From contig WHST01000055.1 of NCBI GenBank assembly GCA_009379955.1, forward strand, positions 1-39,743: a stretch of DNA of 39,743 bases, given 5' to 3'. The translations under genes and the position numbers were made by a program. The stretch comes from Streptosporangiales bacterium. Its GTDB lineage: Bacteria; Actinomycetota; Actinomycetes; Streptosporangiales; WHST01. The notes beneath the pieces were generated by a model. That model searched no databases, was not told where the DNA came from, and worked only from the letters and a program-made list of their open reading frames with translations. Positions 1-39,743 of this stretch are shown piece by piece. Positions within the stretch are counted from its first letter, which is position 1; each line of letters opens with the position of its first letter.

Positions 1-37
1 ACCACGTGATCGTCGATCAACACGTACAGTGCGGTCA

Positions 38-84
38 GGAGGGTGTTCAGATCTTTGCTCACACATCGAACATGAACACCCTCC
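38..84. repeat. 12-bp perfect inverted repeat
   Basis: The arms GGAGGGTGTTCA (38-49) and TGAACACCCTCC (73-84) are exact reverse complements separated by 23 bases. No gene lies here. It may be the terminator or an operator of a gene left of the window. No T-tract follows the right arm, so a classical intrinsic terminator is not obvious. Confidence 0.6.
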
Positions 85-150
85 CCCACATCCACGGCCA
101 CGACGCGCCCAGGCCCTTCAAGGAATCACTCATCTAGCCCCCACGCCCCG

Positions 151-262
151 CTGGGGTCCCGGTCGTGGTGCCTGTACCCACTGGGGTCCCCGGTCGTGGT
201 GTCCACCCCCGCTGGGGTCCCCAGCGGGGGGCCGGACCCCCGCTGGGGACCCCAGGTGTGGT
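151..262. repeat. GC-rich tandem repeats with 25-bp palindrome
   Basis: A unit beginning CTGGGGTCCC and continuing GGTCGTGGTG occurs at 151 and 181, about 30 bases apart. Degenerate CTGGGG-containing copies follow at 212 and 243. At 206-230 the sequence is a perfect palindrome, with arms CCCCCGCTGGGG (206-217) and CCCCAGCGGGGG (219-230) around one central T. It lies 40-120 bases beyond the stop codon of the prenyltransferase gene (which ends at 270 on the minus strand), so the palindrome could end that transcript. No convincing protein is encoded in bases 1-269. Confidence 0.6.
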
Positions 263-269
263 GGTTCGG

Positions 270-1079
270 TCAGGACAGTGCGCTCGCGTTGACGGCGAAC
301 AGGACGACGGCGACGGCGGCGGCGCCGATCGCCGCGCGGAACGAGTAGCGCCTCGGCGCGAGTGCCGCGGTCACCGACAGCGCGGCGCACGCGGCGAGCG
401 CCGGCCACGCGAGCAGGGCCGGGCGACCCGGCGGACCGAGCACGAGGACGACCGACGCGGTGAGCATCGGGGCGGGGAGGACGAGGCGGGTGGTCCGTTC
501 GCCGAGGCGTTGCGGGAGTCCCCGGATCCCGGTGCGGAGGTCGCCGTCGATGTCGGGGACGGCGTTGGCGAGGTGTGCGCCGACGCCGAGGAGCGCGGCC
601 GCCGCCACGCCCCAGGCCGCGGGCCACGGGGCGCCGGGCAGGCCGAGCGTGACGAACGCGGGCAGCGCGCCGAAGCCGACCGCGTAGGGCACGAACGAGA
701 GGACCGTCCGCTTGACGCCCGCGTCGTACGTCCAGCCGGCGAGCACGCCGACGAGGTGAACGGTACCCGCGGGCACGCCCGTCGCCAGGGACAGCGGGAC
801 GCACGCGGCGAACGCGAGCACGGCCGCGCCCGCGACGAGGCGTCGTGGCGCGGCACCGGTGACGATCGGTTTGTCGGTGCGCCCCAGGGCGACGTCGCGC
901 GGCGCGTCGACCGCGTCGTTGCACCAGCCGATCGAGAGCTGTCCGGTGAGCACGGCGAGCGCCACGAGCACGCAGTCGGCGGGCGAGCGTCCGGCCGCGA
1001 CCGCCACGACGGCGACGAAGGCCGTGACGGCGGCCGTCGGCAACGGGTGCGACGCGGCGAGGAGAGCACGGACAGTCAC
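270..1079 (-). CDS. UbiA-family prenyltransferase
   Basis: An integral membrane prenyltransferase of the UbiA superfamily, 269 residues from the GTG at 1079. That start is chosen because GGAGGG lies just upstream; the longer open frame reaching 1196 would run into the start region of the divergent polyketide synthase. Both Mg-diphosphate-binding motifs are present: N54-D-A-V-D58-A-P-R-D62 (NDxxDxxxD) and D176-I-D-G-D180. Most of the rest is hydrophobic, consistent with the usual multi-helix bundle. The family transfers isoprenyl groups to aromatic or lipid acceptors. The divergent neighbour is a type III polyketide synthase operon, so the acceptor may be the phenolic or quinone product of that operon; this is inference. 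UbiA proteins also act in menaquinone, heme O and carotenoid pathways, so substrate cannot be fixed. Confidence 0.88.
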   Translation of the reverse strand: MTVRALLAASHPLPTAAVTAFVAVVAVAAGRSPADCVLVALAVLTGQLSIGWCNDAVDAPRDVALGRTDKPIVTGAAPRRLVAGAAVLAFAACVPLSLATGVPAGTVHLVGVLAGWTYDAGVKRTVLSFVPYAVGFGALPAFVTLGLPGAPWPAAWGVAAAALLGVGAHLANAVPDIDGDLRTGIRGLPQRLGERTTRLVLPAPMLTASVVLVLGPPGRPALLAWPALAACAALSVTAALAPRRYSFRAAIGAAAVAVVLFAVNASALS

Positions 1080-1183
1080 GATGAGCCCTCCGAAGCCGCC
1101 GGTCGACCGGCTTGCCAGTGTCACATGTCGCCCCGACCACGCCCGGCTGTGACAAGAGGATGCGGGTGGGGGAGATTGGACCG

Positions 1184-2239
1184 GTGCGGATCGCAAGCGT
1201 GTTCGGGGTGCTGCCGCCCCATCGGTACGAGCAGCGGCAGGTCACCGACGCGCTCGTCGGCATGGGCCTCGACCGGACGCCCGGCAGGTCCGCGCTGCTC
1301 GACCGGTTGCACGACAGCGCGCACGTACGCACCCGGCACCTCACTCTGCCGCTCGAGCGCTACGGCACGCTCTCCGGCTTCGGCGAGGCCAACGACGCGT
1401 TCATCGACGCCGCGATCGACTACGGTACGGCGGCGGTCAAGGGCGCGCTCGCGGAGGCGGGGCTGTCGCCGACCGACGTCGACCTCGTGATCTCGACATC
1501 GGTCACCGGCCTCGCCGTCCCGTCCATCGACGCGCGCATCGCCGGCGGGCTGGGCCTGCGGCAGGACGTGAAGCGCGTGCCTGTCTTCGGGCTCGGCTGC
1601 GTCGCCGGGGCCGCCGGCATCGCCCGGATGTACGACTACCTGCGGGCGTGGCCCGACCAGGTCGCCGTGCTCCTGTCGGTCGAGCTGTGCTCGCTCACGC
1701 TCCAGCGCGACGACTTCTCGACCGCGAACCTCGTGGCCAGCGCCCTGTTCGGCGACGGCGTCGCGGCGGTCGTGGCCTGCGGCGACGACCACCCGCTCGC
1801 GACCGGGCCCGAGGTCGTGGCCACCCGCAGCAGGCTCTACCCGGACACCGAGCGCGTGATGGGCTGGGACGTGAAGGACTCCGGCTTCCAGATCGTGCTC
1901 GGCGCCGACGTGCCCGACGTCGTCCGGCGGCATCTCACCGGCGACGTGACGTCGTTCCTCGCCGACCACGGTCTCGTACCCGCGGACGTCACCGCCTGGG
2001 TGTGCCACCCCGGCGGCCCGAAGGTGCTCGACGCCGTGCAGGACACGTTGCGGCTGCCGGACGGCGCCCTGGAGCTGACCTGGCGCTCGCTCGCGGACGT
2101 CGGCAACCTCTCGTCCGCCTCGGTGCTGCACGTGCTGCGCGACACCCTGCGGCTGCGTCCGCCACCCGCGGGCACGCCTGGCATGCTGCTCGCGATGGGA
2201 CCGGGATTCTGCGCCGAGCTCGTGCTGCTGCGGTGGTAG
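1184..2239 (+). CDS. Type III polyketide synthase (chalcone synthase-like)
   Basis: A homodimeric ketosynthase that extends a CoA-bound starter with malonyl-type units and cyclises the product. The GTG at 1184 is preceded by GGGGGAG and gives 351 residues, the normal length; an in-frame ATG at 1160 is the alternative. The catalytic triad is intact: Cys139 in GLGCVAGAAG, His275 in CHPGGPKV and Asn308 in GNLSSAS. The conserved C-terminal GPGF loop (AMGPGFCAE) is present. The stop overlaps the start of the methyltransferase gene, and a FAD oxidoreductase follows, an order like the Streptomyces srsABC alkylresorcinol cluster and related mycobacterial type III PKS clusters. A long-chain alkylresorcinol, pyrone or quinone product is therefore the leading guess, not naphthalene (RppA type). 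Starter preference cannot be read from the sequence. Confidence 0.93.
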   Translation: MRIASVFGVLPPHRYEQRQVTDALVGMGLDRTPGRSALLDRLHDSAHVRTRHLTLPLERYGTLSGFGEANDAFIDAAIDYGTAAVKGALAEAGLSPTDVDLVISTSVTGLAVPSIDARIAGGLGLRQDVKRVPVFGLGCVAGAAGIARMYDYLRAWPDQVAVLLSVELCSLTLQRDDFSTANLVASALFGDGVAAVVACGDDHPLATGPEVVATRSRLYPDTERVMGWDVKDSGFQIVLGADVPDVVRRHLTGDVTSFLADHGLVPADVTAWVCHPGGPKVLDAVQDTLRLPDGALELTWRSLADVGNLSSASVLHVLRDTLRLRPPPAGTPGMLLAMGPGFCAELVLLRW

Positions 2240-2754
2240 GCGCCGTGTACCCGCTGCTGGTCCTCCTCGTCGGCCTCGAACGCCTCGCCGAGCTGGTCGT
2301 CACGCGCCGCAACGCGGCGTGGAGCTTCGCGCGGGGCGGTGTCGAGGTCGGTCGCGGCCACTACCCGTGGATGGTCGCGCTGCACACGGCGCTGCTCGCC
2401 GGCTGCCTCGTCGAGGCCTGGTTGGTCGGGCGTCCGTTCGTCCCATGGCTCGGCTGGCCGATGCTGGCGCTGGTGTGCGCGTCGCAGGCGTTGCGCTGGT
2501 GGTGCATCGCCTCGCTCGGCCGCCAGTGGAACACCAGGGTGATCGTCGTCCCGGGGCTCGACCGCGTGACGCGTGGCCCGTACCGCCTGCTGCGTCACCC
2601 GAACTACGTCGCCGTCGTCGTCGAGGGCATCGCGCTGCCGCTGGTGCAGACGGCCTGGATCACCGCGCTGGCGTTCACCGCGCTCAACGCCGTGGTGCTC
2701 ACCGTACGCATCCGCAGCGAGAACGCCGCGCTGGCGCAGCTCATCTCCCGATGA
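2233..2754 (+). CDS. Isoprenylcysteine carboxyl methyltransferase-family protein
   Basis: A membrane methyltransferase of the ICMT/phospholipid methyltransferase fold, 173 residues from the GTG at 2233, which overlaps the end of the polyketide synthase gene by seven bases; GTG 2245 is also possible. Several hydrophobic segments alternate with the conserved region around residues 110-140, GPYRLLRHPNYVAVV, which in this family helps bind S-adenosylmethionine. In bacterial type III PKS clusters this family (SrsB-like) methylates the phenolic polyketide rather than a protein cysteine; applying that here is an inference from position. The stop overlaps the next start as ATGA, so the three genes are probably translationally coupled. 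Confidence 0.85.
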   Translation: MVGAVYPLLVLLVGLERLAELVVTRRNAAWSFARGGVEVGRGHYPWMVALHTALLAGCLVEAWLVGRPFVPWLGWPMLALVCASQALRWWCIASLGRQWNTRVIVVPGLDRVTRGPYRLLRHPNYVAVVVEGIALPLVQTAWITALAFTALNAVVLTVRIRSENAALAQLISR

Positions 2755-3767
2755 TCGACCTGCTCGTGGCGGGTGGCGGACCGGCGGGTCTGGCGACGGC
2801 CGTCAACGCGGCGCTCGCGGGGCTAGACGTCGTCGTCGCGGAGCCACGGTCGGTGCCGATCGACAAGGCGTGTGGCGAGGGGCTGATGCCGAACGCCGTG
2901 CGCCGGCTGTCGGCGCTCGGCGTGCACGTCGACGGTCACCCGTTCCGCGGCATCAGGTACGTCGACGCCCACCGGCAGGTCGGCACCGACTTCCGCGCCG
3001 GCCACGGCCTCGGCGTGCGCAGGACCGTCCTGCATGCCGCGCTCGCGGCGCGTGCGGCGGACCTCGGCATCCCCGTGCGTCCGGTGCGCGTCGACGGCGT
3101 GCGCCAGGACGCGGCCGGGGTCGATGCGGGTGGCGTCACGGCGCGGTACCTCGTCGCGGCCGACGGGCTGCACTCGCCGATCCGCCGTACCCTCGGCCTG
3201 GCGACGGTCGCGGGTGGTCCGGTGCGGTACGGCCTGCGGCGGCACTTCCGGGTCGCGCCCTGGTCGGAGCACGTCGAGGTGCACTGGTCCGAGAGATCGG
3301 AGGCGTACGTCACGCCGCTGGGTCCCGAGCTGGTCGGCGTCGCGCTGCTCACCGCCGAACGCGGGCCGTTCTCCCAGCAGCTGCAACGGTTCCCGGCTCT
3401 CGCGGCGCGACTGTCGTCGCGGGAGGACGACGGGCGCGTGCTCGGCGCCGGCCCGTTGCGTCAGGACGTACGCGCGCGGGTATCCGGACGCGTGCTGCTC
3501 GTCGGCGACGCCGCCGGCTATGTCGACGCGCTGACCGGCGAGGGCATCGCGGTCGCTCTCGGCGCGGCCGCCGAGCTCGTGCGCTGCGTGCGGACCGGAC
3601 GGGTCCAGGCGTACGAACGCGCGTGGCGCCGGGTGAGCCGGCGCTACCGGCTGCTGACGCGGGGCCTGGTCTGGGCGCGCGACCGCCCGGCCCTGGCGCC
3701 CCGCATCGTCCCGGCAGCCGCCCGCCTGCCGAAGGTGTTCGGCGCGGTGGTCGATCTGCTCGCCTGA
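2751..3767 (+). CDS. FAD-dependent oxidoreductase (geranylgeranyl reductase/monooxygenase type)
   Basis: A 338-residue flavoprotein of the aromatic hydroxylase/geranylgeranyl reductase superfamily. The N-terminal dinucleotide-binding motif is GGGPAG at about residues 8-13. A second FAD contact, VGDAAGYVDALTGEGIAVAL, lies around residues 250-270. The segment DKACGEGLMPNA near residue 40 is typical of the reductase-like branch. It starts in an ATGA overlap with the methyltransferase gene and ends the operon. Likely role: hydroxylation of a methylated resorcinol to a quinone (SrsC-like) or reduction of a prenyl chain; the sequence does not decide. The convergent gene starts its stop codon 31 bases downstream, with no strong hairpin between. 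Confidence 0.87.
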   Translation: MIDLLVAGGGPAGLATAVNAALAGLDVVVAEPRSVPIDKACGEGLMPNAVRRLSALGVHVDGHPFRGIRYVDAHRQVGTDFRAGHGLGVRRTVLHAALAARAADLGIPVRPVRVDGVRQDAAGVDAGGVTARYLVAADGLHSPIRRTLGLATVAGGPVRYGLRRHFRVAPWSEHVEVHWSERSEAYVTPLGPELVGVALLTAERGPFSQQLQRFPALAARLSSREDDGRVLGAGPLRQDVRARVSGRVLLVGDAAGYVDALTGEGIAVALGAAAELVRCVRTGRVQAYERAWRRVSRRYRLLTRGLVWARDRPALAPRIVPAAARLPKVFGAVVDLLA

Positions 3768-3798
3768 CGGCCGGGCAGGTGCGCGATGACGCCGGGCT

Positions 3799-5358
3799 TC
3801 ACGTCGGCAGGACGACCCGGGTGTTCGGCAGCGGGCCGAGGTAGGCCTCGCCCAGGGACCGGCGGCGGGACGAGATGTCGGTCGGGGCGGCGCTGCGCGG
3901 TGTGCCGGCGGGGACGACCCGTACGACGAACTCCTGCACCTTGGCCGGGTCCACCGGCGTCAGGTGGATCATGCAGATGAGCTCACCGTGCTCGCCCGGG
4001 ATGGACCAGGTGACGTCGGCCGGTGTCGTCGCCGAGACGATGTCGCTCGCCGGACGCGGGGCGGCCAGCGGCCCGACCCGTGCGACGAGGTCGGCGAGCT
4101 CGGCCCGACGCTCCGTCAGTGGGCGGTCGAAGTCGACGTTCTCGGCGAAGATCCGGGCGGCCAGGTCGTCGTCCCACTCCCGGACGAGCCGCTCGGTCGC
4201 CTCGCGCAGCTCCACCGTCTCCGGCCAGAGGACGACCGTCTGCGCCGGGGCGTTCTCGCGCGACAGCACGCGGCCCAGCGCCTGCACACACAGCGCCGAC
4301 GGTTCGCCACGGTGGCTGTTGGTGAGGACGACCATGCCGTTCCCGGAGTCCGGGTGCCAGAGCATGAACAGCCGGAACCCGGGCAGCCCGCCCCCGTGTG
4401 CCACGTAGGTCCCCTTGTGCAGGTCGAGCGACACCTGCAGGCCCAGCCCGTACCCGCGGATCGCCGGATGCAGTCCGCCGTCGGCGGCCACCGCGAGCGC
4501 CGGCGCGTCCACGATGTGCATGCGCTGCATCTCGCGGCGGGAGGCCCGCGAGAGCACGCCGACCTCGAGCGATCCCGTCGGCGGGCGGAACGCCGACCCC
4601 AGCCAGGTGACCCAGGTCGCCAGGTCACGCACCGTGCTCATGATGCCGCCCGCCGCCGCGAACGCCGCCGAGGCGGTGTGCGGGTACGGCACCCAACCGC
4701 GGTCCGCGTCCAGGGAGTACCCGGTCGCGCGTGCGAGGTCGCCGGGAGCGGCGTTGTCGAAGAACGTCGACGTCAGGCCGAGCGGACGGAAGACCTCGTC
4801 GCGGACGAAGTCCTCGATCGGACGACCCACGACCCGGCCGACCGCGAGTCCGGCGAGGGTGAAGCCGAGGTTGGAGTACTCGTAGACGGCGCCGGGGACA
4901 TGGCTGTAGCGGAGCCCTCTGCTCACCTGCTCGAGGACCAGGTCGACGCTCGCGTCGATAAACGGGTCGACCCACGAGTTGTCCTCGGTCAGCCCGCCGG
5001 ACATGCTGAGAAGCATCCCGAGCGTCGGCGGGTCACACGGGTCCTCCTCCGTGCCCGACGCCGAGAACTCGGGGAAGTACTTCGTGACCGGGTCGTCCAG
5101 CGACAACAGCCCGCGGTCCCGCGCGATCAGGGCGGCACACGCGACGAAACTCTTCGACATGGAGGCGATCGGGAACACGGTGTCCGCGTCGGGAACCAGC
5201 CCGTCCTCGCTCACGACGCCGAACCCGGACGCATGCGCCAGCCCGGATTCGGTCGTCCAGCCGTACGCCAACCCCTTCGCCTGGTCGGCGACGGTGTACC
5301 GGCCGAACAGCGCGTCCAGCTCGGCGTCGACGGTGACCGGGATGCTCTCGTCCGACAT
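3799..5358 (-). CDS. Serine hydrolase, beta-lactamase/peptidase S12 family
   Basis: A 519-residue SxxK-type serine hydrolase. The nucleophile motif is S66-M-S-K69, the second motif Y161-S-N163, and the third is the HGGG in VAHGGGLPGFR near residue 330. About 130 further residues follow the catalytic domain, as in D-aminopeptidase and esterase relatives. No signal peptide or transmembrane segment is visible, so it probably works in the cytoplasm. The ATG at 5358 follows AGGAAGGAT; the same frame stays open to 5994 but that part overlaps the divergent importer gene. It is divergent from a peptide-type ABC importer and a glutamine-synthetase-like gene, suggesting it hydrolyses the imported peptide, amide or ester. 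The family also includes esterases and carboxypeptidases; substrate unknown. Confidence 0.88.
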   Translation of the reverse strand: MSDESIPVTVDAELDALFGRYTVADQAKGLAYGWTTESGLAHASGFGVVSEDGLVPDADTVFPIASMSKSFVACAALIARDRGLLSLDDPVTKYFPEFSASGTEEDPCDPPTLGMLLSMSGGLTEDNSWVDPFIDASVDLVLEQVSRGLRYSHVPGAVYEYSNLGFTLAGLAVGRVVGRPIEDFVRDEVFRPLGLTSTFFDNAAPGDLARATGYSLDADRGWVPYPHTASAAFAAAGGIMSTVRDLATWVTWLGSAFRPPTGSLEVGVLSRASRREMQRMHIVDAPALAVAADGGLHPAIRGYGLGLQVSLDLHKGTYVAHGGGLPGFRLFMLWHPDSGNGMVVLTNSHRGEPSALCVQALGRVLSRENAPAQTVVLWPETVELREATERLVREWDDDLAARIFAENVDFDRPLTERRAELADLVARVGPLAAPRPASDIVSATTPADVTWSIPGEHGELICMIHLTPVDPAKVQEFVVRVVPAGTPRSAAPTDISSRRRSLGEAYLGPLPNTRVVLPT

Positions 5359-5523
5359 GCAGTGGATCCTTCCTGCTCGCCGACGAGACACTAGCCACCA
5401 CCTGCCGTGCCCTGGCCGTGCGCCCCGACCAAGTTTGGCGGTAACTTTCGTCCAGAAGACCGACGTGATGAACGATTGACGACCGTACCCTGCAGCAGCG
5501 GGGCACGACGGGAAGCTGGTGCC
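5359..5523. promoter_or_regulatory. Divergent promoter region, serine hydrolase / peptide importer
   Basis: These 165 bases separate two divergent starts and must hold both promoters. It is comparatively AT-rich around 5430-5480, with a TTGACG at 5477-5482 that could be a -35 for the importer, but no good -10 follows at the right distance. No strong operator palindrome was found. Confidence 0.4.
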
Positions 5524-7080
5524 ATGAGGCCGAGGAAGATCATGGTGGCCGCCGTCACGGTCGCGACCGTGACGGCGACGCTGGTCGGCTGCGGGGGTTC
5601 CGGCGGCACGGGCGGTTCCTCCGGCAAGCCCCAGGCGGGCGGCGACCTGGTCATGGCCAGGGCCGACGAGGCCACCAGCCTGCTGCCCTCCGTCCCGACC
5701 GACAACTCGGCCATCTGGATCATCGAGGAGATCTACGACACCCTCACGGTCCCGTCGCAGGACGGCGAGACGGTCGAGCCGTCGCTCGCCACCTCCTGGA
5801 AGCAGTCGAAGGACAAGCTGAGCTGGACGTTCACGCTCCGCAAGGGTGCGACGTTCACCAACGGTGACCCGGTCACGTCGGCCGACGTCAAGTTCTCGAT
5901 CGAGCAGAACCAGGACCCGTCCGCGCCGTTCTCGTTCATCGACTCGATCATCACCAAGATGGACACCCCGGCCGACAACACGATCGTGTTCCACACCAAG
6001 AAGCCCTGGTCACCGATCCCCGCCGACATGGCCCTGTACGCGAACTCGATCGTGCCGAAGGACTACGGCGGCATGAGCGCGGAGGAGTTCGCCAAGAAGC
6101 CGATCGGGTCCGGGCCGTTCAAGTTCGAGAGCTGGACCAGGGGCAGCAGCCTGAAGATCGTGAAGAACCCCGACCACTGGAACAAGGAGGTGCCACTCCT
6201 CGACTCGGTGACGTTCACCGTCGTGCCCGACAGCAACACCCGCGCCACCCAGCTCGCCAGCGGGCAGATCCAGATCAACGAGTACCCGGCGTACTCCAGT
6301 GTCAAGACGCTGAAGAACCAGCCAAACGCCAAGGTCACCGCGTTCCCGTCCAGCGAGGTCGACTACCTCGGCATGAACAACTCCCGCAAGCCGTTCGACG
6401 ACGTCAACGTCCGCAAGGCGATCAGCCAGGCGATCGACAAGGAAGCCATCAACAAGGCCGTGCTCTACGGCCACGGCAAGATCGCCGGTGCCTATCTGTC
6501 GCCGGTCACCTGGGCCCACAACGACGAGATCGAGGCGCCGGCATACGACCTGGCCGCCGCGAGGGCGGCGCTGGCCGAGTCGAAGGTCCCCGACGGCTTC
6601 ACCACCACCTTGACGGTCCCCTCCGGCGACCAAGACCTCGCGAGTCAGGCGCAGCTGGTCCAGGACAGCCTGGGCAAGATCGGCATCAAGGTGACGATCA
6701 AGAAGCTCGACCCGGCGGCCCTGGTCACCGCCAAGAAGGCGGGCAACTACGACATGGCGTTCGGCCTCTACACCACCGACATCGTCGACCCGGACGAGAT
6801 CGCCAGGTTCGCCGGCAGCTACACCGGCGGCGTGCACGCGGTCTACACGTGGTTCAAGGATCCGAGGATGGACAAGCTGGCCGCCACCGCGAGCAGCGAG
6901 CCGAAGCAGAGCACCCGCAAGGCCGCGTACGACGAGATGCAGGAGATCGTCGCGGACGAGGTGCCGTTCATCCCGCTGTTCTACGCGCCCGGCACCTACT
7001 CGTACTCGACCAAGGTGAACGAGTTCCATCCCGGCGGCACCGGCAACTACTTCCTGAAGAACGTCTGGCTGTCCAAATGA
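5524..7080 (+). CDS. Peptide/dipeptide ABC transporter substrate-binding lipoprotein (family 5)
   Basis: A 518-residue secreted lipoprotein that captures the ligand for the importer encoded by the next four genes. The N-terminus MRPRKIMVAAVTVATV is a charged then hydrophobic signal sequence, ending in the lipobox LVGC at about residues 20-23, followed by a Gly/Ser-rich linker. The ATG at 5524 keeps the charged n-region; an ATG at 5542 would lose it. Features of family 5 (DppA/OppA) include SPTLATSWK-like and RKGATFTNGDPVTSADVKFS segments near residue 110 and NVRKAISQAIDKEAI near residue 300. Ligands of this family include peptides, nickel, glutathione and opines, so the name 'peptide' is a family label. 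First gene of a plus-strand operon ending in the glutamine-synthetase-like gene. Confidence 0.92.
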   Translation: MRPRKIMVAAVTVATVTATLVGCGGSGGTGGSSGKPQAGGDLVMARADEATSLLPSVPTDNSAIWIIEEIYDTLTVPSQDGETVEPSLATSWKQSKDKLSWTFTLRKGATFTNGDPVTSADVKFSIEQNQDPSAPFSFIDSIITKMDTPADNTIVFHTKKPWSPIPADMALYANSIVPKDYGGMSAEEFAKKPIGSGPFKFESWTRGSSLKIVKNPDHWNKEVPLLDSVTFTVVPDSNTRATQLASGQIQINEYPAYSSVKTLKNQPNAKVTAFPSSEVDYLGMNNSRKPFDDVNVRKAISQAIDKEAINKAVLYGHGKIAGAYLSPVTWAHNDEIEAPAYDLAAARAALAESKVPDGFTTTLTVPSGDQDLASQAQLVQDSLGKIGIKVTIKKLDPAALVTAKKAGNYDMAFGLYTTDIVDPDEIARFAGSYTGGVHAVYTWFKDPRMDKLAATASSEPKQSTRKAAYDEMQEIVADEVPFIPLFYAPGTYSYSTKVNEFHPGGTGNYFLKNVWLSK

Positions 7081-7145
7081 GGTGGGCACTGTGACGGGGG
7101 CGCTGTGACGGGAGCGCTCGACCGGCGGCGTACGGAGGAGAGCGG

Positions 7146-8081
7146 ATGGGTCGCTGGCTGATCCGGCGCCTACTGCTCGCGATCCCCGTCGTCTGGGGCG
7201 TCGTCACGATCTCGTTCGTGCTGATGCACCTGGCTCCCGGCGACCCGGCCGCGACGGCGCTCGGGGAGAAGGCGAGCCCGGAGGCCGTCGCCGCGCTCCG
7301 CCACCTGTGGGGTCTCGACCAGAGCCTGCCGGAGCAGTACTGGAGCTACCTCGGCCAGATCGTCCGCGGTGACCTCGGCGACTCGCTGTACTTCCGCGCG
7401 TCGATCACCTCGCTGATGGTGCAGCGGCTGCCGGTGACGCTCGCGCTGATCGTGATGAGCGCCGTCATCGCGTCACTCATCTCGGTTCCGCTGGCGTCGC
7501 GGAGCGCGGCGAACGTGAACGGGCCCGTCACCCAGGCGGTACGGATGTTCAACGCCGTGATCCAGGGCGCGCCGACGTTCTTCGTCGGCAGCATGCTGAT
7601 CCTGTTCCTCGGCGTCCGGATCGCGCTCTTCCCCGCCGGCGGGTACCCGGACGGCGTCGTCCAGCGCGCCTGGGCGCTGGTGCTGCCCGCGTTGACGATC
7701 GCGCTGAGCATCGTGCCACTCCTCGTCCGCGGGCTGCGCGCCGCGATGATCGAGGCGCTTGGCAGCGAGTACGTCTCGTTCGCCCGTTCCAAGGGCCTGA
7801 GCGACACCGCGGTCAACCGCAGGTACGTGCTGCGCAACGCGGGCATCTCCGGCGTGAGCATCCTCGGCATCCAGGTCGGTGCTCTCGCCAGTGGCGCGCT
7901 CGTGGTCGAGCAGGTCTTCGCCATCCCTGGCATGGGCTCGATGCTGATGACGGGCATCCTCAACCGCGACTACGCCCTGGTACAGGCGTGCACCCTGGTC
8001 TTCGGTCTGCTCGTGGTCGTCGTCTACCTGGCGACGGACCTCGTCTACGCCCGGCTCGACCCGAGAGCGAGGCTGAGTTGA
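7146..8081 (+). CDS. ABC transporter permease, DppB-like
   Basis: A 311-residue inner-membrane permease of the binding-protein-dependent type. It opens with the typical WLIRRLLLAIPVVWGVVTISFVLMHLAPGDP segment family signature (first helix, then APGDP). The cytoplasmic loop that docks on the ATPases is visible around residues 200-225 (EALGSEYVSFARSKGLS). GGAGGAG lies five bases before the ATG at 7146. It pairs with the next gene as the DppB/DppC heterodimer; the last codon overlaps the following start. Confidence 0.92.
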   Translation: MGRWLIRRLLLAIPVVWGVVTISFVLMHLAPGDPAATALGEKASPEAVAALRHLWGLDQSLPEQYWSYLGQIVRGDLGDSLYFRASITSLMVQRLPVTLALIVMSAVIASLISVPLASRSAANVNGPVTQAVRMFNAVIQGAPTFFVGSMLILFLGVRIALFPAGGYPDGVVQRAWALVLPALTIALSIVPLLVRGLRAAMIEALGSEYVSFARSKGLSDTAVNRRYVLRNAGISGVSILGIQVGALASGALVVEQVFAIPGMGSMLMTGILNRDYALVQACTLVFGLLVVVVYLATDLVYARLDPRARLS

Positions 8082-8950
8082 CCGCGACGACCCCCGCCGT
8101 CGAGCCGCGCCTGAAGACGCGGGCGTGGGTGCCCGCATGGGCGCGTCGCCACAACATGCAGCTGTGGACGGGCATCGCGATCCTCGGCGTCATCGTGCTG
8201 GCCGCCGCCCTCGCGCCCGTCATCGCCGGGCACAACCCGACCGCACCCGACGCAGGGAACGCACTGCAGGGGCCGTCCGGCGAGCACTGGTTCGGCACCG
8301 ACCACCTCGGCCGCGACATCTTCAGCCGGGCCGTCTACGGCGCCCGTACCGACCTGACGATCGCGGTCGTCGCGGTGATCGCGCCGTTCCTCATCGGGCT
8401 CGTCGTCGGGATCACGTCCGGCTACTTCGGCGGCTGGTTCGACACCGTGATGATGCGTATCGCCGACATCGTGACGGCGTTCCCGTTCTTCATCCTCGTC
8501 GTCTCGCTGGTGTTCGTGCTCGGGAACGGCGCGTGGAGCATCTTCGTGGCCATCACCGCCGTCTCCTGGGTCGCGTACGCGCGTCTCGTCCGCGCGGAGG
8601 CGATGGTGCTGCGCAACAAGGAGTTCGTCGCCGCCTGCCAGGCGAGCGGGATCTCGACGCCTCGCATCCTGCTGCGCCATTTCGCGCCGAACGTGGCCAC
8701 CCAGGCGATCGTGTACTCGATGAGCGACATCGTGATGAACGTCGGGGTGATCGTCACGTTGAGCTACTTCGGGCTCGGCATCGTCCCGCCGACGCCGGAC
8801 TGGGGCGCCATGATGGCCGACGGGCAGCAGTTCCTCGCCGGCGGCTACTACGGGGTGACGCTCTTCCCCGCGGGAGCGGTCGTCCTCAGCAGCCTGGCGC
8901 TGTCGCTCATCGGTGACGGGCTCGCGCACGTCCTGCGGATCGACAGGTAG
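8078..8950 (+). CDS. ABC transporter permease, DppC-like
   Basis: The second permease, 290 residues when started at TTG 8078, which overlaps the DppB stop as TTGA. No later start keeps the N-terminal tail, and GAGCGAGG lies upstream. Typical DppC features are a first helix near residue 35, the periplasmic segment HWFGTDHLGRDIFSRAVYGAR around residues 70-90, and the ATPase-docking loop with AEAMVLRNKEFVAACQASG around residues 170-190. It should form the transmembrane channel together with the DppB-like protein. Confidence 0.9.
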   Translation: MTATTPAVEPRLKTRAWVPAWARRHNMQLWTGIAILGVIVLAAALAPVIAGHNPTAPDAGNALQGPSGEHWFGTDHLGRDIFSRAVYGARTDLTIAVVAVIAPFLIGLVVGITSGYFGGWFDTVMMRIADIVTAFPFFILVVSLVFVLGNGAWSIFVAITAVSWVAYARLVRAEAMVLRNKEFVAACQASGISTPRILLRHFAPNVATQAIVYSMSDIVMNVGVIVTLSYFGLGIVPPTPDWGAMMADGQQFLAGGYYGVTLFPAGAVVLSSLALSLIGDGLAHVLRIDR

Positions 8951-8958
8951 GGGCGCGG

Positions 8959-9963
8959 ATGACGGGAGACTCGGCCGCCCTGCTCGTCGTCGACGACCTC
9001 ACCCTCACGCTGGACATCGCGGGGGAGCATGTCACCGTGCTCGACGGCGTCTCGTTCACGGTCCGGCCGGGCGAGGCGCGTGCACTGGTGGGCGAGTCGG
9101 GGTCGGGGAAGAGCCTCACCCTGCGCGCGATCCTCGGCCTGCTGCCGCCGAACGCGCGTCTCACCGGCGGCCGCATCGTCTTCGCCGGCGAGGAGTTCGT
9201 CTTCGACGGGTCGAGGAACGGCGCGGGCGCCAGGCGGCGGACGCGCCTGCGCGGCTCGCAGATCTCGATGATCTTCCAGGAGCCGGCCGTCGCGTTCAAC
9301 CCCGTGATCACCGTAGGCGAGCAGGTCGTCGACGCGGTGATGCGGCGCCGGCAGCTGGGGCGCCGGCAGGCACGCGACTACGCCGTCGAGCTGATGGAGC
9401 GGGTCGGGATCCCCGACGCCGCGAGTCGGGTGGACGCGTACCCCTTCGAGCTGTCTGGCGGTCTGAAGCAGCGCGCGATGATCGCCGCGGCGATCGCGGA
9501 CGAGCCGCGGCTCATCCTGTGCGACGAGCCGACCACCGCGCTGGACGTCACCGTGCAGAAGCAGATCCTGACGCTGTTCACCGGCCTGCGCGACGAGCTC
9601 GACGCCGCGCTGCTCTACGTCACGCACGACCTGGCGGTGGTCGCGGAGCTCTGCGACTCGCTGACCGTGCTCTACGGCGGGCGGGTGATGGAGAGCTCCG
9701 ACCACCTGCGCGCGCTCCTCGACGAGCCGAAGCACCCGTACACCGAGGCGTTGCTGCGGTCGACACCCGACATCGACCGCATCGCCGAGCGGCTATACAC
9801 GATTCCCGGCAGCGCGCCGTCGTTGCAGGACCGGCCGCAAGGCTGTCCGTTCGCCCCGCGCTGCACGCACCGTCAGGACGACTGCGAGGAGGGTCCCGTG
9901 CCCGACACGTCGCGGCTGCCGGGCCGGGTGGTGCACTGCCTGCACCAGGTGGAGCCGTCGTGA
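8959..9963 (+). CDS. ABC transporter ATP-binding protein, DppD/OppD-like
   Basis: A 334-residue cytoplasmic ATPase driving the importer. Walker A is GESGSGKS (45-52), the signature is LSGGLKQR (165-172), and Walker B is LILCDEP (185-191) followed by the D-loop TALD. The C-terminal oligopeptide-transporter extension with the Cys-containing stretch CPFAPRCTHRQDDCE (about 296-310) is present; in some OppD/DppD proteins this extension carries a metal cluster. It begins eight bases after the permease gene and overlaps the next ATPase as GTGA. Confidence 0.93.
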   Translation: MTGDSAALLVVDDLTLTLDIAGEHVTVLDGVSFTVRPGEARALVGESGSGKSLTLRAILGLLPPNARLTGGRIVFAGEEFVFDGSRNGAGARRRTRLRGSQISMIFQEPAVAFNPVITVGEQVVDAVMRRRQLGRRQARDYAVELMERVGIPDAASRVDAYPFELSGGLKQRAMIAAAIADEPRLILCDEPTTALDVTVQKQILTLFTGLRDELDAALLYVTHDLAVVAELCDSLTVLYGGRVMESSDHLRALLDEPKHPYTEALLRSTPDIDRIAERLYTIPGSAPSLQDRPQGCPFAPRCTHRQDDCEEGPVPDTSRLPGRVVHCLHQVEPS

Positions 9964-10739
9964 GCGACCAGCCGTTGCTGCGGTGCGCGGACATCGTGGT
10001 GAGCTTCAAACAGAAGCGATCGACGTCGCGGTTCGTCGCGGTGAACGAGGCGTCGCTCGACGTCGAGCGCGGCCAGATCGTCGGACTGGTGGGTGAGTCG
10101 GGGTCCGGGAAGTCGACGCTGGCGCGCGTGGTGGTCGGGCTGCAGCCGGCCGACTCCGGCACAGTGACGTTCGACGGACGCCTGCTCGGCACGCGGCGCG
10201 CTCTGGCGGACCGGCGCGGCATCCAGATGGTGTTCCAGGATCCGTACGGCTCGCTCGACCCGCGGATGAGCGTCCGAGCCACCCTGGCCGAGATGATCAA
10301 GCGGCACACCTCCCTGCGCCGGCGTGCCCTGAACGAGCGATGCGTCGAGCTGATGGACATGGTGCAGTTGCCCGCGTCCCTGTTGAGCTCGCGACCCGCG
10401 GGGATGTCCGGCGGCCAGCGCCAACGCGTCGCGATCGCGCGCGCCCTGTCGATCGAGCCGACGCTGCTCGTCGCCGACGAGCCCGTCGCCGCGTTGGACG
10501 TGTCGGTCCAGGCGGGGATCGTCAACCTGCTGGCGGACCTCCGTCGCGAGATCGGTCTGTCGATCCTGTTCATCTCGCACGACCTGGCGATCATCAGGAC
10601 CCTGTGCGACCGGGTGAGCGTCATCTACGGCGGCACGATCGTCGAGGAGAACGCCTGTGCCGCCTTGTTCGAGAACCCCCGCGACGACTACACGAAGGCC
10701 CTGCTGAGTGCCATCCCGCGCCTGGAACGTGCACACTGA
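9960..10739 (+). CDS. ABC transporter ATP-binding protein, DppF/OppF-like (short form)
   Basis: The second ATPase, 259 residues from GTG 9960 in a GTGA overlap. Walker A GESGSGKS is at 45-52, the signature MSGGQRQR at 149-156 and Walker B LLVADEP at 169-175. Unlike its partner it lacks the C-terminal Cys-containing oligopeptide extension and is therefore shorter than typical DppF proteins (about 320). This is not a frameshift: the reading frame ends cleanly before the ligase gene. The pair should form the ATPase heterodimer of the importer. Confidence 0.92.
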   Translation: MSDQPLLRCADIVVSFKQKRSTSRFVAVNEASLDVERGQIVGLVGESGSGKSTLARVVVGLQPADSGTVTFDGRLLGTRRALADRRGIQMVFQDPYGSLDPRMSVRATLAEMIKRHTSLRRRALNERCVELMDMVQLPASLLSSRPAGMSGGQRQRVAIARALSIEPTLLVADEPVAALDVSVQAGIVNLLADLRREIGLSILFISHDLAIIRTLCDRVSVIYGGTIVEENACAALFENPRDDYTKALLSAIPRLERAH

Positions 10740-10779
10740 CCTCGTATCTTCGGGCACGACCTGAAGCGGAGGGCTGGAC

Positions 10780-12153
10780 GTGGCGTTGGATCGGGAGGAC
10801 CTGGCCAGGCGCGCCGGGGAGATGGTGTCGACGCTGCGCGAGGCCGACGTCGAGGGCGTGGTGCTGTCGTTCGTCGACACGGCGGGGATCAACCGGATCA
10901 AGACGGTGCCGCTGAGCCGGTTCGAGCGGGCGGCGGCGTGGGGTGCCGGCATGTCGCCGGTGTTCGACACGTTCCTGTCCAACGACGCGCCCGTCCGCAC
11001 GGCCGACCTCGGTGGTCCCGACGGCGACCTGCGGCTGCACCCCGACCTCGACAGGGTCGTCGTGCTCGCCGCCCAGCCGGGGTGGGCGTGGGCGCCGGTC
11101 GACAGGTACACCCAGGACGGTGAGCCGTACGCCGCGTGCCAGCGGATGTTCGCGTCGCGCATGGTCGAACGCGCCAGGGCCGCCGGTCTCACGTTCGCGA
11201 TGGCGTTCGAGATCGAGTGGGCGATCAGCCGCGGCGACGGCCACGACTTCGAACCCGCGTGTCTCGGACCGGCGTACGGCATGACGCGCCTGGTGGAGCT
11301 GAGCGACTACGCGCGCGACGTGCTCGCCGCGCTCCGGGTCGAGGGGCTCGACGTCGAGCAGCTGCATCCCGAGTACTCCGACGGGCAGTACGAGGTGTCG
11401 GTCGCCGCGACCGATCCGGTGACCGCGGCCGACCGCAGCGTCCTCGTGAGGCAGACGATCCGTGCCGTGTCCGCGGAGCACGGTTACCGCGTGTCGTTCT
11501 CGCCGTCCGTCGTCGTGCGGCACGTGGGCAACGGCGGGCACGTGCACCTGTCCGCGTCGCGCGACGGACGCAACGTCTTCGCCGGCGGTGACGGCAGGTA
11601 CGGCATGACGGGCGAGGCCGAGGCGCTGATGGCGGGCGTGCTCGAACGGCTGCCCGCGCTGCTCGCGATCGGCGCGCCCTCGCCGGCCAGCTACCTGCGC
11701 CTGGTGCCCTCGCACTGGGCGGGACCGTACGGCTGCTGGGGACGCGAGAACCGCGAGGCCGCGGTACGCCTCGTCACGGGTTCGGTCGGCGACGAGGCGG
11801 GTGCGGCGAACGTCGAGGTCAAGTGCGTCGACCTCGCCGCCAACCCCTACCTCCTCGCCGGGTGCCTGATCGCCGCCGGCCTGCACGGGACCTCGTCCGG
11901 CGCGACGTTGCCGGACGAGGTCACCGGCGACCCCGCCGGGTACGATGCCGCCGACCTGGCGGCCAGGGGAGTGCACCGGCTGCCGACCACCCTCAGCGTG
12001 TCGGTCGACGCCTTCGCCGCCGACGAGGTCCTGCGCGACGCGCTCGGCACCTGGCTGTTCGATGCCGTCGCCGCCGTACGCCGCGGCGAGATCGACAGGT
12101 TCGCCGACTCCAGCCCGGAGGAGATCGTCGAGGCCCTGCGCTGGGTCTACTGA
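10780..12153 (+). CDS. Glutamine synthetase-like ATP-dependent ligase
   Basis: A 457-residue member of the glutamine synthetase superfamily, started at GTG 10780 after GGAGGG. Active-site positions are recognisable: E144-x-E146, E198 and E205 in the HPEYSDGQYE segment, H254/H256 in GNGGHVHLS, R307, the W320-G-x-x-N-R325 block and E346-x-K348. The last is Lys where the family usually has Arg. The family contains true glutamine synthetases and gamma-glutamyl ligases acting on polyamines, ethanolamine or other amines (PuuA, GlnA-like paralogues of Streptomyces). The divergent motifs and its place at the end of a peptide-importer operon favour gamma-glutamylation of an imported or released amine over ammonia assimilation; that is inference. 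Its 3' end overlaps the convergent hemerythrin-like gene by seven bases. Confidence 0.87.
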   Translation: MALDREDLARRAGEMVSTLREADVEGVVLSFVDTAGINRIKTVPLSRFERAAAWGAGMSPVFDTFLSNDAPVRTADLGGPDGDLRLHPDLDRVVVLAAQPGWAWAPVDRYTQDGEPYAACQRMFASRMVERARAAGLTFAMAFEIEWAISRGDGHDFEPACLGPAYGMTRLVELSDYARDVLAALRVEGLDVEQLHPEYSDGQYEVSVAATDPVTAADRSVLVRQTIRAVSAEHGYRVSFSPSVVVRHVGNGGHVHLSASRDGRNVFAGGDGRYGMTGEAEALMAGVLERLPALLAIGAPSPASYLRLVPSHWAGPYGCWGRENREAAVRLVTGSVGDEAGAANVEVKCVDLAANPYLLAGCLIAAGLHGTSSGATLPDEVTGDPAGYDAADLAARGVHRLPTTLSVSVDAFAADEVLRDALGTWLFDAVAAVRRGEIDRFADSSPEEIVEALRWVY

Positions 12154-12824
12154 AGGACCTCGGCCCGCACCTTCGCGATGTAGCGGCGGTACACGGGCTC
12201 GATCACCGGCCGCACCAGCAACCGCAGCGGGAACGGCAGGGTGGCGACGAGCATCGCGCGCTCGCTCGCGTCGCATTCCTCGAGAACCGCCCCGAACATC
12301 AGCGGCAGCTCTGCCGGACGCATGCCCCGTCGCGCGTGCTCGCCGAGTCGTGCCCACTCGCCGGCCGTGACGTGCTCGGTGACCAGCGGCAGGATCTCGG
12401 CCTCCTCGTCGCCGAGGTGGACCAGCAGGACGGCCTGCAGCGACTCGAGCACCTCGGCGAGCGGCTCGGGGTGCGCCGCGGACTCCACCCAGTCGGGAAG
12501 CAGCCTGCCGACCTCGGTCACGAGGGCAGCGAGCTCTCCGTGCTGTGCCTCCATCCGGGCCGTCACGTCCGCGCGGGTCTGCACCCGGCGTTCGAGCAGC
12601 GGCCACAGCTCCACGTCCTCGCCGGAGTGGTGCAGGTGCAGTCCCTCCATGATGAGGCGCGCGTGCCCGGCGACGATCCTCGCCCGGGTACGGTCGCCCA
12701 CCGCGACGCCACGCACGGCGCCCGGCAGTGCAGCGAACTCCCGGCGGAAGACCCGGTGGACGATCAGCATCTCCCGGATGTCGGCCATTGCGGCGTCGCG
12801 GGGGACGGCGGGATGCGCGGTCAT
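12147..12824 (-). CDS. Hemerythrin HHE domain-containing protein
   Basis: A 225-residue soluble protein with an HHE four-helix domain in residues 15-160. Candidate di-iron ligands are H23, H65/H66 with E69 (HHSGED), H95 (QHGEL), and H136 with E140 (HLGDEE). The C-terminal 60 residues form an additional helical tail ending VYRRYIAKVRAEVLQ. The start ATG 12824 overlaps the stop of the glycosyltransferase gene as ATGA, so the two proteins should be made together. Hemerythrin-like proteins bind oxygen, sense redox state or store iron; pairing with a glycosyltransferase is unusual and gives no simple function. The 3' end overlaps the convergent ligase gene by seven bases. Confidence 0.87.
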   Translation of the reverse strand: MTAHPAVPRDAAMADIREMLIVHRVFRREFAALPGAVRGVAVGDRTRARIVAGHARLIMEGLHLHHSGEDVELWPLLERRVQTRADVTARMEAQHGELAALVTEVGRLLPDWVESAAHPEPLAEVLESLQAVLLVHLGDEEAEILPLVTEHVTAGEWARLGEHARRGMRPAELPLMFGAVLEECDASERAMLVATLPFPLRLLVRPVIEPVYRRYIAKVRAEVLQ

Positions 12825-14083
12825 GGTGTGACCCCGTTCCGGTCGAGTGCGACGGCCTCGAGCTCGTCGATGGCGGTGCCGCTCGCCTCGTCCGCGCGCA
12901 TGACGGCGCCGAGCTCGGCGGCACGGATCCGGAACGACGGCTCGTCGAGGAGCCTGCGGACGGCGCGTGCGATCGCGCCGGGTGGTGCCTTCCTGCCCAG
13001 CCGCAGGCCGGCGCCGGCGGCGACGACCCGGGCCGCGCTGTCGGGTTGGTCGCGGCCCAGCGGGATCACCAGCTGCGGCACGCCCGCGACCAGGGCCTTC
13101 GCGACCGAGCCGTGCCCGCCGTGGGTGACGCACGCCGCGGCGTGCGGGAGGACGGTGGAGTGCGGCGCACTGCGCACCACGCGCACCCGCTCGGTCCCGG
13201 GCACCTCGGCCGGGTCGATCTCCGGCCCGGTGGTCACCAGGGTGCGCACCGGCAGCGTGTCCAGAGCGGCGACGGCGCGGCGCAGCACGGGTGCCTGGTC
13301 CATGAAGGTCGACGACATGCTGACCAGCACCAGGGGCTCGTCGCCGGGAGGGAGCTCGGCGGGAAGCGCCCATGCGGGGTCGTCGAGCTGCGGGCCGACG
13401 TACCGGACGTTCGCCGGCATGCGGGCGGGGAACTCGAACGCGCGCGAGGTCAACACGAGGACGCGCGTGGCACCGGTCAGCTGGTCGAAGACGTGCCTGA
13501 GCGGCGGCAGCCCGAGCTCGTGGCGGGCGGCGTTCAACGTCGCCGTGCCCGGCGACCACAGCCGGAGGAAGACCGCGTTCATCACACTGTCGCGCAGCCG
13601 ACCGAGCGGACCGCGGAGTGGGAACCAGCCGGTGCCGTACGGCGGCAGGCCGCGCGCGGGCAACAGGTAGACGTTCGGCATCAGCGCGACGGAGGGCAGC
13701 CCGCGGCTCTCGGCGGCGGCGAGCGCGCCGAGCAGCGTGAACGTCGCCAGCACGGCGTCGGCGGGTCGCGCGTCGAGCGCGGCGCCGACCTCGGCCGCGT
13801 AGTCCGCGGCGGGCCCGGCGAGCACCCGGTCGAGCAGCCGGTCGGCGACCTGCATGGGCGTGCGCAGGTCGTGATCGACGAACGGGTCGGGGTCGGCGGC
13901 CATGCGTCGGTGCGGCACGCGCTGCCAGGGCAGGAACGTCGCCCCCGCGGCCTCGACCTGAGTCCGCAGCGTCGGCGCGGCCAGGGCGGTGACCCGGTGG
14001 CCGCGCGCGACGAGCCGCCGGACCAGGACGAGCTCGGGTCCGACGGTTCCGCCGCCGTCCCACATCGCGAAGAGGTACTCCAT
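12821..14083 (-). CDS. GT1-family glycosyltransferase (macrolide/UGT type)
   Basis: A 420-residue GT-B fold glycosyltransferase. The N-terminal half begins MEYLFAMWDGGGTVGPELVL, the usual acceptor-binding start with a Gly-rich loop. The nucleotide-sugar signature is in the C-terminal half: PHSTVLPHAAACVTHGGHGS, then KALVAGVPQLVIPLGRDQPD around residues 310-350. Closest general relatives are the macrolide- and glycopeptide-type transferases that attach a sugar from NDP-sugar to a small hydrophobic acceptor. No polyketide or aglycone genes are adjacent, so detoxification of a foreign compound is as likely as biosynthesis. It sits between a TetR regulator (15-base gap) and a coupled hemerythrin gene. 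Confidence 0.9.
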   Translation of the reverse strand: MEYLFAMWDGGGTVGPELVLVRRLVARGHRVTALAAPTLRTQVEAAGATFLPWQRVPHRRMAADPDPFVDHDLRTPMQVADRLLDRVLAGPAADYAAEVGAALDARPADAVLATFTLLGALAAAESRGLPSVALMPNVYLLPARGLPPYGTGWFPLRGPLGRLRDSVMNAVFLRLWSPGTATLNAARHELGLPPLRHVFDQLTGATRVLVLTSRAFEFPARMPANVRYVGPQLDDPAWALPAELPPGDEPLVLVSMSSTFMDQAPVLRRAVAALDTLPVRTLVTTGPEIDPAEVPGTERVRVVRSAPHSTVLPHAAACVTHGGHGSVAKALVAGVPQLVIPLGRDQPDSAARVVAAGAGLRLGRKAPPGAIARAVRRLLDEPSFRIRAAELGAVMRADEASGTAIDELEAVALDRNGVTP

Positions 14084-14098
14084 CGTCGTGCTCCGATC

Positions 14099-14686
14099 TC
14101 AGGGAGCCAGGGCCCCGGTGACGAGCCGCTGCATGACGCGGGCGGTCTCGGCGAGCGAGTTGTCGAGGTCGCGGCGCAGCAGCTTCCAGACGTAGATGTC
14201 GGTTGCCGCGTAGAGCGTCGTGAGGGTGTGCCGCCGGGCGCGGGTGTCCGCCGGCAGCCGATCGGCGAAGACCTGCTCGAGCCACGCCCGGTGCTTGGTT
14301 CGGCCCGACGCGAGGACGTCGGCGAGGACGGGCATGCGGTCCTCGAGCGCCAGGAACCTGATGATGGCGTCGCCGATCTCCTCGTACTCCCGGAGCAGCA
14401 CGCGTATCGAAGCGGCGGTGTCGCCGACGCGAGCCGTGCCGCGCCGGTCGTCCACCTCGACGGCGACACCCTCCACGAGGACGGCGAACAGGTTCTCCTT
14501 GCTCTCGAAGTGGTTGAGCACGGTCTGCTGGGTCACGCCCGCCTCCTGCGCGATCGTCGACAGCGTCACGTCGTCATACGGTGCGGCCAGGAACTGCTCC
14601 CGCGCGGCGGCGAGGATGCGTCCGTGAGTCCGCTCCGCGGCGCTGGCCCTGGAGGTCATCCGGTAGCTGCGCTTGTCCGTTTTCAT
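14099..14686 (-). CDS. TetR-family transcriptional regulator
   Basis: A 195-residue one-component repressor. The N-terminal HTH spans residues 18-65, with the recognition part EAGVTQQTVLNHFESKENLF; the C-terminal half is the variable ligand-binding helix bundle. The ATG at 14686 has no Shine-Dalgarno but lies about ten bases below a good -10, so it may be leaderless; ATG 14659 is an alternative. It leads the operon with the glycosyltransferase and hemerythrin genes and probably controls it together with itself, as TetR regulators often do. Confidence 0.9.
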   Translation of the reverse strand: MKTDKRSYRMTSRASAAERTHGRILAAAREQFLAAPYDDVTLSTIAQEAGVTQQTVLNHFESKENLFAVLVEGVAVEVDDRRGTARVGDTAASIRVLLREYEEIGDAIIRFLALEDRMPVLADVLASGRTKHRAWLEQVFADRLPADTRARRHTLTTLYAATDIYVWKLLRRDLDNSLAETARVMQRLVTGALAP

Positions 14687-14695
14687 TATGGTCAG

Positions 14696-14724
14696 ACTAA
14701 AGCTGAAATTTGGGCAGCAGTCAA
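14696..14724 (-). promoter_or_regulatory. Candidate promoter of the TetR-glycosyltransferase-hemerythrin operon
   Basis: Reading the minus strand, TTGACT (14724-14719) and TTTAGT (14701-14696) are separated by exactly 17 bases. Transcription would start around 14689, next to the ATG at 14686. A small dyad, TCAG-N7-CTGA, overlaps the -10 and could be part of a repressor site. Confidence 0.5.
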
Positions 14725-14761
14725 GCGAAAGTTGGTGACGTGAGGAGGCGCTGCCGGACCG

Positions 14762-17716
14762 TCAGGCGGGCTCGCCCGCGTGGGCGGTCGCCTCGGCGAG
14801 CGCACGGCGGGCGCGGCGGAGGATCATCGGGACACCGGACTCCTCGGCCAGGCGTGACGCGCGCTGTGCCGATCGGACGGCGAGGTCGTGGTTGCCGCGG
14901 ATCGACTCGATCCTGCCGATGGTGAGGGCCTCGACCACGAGACCGGCGTGGTGGTCGGAGCTGCGGTAGTACGCCGCCGCGTCGGCCAGCAGCTCGTCGG
15001 CCGCGGGCCAGTCGCCGCGTCGTGCGGCGACGACCGCGCGACCGAGACGGAGCACCGCGCTGCCGTTGTCGTCGCCGATCCCGCCGGTGATCGCGAGCGC
15101 CTCGGTGAGGTCCTCGTCGGCCTCGTCGAGCCGGTCGAGCGCGAGCAGGGTCTGTGCGCGGTCGTGCAGCATCTGCGCGCGCGTTCTCGTCGCGCCGAAC
15201 TCCTCTTGCTCCGCCAGCGCCGCCGCGAAGACCGGGAGCGCCTCGGCGTACCTGTCGTCCTCGAGCAGCGCCTCGCCGAGCCGGTAGAGCGTACGGATGT
15301 GCAGGTCGCGGCCGGCCTCGCCCGCCTGCGGCAGCAGTCCGCGCAGCTCGGTGACCGCGCGGTCGAACTCCGTGGCGTGGTACGCGACGTACGCCCGCTC
15401 GAGTCCGACGGCGACCTCCAGGCGCACGTCGTCGGTCGCCTTCGCGGCCTCGACCGCGCGCTCGGTCACCGCGCGGACCTTGCGCCACTCGTCACCTCGC
15501 TGCAGGTACGCCGAGCTCAGCGCGAGCAGCAACCTGACTTGCAGGTCGGGGGTCGCGCCCATGGCGCCGACCCGCTCCAGCATCCGGATGCGCTCGTCGT
15601 CGTACCTGCGTAGACCGAGGTAGGCGTCGCAGCGCAGCGTGAGGAGCGCCGCCAGGTCGGGATCGACGGCCGCGGCGAACTCGGCGGCGGCCACCAGCTG
15701 GTGCCGGGACGCGTCGAGCCAGGCGAGGGCGTCGTCGTCGATCGCGGCCGCCGGTTCCGGTGGGGTCTCGACGCCGGCCGAGGGCTGGTCGCCGGGCAGC
15801 CGTCCGTGCGGGATGAGCGCATCGGCGCGCTCGGCCAGACCCAGCCAGGTGCGAAGGACGCGGGAGACCGCCGCGGTCCGGTCCTCCTGGCTCTCCTCGG
15901 CCTCGACGCGTTCCCGTGCGACCAGGCGAACGAGCTCGTGTAGCCGGTACGTCGCGCCCCCTGCGGGATCGTCGCCGTCGTCCTCGACGAGGTGGGCGGC
16001 GGCGAGGTCGTCGAGCAGCGTGTGCGCGGTGCCCTCGTCGGTGTCGAGCAGCGGCGCGCCGATCCAGTCGGGGAAGTCCGGTCGCGGGAGCAGCGCCAGC
16101 CGCCGCAGCAGCCGCCGCTGGTCGTCGTCGAGCGAGCGCCAGCTGAGCAGGAGCGTCGCCCGGACGGCGAGGTCGCCCGTCTGCAGGACGTCGAGTCGGC
16201 GGTGCTCGTCGGTGAGCCGGTTGGCGATCCTTGCCAGCGCTCCCCGGCGTCCCGTCGCCGTCACCTGCGCGGCGATCACCCTGATCGCGAGCGGCAGCCG
16301 GCCGCACAGGTCGACGACGACCCCGGCGGCGACGTCGTTGCCGTGGTCTCCCTGCGCGTCGCCCACGAGGCCGGCGAGGAGCGCCAGCGCGTCGTCCTCG
16401 TCGAGTGTGTCGACCGCCGTGTGATGCGCGGAGACGAGATCGGTCAGCGCCGGCCGGCTCGTGACCACGACACCGCAGCCGCTCGTCGGCGGCAGCAACG
16501 GGCGTACCTGCGCGGCGTCGGCGGCGTCGTCGAGTACCACGAGCACACGCCGGTCGGCGACGCAGCTGCGGTACAGCGCGGCACGCTCCTCGAGGCCGGA
16601 CGGCATCGCCTGGCCGTCGATGCCGAAGGCGCGCAGGAACGCGGCGAGCACCTCGCTCGGATCGACCCGGTGTCCCGCCGTGCCGCCGAGCGACGCGTAG
16701 ACCTGGCCGTCGGGGAACGACGTGCGCGCGAGGTGGGCGAGGTGCACGGCGAGCGCGGTCTTGCCGATTCCGCCGCCACCGTGCAGGCAGAGCACCGTGG
16801 GCGCCGTACGCGTGTCGTCCGGGGTCAGCCGGGCGAGCAACGACCGTACGTGCTCCTCCCGCCCGACGAACGCCGACAGGTCTGCGGGCAGCTGGCGCGG
16901 GACCGGCAGCGCCGTGGACGGCGTGGCTGCGGGCTCCGCGGTGACGAGCAGGTCGGAGTCGCCCTCGAGGATCCGTTGCTCGAGCCGCCGCAGCTCCTGT
17001 CCCGGGTCGAGGCCGAGCTCGTCGGCGAGCCGGCGCCTGCCGTCCTGGTAGGCCTGCAGGGCGTCGGCCTGCCGGCCGGCGCGGTGCAGCGCGAGCATCA
17101 GGTGCGCGCGAACGCGGTCACGCCGCGGGTAGCGGGAGACGAGCTCGACGAGCTCGGGCACCAGCTCGGCGTCGGAGCCGAGCGCGAGCTCGCCCTCGAT
17201 CCGGCCCTCGACGGCGACGAGCCACTCCTGGGTGAGGCGGTCGGCGGCGACGTCGAGCAGCGGCGTGCTGACGTCCTGGAGGGGCTCGCCACGCCACCGG
17301 TCGAGCGCCTGCCGGAACGTCGTAACCGCGTCGGCGGCGTCGCCCGCGCGCAGCGCCGTCGTCGCCAGCTCCACGAGTCGGCGGAACTCCTCGAGGTCGA
17401 CCGTCGCCGACTCGGTCGACAGGACGTAGCCGGGACGCCGCGTCACCAGCAGGGCGCGGGGCTCGGGCACCCCGGCCGCGGCGAGGCGCTTGCGCAGTGC
17501 GGCGACGCACGCCTGGATCTGCACCGCCGAGGTCGGCGGCGGGGTGTGCCCCCACACGGCGTCGGCGAGATGGTCGGCGCTGACGACCTCACCCGCGTGC
17601 AGCATCAGGCAGCCGACGATGGCGCGTTCCCGATGACCACTGAGGTTGACCGGTCGGTCGTGGACGCGTATCTCCAGCGGACCCAGGAGTCCGTACGAGA
17701 CGGCGGCGCCCGTCAT
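14762..17716 (-). CDS. AfsR/SARP-family regulator with NB-ARC and TPR domains (copy 1)
   Basis: A 984-residue multidomain activator. Residues 8-100 form the winged helix of the OmpR/SARP type (LLGPLEIRVHDRPVNL to RRPGYVLS). Residues 105-250 are the bacterial transcriptional activation (BTAD) domain. The NTPase module follows, with the P-loop GGGGIGKT (313-320), Walker B VLVVLDD (391-397) and a GLPLAIRV-type motif as LCGRLPLAIRV. The C-terminal 350 residues are TPR-like helical repeats. AfsR-type proteins bind near the -35 of secondary-metabolism promoters and respond to nucleotide and protein signals. The ATG at 17716 overlaps the stop of the upstream paralogue as ATGA, so both are one transcript. 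No target operon is identified; the polyketide cluster is 11 kb away. Confidence 0.92.
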   Translation of the reverse strand: MTGAAVSYGLLGPLEIRVHDRPVNLSGHRERAIVGCLMLHAGEVVSADHLADAVWGHTPPPTSAVQIQACVAALRKRLAAAGVPEPRALLVTRRPGYVLSTESATVDLEEFRRLVELATTALRAGDAADAVTTFRQALDRWRGEPLQDVSTPLLDVAADRLTQEWLVAVEGRIEGELALGSDAELVPELVELVSRYPRRDRVRAHLMLALHRAGRQADALQAYQDGRRRLADELGLDPGQELRRLEQRILEGDSDLLVTAEPAATPSTALPVPRQLPADLSAFVGREEHVRSLLARLTPDDTRTAPTVLCLHGGGGIGKTALAVHLAHLARTSFPDGQVYASLGGTAGHRVDPSEVLAAFLRAFGIDGQAMPSGLEERAALYRSCVADRRVLVVLDDAADAAQVRPLLPPTSGCGVVVTSRPALTDLVSAHHTAVDTLDEDDALALLAGLVGDAQGDHGNDVAAGVVVDLCGRLPLAIRVIAAQVTATGRRGALARIANRLTDEHRRLDVLQTGDLAVRATLLLSWRSLDDDQRRLLRRLALLPRPDFPDWIGAPLLDTDEGTAHTLLDDLAAAHLVEDDGDDPAGGATYRLHELVRLVARERVEAEESQEDRTAAVSRVLRTWLGLAERADALIPHGRLPGDQPSAGVETPPEPAAAIDDDALAWLDASRHQLVAAAEFAAAVDPDLAALLTLRCDAYLGLRRYDDERIRMLERVGAMGATPDLQVRLLLALSSAYLQRGDEWRKVRAVTERAVEAAKATDDVRLEVAVGLERAYVAYHATEFDRAVTELRGLLPQAGEAGRDLHIRTLYRLGEALLEDDRYAEALPVFAAALAEQEEFGATRTRAQMLHDRAQTLLALDRLDEADEDLTEALAITGGIGDDNGSAVLRLGRAVVAARRGDWPAADELLADAAAYYRSSDHHAGLVVEALTIGRIESIRGNHDLAVRSAQRASRLAEESGVPMILRRARRALAEATAHAGEPA

Positions 17717-20700
17717 GCGTGTCCCGCCGGCCGTGCCTCATGGTCGCGCGACGTTGCCTCTGGACGTTCCCGCTCTCCGGCACGCTGGTACGCCCGCGAC
17801 AGCGAGAAGCGCACCCGCCGGGCGGTCAGCGGCTGCCGTTCCCGCTCGCACAGCGACAGCACCCTGGTGAGGGTGCGGATGGCCGCGACGTGCCGGCCGC
17901 GCAGTGACTCGAGACGTCCGCGCTGGTGCTCGGTCGTCATCTCGTCGCCCGGGCTGTTGTCGCGGCCGAAGATCTCGGCGGCCCGGGCGAAGGCGTCGTC
18001 GGCCTCGCGCCACCGGCCCTGCTGGGCGAGGGCCTCGGCGAGGTGGATCGACAGGTACGCGATGCCGGTGTCGTCGGTGAGCGGCTCCACGATGGCGAGC
18101 GCCCGGCGCAGCTGGCGCTCGGCCTCCGCTCCGCGGTCGACGTCGAGGAGCCGCAGCGCGTAGTGGAGCAACATCACCCCGGTGCCGCGGGTGTCCTCAC
18201 CGCCGTCCCGGCCGTCCAGTGCCTCCGCGAAGAGCTCGATGGCATGCTGCGGCTGGCCGGACTGTGCGAGGGCGTTGCCCAGCAGGGTCAGCGTCTGCCG
18301 GTGGAGAACGGTGTCGGTCTCACGGGCGACCGGAAGCAGCAGCTGCAGCTCGTCGACGGCAGTGTCGAACTCGGTCATGACGTACCGGTACCACGCGACC
18401 TGTTCCCTGGCCTTGACCTCGAGGTACGTGTCGCCGCTGTCGCGGGCGAACGGAACGGCCCGCTCGGCGAACGGCAGCATCTCGTCGGGCGGGGCGCCCG
18501 CCTGGCCGTGTGCGGTGGCGAGCTGGAGCAGCAGGCGGGCACGCAGGCCCGGCGTCACGTCGTCCGACCGCTCCGCGGCCTCGACCGCCCTGATCCTGAG
18601 GTCGGCGACGTTGCGGATCGAGAAGAGGCCGTCGAGTCGCGTCGCCAGCCGCGCGGCGACGTCGCCATCGCGCGTCGCCGCCTGCTCCACCGTCGACGTC
18701 AGCTGGTCGTGCCAGCGCTCGAACCAGGCCAGAGGGTCGCCTCGCGCCGACTCGGTCGCCTGCGGTGGGGCACCGCCGCTGAGGGCGAGGCCGCGGTTGA
18801 CGGTGCTACCCGCGGCGATCGCCTGGTCGGTGGCCTCGGCGAGCCCGAGCCAGGCGTGGTGCAGGCGGCCGAGCGCCGCGTCGCGCGTGGTGTCGTCCTC
18901 CTCCTCGTCGAGCCGTTCGCGGGCGACGAGACGGACCAGGTCGTGCAGCCGGTACGTGGCGCGCCCGGCCGCGTCGGCACTGTCCGGCTCGATCAGGTGG
19001 ACGGCGACGAGCGTCGCGAGGAGGTCGTGACCGGCGTCCTCGTCGGAGTCCAGGAGGGGCGCGGCGACCCAGCGGGGGAAGTCCGCGTGGGGGATCAGCG
19101 CAAGGCGTCGCAGCAGGCGCCGCTCGTCGGCGGTGAGGTGCTCCCAGCTCAGCAACAGGGATGCGCGGACGGCGAGGTCGCCGACCTGTAGCAGGTCGAG
19201 GCGCTGCCGCTCGTCGAGCAGGCGCCCGACGAAGCGGTCCACCGCACGCGGTGACGCCCCGGTGAGCCGTGCCGCCACGACGCGGATGGCGAGCGGCAGC
19301 CCGCCGCAGAGCTCCACGATGCGACTCGCCGCGATGAGCGCGCCGTCCGTGCCGGTCGACGCGTGGAGCAGCTCGACGCCGTCGGACGAGCCGAGTGGTC
19401 CGACGCTCTCGTGCACCGCGCCGGCGAGGTCCCGGAGAGGTCGGCGACCGGTGATCAGCACCGCGCTGTCACGGCTCGGCGGCAGCAGCGGACGGACCTG
19501 CCTCGTGTCCGCGGCGTCGTCGAGGACGACAAGGACGGCGCGGTCGGCGAGGCGGCTGCGGAAGAGTGCCGCGCGCTCGTCGAGGCCCGCGGGAACGGCG
19601 TCGCCGCCGAGGCCGAGTGCACGCAGGAACGCGGCGAGCACGTCAGCGGGGTCGGCCGGGCGTCCACCGGTGCCGCCGAGGTGCGCGTAGAGCTGCCCGT
19701 CGGGGAACGACCTCGCGACGCCGTGACCCACGTGTACCGCGAGCGCGGACTTGCCCACCCCGCCTCCTCCGTGCAGGCAGACGACGGCCGGCGCGTCACC
19801 CGTCCGGCCGGTGAGCCGTGCTCGCACGGCGTCGGCGTGCCGGTCGCGGCCGACGAGGTGCGGGACGTCCGCGGGCAGCTGACGCGGGACCGGCAGCTCC
19901 GGCCGCGCCGAGGGCGGTTCGGTCCCCGTCGCGACGAGAAGGGAGCTGTCGTCACGGAGCATCCGCCGGTGGAGGTCGCGCAGCTCGTCGCCGGGATCGA
20001 GGCCGAGCTCCTCGACGAGGAGCTCGCGTCCGTCCTGGTATACGCGCAGTGCGTCGGCCCTGCGTCCGGCGCGGTACAGCGCGAGCATCAGCTGACCCCT
20101 GAGGTGCTCGCGGAGCGGGTGCTCGCCGACGAGGGCGAGGAGGTCGGGGACCAGATCCGCATGCCCGCCGAGCGCGAGCTCGGCGTCGAGACGGCCCTCG
20201 TCGGCGAGCAACCACTCCTCGATGAGGCGCTCCGCGGCCGCGTCGAGCTCCGAGGCGTCGATCCCGGCGAACGGCACGTCGCGCCACAGGCCGAGCGCAC
20301 GGACGAACAGGTCGCGCGCCCCGGCGTGGTCGCCTCGTCGCGCCGCGGTCTCGGCGTCCCTGGAGAGCGCGCGGAAGTCGGCGAGGTCGGTGGTGACGCG
20401 GCCGGTGAGCACGTAACCGGGCGGCCTGGTGGCGACGACGGCGCGGGCGTCGGTGACGCCGGCGGCGGCGAGTCCCTTGCGGATGCGCGAGACGCAGTTC
20501 TGGATCTGCACGGCGGCGGTGGGCGGGGTCGCCGGGCCCCAGACGACGTCGGCGATCTGGCTCGCGCCGACGATCTCGCCCGTGCGCTGCAGCAGCAGCG
20601 CGACGATCGCGCGTTCCCTGTGCCCCTTGAGCTCGACGGGCCGGTCGCCGACGCGGACCTCGAGGGAGCCGAGGAGGAGGAACGCCACGTCGGGATCGTC

Positions 20701-20727
20701 CGGTCGGTCAGCCCCGTTGGGGTCCAC
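17713..20727 (-). CDS. AfsR/SARP-family regulator with NB-ARC and TPR domains (copy 2)
   Basis: A 1004-residue paralogue of the next gene downstream, with the same domain order throughout: winged helix (about 16-108), BTAD (115-258), P-loop GGGGVGKS (320-327), Walker B VLVVLDDAAD and TPR tail. The linker before the NTPase domain is nearly the same in both (PVPRQLPAD). The GTG at 20727 is preceded by GGGAGGTGA. It is 128 bases below the end of the EmrB-type exporter gene, on the same strand. The region between holds a near-palindrome (TGCAACGTTGTA at 20841-20852) that could be regulatory. Two intact, non-identical copies in an overlapping tandem suggest an old duplication with possible heteromer formation. 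Confidence 0.92.
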   Translation of the reverse strand: MDPNGADRPDDPDVAFLLLGSLEVRVGDRPVELKGHRERAIVALLLQRTGEIVGASQIADVVWGPATPPTAAVQIQNCVSRIRKGLAAAGVTDARAVVATRPPGYVLTGRVTTDLADFRALSRDAETAARRGDHAGARDLFVRALGLWRDVPFAGIDASELDAAAERLIEEWLLADEGRLDAELALGGHADLVPDLLALVGEHPLREHLRGQLMLALYRAGRRADALRVYQDGRELLVEELGLDPGDELRDLHRRMLRDDSSLLVATGTEPPSARPELPVPRQLPADVPHLVGRDRHADAVRARLTGRTGDAPAVVCLHGGGGVGKSALAVHVGHGVARSFPDGQLYAHLGGTGGRPADPADVLAAFLRALGLGGDAVPAGLDERAALFRSRLADRAVLVVLDDAADTRQVRPLLPPSRDSAVLITGRRPLRDLAGAVHESVGPLGSSDGVELLHASTGTDGALIAASRIVELCGGLPLAIRVVAARLTGASPRAVDRFVGRLLDERQRLDLLQVGDLAVRASLLLSWEHLTADERRLLRRLALIPHADFPRWVAAPLLDSDEDAGHDLLATLVAVHLIEPDSADAAGRATYRLHDLVRLVARERLDEEEDDTTRDAALGRLHHAWLGLAEATDQAIAAGSTVNRGLALSGGAPPQATESARGDPLAWFERWHDQLTSTVEQAATRDGDVAARLATRLDGLFSIRNVADLRIRAVEAAERSDDVTPGLRARLLLQLATAHGQAGAPPDEMLPFAERAVPFARDSGDTYLEVKAREQVAWYRYVMTEFDTAVDELQLLLPVARETDTVLHRQTLTLLGNALAQSGQPQHAIELFAEALDGRDGGEDTRGTGVMLLHYALRLLDVDRGAEAERQLRRALAIVEPLTDDTGIAYLSIHLAEALAQQGRWREADDAFARAAEIFGRDNSPGDEMTTEHQRGRLESLRGRHVAAIRTLTRVLSLCERERQPLTARRVRFSLSRAYQRAGERERPEATSRDHEARPAGHA

Positions 20728-20855
20728 GACCGGTCACCTCCCGAGAGCCCGCGTCGCCGGGCAGCATGCCGGCTCCCGCATTGTCCTATGCCGGACGCAC
20801 TCCCGGGTATCGAGGTGGGGAGGCGGACGCGGGCCCTCGGTGGTGCAACGTTGTA

Positions 20856-22487
20856 CTACTCGGTGAGGGCGGGGACGTCCTCGGCCGGGCGCGACGCTGG
20901 CCTGGTGGTCTCCCGGCCGGTGCGCAGCGGCACCTCCTTGAGGAAGAACGCCACGACGAGGGCGACGACGATGAACGGGATGCCGGCGAGGTAGACGTCG
21001 TCGATCGCCTGCGAGAACGCCGTGAGTACGAGGTGCTTGACCGGTTCCTCCAGCTGCTGCAGCGCCTGGATGTCGTTGGCGTCGACGGCCGGTGGCTTCG
21101 CGCCGCCGGGCAGCGAGAGGCCCTCCATCTGCTCGGCCAGGTGGGCCGCGAGCCGGTTGCTGAGCACGGCGCCGAAGATGGCCGTGCCGATCGCCCCGCC
21201 CATCTGCCGGAAGAAGACCGTCGAGCTCGTCGCCGAGCCCATGTCGCGCATCTCCACGGAGTTCTGCACGGCCGTGACGATCGTCTGCATGGTGAAGCCG
21301 AGCCCCGCGCCGAAGACGTACGCGAAGATCGCGGCCTGCCAGTACGGGGTGTCGACGGAGAGCCGGCTCATCAGCCCGAGCGCGACGAGCAGCGTGGCAG
21401 CGCCGAGGATCGGGTAGATCTTGTACCTGCCCGTCCTGGAGATGAGCTGGCCGGACCCGATCGATGTGGTGAAGATGCCGACCACCATCGGCAGCATCGC
21501 GAGACCCGAGACGGTGGGCGACATGCCCATGACCGCCTGCAGGTAGAGCGGGAAGAAGACGATGCCGCCGAACATCGCGACGCCCGCCAGGATGGCGAAC
21601 AGGTTGCCGATGCTGAAGACCGAGTTGCGGAACAACCGCATCGGGATGATCGGTTCGGGTGCGCGGCGCTCGACGAGCACGAACACGACCGTCAGCGCCA
21701 GCGAGCCGCCGAGCAGGACCAGCGACAACGGGCTGAACCAGCCGTTCGCGGTGCCCGACCAGTTGAGGTAGAGCAGCAGCAGGCTGACGCCCGCCACGAT
21801 GACGGTGGCGCCGAGGTAGTCGACCTTGTGCGACCTGGTGACGTGCGGCATGCGCAGCGCCAGTGTCGTGACGACGAGGGCGGCGAGCCCGATCGGGACG
21901 TTGATGAAGAAGATCCAGCGCCAGCCGGGGCCGTCGGTGAAGAACCCGCCGAGCAGCGGGCCGGCCACGCTCGCGACGCCGAACACGACGCCGAAGTAGC
22001 CCTGGTAGCGGCCGCGCTGACGCGGCGGGATGACGTCCCCGACGATCGCGAGCGCGATCGACATCAGGCCGCCGCCGCCGATGCCCTGCAGCGCGCGGAA
22101 GCCGATCAGCTGTCCCATGTTCTGGCTGAGACCGGCGAGCACCGAGGCCACCAGGAACGTGCAGATCGCGATCTGGAAGATCAGCCGCCGACCGTAGAGG
22201 TCGGAGATCTTGCCCCACAGCGGGGTCGTGGCGGTGGCCGTGAGCAGGTACGCGGTGACGACCCAGGACAGCTGGTCGAGGCCGCCGAGGTCGCTCACGA
22301 TCCGCGGCAGCGCCGTGCCGACGATGCTCTGGTCGAGCGCCGCGAGCAGCATGCCGGCCATCAGGCCGACGAGGGTCACCAGGATCTGCCGATGGGAGAG
22401 GTAGCGGGGTGTGTCGGGGTCGAGTGCGGGGTCGGAGGTGGACGCGGCCGCCCGCGAGCTCTGGTCGCGGTCGACGTGGTCGGTCAC
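20856..22487 (-). CDS. MFS drug:H+ antiporter, DHA2 (EmrB/QacA) family
   Basis: A 543-residue exporter with 14 expected membrane helices. The first helix carries LVGLMAGMLLAALDQSIVGTALPRI, typical of DHA2 (DxxxVxxALP-like motif C region). The loop 2-3 motif is GKISDLYGRRLIF and the helix 5 motif is GPLLGGFF. The start is GTG 22487, with GGAGG in the small ORF just before it; the frame stays open to 22526 but the extra residues are the out-of-frame reading of the small ORF. It is encoded below a MarR regulator and a 37-codon ORF, each overlapping the next, so the MarR protein probably represses its own exporter. Confidence 0.93.
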   Translation of the reverse strand: MTDHVDRDQSSRAAASTSDPALDPDTPRYLSHRQILVTLVGLMAGMLLAALDQSIVGTALPRIVSDLGGLDQLSWVVTAYLLTATATTPLWGKISDLYGRRLIFQIAICTFLVASVLAGLSQNMGQLIGFRALQGIGGGGLMSIALAIVGDVIPPRQRGRYQGYFGVVFGVASVAGPLLGGFFTDGPGWRWIFFINVPIGLAALVVTTLALRMPHVTRSHKVDYLGATVIVAGVSLLLLYLNWSGTANGWFSPLSLVLLGGSLALTVVFVLVERRAPEPIIPMRLFRNSVFSIGNLFAILAGVAMFGGIVFFPLYLQAVMGMSPTVSGLAMLPMVVGIFTTSIGSGQLISRTGRYKIYPILGAATLLVALGLMSRLSVDTPYWQAAIFAYVFGAGLGFTMQTIVTAVQNSVEMRDMGSATSSTVFFRQMGGAIGTAIFGAVLSNRLAAHLAEQMEGLSLPGGAKPPAVDANDIQALQQLEEPVKHLVLTAFSQAIDDVYLAGIPFIVVALVVAFFLKEVPLRTGRETTRPASRPAEDVPALTE

Positions 22488-22597
22488 GAGCCGTCCTCCA
22501 AAGTGAGCATCGCAGCGAGTACGCAAGGCGGGGGCGAGGGATGTGCCGTAGGTGAGCGAGGAGCGGGGCGGAGGAGGCCGGCGGGGAACACGGTCAT
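22478..22597 (-). repeat. Dispersed coupling cassette, copy 1
   Basis: About 120 bases between the MarR and exporter genes that recur at 37029-37145. On the coding strand the first 44 bases match at 39 positions. The last 40 bases, beginning CGCTGCGATGCTCACTTTGG and running nine bases into the exporter gene, match at all but one. The middle is unrelated. The matches include third codon positions, so conservation is at the nucleotide level. Confidence 0.85.
22484..22597 (-). CDS. Small ORF, 37 aa, coupling MarR to exporter
   Basis: An open frame starting at ATG 22597, which overlaps the MarR stop as ATGA, and ending in a TGA that overlaps the exporter start as GTGA. Product begins MTVFPAGLLRPAPRS and ends AAMLTLEDGS, with a Pro-rich middle. 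A second frame at 37029-37139 shares both ends (MTAYPADLLRSAPRS and AAMLTLEDGS). The exporter's Shine-Dalgarno GGAGGA lies inside its last codons, so a ribosome finishing this frame would reinitiate. It may be a real peptide, or only a translated spacer; its own start has no strong Shine-Dalgarno and would depend on coupling to MarR. Confidence 0.55.
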   Translation of the reverse strand: MTVFPAGLLRPAPRSPTAHPSPPPCVLAAMLTLEDGS

Positions 22598-23052
22598 CTG
22601 TGCTCCGTTTCGGGGACCTGCTGGTCGAGGGTGTTGGCGAGACGGTGGGCGAGGGCGCAGAGCGTGCGGATCTCGTCCTCGGACCAGTCCGCCATCGCGG
22701 CGTGGATGACGTCGTTGCGCGCCCGGGTGGCGGCGGCGAGCCGTCGCCTGCCCTTGGCGGCGAGCACGAGCTTCGCGGCGCGCCTGTCGTCGGGATCCTC
22801 GGTACGCACGACGTACCCGGACTTGACCAGCCGGGCGACGTGCCGGCTGACCGTGGAGGTGTCGAGGCCGACCTGACCGGCCAGCTCGGAGACCCGGCAG
22901 ACGCCGTTCTCCCGCACCCGGTGCAGGAGGAGAACCGCCCACGCCTCGTCCGGCGTGCGCGCCGTCACCGTCTTGAGCTGCCGGCCGATCCGCATGAGCG
23001 CGACGGGGAGACCCTGCTCGAGCTCCACCGGGGCCGAGTTCGTTGCTTGCAC
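22594..23052 (-). CDS. MarR-family transcriptional regulator
   Basis: A 152-residue winged-helix regulator from GTG 23052; no strong Shine-Dalgarno precedes it, and ATG 22995 is a shorter alternative. The DNA-binding part is VSELAGQVGLDTSTVSRHVARLVKSGYVVRTEDPDDRRAAKL, with the MarR wing residues DxRxxxL-like (DDRRAAKL) around residues 88-95. It is the first gene of an operon with the small ORF and a DHA2 exporter, the classical arrangement for drug-responsive derepression. Confidence 0.88.
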   Translation of the reverse strand: MQATNSAPVELEQGLPVALMRIGRQLKTVTARTPDEAWAVLLLHRVRENGVCRVSELAGQVGLDTSTVSRHVARLVKSGYVVRTEDPDDRRAAKLVLAAKGRRRLAAATRARNDVIHAAMADWSEDEIRTLCALAHRLANTLDQQVPETEHR

Positions 23053-23373
23053 CCCACAACAATAGGCAGGCGGATGGCAGGGACCGGCGACCCGTTTGCC
23101 AACCCTTGACCGACCCGCCGTCCCGTTCGGGCGCTCGGTGCAGCACCGGTCACCGGATGTCGCCGCGCGCGCTGCCCTGGCGCGCCACCCGCGTGCCTCT
23201 CCCGGCCTAGCCCGCGCGCCTCCCCAGGCGCCGCCCACCGGCGAATGATCATGTTCACCTGGTGAAGGCGTCCTTCACATGGCACATGCACCGTGGGAAG
23301 TGAGCATTCACCCACTGAACATGATCATTCGCCCGGGTCATTCGCGCGAGGGGGTCCGCCGCCGCTCCCGCGG
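23053..23373. other. Non-coding region between ROK and MarR genes
   Basis: A 321-base stretch without a credible gene. It must hold the MarR-exporter promoter (minus strand) near 23053-23110 and the end of the ROK transcript. Apart from the large palindrome at 23240-23333, listed separately, the section 23150-23235 is plain GC-rich sequence. Confidence 0.6.
23240..23333. repeat. Nested 94-bp palindrome with 18-bp perfect arms
   Basis: The arms GGCGAATGATCATGTTCA (23240-23257) and its exact complement TGAACATGATCATTCGCC (23316-23333) enclose 58 bases. Inside and at the inner edge are further dyads: TTCACCTGGTGAA (23254-23266), GTGAAGG-CGT-CCTTCAC (23262-23278) and GTGAGCATTCAC (23300-23311). 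The motif TTCACC/GGTGAA recurs several times. It is much less GC-rich than its surroundings. It could be a miniature inverted-repeat or REP-like element, a cruciform, or a terminator for the ROK gene. Confidence 0.8.
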
Positions 23374-24615
23374 TTACGCGACGCCGGTGGCGAGGAGCTG
23401 GGCCCAGCCGGGGGCGTAGGTGCCGTGCAGGACGAGGGAGGCGGCGCCGACGGCGCCGACGTCGTCGCCGAGGACGCTGCGCTCGACGCGTACGGTGCGT
23501 AGCCGCCGCGCGATCGTGCGCTCGTTGACGGCCGTGGTCAGCTCCGGCAGCAGGCGGCTCTCGAGGTGCCGCAGGGCGGTGCCGCCGACCACGAGCAACC
23601 GGACGTCGACGACGTTGACGAGGCTGACCGCGGCCTGCGCGAGCAGGTGCACCGCGCGGTCGACGACGTCGGCGGCCGCGGGGTCGCCCTGGGCGGCGGC
23701 GCGGCAGACCTGGGCGTACTCCGACCGGATGCGGGTCTTGGTGCCGGTGACGCCGAGCCGCTTGGCCACGCGGCGTCCGTGCCGGTCGCGCAGGTCGGCG
23801 AGCATCGCCTCGGGTGAGCAGTGCGCCTCGGCGCAGCCGCGGTTGCCGCAGTGGCACGGGCGGCCGTCGGGCACGACGGTGATGTGGCCGAACTCGCCGG
23901 CGTTGCCGGTCTGGCCGCGGTGCACGGTCTCGCCGAGCATCAGCCCGCCGCCGATGCCGGTGCCGAGGTAGAGGAACGCGAACGGCTCCGCGCGGTCGGC
24001 GCCGCCCGCCCAGCGCTCGCCGACGGCCATCGCCGTCGCGTCGTTGTCGAGCCGGACGGGGATGCCGACCCGGTCGGCGAGGGCGTCGACGAGCGGCTCC
24101 TCGTGCCAGCCGGCGAGGTTGGGTGGCTCGACCACGAGCCCGCGTTCGAGGTCGACGGGTCCCGGGCACGCCACGCCGACCCCGGCGACCGCAGTGACGG
24201 GGATGTCCGCCTTCTCGATCACCTGGTCGATCGCGCCGGCGAGACGCTGCACGGTCGAGCGCGGGCTGCGCCCGCCGTTCGACCGGCGGCGCACGCGGGC
24301 GACGACCTCGCCGCCGAGGTTCATCAGCACCGTCACGGTCGCGTCCGGGTCGAGGTGCATGCCGATCGCGTACGCCCCGTGCGGGTTGAGGGCGAGCGCC
24401 GTGCGCGGCTTGCCACCGGCGGAGGGGAGACGCCCGGCCTCGACGACGAGCTCGGCCTCGAGCAGCCGCCGGACGATGTTGGACACGGTCTGTGTCGTCA
24501 GTCCCGTCAGCTCGGCGAGCTCCACACGGCTGATCTCGCCGCGGCTACGAATGGCCTCGAGGATGACGGCCCGGTTGTAGCCGCCCACTCGAGGGAGGTT
24601 CGTTCCGCTCCTCAT
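23374..24615 (-). CDS. ROK-family transcriptional repressor
   Basis: A 413-residue sugar-responsive regulator. Residues 10-65 form the winged HTH (RVELAELTGLTTQTVSNIVRRLLE). Residues 80-400 are the ROK kinase-like fold, with DNDATAMAVGE, the phosphate-binding-like GTGIGGGLM, the GEFGH motif and the zinc site CHCGNRGCAE. ROK repressors bind sugars or sugar phosphates and release DNA. GGGAGG lies seven bases before the ATG at 24615. It is divergent from a CUT1 sugar importer across 136 bases and very probably controls it. Confidence 0.93.
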   Translation of the reverse strand: MRSGTNLPRVGGYNRAVILEAIRSRGEISRVELAELTGLTTQTVSNIVRRLLEAELVVEAGRLPSAGGKPRTALALNPHGAYAIGMHLDPDATVTVLMNLGGEVVARVRRRSNGGRSPRSTVQRLAGAIDQVIEKADIPVTAVAGVGVACPGPVDLERGLVVEPPNLAGWHEEPLVDALADRVGIPVRLDNDATAMAVGERWAGGADRAEPFAFLYLGTGIGGGLMLGETVHRGQTGNAGEFGHITVVPDGRPCHCGNRGCAEAHCSPEAMLADLRDRHGRRVAKRLGVTGTKTRIRSEYAQVCRAAAQGDPAAADVVDRAVHLLAQAAVSLVNVVDVRLLVVGGTALRHLESRLLPELTTAVNERTIARRLRTVRVERSVLGDDVGAVGAASLVLHGTYAPGWAQLLATGVA

Positions 24616-24641
24616 ACCACCTCCCGGTAGGACGCGCAGTG

Positions 24642-24689
24642 AGCATACCTTGACTTACTAAATCCAATGGTCTTACTTTCTCCCGTAAG
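24642..24689. promoter_or_regulatory. Divergent ROK / sugar-importer promoter and candidate operator
   Basis: On the plus strand TTGACT (24650-24655) lies 17-18 bases before TTACTT/TACTTT (24673-24679). On the minus strand TATGCT (24647-24642) is a plausible -10 for the ROK gene. The motif CTTAC occurs directly repeated at 24654 and 24672 and inverted as GTAAG at 24685, bracketing both promoters; this AT-rich patch is the best candidate ROK operator. Confidence 0.5.
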
Positions 24690-24751
24690 GTCCGCGAAGG
24701 TCGGCTGCTGTTCGACCCGGTCACTGACGCTCGACGACGAGAGGAACCGTC

Positions 24752-26116
24752 ATGCGGCTGCGGGTACTCGCTTCTGCCATGGTCTGTGGAGTGATGGCCG
24801 TCGCGGCCACCGCGTGTGGGGGCGGGGCGGGCAGCGACGACTCCAACGACAAGACCATCAAGATCGCGTACCAGCGCTGGGGTGCCGGCCGCGTGATGGA
24901 CACGTTCCTCGAGGACATGAAGAAGGACTTCGAGAAGGCCAACACCGGCACCAAGGTGGAGCTCGTCCCGATCGTCGCGTCGGAGAACGACTACTACACC
25001 AAGCTCCAGCTGATGATGCGGTCGCCGCGGACGGCACCCGACATCGTCCGCGAGGACACGTTCCTCATCAACTCCGACATCCAGGCGGGCTACCTGCGCC
25101 CGCTCGACCCGTACCTGTCGAAGTGGGAGGAGTGGGACCAGTTCGAGGGCCCGGCCAAGGAGGCGGGCAAGGCACAGGACGGCAAGGTCTACGGCGTCAC
25201 GGACGGCACCGACACCCGGGGCCTCTGGTACAACAAGAAGATCTTCGCGAAGGCCGGCTTCCCGGTGCCGTGGGAGCCGAAGAACTGGGACGAGATCCTC
25301 GACGCGGCCCGCACCATCAAGCAGCAGGTGCCGGACGTCATGCCGCTCAACGTGTTCTCCGGCAAGGCCGCGGGTGAGGCATCGGCGATGCAGGGCTTCG
25401 AGATGCTCCTGTACGGCACCGAGGACACCCTCTACAACCCGCAGCAGAAGAAGTGGGTGACCGGTGCCAAGGGCTTCGAGGACTCGCTCGACTTCATCAA
25501 GACGGTGTACGGCGAGAAGCTCGGTCCCACGCCGAAGCAGGCGCTGAACAAGCAGATCCAGAACACCGTCTCCGCCGACTGGATGCCGAAGCAGGAGCTC
25601 GCCATCAACCTCGACGGCTCGTGGCTGCCGAACACCTGGCTGAAGACCGGTGCGAAGCCGTGGCCGCAGTGGTCGAAGGTTCTCGGCACGACGCCGATGC
25701 CGACGCAGAACGGGCAGGCGCCCGGCAAGGTCAGCCTCTCCGGCGGATGGACCTGGGCGATCCCGCAGAAGTCGGTCAGCCCCGACCTTGCGTGGAAGCT
25801 CATCGAGCAGATGGGCTCGAAGGAGAACAACCTCCGCTTCGTCAACGAGAACGCGCAGATCGCGGTGCGCAAGGACGTCGCCGGTGAGAAGGCGTACCTC
25901 GAGGCGCAGCCGACGGTGAAGTTCTTCACCGACCTCGTCTCCGTCACCCAGTACCGCCCGGCCCTGCCGGAGTACCCGAAGATCTCCAACGAGATCCAGG
26001 TGGCGATGGAGCAGGTCATGACGGGGCAGCAGCAACCCGGTGCCGCCGCGGGTACGTACGACAAGGCGGTCGCGGGCATCGTCGGCGAGGACAAGACGAC
26101 CCAACGAAGCAAGTAG
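24752..26116 (+). CDS. CUT1 sugar ABC transporter substrate-binding lipoprotein (family 1)
   Basis: A 454-residue secreted lipoprotein. The signal sequence MRLRVLASAMVCGVMAVAA ends in the lipobox ATAC (Cys22), followed by a Gly/Asp-rich linker. Family 1 features include DIVREDTFLINSDIQAGYLRPLDPYLSK around residue 100, GVTDGTDTRGLWYNKKIFAKAGFP around 150, and the GGWTWAIPQKSVSPDLAWKLI segment around 330. GAGAGGAA lies upstream of the ATG. Two permease genes follow, and a ROK regulator is divergent. Ligand is probably an oligosaccharide or glycoside; no neighbouring glycosidase tells which. Confidence 0.92.
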   Translation: MRLRVLASAMVCGVMAVAATACGGGAGSDDSNDKTIKIAYQRWGAGRVMDTFLEDMKKDFEKANTGTKVELVPIVASENDYYTKLQLMMRSPRTAPDIVREDTFLINSDIQAGYLRPLDPYLSKWEEWDQFEGPAKEAGKAQDGKVYGVTDGTDTRGLWYNKKIFAKAGFPVPWEPKNWDEILDAARTIKQQVPDVMPLNVFSGKAAGEASAMQGFEMLLYGTEDTLYNPQQKKWVTGAKGFEDSLDFIKTVYGEKLGPTPKQALNKQIQNTVSADWMPKQELAINLDGSWLPNTWLKTGAKPWPQWSKVLGTTPMPTQNGQAPGKVSLSGGWTWAIPQKSVSPDLAWKLIEQMGSKENNLRFVNENAQIAVRKDVAGEKAYLEAQPTVKFFTDLVSVTQYRPALPEYPKISNEIQVAMEQVMTGQQQPGAAAGTYDKAVAGIVGEDKTTQRSK

Positions 26117-26129
26117 GCGGGCGCTGCGC

Positions 26130-27005
26130 ATGCTCCGCCGTGCGACGCGTGGGCTCCCGCTCGTCCCGTCCGTCGGGCTGCTCCTCGTCTTCCTCGCCGG
26201 GCCGATCCTGTACTGCTTCTACGCCGCATTCACCGACATGGCGCTCACCGGATCGGGCGCGACGGGCAACGAGTTCGTGGGGTTCGACAACTTCGCGAAG
26301 GCGTTCTCCGAGCCGGCGTTCGCCAACGCCGTCTTCCTGACCCTGCTGTTCACGCTCTTCTCCGCGGTGCTCGGCCAGAACATCCTGGGCATGATCATCG
26401 CGTTCTCGATGCGGCGCACGAACAAGATCGTCCGCGCGGTCGTCGGTTCGATCGTCATCGGGGCGTGGGTGCTGCCGGAGATCGTCGCCGCGTACATGTG
26501 GACCGCGGTGCTCGGCGACGAAGGCACCCTCAACCGGGTGCTCGAGTTCCTGCGCATCCCCGGCCAGGACTGGCTGTACAGCAACCCGATCCTCGCCGTG
26601 TCGATCGCGAACGTCTGGCGCGGCACGGCGTTCTCGATGCTCGTCTACTCCGCGGCGTTGTCAGAGATCCCGAGCGAGATCGAGGAGGCCGCCGAGGTCG
26701 ACGGGGCGACCGGATGGTGGCGGGTCTGGCACGTCACGCTGCCGATGATCCGCCGGTCGATCATGACCAACCTGATGCTGATCACCCTGCAGACGCTCGC
26801 GGTCTTCGGCCTGATCTACGCGATGGTCGGCGAGGGCGGTGCCAGCGGCAAGGCGCAGACCCTGCCGATCTACATGTACGAGCAGGCGTTCAAGTTCAGC
26901 CAGATCGGCTACGGCACCGCGGTCGCGCTGATCCTGCTGCTCGTCGGTGCGATCTTCTCGCTCATCTACATGCGGCTGCTCAACCCGGGCAAGGAGGCGA
27001 CATGA
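26130..27005 (+). CDS. CUT1 sugar ABC transporter permease, MalF-like
   Basis: A 291-residue membrane permease with six expected helices. The first helix is LVPSVGLLLVFLAGPILYCFYAAFTD. The ATPase-docking EAA loop is intact: EIEEAAEVDGATGWWRVWHVTLP around residues 183-205. The ATG at 26130 follows only a weak GGCGGG, so expression may depend on the binding-protein gene 13 bases upstream. The stop overlaps the next permease as ATGA. Confidence 0.92.
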   Translation: MLRRATRGLPLVPSVGLLLVFLAGPILYCFYAAFTDMALTGSGATGNEFVGFDNFAKAFSEPAFANAVFLTLLFTLFSAVLGQNILGMIIAFSMRRTNKIVRAVVGSIVIGAWVLPEIVAAYMWTAVLGDEGTLNRVLEFLRIPGQDWLYSNPILAVSIANVWRGTAFSMLVYSAALSEIPSEIEEAAEVDGATGWWRVWHVTLPMIRRSIMTNLMLITLQTLAVFGLIYAMVGEGGASGKAQTLPIYMYEQAFKFSQIGYGTAVALILLLVGAIFSLIYMRLLNPGKEAT

Positions 27006-27865
27006 CCGCTACCGTCGGCGGCCGCGTCAGGTCGACCGCCCGGCCGGGTGTGGTGACGTCCAGGATCGTCGCCAACCTGCTGCTCGTCCTCATCGGCGTC
27101 GCGTTCATCGTGCCGATGCTGTGGGTGCTGTACGCCTCGATCGAGGAGGGGCCGGGCCTGGCCGTCTCCATCCCGACCAGTGCGTCGTTCGAGAACTTCC
27201 GTTCGGTGCTCAATACCGACACGACGTACCGGCCGATCCTCAACGGCATCTACCTGAGCGGCGGCGCGACGCTCATCACCGTGGTGTGTGCGGTGCTGGC
27301 GGCGTACCCGCTGTCGCGGCACAAGATGCGCTTCAACCGACCCTTCCTCATGACCATCCTGTTCTCGACCGGACTGCCGATCACCGCGGTGATGGTGCCG
27401 GTGTACGGCCTGTTCGTGCAGCTCGACCTCATCGACTCGGTCGCCGGCACCACCCTGTTCATGGCGACCACCGGCCTGCCGTTCGCGATCTGGCTGATGA
27501 AGAACTTCATGGACGGCGTGCCCATCGACCTGGAGGAGGCGGCGTGGGTCGACGGCGCGTCCGGCATGAAGGCGCTCTGGCACATCGTGCTGCCGCTGAT
27601 GTGGCCGGGAGTGGCGGTGGTCGCGATCTTCACCTTCATCAGGCTGTGGGGCGAGTTCTTCATCCCGTTCATGCTGCTGCTCTCGCCCGACCTGCAGCCT
27701 GCGTCGGTGACGATCTTCACCTTCTTCGGCCAGTACGGCGGCGTCAACTACGGGCGGCTGGCGGCCTTCTCGGTGATGTACTCGCTGCCGGTGGTCGCGC
27801 TCTACATCCTGCTGTCGCGCAAGCTCGGTGGCGCGTTCGCCTTCGGCGGTGCACTCAAGGGCTGA
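27002..27865 (+). CDS. CUT1 sugar ABC transporter permease, MalG-like
   Basis: A 287-residue permease partner. The EAA loop DLEEAAWVDGASGMKALWHIVLP is at about residues 177-199. The start ATG 27002 overlaps the previous stop and is preceded by GGAGG. No ATP-binding protein gene follows; the next gene is convergent. In many actinomycetes CUT1 importers share one ATPase (MsiK type) encoded elsewhere, so this operon of three is probably complete. Confidence 0.92.
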   Translation: MTATVGGRVRSTARPGVVTSRIVANLLLVLIGVAFIVPMLWVLYASIEEGPGLAVSIPTSASFENFRSVLNTDTTYRPILNGIYLSGGATLITVVCAVLAAYPLSRHKMRFNRPFLMTILFSTGLPITAVMVPVYGLFVQLDLIDSVAGTTLFMATTGLPFAIWLMKNFMDGVPIDLEEAAWVDGASGMKALWHIVLPLMWPGVAVVAIFTFIRLWGEFFIPFMLLLSPDLQPASVTIFTFFGQYGGVNYGRLAAFSVMYSLPVVALYILLSRKLGGAFAFGGALKG

Positions 27866-27874
27866 GCGCGGAGG

Positions 27875-28711
27875 TCACTCGCAGGGGCAGTGGTCCAGGG
27901 CCCGCAGGGCGTCGCCCAGGGCATCCTCGTCGGGCACCGGAACGGAGAACGCGACCCGCAACCGTGCGTGACGGGTCGCGGTCACGCAGGACAGGTCGAG
28001 GCCGTAGCGGTCGACGCCCGAGATCGTCACCTGCCGCAGCGTGCGGCGCTCGTCGGCGTCGAGGCGGTGCAGGGCCCACTGGGTGAGCTCGTCGTAGTGG
28101 TATCGCTGGAGGTGGTCGGTGACCTCGTGCTCGCTCTCGTACAGGGGGTCGGGCTCGACCGCGCAGAACTCGTCGACGTCGACGTCGTACGTGGTGTCGC
28201 CGGTGGTGAGGGAGATCTCGGCGACGTGCAGCCGGTAGAGAGTGGCCGTGTCGCCGACCGACAGCAGGTCGGCCGCGGGACGCGCGGCGGCGAGGTCGAC
28301 GGCGGCATCGCGCTGCTCGGTCTCACGGAGCGCCTCGACCCAACCGGCGACGCAGGAGCGTGCCCGGGGGAGGTCGGTACGCACCGGCGGGACGTCGAGG
28401 AGGTCCAGGAGTCCCGGTACGTCGAGGTCATCGGTACGATGGACCAGTTCGTGCAGCGCACGGCGGGCCTGGGTACGCTCGTCGGCGAGCACGAACAGAT
28501 CACCGTTCGTGCCCACGTACGATCGGACGCGAACCACGGTGTCCGCTCCCCGCGTCGACTGCGAGTCAGTGTGCTGTGCGGCCGGCGAGGAATCGGGAAG
28601 CAGGAGCGTCCCAGGTACCACGCCGGAGGCGAGCGTGCGCGCTCGCTCCGCCGGGGTGGGCCACCGCGGTGAGTGGACGGTCAAGGGTCGCTCCGATGGA
28701 TGCATATCCAT
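27875..28711 (-). CDS. DUF2470-domain protein (heme/iron-related)
   Basis: A 278-residue protein. The N-terminal part has the SPRWPTPAERARTLASG opening seen in actinobacterial DUF2470 proteins, then a split-barrel-like region. The DUF2470 domain is at the C-terminus, about residues 195-278, with SEHEVTDHLQRYHYDEL and the conserved GVDRYGLDLSC. Relatives occur with flavin-reductase-like split barrels in heme or siderophore-linked proteins. The ATG at 28711 touches a near-perfect iron box, and TAGCCT lies 7-12 bases upstream of it, so the mRNA may be leaderless; ATG 28705 is an alternative. Iron regulation is therefore expected. Biochemical activity of this family is not settled. Confidence 0.72.
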   Translation of the reverse strand: MDMHPSERPLTVHSPRWPTPAERARTLASGVVPGTLLLPDSSPAAQHTDSQSTRGADTVVRVRSYVGTNGDLFVLADERTQARRALHELVHRTDDLDVPGLLDLLDVPPVRTDLPRARSCVAGWVEALRETEQRDAAVDLAAARPAADLLSVGDTATLYRLHVAEISLTTGDTTYDVDVDEFCAVEPDPLYESEHEVTDHLQRYHYDELTQWALHRLDADERRTLRQVTISGVDRYGLDLSCVTATRHARLRVAFSVPVPDEDALGDALRALDHCPCE

Positions 28712-28729
28712 TAGGTTAGGCTACCCTTA
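28711..28729. promoter_or_regulatory. Iron box (DmdR/IdeR-type operator)
   Basis: TTAGGTTAGGCTACCCTTA matches the actinomycete iron-box consensus TTAGGTTAGGCTAACCTAA at 17 of 19 positions. It lies in the 33-base gap between the divergent DUF2470 and S4 genes, covering candidate -10 elements for both (TAGCCT on the minus strand; TAGGCT at 28717-28722 on the plus strand). Iron-loaded DmdR1/IdeR would be expected to repress both genes. Confidence 0.82.
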
Positions 28730-28744
28730 ACGATAGGAGGTAGT

Positions 28745-29353
28745 GTGAGTCGACCCCGACCCAAGGTGAAGCGCAGTCGTGCCCTTGGTATCCCGCTGAC
28801 GCCGAAGTGCGTCCAGTACTTCGAGCGCAGGCCGTACCCGCCGGGTGAGCACGGGCGGTCCCGCCGCAAGGACACCGACTACGCCCTGCGGCTGAAGGAG
28901 AAGCAACGGCTGCGGGCGCAGTACAACATCTCCGAGACGCAGATGCGCCGCGCCTTCGACGACGCGAAGAAGGTCGAGGGCAAGGCGGGTTCCAACCTGG
29001 TCATGCTGCTCGAGCGGCGTCTCGACGCGGTGGTGATGCGGTCAGGGATCGCGCGGACGATCTACCAGGCGCGCCAGATGGTCGTGCACCGGCACATCAC
29101 CGTCAACGGCCGCCGGGTCGACCGCCCCTCCTACCGGGTGGCCGTCGGCGACACCGTCTCGGTCGTGTCGCGCAGCCGCACCAAGACGCCGTTCATCGTC
29201 GCGGCCGAGGGTGGCTTCGCGCCCGACAACACGCCGAACTACCTCACGGTCTCGCTTCCCGAGCTCACCGTCTCGCTGGTCGCCGAGCCCTCACGGGCGC
29301 TCGTGCCGGTCATCTGCGACGAGCAGATGGTCGTCGAGTACTACTCCCGCTGA
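28745..29353 (+). CDS. rpsD: 30S ribosomal protein S4, zinc-free type
   Basis: A 202-residue S4 protein starting at GTG 28745 behind AGGAGGT. It opens [20 protein letters not shown], followed by [11 protein letters not shown], and contains the S4 RNA-binding domain at about residues 92-150 ([35 protein letters not shown]). It ends [11 protein letters not shown]. The N-terminal Cys pairs of zinc-binding S4 are absent; it resembles the lone S4 gene of Streptomyces (rpsD outside the alpha operon). No other ribosomal gene is near. The iron box in its promoter implies induction under iron limitation, which is unusual for a core ribosomal protein. Whether a second rpsD exists in the genome cannot be seen here. 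Confidence 0.92.
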
Positions 29354-29360
29354 GCCCGTC

Positions 29361-29385
29361 CGCCGCCCACGGCTCGTGGGCGGCG
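29361..29385 (+). terminator. Hairpin terminator after S4 gene
   Basis: CGCCGCCCAC and GTGGGCGGCG form a perfect 10-bp stem with loop GGCTC, eight bases after the S4 stop codon. There is no T-tract, which is common for actinomycete terminators. Confidence 0.65.
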
Positions 29386-29413
29386 CCGGGTCCCGCGACC
29401 GTGATGTGACCGA

Positions 29414-29449
29414 CGTCCCCTCGTCGGGGGACGCGGGAGCCTCTAGTCT
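29414..29449 (+). promoter_or_regulatory. Promoter and dyad upstream of MarR gene
   Basis: TAGTCT (29444-29449) is a good actinobacterial -10, only six bases from the ATG at 29456, so the mRNA is probably leaderless. A dyad, CGTCCCC (29414-29420) and GGGGACG (29427-29433), lies over the -35 region and may be the MarR operator. Confidence 0.45.
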
Positions 29450-29455
29450 CACGGG

Positions 29456-29938
29456 ATGGGATCCCCAGAGCCGGTCGCTGCCGTCGACGACGCCGGTGTG
29501 CTCGCCGAGCGCCTCGTCGATCACATGGGGGCGTTGCGTCGCAGCATCCGCCGCGCGTCCGGCGCGGCGTGGCCGGGTCGCGCGCTGACCAACGCCCAGG
29601 TCGACCTCGTCCGGGTCATACGCGACCAGCCGGGCATCTCCGTCGCCGAGGCCGCCGCCGAGCTGCGGCTGGCACCCAACACCGTCAGCACCCTCGTCGG
29701 GCAGCTGACCGAGACCGAGATCGTCACCCGGGCACCCGACGAACGCGACCGCAGGGTCGCCAGGCTGCGGCTCACCGAGGCGGCCGCGCAGCGGTTCCGC
29801 GAGTGGTCGGACGAGCGGCACCACGTCGTGACCGCCGCCATCGACGCCCTCCCCGCCACCCGCCGTCGCGCGCTCGCGAAGGCCCTGCCCGTCCTCGTGG
29901 AGCTCGCCGACCACCTGCACCACGCGGAGACCCGTTAG
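29456..29938 (+). CDS. MarR-family transcriptional regulator
   Basis: A 160-residue winged-helix regulator. The HTH is around residues 55-85 (ISVAEAAAELRLAPNTVSTLVGQLTE), with the wing APDERDRRVARLRLTE. No Shine-Dalgarno precedes the ATG; a -10 six bases upstream suggests a leaderless transcript. It is convergent with a Bcr/CflA exporter gene, the two stop codons lying one base apart, so regulation of that exporter is possible but is not implied by a shared promoter. Confidence 0.9.
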   Translation: MGSPEPVAAVDDAGVLAERLVDHMGALRRSIRRASGAAWPGRALTNAQVDLVRVIRDQPGISVAEAAAELRLAPNTVSTLVGQLTETEIVTRAPDERDRRVARLRLTEAAAQRFREWSDERHHVVTAAIDALPATRRRALAKALPVLVELADHLHHAETR

Positions 29939-29939
29939 C

Positions 29940-31184
29940 TCACGCCTCGGCGGGGACCACCCGGCGACGCGGCCGGGCGAGCACCGTCCAGGCGACCGTC
30001 GAGGCCACCGCGCACCCGATCATGACCAGCGCCAACGGGACCTCGGTGCCGTCGCCGGCGACGCCGACGAGGGGGGCGACCAGGCCGCCGACCATGAACT
30101 GGAGGACCCCGAGCATGGCCGACGCGGCGCCCGCGTCCTTGCCGTGCTCGGCCAGCGCCAGCACCATCGCGTTGGGGAAGACCAGCCCGACGCTCGTCGC
30201 GATGAGGAACGGTCCCAGCAGGATGCCGATGATCCCGACGTCGACGAGGACGCCAGGGACGAGCGTGGCTGCTCCGACGAGCATGACGCCCAGGCCGATG
30301 CGCAGCATGCGTCCCGACCCGACCCGGTGTGCGAGCCGGCCACTGACCTGGGCACAGACGACGATCCCGAGCGAGTTCACCGCGAACACGGCGCTGTACG
30401 CCTGTGGCGAGAGCCCGTAGATGTCCTGCAGCACGAACGACGACCCGGAGATGTACGCGAACAGCGCGCCGAAGCCGAACGCGGTCGTCAGGGCGTACCC
30501 GACGAGGACGCGGTCGTGCGAGAGCCGCCAGAACGTGCGCAGGGTGATCATCAGCCCGCCCGCGCGGCGGCGCGCCGGTTCGAGGGTCTCTGGCAGGCCG
30601 AAGCCCACGCCGACCGCCAGGATGATCCCGATCGCGGCGAGGGCCAGGAAGATCCCGCGCCAGTCCGTCCACCGCAGCAGCTGCCCGCCGATCACCGGCG
30701 CGAGGATGGGCGCCAGGCCGTTGACGAGCATCAGCGAGGCGAAGAAGCGTGCGGCCGCGGGACCGGTGAACAGGTCGCGTACGACCGCGCGTGCGATGAC
30801 GACGCCGGCGGCGCCGGCGAATCCCTGCAGGAACCGGACGGCGTCGAGCGCGATGATGTTCGGCGCGACGGCACACACGATCGACATGGCGCCGTAGACG
30901 GCCATGCCGACGACGAGAGGCCGGCGTCGTCCCAACGTGTCGCTGAGCGGGCCGATCACGAGCTGGCCGAGCGACATGCCGATCACGAAGCCGGTGAGGG
31001 ACAGCTGCGCGGCGGCGCTCGTCGTGCCGAACGACTCGGTGAGCTGCGGGAGGCCGGGCAGGTACGCGTCGATCGACAGCGGCGCGAGTGCCGAGAGGCT
31101 GCCGAGGATGATGATGACCCGCAGGCGGCGAGAGCGTTTCGCGACGACGGACGAGGTCGCGGTCGACTGGCCGGTGAGCGTCAT
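29940..31184 (-). CDS. MFS drug efflux transporter, Bcr/CflA type
   Basis: A 414-residue exporter with 12 expected helices. Recognisable are APLSIDAYLPGLPQL in helix 1, the loop 2-3 motif GPLSDTLGRRRPLV, and the helix 5 motif LAPILAPVIGG (motif C of Bcr/CflA). Members export bicyclomycin, chloramphenicol, sulfonamides or peptides. The ATG at 31184 has only a modest purine run upstream. Its 3' end abuts the convergent MarR gene. Confidence 0.92.
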   Translation of the reverse strand: MTLTGQSTATSSVVAKRSRRLRVIIILGSLSALAPLSIDAYLPGLPQLTESFGTTSAAAQLSLTGFVIGMSLGQLVIGPLSDTLGRRRPLVVGMAVYGAMSIVCAVAPNIIALDAVRFLQGFAGAAGVVIARAVVRDLFTGPAAARFFASLMLVNGLAPILAPVIGGQLLRWTDWRGIFLALAAIGIILAVGVGFGLPETLEPARRRAGGLMITLRTFWRLSHDRVLVGYALTTAFGFGALFAYISGSSFVLQDIYGLSPQAYSAVFAVNSLGIVVCAQVSGRLAHRVGSGRMLRIGLGVMLVGAATLVPGVLVDVGIIGILLGPFLIATSVGLVFPNAMVLALAEHGKDAGAASAMLGVLQFMVGGLVAPLVGVAGDGTEVPLALVMIGCAVASTVAWTVLARPRRRVVPAEA

Positions 31185-31340
31185 GCGGCTCCGAGGAAGG
31201 TGCGGGCGAGGGGGCAGGCATCAACGACAACCCGATCGACCCAGGATCTCATTCCGGCTCGGCGGATACCGAGTGAATAATCGTCCGTCGTGGTCGAACA
31301 CGAGAGCCGCGCGGACGCGGCCGGGAGAGGTGTGCGGTTG

Positions 31341-32546
31341 ATGGTCTCGCTGCGCGGCATGACCTGGAACCACCCGAGAGGCACCGAGCCGCTGCGTGCC
31401 GCGAGCGAGCTCTTCGCGGCCCGGCATCCGGGCGTCGAGGTGAGCTGGCAGGCGCGGAGCCTCGCCGCGTTCGAGGAGACCCCGGTGACCGAGCTGGCCA
31501 GGGAGTTCGACCTGCTGGCCATCGACCACCCGTTCGTCGGCACGGCGTACGCCGACGGCGCCTTCCTGCGACTCGACGACCACCTGCCCCCCGACGTGCT
31601 CGCGGACCAGGGCGCGGGGAGCGTCGGTCCCAGCCACGTCGGCTACCGGTGGGCGGGTGGGCAGTGGGCGCTGGCGATGGACGCGGCCGCCCAGGTCGCC
31701 GCCTACCGTCCCGGTCTCGTGGGCACCGCGAGCCTGCCCGTGCCCCGCTCGTGGGACGACGTGGTCGCGCTCGCCGGTGACCTGCCCGGCGGGGCGTCGT
31801 TGGGGATCGCGGCGAACCCGACCCACCTGTACTCGACACTCGTCTCCCTGTGCCACGACCGGGCGGACGACCGCGCGCCGCACCTCGACGGACGTCCCGC
31901 CTGGTGGGGCGACGACGGACCCGCGCGCGACGTGCTGGCCGCCGGCTGCGCGCGCCTCTACGAGGTGCTCGGCCTCGTCGACCCGCGGTCGCTCGCGCTC
32001 GACCCGATCGCCCTGCTCGACGAGATGAGCGAGCCGTGGCCGGGGCGCGGCGTCTGCTACGTGCCGTACGTGTTCGGGTACGTCACCTACGCGCGTCCGG
32101 GCGCACGGCCCGCGCTCGTCGCGTTCGCGGACGCGCCGAGCTCGGCGGGGTCGCCGGTGGGCACGATCCTCGGCGGCGTCGGGCTGGCCGTCTCGCGCGG
32201 CACGGCGCACCCGGAGCTCGCCGTGGAGTTCGCGCGCCTGGTGGTGAGCCCGGAGTTCCAGCGCGATGGCTACGCGGCGGCCGGCGGGCAGCCCGGGCAC
32301 CGCGTCGCGTGGTCCGACCCGGCCGTGAACGCCGCCGCGTCGGGGTTCTACACCGGGACGCTGGCGACGCTCGACGCTGCGGCGATGCGTCCGCGGGTGC
32401 CCGGCTACCCGGCATACCAGCGCAGGGCGGCGGAGGCGCTGCACGCGGCGGTGCTCGCACGCGAGTCGGCGGCGGCGATCGCCGACGAGCTGCGCGACCT
32501 GTGGCGGACGATGATGCCGGCGCCGTTCGGCGGAGACCTGCCGTAG
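31341..32546 (+). CDS. Solute-binding-protein-like protein without signal peptide
   Basis: A 401-residue protein with the family 1 solute-binding fold: MVSLRGMTWNHPRGTEPLRAASELFAARHPGVEVSWQ at the start, and a LAVSRGTAHPELAVEFARLVVSPEFQ segment around residue 290. There is no signal sequence or lipobox. The ATG at 31341 follows GGGAGAGG; the frame is open back to a GTG at 31290, but the extra residues (EHESRADAAGRG) are not a signal either. No permease or ATPase is adjacent. Similar orphan proteins beginning LRGMTWDHPRG exist in actinobacteria near CoA-transferase genes; function unproven. It may bind a ligand in the cytoplasm. A GH15-like gene starts 19 bases downstream. Confidence 0.75.
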   Translation: MVSLRGMTWNHPRGTEPLRAASELFAARHPGVEVSWQARSLAAFEETPVTELAREFDLLAIDHPFVGTAYADGAFLRLDDHLPPDVLADQGAGSVGPSHVGYRWAGGQWALAMDAAAQVAAYRPGLVGTASLPVPRSWDDVVALAGDLPGGASLGIAANPTHLYSTLVSLCHDRADDRAPHLDGRPAWWGDDGPARDVLAAGCARLYEVLGLVDPRSLALDPIALLDEMSEPWPGRGVCYVPYVFGYVTYARPGARPALVAFADAPSSAGSPVGTILGGVGLAVSRGTAHPELAVEFARLVVSPEFQRDGYAAAGGQPGHRVAWSDPAVNAAASGFYTGTLATLDAAAMRPRVPGYPAYQRRAAEALHAAVLARESAAAIADELRDLWRTMMPAPFGGDLP

Positions 32547-32565
32547 ATCCCGATATCGTTCGGGG

Positions 32566-33837
32566 GTGAGTGGCACGCCGCTGTACCTCGCCGGCCTGTT
32601 GGGACACGGTGACGTGCTGGCGGCGGTGTCCGCCGAGGAGGCCGAGGGCGCGGCGTACGTCGCGGGCACCGACATCCTGCGGCTGCCCGACGGGTCGCTG
32701 CGCTACGTGCCGCCGGGGGCGGACGGGCCGGTCACCGTGCCCGCGGGTGACGTCGGTGCGGCCGAGGCCGCCGGCGGGACGAGGGAGTGGCTTGCGCTCG
32801 GCGACGTGCCTGGTCGTACGAGCGACGAGGTCGAGACCGCCGCCCGTGCGCTGCTCGACCTCCGCCTGCTGGTCCGCAGCAACGGCGCCGTCGCCGCCGC
32901 CTGGCACGGCATCTGGCAGTACGCGTGGCCGCGCGACGCGAGCTGGGTCGCGGCGGCGCTGTCGATGACCGAGCACCTGACCGAGGCCCGCGAGATCCTC
33001 GCCTTCACCGCCCGCGCCCAGCGGGCCGACGGCACCTGGGACGCCCGGCTGCTCCTCGACGGCTCGGGCGTGCCCGACGAGCGCCCGTGGCAGCTCGACG
33101 CGAACGGCTGGGTGCCGTGGGCCGCCTGGATGTACGCGAGCGCGGGCGGCGAGATCGACGCTGCGACGTACCGCATGGTGGTCGGGGCGTGTGACCACGT
33201 CGCCGCCAACCTGGGTGACGACGGCCTGCCGCCCGCCACGCCCGACTACTGGGAGTCGCGGGTCGACGCGCCCACCATCGGTCTCGCGGCGCCGCTGCTC
33301 ACCGGCCTGCGGGCCGGCGTCGACCTCGCCACGGCGCAGGGGCGACGCAGCCACGCGGCGCGGTGGACCGACGCCGCGACGCGGCTGGCCGGCGGCATCG
33401 ACGCGTCCTTCGGCGGCTGCGGGTACCGCCGCACGCCGCGAGCCGACAGCGGCGCCGACTCGGGCGTCACGTTCCTCGCGCCGCCGTTCGCCCCCGAGTC
33501 CCCCGAGGTCACCGCGGCCGTCCTCGAGGCACGCCGTCGGCTGACCCGCCCCAACGCGGGTGTCGTCCCCGGCGAGGCCTGGACGGGCGAGGACTCGTGG
33601 ACGCCGGAGACGGCGTTCTTCGCGCTCGCCGCGGCGGCGTCCGGCCGGCGCGACGAGGCGACGGGGACCCTCGCCTGGCTCATCGCCCACCGCACCCCGC
33701 TCGGCACCCTCCCGGAGAAGGTGCGTCCCGACGGAGCCCCCGCCGCCGTGGCGCCCCTGGCCTTCACGGCGGCCGCCGTCCTGCTCACCCTGGTGGCGCT
33801 GGACCGCGGCCTGCCGGTGGTGCCGGTGCCGGGCTGA
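32566..33837 (+). CDS. GH15-like (alpha,alpha)6-barrel glycosidase-type protein
   Basis: A 423-residue protein whose central and C-terminal parts resemble glucoamylase-type hydrolases. Motifs include WHGIWQYAWPRDASWVAAAL (about residues 110-130), WQLDANGWVPWAAWMY (about 176-191), the candidate acid Glu in SWTPETAFFAL, and LPEKV followed by APLAFTAAAVLL near the end. The first 90 residues are a poorly conserved beta-type region, shorter than the usual GH15 N-terminal domain. No signal peptide. The GTG at 32566 has no clear Shine-Dalgarno. It is probably co-transcribed with the binding-protein-like gene upstream. A trehalase- or glucoamylase-like activity on an intracellular sugar is possible; activity is not proven by these motifs. 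Confidence 0.72.
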   Translation: MSGTPLYLAGLLGHGDVLAAVSAEEAEGAAYVAGTDILRLPDGSLRYVPPGADGPVTVPAGDVGAAEAAGGTREWLALGDVPGRTSDEVETAARALLDLRLLVRSNGAVAAAWHGIWQYAWPRDASWVAAALSMTEHLTEAREILAFTARAQRADGTWDARLLLDGSGVPDERPWQLDANGWVPWAAWMYASAGGEIDAATYRMVVGACDHVAANLGDDGLPPATPDYWESRVDAPTIGLAAPLLTGLRAGVDLATAQGRRSHAARWTDAATRLAGGIDASFGGCGYRRTPRADSGADSGVTFLAPPFAPESPEVTAAVLEARRRLTRPNAGVVPGEAWTGEDSWTPETAFFALAAAASGRRDEATGTLAWLIAHRTPLGTLPEKVRPDGAPAAVAPLAFTAAAVLLTLVALDRGLPVVPVPG

Positions 33838-33896
33838 CTGGTCAGAGGCTCAGCGGGCTATGACACGCTCGGGTTCTGACAAGCGGAAGGACCCTC

Positions 33897-34799
33897 ATGG
33901 CCGTCGGCGCCTACTGCACGTACGTCGCCGAGCCCGGGCTCGACGAGGCGGTGGCGCGGCTGCGGGCCGACGCCGTCGCCGCGACGGCGGACGGCGTCCA
34001 CCGGCCGGGCGACGGGACGGCCGAGCAGGTCACCGAACAGGCGTGCCGGGTGACGGAGGGGACGCTGCTCGCGCGGCACCTGCTGGAGCGCGCAGTCGAC
34101 GAGCCCCGGCCGGAGAGCGCCGACCTGCTCGCGCTCACCCTCGCGGCGCTCGGCCGGCCGGGCACGACGCTGCCGGCACCGCTGACCGGCGTCGACGGGG
34201 CGACCGCGGCGATCCCCGTCTGCGACACCGCCGACGCGTACGTGCAGGAGGCGGTCTTCCTCACCGTCGACCTCGACCGCACCGACGTCGCGGCGCTCAA
34301 CACCCTGCACCTGCGGCCGCCGTCGGCGATCAGGTACCGCCTCGCGGAGGCCGCGCGACTCGACTGGGTGGTCCGCGACGCCACGCGTGACGAGTGGACC
34401 GTGTCCGTCGACGCCGGCGAGGTCCCCGACCTGCCGGACGGCGCCGGCTACGTCCTGCACCGCACCGACCCGGCGACGGGCGCCTTCGCCATGGAGCCCG
34501 CCCCGTCGTACGACGACGCGGTGCGGCTGGCGGCGCAGTTCGCCGAGCACGGCTTTCCCGGCGCGACCGACCAGATGCACGGGTTCGGTAACCCGTACCC
34601 GGAGGTGGTCACCGTCAGCGCGGTGCGCTACCGCGAGGGCGGCGTCGACGTGCTCGCGGCCGGCATCGCCGAGGCCCGGCGGGAGTTCGTCTCGACCCCC
34701 GAGGCGCGCTACGTCGCGAGCCTCGTCGGCGGCGAACGCCGCGAGCCCGAGCGCACCGGCTGGATGCTGTTCGGCCTCACCGACCTGCCGGCGGCGTGA
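33897..34799 (+). CDS. Protein of unknown function, 300 aa
   Basis: I do not recognise a family. The ATG at 33897 follows GGAAGGA with good spacing, and codon use is typical of the window. The product is acidic, with no membrane segment or signal peptide. Landmarks are AYCTYVAEPGLDEAVARL at the start, a hydrophilic alpha/beta-like middle (FLTVDLDRTDVAALNTLHLRP) and HGFPGATDQMHGFGNPYPEVV around residues 220-240. It stands alone between the GH15-like gene and a convergent peptidase gene, whose stop codon begins seven bases downstream. Confidence 0.75.
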   Translation: MAVGAYCTYVAEPGLDEAVARLRADAVAATADGVHRPGDGTAEQVTEQACRVTEGTLLARHLLERAVDEPRPESADLLALTLAALGRPGTTLPAPLTGVDGATAAIPVCDTADAYVQEAVFLTVDLDRTDVAALNTLHLRPPSAIRYRLAEAARLDWVVRDATRDEWTVSVDAGEVPDLPDGAGYVLHRTDPATGAFAMEPAPSYDDAVRLAAQFAEHGFPGATDQMHGFGNPYPEVVTVSAVRYREGGVDVLAAGIAEARREFVSTPEARYVASLVGGERREPERTGWMLFGLTDLPAA

Positions 34800-34806
34800 C
34801 GACCCG

Positions 34807-36138
34807 TCAGCGGGCGAGCGAGCCCATCGGGTCCCAGGCGGGCAGCACGATCGGCTCGGTGTCGAGCGCGTCGGCGAGCTCCTTCGGCAGCACCGACCTC
34901 GGTGCGGCGATCTCGAAGACGTACTCGTCGAACCACGAGTCGTTCATCGTGTAGAAGCCCTTGTCGGCGTTCTCGTCGCCCCAGCTGTTCTCGACGCGCC
35001 ACCTGCGCGGCTCGCCGTCGACGACGTCGACACCGGTGAACAGCATCGCGTGGGTCATCGCGGACTGGTGGTAGTCCAGCCGCTCCGCCTTGCTCAGCGT
35101 GAACGCCGTGTCGTAGACCGAGCCGTAGTCGTAGAGCTTCGCGTCCCACACGCCGACGCTGCGCTGCATCATCGGGTCGACGTCGCAGCCGAACCACACC
35201 GGCTCGCCGCCGACGATGGCGTCCTTGGCGATCCGCTTGAGCACGTCGATCTCGACGTTGAGGTACGTGACGCGCTCGCCGCCGACCACGTTGCCGAGGT
35301 AGTCGACGGTGAACGTGCGGCCGTACGGGCTCGACTCGCGCGGGTCGTGGACGAGGCAGACGTAGTCCTCGTACGGCAGCGTGACGTACTCCGCGGCGAA
35401 CTCCTGCGGCGTGACCCAGCCACGGCGGTGGAACTCGCGTTCCTTGTCCTTCCACTGCCACAGGAACGTCTGCGGCGGGGTGCCGAGGTGGATGCGCAGC
35501 ACGCGGTGGACGACGTCGAGCAGCTCCTGCTTGCGCTCGCGCTGCGCCTCGACACCCTTGCCGTGCAACGCGCGCAGATCGCGTGCACCCTCGTGCAGGA
35601 CCTTGCGGAGGTTGGAGTTGAGCTTGCGCGTGGCCGACGAGCTCTCGCTCTCGGGCATGGCCGACTTCGGGACGAGACCGTGCTTGCGCACCAGGGCCAC
35701 GAACATGTTCCACTGGCCGCCGTCGCCGACCGCGCTGTCGAGCACGAAGGCCACGGTGCGGTCGTCGAGCGGCCGGTCACTGGTCTCGATGACCGCCTCG
35801 AGCAGGTAGTTGGAGCGCTCGAGCTTGTCCCAGAACTGGACGTACGCCTGCGAGAACTCGAAGTCGGGGATGTTCGTCTTCTTCATCGCGCCGGCGCGGA
35901 GCAGGTTGAGGCCGGCGAACATCCAGCAACGGCCGCTCTGCTTCTGGTTCGTCGTGCGCCAGTCGTCGAGGAGGTTCGACACGGTGGGGTCGATCGACGT
36001 GACGACGTCACGGTCGAGCGCGATGTTGTCGACCGACGTCTGCGTGACGGCGTTCTGCATCGCCCGGTACGCGGGGTTGGCGGTGAAGCTCTTGTCGAAC
36101 AGCTCCAGGTCTGCGGGGGTCAGGGCGGCGTCGGTCAA
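34807..36138 (-). CDS. pepC: C1-family aminopeptidase, bleomycin hydrolase type (PepC)
   Basis: A 443-residue cytosolic cysteine peptidase, matching the length of the bleomycin hydrolase/PepC family. The oxyanion Gln65 and nucleophile Cys71 lie in NQKQSGRCWMFAGLN; His363 is in THAMLFTGV and Asn384 in VENSWGDE. The family forms hexameric self-compartmentalised aminopeptidases and inactivates bleomycin in some organisms. The TTG at 36138 is chosen because GAGGAGCTCC lies directly before it; the frame is open to 36195 but has no better start. It is divergent from the Cys-pair membrane protein operon. Confidence 0.93.
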   Translation of the reverse strand: MTDAALTPADLELFDKSFTANPAYRAMQNAVTQTSVDNIALDRDVVTSIDPTVSNLLDDWRTTNQKQSGRCWMFAGLNLLRAGAMKKTNIPDFEFSQAYVQFWDKLERSNYLLEAVIETSDRPLDDRTVAFVLDSAVGDGGQWNMFVALVRKHGLVPKSAMPESESSSATRKLNSNLRKVLHEGARDLRALHGKGVEAQRERKQELLDVVHRVLRIHLGTPPQTFLWQWKDKEREFHRRGWVTPQEFAAEYVTLPYEDYVCLVHDPRESSPYGRTFTVDYLGNVVGGERVTYLNVEIDVLKRIAKDAIVGGEPVWFGCDVDPMMQRSVGVWDAKLYDYGSVYDTAFTLSKAERLDYHQSAMTHAMLFTGVDVVDGEPRRWRVENSWGDENADKGFYTMNDSWFDEYVFEIAAPRSVLPKELADALDTEPIVLPAWDPMGSLAR

Positions 36139-36378
36139 CGGAGCTCCTCGGCGGCGGCGATCGGTCGGTAAGTGTCTTCCGGGCAGACTACCCATGACGT
36201 CTCGGTGCCCGGGGCGGTCCGGTATCTCAGAACACGGCTCGTACGACGGGGATACGCTGCGCGATCGCGGTGTCGCCCGGCGGCCCGAGCACCGGATCTG
36301 GCCGCTTGCGGACCGGTGCTGGTGGCGACGTGGTCAGTGGCGTACACCGGCACGGCCGTTCTGGAAGAATCCGTCGTT
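36139..36378. promoter_or_regulatory. Intergenic region between pepC and Cys-pair protein operon
   Basis: About 240 bases with no convincing gene. On the minus strand TAGTCT (36190-36185) is a likely -10 for the peptidase, giving a leader of about 40 bases. On the plus strand a frame is open from 36172 into the next gene, but its residues are Arg/Pro-rich and unlike a protein start. GAAGAAT near 36364 may be part of the promoter for the gene at 36379. Confidence 0.4.
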
Positions 36379-37032
36379 GTGACCCGACCCGATCACCCGT
36401 GGCCGAGCCCCTACCGGACCCTCGCGGCCGTCCTCGTGACGGCGGCGGCGTTCGTCGTCGGCACGCTCGTCGTCGAGCCGAGCGTGTACGCGCCGCTGGT
36501 CGACACCTCGGCCCCGCGACCGTTGGCCCGGCCGTGCGCCGGCGTCACGGAGGCGACCGTGACCGCTGCCGTGACGGCCGCGCCTCGCCGCGACGTCTCC
36601 GACGACTCGGACGGCTGGGCCTGGACGTGTCGTTGGCGGTCGACGGACGCCGCGACGGTCCGGCGCGAGAACCCCACCCTCTACGTCTCCGCCGAGCGGG
36701 TCACCGCCTCGTCGGGGCTCGACCTGGAACGGGCGGCGGCGCACAGGTACGGGGAGATCGCCACCGAGCAGCTCGGGAGCACGCGGTTCGGTGAGGACAC
36801 GCCCGCGGCGCGGGCCGCGGGGCTCGGCGTCGTCCGGCTCGCGGGCCTCGGCGACCGCGCGCAGGTCTACGTCGACTCGACCGACACGGGTACGTTCGGC
36901 CGTCAGGCGAACGTCGTCGTGGTCCGCGGCGACGTCATCGTGACCACCCGCTTCCTCGCGTACCGCACGCCGGGGACCCCGGTTCGCGAGACGGCCCTAC
37001 GCGCCGCCCGGGAGGCCGTGGAGGCCCTATGA
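36379..37032 (+). CDS. Membrane-anchored Cys-pair protein A
   Basis: A 217-residue protein from GTG 36379. A single membrane segment at residues 14-32 (TLAAVLVTAAAFVVGTLVV) is followed by an extracytoplasmic domain carrying C53-x30-C84-R-W86. The same C-x(30,31)-C-x-W signature, always preceded by Thr, recurs in the next two genes. The layout resembles the actinobacterial DUF3558-type secreted domains but there is no lipobox, and the family assignment is tentative. The stop overlaps the start of a small ORF as ATGA. No Shine-Dalgarno is obvious, so the message may be leaderless. Confidence 0.72.
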   Translation: MTRPDHPWPSPYRTLAAVLVTAAAFVVGTLVVEPSVYAPLVDTSAPRPLARPCAGVTEATVTAAVTAAPRRDVSDDSDGWAWTCRWRSTDAATVRRENPTLYVSAERVTASSGLDLERAAAHRYGEIATEQLGSTRFGEDTPAARAAGLGVVRLAGLGDRAQVYVDSTDTGTFGRQANVVVVRGDVIVTTRFLAYRTPGTPVRETALRAAREAVEAL

Positions 37033-37139
37033 CCGCGTATCCCGCCGACCTCCTCCGCTCCGCTCCTCGCTCGGCGGGCGTATTGGCACCCGGAGCGCTC
37101 CGAACCGCTGCGATGCTCACTTTGGAGGACGGCTCATGA
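37029..37139 (+). CDS. Small ORF, 36 aa, coupling proteins A and B
   Basis: ATG 37029 overlaps the stop of gene A; the TGA at 37137-37139 overlaps the start of gene B (ATGA at 37136). The product starts MTAYPADLLRSAPRS and ends AAMLTLEDGS, matching the small ORF at 22484-22597 at both ends while the middles differ (here Gly/Ala/Leu-rich). No signal peptide or membrane helix is evident. It could be a functional micropeptide, or translation through it may only serve to open and use the Shine-Dalgarno of gene B. Confidence 0.55.
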   Translation: MTAYPADLLRSAPRSAGVLAPGALRTAAMLTLEDGS

Positions 37140-37145
37140 CCGACC
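37029..37145 (+). repeat. Dispersed coupling cassette, copy 2
   Basis: Second copy of the element at 22478-22597. It runs from the stop codon of protein A's gene to nine bases inside protein B's gene. The shared 3' part contains GGAGGACGGCTC directly before the start codon of B. The shared 5' part contains CCTCCTCCGC, which is complementary to that GGAGGA. Confidence 0.85.
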
Positions 37146-37714
37146 TCGGTTACGTCCCCCCGCCGGAGGGCACGCACCATCGCCGGTCGGCGCTCGCCGG
37201 CTACGCGCTCATCGGGCTGCTCCTCGGCAGCGTGCTCTCGTACAACGCCCGGACGTCGAACGACCCGCCCGACGAGTGCGACGACGTGATCGCCTCGTAC
37301 GACGTCGAGGCGCTGATGCGTACCCGAAGCGAGGTGACCCCGACCGAGGAGGAGTCGGGCGCGTCGCTCACCTGCCGGTGGCAGTCGGCCGGGGCCGGCG
37401 ACGACGAGACGCCGCGGCGGGCGACGCTGTCGGTCACCGTGGCGCGGAACTGGTGGTTCGGAGCCGGCGAGGCGGTCGACCGGGTGCGCGACGGTGGCGT
37501 CGAGGGGCACCGCCTCACCCTCGACGGAGTCGGCGACGAGGCCGTCGTCGACGCCGGCAGGGCCGTGGACGGCAGGTGGGCCACGGAGGTCGGAGTCCGT
37601 GAGGGAGGGACGTCGATCCACGTCAGCTACGTCGTCGACGGCGACGACGGCCCGACGGCCGCGTACGTCGGCGAGTTGGCCGCGCGCCTGTGCCTGCAGG
37701 AGAACGTGCTGTGA
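37136..37714 (+). CDS. Membrane-anchored Cys-pair protein B
   Basis: A 192-residue protein started at ATG 37136, with GGAGGA eight bases upstream inside the small ORF. One membrane segment at residues 18-37 (SALAGYALIGLLLGSVLSY) anchors an outer domain with C48-x31-C80-R-W82. Relation to proteins A and C is seen in the shared topology, the TC-[RQ]-W signature and the later conserved block with VGDEA (LDGVGDEAVV; compare LAGLGDRAQV in A and TPGDEAYAV in C). The stop overlaps the next start as GTGA. Function unknown; such domains may bind ligands or partners at the cell surface. Confidence 0.75.
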   Translation: MTDLGYVPPPEGTHHRRSALAGYALIGLLLGSVLSYNARTSNDPPDECDDVIASYDVEALMRTRSEVTPTEEESGASLTCRWQSAGAGDDETPRRATLSVTVARNWWFGAGEAVDRVRDGGVEGHRLTLDGVGDEAVVDAGRAVDGRWATEVGVREGGTSIHVSYVVDGDDGPTAAYVGELAARLCLQENVL

Positions 37715-38340
37715 GCGAGTCGCAGAAGCAGCGCACCAACCGGCGTTTCTGGACCGTGCTGGCCGGCGTCGCGCTCGGCTTCGCCTGCTGGATCTGGGTG
37801 GTCGTCGCCGACCTCCCCGCGCACGAGGTCGAGGCGGAGCCCCCGGCGTCCGGGACCGTCTACCGGAGCCTCGGCGGCACCTGTGCCCTGCTCGACGACG
37901 CCCTGGCCGAACGCCTCCACGGCGACGGCGTCGCGAAGGACTCCGCCGGGTCCGGCTCGGACGACGAGCACAGCACGTGCCAGTGGTCCGGTGGCACCGT
38001 GACCGTCGAGATCGATGCGGACCGGCAGGACTACCCCGAGGGTGAAGAGGTCGATCGATCGGTCGACGAGTTCACGTCCGCACGCTGGTCGGAGGACGAG
38101 GGCGACCCGGCCGATGGCCAGCCCGAGGACCTCGCGACGCCGGGCGACGAGGCGTACGCCGTGTACGACCCGGGGGCGGGCAGTGAGGACGAGGACGTGA
38201 CCGTGCACGCGCGCAGCGGCAACGTCGTCCTCACCGTCACGGTGACGAACTCCGCGAAGCGGGAGATCGGCCACGACGCGATGGTCGAGCAGGCGACGCG
38301 GTTCGCGACGACCGCGCTCGACCGCGTGCCACGGTCCTGA
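37711..38340 (+). CDS. Membrane-anchored Cys-pair protein C
   Basis: A 209-residue protein from GTG 37711 in a GTGA overlap with gene B. One membrane segment spans residues 14-33 (WTVLAGVALGFACWIWVVVA); the outer, strongly acidic domain carries C58-x31-C90-Q-W92. It ends the operon; the convergent TetR gene ends four bases downstream. All three proteins A-C look like diverged copies of one secreted domain, each with a presumed disulfide. Confidence 0.75.
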   Translation: MSESQKQRTNRRFWTVLAGVALGFACWIWVVVADLPAHEVEAEPPASGTVYRSLGGTCALLDDALAERLHGDGVAKDSAGSGSDDEHSTCQWSGGTVTVEIDADRQDYPEGEEVDRSVDEFTSARWSEDEGDPADGQPEDLATPGDEAYAVYDPGAGSEDEDVTVHARSGNVVLTVTVTNSAKREIGHDAMVEQATRFATTALDRVPRS

Positions 38341-38344
38341 CGCG

Positions 38345-39067
38345 TCAGCGCCCCGGCTGCGGGCCTCCCAGCAGCGCTGTGGCGTAGTCGGCGAGCATCG
38401 CCTCGAAGAGGGCGTCGACGTCGGTCAGCACGAAGCGCAGGTGGCCGTAGATCTCCAGGGCGACGAGCCCGTACAGCCGGGTCCACGCCTCGAGGAACAG
38501 CTTGACCAGGCCCAGCGGCGCGTCGGGATGGTCGGTCTGGTCGAGGAACGCCCGCATCTGCTCGCGCAGGACCGGGGCGAGCGCGTCGTCGGCATCGACG
38601 GGGACCGGTTGCCGGCGCCAGATGGCGACGAACAGCTCGAAGAAGTAGCCGCACATGCGCCGGACGTTCGGGGTGCCGCAGTGCGGCGGTACCTGATCGC
38701 CCTCCGGTGCGGGTGCGAGACCGAACGCCAGTTGGAACTCGCGTGGATGCCCGGTGCACCAGGCGCGGAAGGTGCGCGCCGCGGTCATCAGCTGGACCGC
38801 GGGGTCGTCGGGCGGCTCGGCCAGGCACGCCCGTTCGAGGTCGTCGCCGAGCTCCCCGACGACGAGGTCGGTGAGTTCGAGCAGCAGGCTCTCGTGGCGC
38901 GGGAAGTAGCGGTAGAGCGCGGGTGCGGTCATGCCGACCTCGTGGGCGACCGCGCGCAGCGTGACGTTCGCGGGACCGCCCTGCGCGAGCAGCCGGCGCG
39001 CGGCGTCGAGGATGTCGTGCCGGGTGGACGCACGGACGGCCTCCCGCCGTGTGACCTGCGCCTCCAT
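38345..39067 (-). CDS. TetR-family regulator with WHG-type C-terminal domain
   Basis: A 240-residue repressor from ATG 39067, preceded by GGGAG; the frame is open to 39112 but that part overlaps the regulatory sites. The HTH is at residues 12-60 (VTLRAVAHEVGMTAPALYRYFPRHESLL). The C-terminal part contains the TGHPREFQLAFG segment typical of TetR proteins with the WHG domain. It is divergent from an MmpL-type transporter gene, and the intervening dyad is a strong candidate binding site for it. Confidence 0.9.
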   Translation of the reverse strand: MEAQVTRREAVRASTRHDILDAARRLLAQGGPANVTLRAVAHEVGMTAPALYRYFPRHESLLLELTDLVVGELGDDLERACLAEPPDDPAVQLMTAARTFRAWCTGHPREFQLAFGLAPAPEGDQVPPHCGTPNVRRMCGYFFELFVAIWRRQPVPVDADDALAPVLREQMRAFLDQTDHPDAPLGLVKLFLEAWTRLYGLVALEIYGHLRFVLTDVDALFEAMLADYATALLGGPQPGR

Positions 39068-39104
39068 CGCCGCTCCCTTGACAGAAGTGAACACCGTATG
39101 CAGA

Positions 39105-39135
39105 GTTAACACCGTTCATAGTAAACGGTGTTAAC
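39105..39135. promoter_or_regulatory. TetR operator, 12-bp inverted repeat
   Basis: GTTAACACCGTT (39105-39116) and AACGGTGTTAAC (39124-39135) are perfect complements around a 7-base spacer. A third, single half-site, GTGAACACCGT, lies at 39087-39097. The sites sit between divergent TetR and MmpL genes, 39-69 bases from either start, so binding would block both promoters. Confidence 0.8.
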
Positions 39136-39173
39136 GCTGGCTCCGTCCCGGCAGTGTACCCACGGAGGTCCCC

Positions 39174-39743
39174 GTGTTCGAGTCGCTCGGTCGTGCCGTC
39201 CACCGGCTGCGTTGGCTGGTGCTCGCGCTCGCAGCCGCGTTCGTAGTCCTCGGTGGCGCCTGGGGGACGCAGGTCGCCGACCACCTGCGACCCGGCGGCT
39301 TCACGCACACCGACAGCGAGAGCGCCGACGCGCAACGGGTGCTCGAGGACGCGCTCGGCCGCGACGCGACCGACATCCTCGTGCTCTACCGCAGCGACAC
39401 GATGACGGTGGACGACCCATGCTTCGCCGCGGCGGTGCGCGACACGGTGCGCGACCTGCCGAAGGACCTGGTGTCGTCGTCCGCGGATCTCTGGTCGACG
39501 CGGTCACAGCAGTTCGCGTCCACCGACCGGCATGCGACGTACGTCGCGCTCCGGCTGGCGTCCGACGACGACGGGCGGCAGATGGACATCGTCGACGAGC
39601 TGCAGCCGAAGCTCGACGCGCCTGGTCTCACCGAGCAGGTCGGCGGTCAGGCGGCGGTGAACCGCGACGTGAGTGACCAGGTGGGTGAGGACCTCACCCG
39701 TGCCGAGGCGATCTCGCTGCCGGTCGTGTTCGTGCTGCTGGTG
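39174..39743 (+). CDS. MMPL-family RND transporter (5' part, cut by window end)
   Basis: The first 190 codons of an MmpL-type membrane protein, open to the last base. GTG 39174 follows ACGGAGGT. The first helix is at residues 12-30 (RWLVLALAAAFVVLGGAWG), followed by the outer loop with DSESADAQRVLEDALGRDATDILVLYRS and then VGGQAAVNRDVSDQVGEDLTRAEAISLPVVFVLL entering helix 2. This matches the layout of MMPL exporters (700-800 residues) that move lipids, siderophores or drugs. It is divergent from a TetR regulator, a common pairing. Confidence 0.88.
   Translation, partial: MFESLGRAVHRLRWLVLALAAAFVVLGGAWGTQVADHLRPGGFTHTDSESADAQRVLEDALGRDATDILVLYRSDTMTVDDPCFAAAVRDTVRDLPKDLVSSSADLWSTRSQQFASTDRHATYVALRLASDDDGRQMDIVDELQPKLDAPGLTEQVGGQAAVNRDVSDQVGEDLTRAEAISLPVVFVLLV

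Follow-up and report, generated by a model that had tools for sequence, protein, structure and literature searches.

The stretch of DNA analysed here (the window) comprises positions 1 to 39,743 of contig WHST01000055.1 from a Streptosporangiales bacterium. It contains two copies of a short element, one on each strand, as an earlier note on the same DNA had described; their exact lengths are 110 and 107 bp. Copy 1 (subfamily B; 22488–22597, minus strand) runs from a left ATGA to ...GGCTC and lies between the genes of a MarR-family regulator (22594–23238, minus strand; PF01047, E = 7e-14), whose stop falls within the left ATGA, and of an MFS transporter (20856–22487, minus strand; PF07690, E = 1.5e-55), which starts with GTG at 22487. 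Copy 2 (subfamily A; 37029–37135, plus strand), the top-scoring copy in the genome model search, is flanked by two ORFs without Pfam or NCBIfam match, both on the plus strand: an upstream ORF of 286 aa (36172–37032), again with its stop within the left ATGA, and a downstream ORF of 192 aa (37136–37714).

The two copies have the same organization. The left end is an ATGA holding the TGA of the upstream ORF (the ORFs end at 22594 and 37032), and the right end is the base preceding the GTGA (copy 1) or ATGA (copy 2) of the next ORF, so that both elements start on the upstream stop and end on the downstream start, as was claimed for them. Each is filled by a mini-ORF of the expected 36–37 codons: 37 codons plus TGA in copy 1 (22484–22597, minus strand) and 36 codons plus TGA in copy 2 (37029–37139, plus strand), the TGA overlapping the GTG or ATG start of the next gene, respectively. 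A subterminal inverted repeat has its 5′ arm at 22573–22582 (minus strand) in copy 1, GCCGGCCTCC, and at 37044–37053 (plus strand) in copy 2, GCCGACCTCC. The 3′ arm is GGAGGACGGC in both copies (22490–22499, minus strand; 37124–37133, plus strand) and includes the Shine-Dalgarno sequence GGAGG of the downstream gene. In a repeat search of the window the ends of the two copies match over 53 nt at 83% and over 43 nt at 95%.

The element is widely dispersed in its own genome. A 20-nt core of the 3′ end has 43 matches with at most two mismatches in the 6.6-Mb genome, compared with none for a reversed-pattern control. A sequence-only model made from 43 copies, with which 150 candidates were scored, finds 78 places at E ≤0.001, and an HMM run on the fetched places also recovers 78. 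The copies are spread over many contigs of the draft genome and over both strands, and most of them are single, with three tandem pairs (L001, L029 and L127). The 74 near-full-length copies were measured, and four partial matches (L033, L147, L148, L149) were excluded. Two subfamilies, A of 107 nt and B of 110 nt, differ in the middle as well as in length. In one of the partial matches (L147:2006–2058, minus strand) an upstream reading frame, which overlaps the next start, appears to end in the 3′ tail of the element (C-terminal ...GMLAPEDGS), a fusion that may represent domestication.

The placement seen in the window is general in the family. A right-hand DTGA, the TGA of which terminates the mini-ORF, is found in 69 of the 74 copies; at least 60 open codons follow the right-hand DTG in 65, and three more run into a tandem copy. 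A left DTGA is present in 60 of 74, and in 47 of 74 the left end contains the end of an upstream ORF that is 60 or more codons long. The GGAGG of the element is located 7 nt ahead of the downstream start; the suggestion that the element brings a new Shine-Dalgarno sequence is thus borne out. Starts are not the sole places of insertion or retention, as six copies lack a gene directly behind them. A left DTG is present in 64 copies, 46 of which stand behind a long upstream ORF and 18 of which do not. A TANNNT hexamer within 16 nt upstream is present in 7 of these 18 as against 4 of the 46 operon copies (Fisher, 0.008), and in six of the seven it ends 6–7 nt before the start, as leaderless mRNAs would show. 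Several of the 18 have a TGATG stop/start overlap instead.

Once the right boundary of L146 is corrected, the frame is open through the element in 71 of the 74 copies, in the single useful frame and with a length of 3n+2 (107 nt in 39 copies, 110 in 28, 104 in three and 137 in one); the same length rule holds for the shortened partial copies L033 (47 nt) and L149 (26 nt), each of which runs into a DTGA. The dispersed element proposed in the earlier note is therefore neither confined to the window nor usually out of frame, and reading through the operon is preserved as that note supposed. The three copies with a broken frame (L036, L037 and L144) all lack a downstream gene. A gene or tandem copy stands behind 68 of the 71 intact copies, and its absence from 3 of 71 intact and 3 of 3 broken copies differs significantly (Fisher, 3e-4).

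In the variable middle of the 71 copies (735 codons) the three frames contain 0, 13 and 1 stops, few being seen in frame 2 as well. When the middles are shuffled one by one, 11.1 ± 3.1 stops are expected, compared with 0 in the useful frame; under a null that keeps codon-position composition 9.95 are expected, and none of 5000 draws reached 0. A column permutation of the frame test gave P = 0.0007 for subfamily A (39 copies) and P = 0.11 for subfamily B (28 copies), for which, taken by itself, the result is weaker.

An open frame in 71 of 74 copies, together with peptide ends that look conserved, would also be expected of a true family of small proteins of 36–37 aa encoded between operon genes. 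This explanation is very unlikely, as amino-acid sequence does not appear to be under selection: pN/pS is 0.97 in subfamily A and 1.17 in subfamily B. The earlier note had asked for constraint to be compared at the two ends, and there the ratio is 1.23–1.52, again without amino-acid constraint. The matching protein ends to which it drew attention do match, but they are better read as translated conserved DNA, since the inverted repeat and the Shine-Dalgarno sequence explain the nucleotide pattern of the ends. In addition, the range of lengths, 71–110 nt in relatives and 47 and 26 nt in the coupled remnants, would entail peptides that differ widely. With pN/pS about 1 a peptide gene was rejected. 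Where a peptide gene or a coupling module had been offered as alternatives, it is the coupling module that fits, as the frame is kept and the amino acids are not; selection seems to act on the passage of ribosomes and not on the product made.

Evidence for insertion comes from sites that are empty in relatives. At the ATGA overlap of rimO and pgsA in one genus (g8) of another family of the same order, an 83-nt copy is present in four genomes (G049, G937, G950, G951), whereas the same junction is empty in five (G012, G033, G092, G132, G940). There is one DTGA when the site is empty and two when it is filled, with no host bases lost. The names rimO and pgsA are taken from family matches, the RimO piece being below the cut-off since the fragment is cut. 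Copy 1 of the window is absent from the congeneric genome G001, where its flanks abut (...GAGAGCTGATGACGGACGTCGACC...). These sites support the insertion-like nature that had been ascribed to the element. A wider comparison with 0.95 Mb of G001 by blastn gave 11 flank pairs, some of which may be paralogues; the element is in none of the eight intervals that were read, the long intervals L129, L027 and L036 lying outside these eight, and the comparison is base-precise at the window site alone. Synteny by tblastx yielded mostly chance pairs in this GC-rich DNA, and blastn was used for that reason.

The same sites bear on the possibility that the copies reflect segmental duplication, an assembly artefact or gene starts shared by homologues whose leaders are similar. 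A draft genome of 225 contigs leaves some room for such errors, but the copies lie on many contigs and both strands, those in the window have unrelated neighbours, and related elements exist in other genomes. The clean empty sites refute this explanation, to which we attach a practically negligible probability. Matches to copy 2 were also sought among plasmids and phages; neither search gave any, and an origin from either was rejected.

Insertion into a short target might be expected to leave a duplication. For 58 of the 74 copies (those without a DTG on both sides, or with a right side resembling another element, were dropped) the two ends were compared, and within DTGACN they match more often than under permutation at positions 0, 3 and 5 (P = 0.002, 0.012 and <0.001); at position 5 the match is limited to 28 of the 58 pairs. 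Agreement at positions 6–17 is not above permutation in the same pairs. Matches are in excess at position −5 too (27 vs 22.6, P = 0.013; 24 positions tested, uncorrected), although a duplication would not be expected to extend there. The agreement of the ends may be a trace of a duplication of 4–6 bases, in a signal that is not clean.

Related elements were found in other genomes, as a search suggested in the earlier note was meant to establish. A first model (R1) matched 8 of 249 genomes of the order, of which six contain elements on reading; the matches in G047 and G132 are not elements. Full searches at E ≤0.01 gave 28 places in G001, 2 in G002, 10 in G003 and 1 each in G049 and G092. With a second model (R2) there were matches in 11 of the 345 genomes searched from the order and in 7 of the 394 from the class; two of these seven are doubtful (in G599 the copy read has the core alone, and the match in G422 is weak). 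As these broad searches score 9–15 candidates per genome, misses are likely. Among 44 loci outside the own genome, an ORF ends at the right boundary in 37, the boundary is unclear in six, and the element at L090 is 110 nt on reading. Lengths in relatives span 71 to 110 nt; the copies in G003 are 71, 74, 83, 89 and 92 nt, all 3n+2. Five apparent lengths of 59 nt arise from inner start codons, and four of these copies read as 110 nt. One locus in G407 (L204:1501–1602) has its 3′ core expanded by in-frame 12-nt units, so that MLTS is repeated; at 98 nt it is still 3n+2.

The arms of the inverted repeat, GCCGNCCTCC and GGAGGNCGGC, covary. In the own genome both sides have changed in 6 of 10 pairs, compared with 1.2 in shuffles (0 of 500), and there are 10 covarying cells compared with 2.5 (0 of 500). 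With 33 copies drawn from six genomes, both partners have changed in 10 of 14 pairs, with 46 cells vs 20.9 in shuffles, and sliding the partner by 1–3 columns lowers the number of cells to 3–15. Since GGAGG lies within the stem, this covariation could also be that of a cis-regulatory hairpin which hides the downstream Shine-Dalgarno sequence, making the element a regulated attenuator and not a tolerated insertion. Other properties of the stem make this rather unlikely. The number of further pair types in the 33 copies is not above that in shuffles (21 vs 19.2), six copies folded singly have folding energies no better than shuffles (z −0.97 to −0.01), and Rfam 15 gives no match in the window at the gathering score. 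Moreover, 8–10 of the 10 stem pairs are preserved in the six copies without a downstream gene, with compensated changes in the three of these whose frame is broken. A coupling role alone does not, then, account for the stem. The weak folds and the retention of the stem in these copies led us to reject an RNA attenuator as the sole function. Most likely the inverted repeat is a signal for mobility, with the Shine-Dalgarno sequence inside it, and it may have a role in coupling besides.

An architecture of this type is found in the mycobacterial interspersed repetitive units (MIRUs), for which PMC12548453 cites Supply et al. (1997). The earlier note knew of no described element of this kind, a statement that does not hold, since MIRUs are described in PMC12548453 as apparently mobile elements that insert at start codons and have an internal ORF coupled to the gene at −4 spacing. 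The present element shares these features. It is a dispersed repeat with tens of chromosomal copies (78 matches), has both ends on DTGA stop/start junctions, contains an ORF in phase between two DTGA (71 of 74) and, at rimO/pgsA, has inserted into a DTGA leaving DTGA at both ends. Tandem copies are common to both. The MIRU units of 77 and 53 bp given in PMC4213456 and PMC2453075 are also 3n+2, and MIRUs likewise stand ahead of leaderless genes: M. bovis Mb3239c has a 77-nt 5′ UTR consisting wholly of a MIRU, and its orthologue in M. marinum is leaderless, according to PMC4128351.

MIRUs were also located by sequence. Among 297 genomes of the genus to which Mycobacterium sp. PS03-16 (G602) belongs, 143 contain a MIRU core, and a reversed control gave none among the matches listed. 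DTGA lies close on both sides in 42 of 50 MIRU-core copies (30 loci) and in none once the flanks are shuffled; at L340 three 53-bp units precede a response-regulator-like start. The presence of the core in 143 of 297 genomes is wider than would be expected from the statement in PMC4213456 that MIRUs between senX3 and regX3 occur in M. leprae and the M. tuberculosis complex only.

With the same architecture and DTGA on both sides, the present element could be the MIRU family proper, spread to another order. We consider this improbable, because in the coding orientation the similarity of MIRU to four present elements is not above shuffles (P = 0.14–0.42; simple nucleotide shuffles of one MIRU unit). 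Local scores on the opposite strand are 23–30 (P = 0.000–0.016, uncorrected for eight tests), but these alignments are weak and fall in two different registers for different elements. Membership by sequence was rejected on the coding-orientation alignment. The present element further differs in being longer, with a highly variable middle, in occurring in another order and in being mostly in single copies. To judge from its organization, it works like a MIRU and is not to be classed as one.

Other known systems resemble the element in part. A repeat that is common between genes of Modestobacter, Geodermatophilus and Blastococcus (Geodermatophilaceae; L223–L302, among which are a few others), with the core CGCTCCTCG..CGCTC.CT.CGATGCT and sometimes in tandem with periods of about 72–83 bp, shares a GC-rich core with the compact 83-bp form of the element. 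However, it is not at gene starts: DTGA lies within 40 nt in 5 of 87 core matches, and one of these five, in a Streptosporangiales MAG (L231), has an ORF behind. These matches were for this reason rejected as a wide spread of the element. Rickettsia palindromic elements are also mobile and leave reading frames intact, but these palindromic repeats enter the genes themselves and become a portion of the protein, whereas the present element is a separate ORF between genes. In the engineered bicistronic design a short ORF delivers a ribosome (PMC12548453). Its translated leader ORF brings ribosomes to the gene as proposed here, but it is artificial and immobile. No prior description outside mycobacteria appeared among the open-access papers listed.

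Taken as a whole, the element is a MIRU-like, translational-coupling mobile element of Streptosporangiales, whose family is distinct in sequence from MIRU. It is very probably a small non-autonomous mobile element that inserts at DTGA start sites, mostly four-base operon overlaps, and in which the frame and not the peptide is selected. Insertion, its target and selection on the frame can be read from the sequences compared here. Translation of the mini-ORF, reinitiation or coupling, and an enzyme that mobilises the element are what we infer from them, coupling from the anatomy and from the selection on the frame.

Insertion at a DTGA, where the stop TGA lies inside the start, leaves a DTGA at both ends. 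The left DTGA retains the upstream stop and opens the mini-ORF behind the old start region, and the mini-ORF runs in frame to the TGA inside the right DTGA, behind the GGAGG of the element. In the mechanism that we propose, the insertion would be nearly harmless because a ribosome ending the upstream gene would restart on the mini-ORF, read through it and restart on the downstream gene. Since a break would uncouple the next gene, selection would favour copies with an open frame and a length of 3n+2. The covarying inverted repeat would most likely be the signal for a trans-acting transposition machinery; because it pairs with the Shine-Dalgarno sequence, it may also tie initiation at the downstream gene to translation of the mini-ORF. 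We identified no enzyme that would mobilise the element and know of none for MIRUs.

The present data supply numbers for the proposal made for MIRUs, indicating that selection maintains translatability and not the product. They also add a second such family, outside mycobacteria, with a distinct sequence and clean empty sites; harmless relatives could thus be used to study the target rule, the mobilising enzyme and what such an insertion costs. For annotation they carry a warning, since such genomes would contain dozens of small 'hypothetical' ORFs, 36–37 codons long, that are not genuine protein genes. A broader idea, which is tentative and on balance doubtful, is that elements at stop/start junctions are a general actinobacterial way of life. 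They would have had separate origins here and in mycobacteria, perhaps on the two strands of a single ancient intergenic repeat core rich in GC, and would owe their movement to a transposition system not yet recognised, with DTGA and the subterminal inverted repeat as its recognition sites.

Further features were observed in the window. Next to the MarR gene, between its start and a ROK-family gene, lies an imperfect inverted repeat of 43 nt (23240–23333; 79%, 8-nt gap), a possible operator or terminator. Two adjacent, overlapping genes on the minus strand (14762–17716 and 17713–20727) encode BTAD/NB-ARC/TPR regulators of 984 and 1004 aa; two stretches of 300 nt are 71–73% identical between them, and the pair probably arose by tandem duplication. 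Near the left end of the window, at 181–264, there are nested GC-rich inverted repeats based on CCCCAGCGGGGG.
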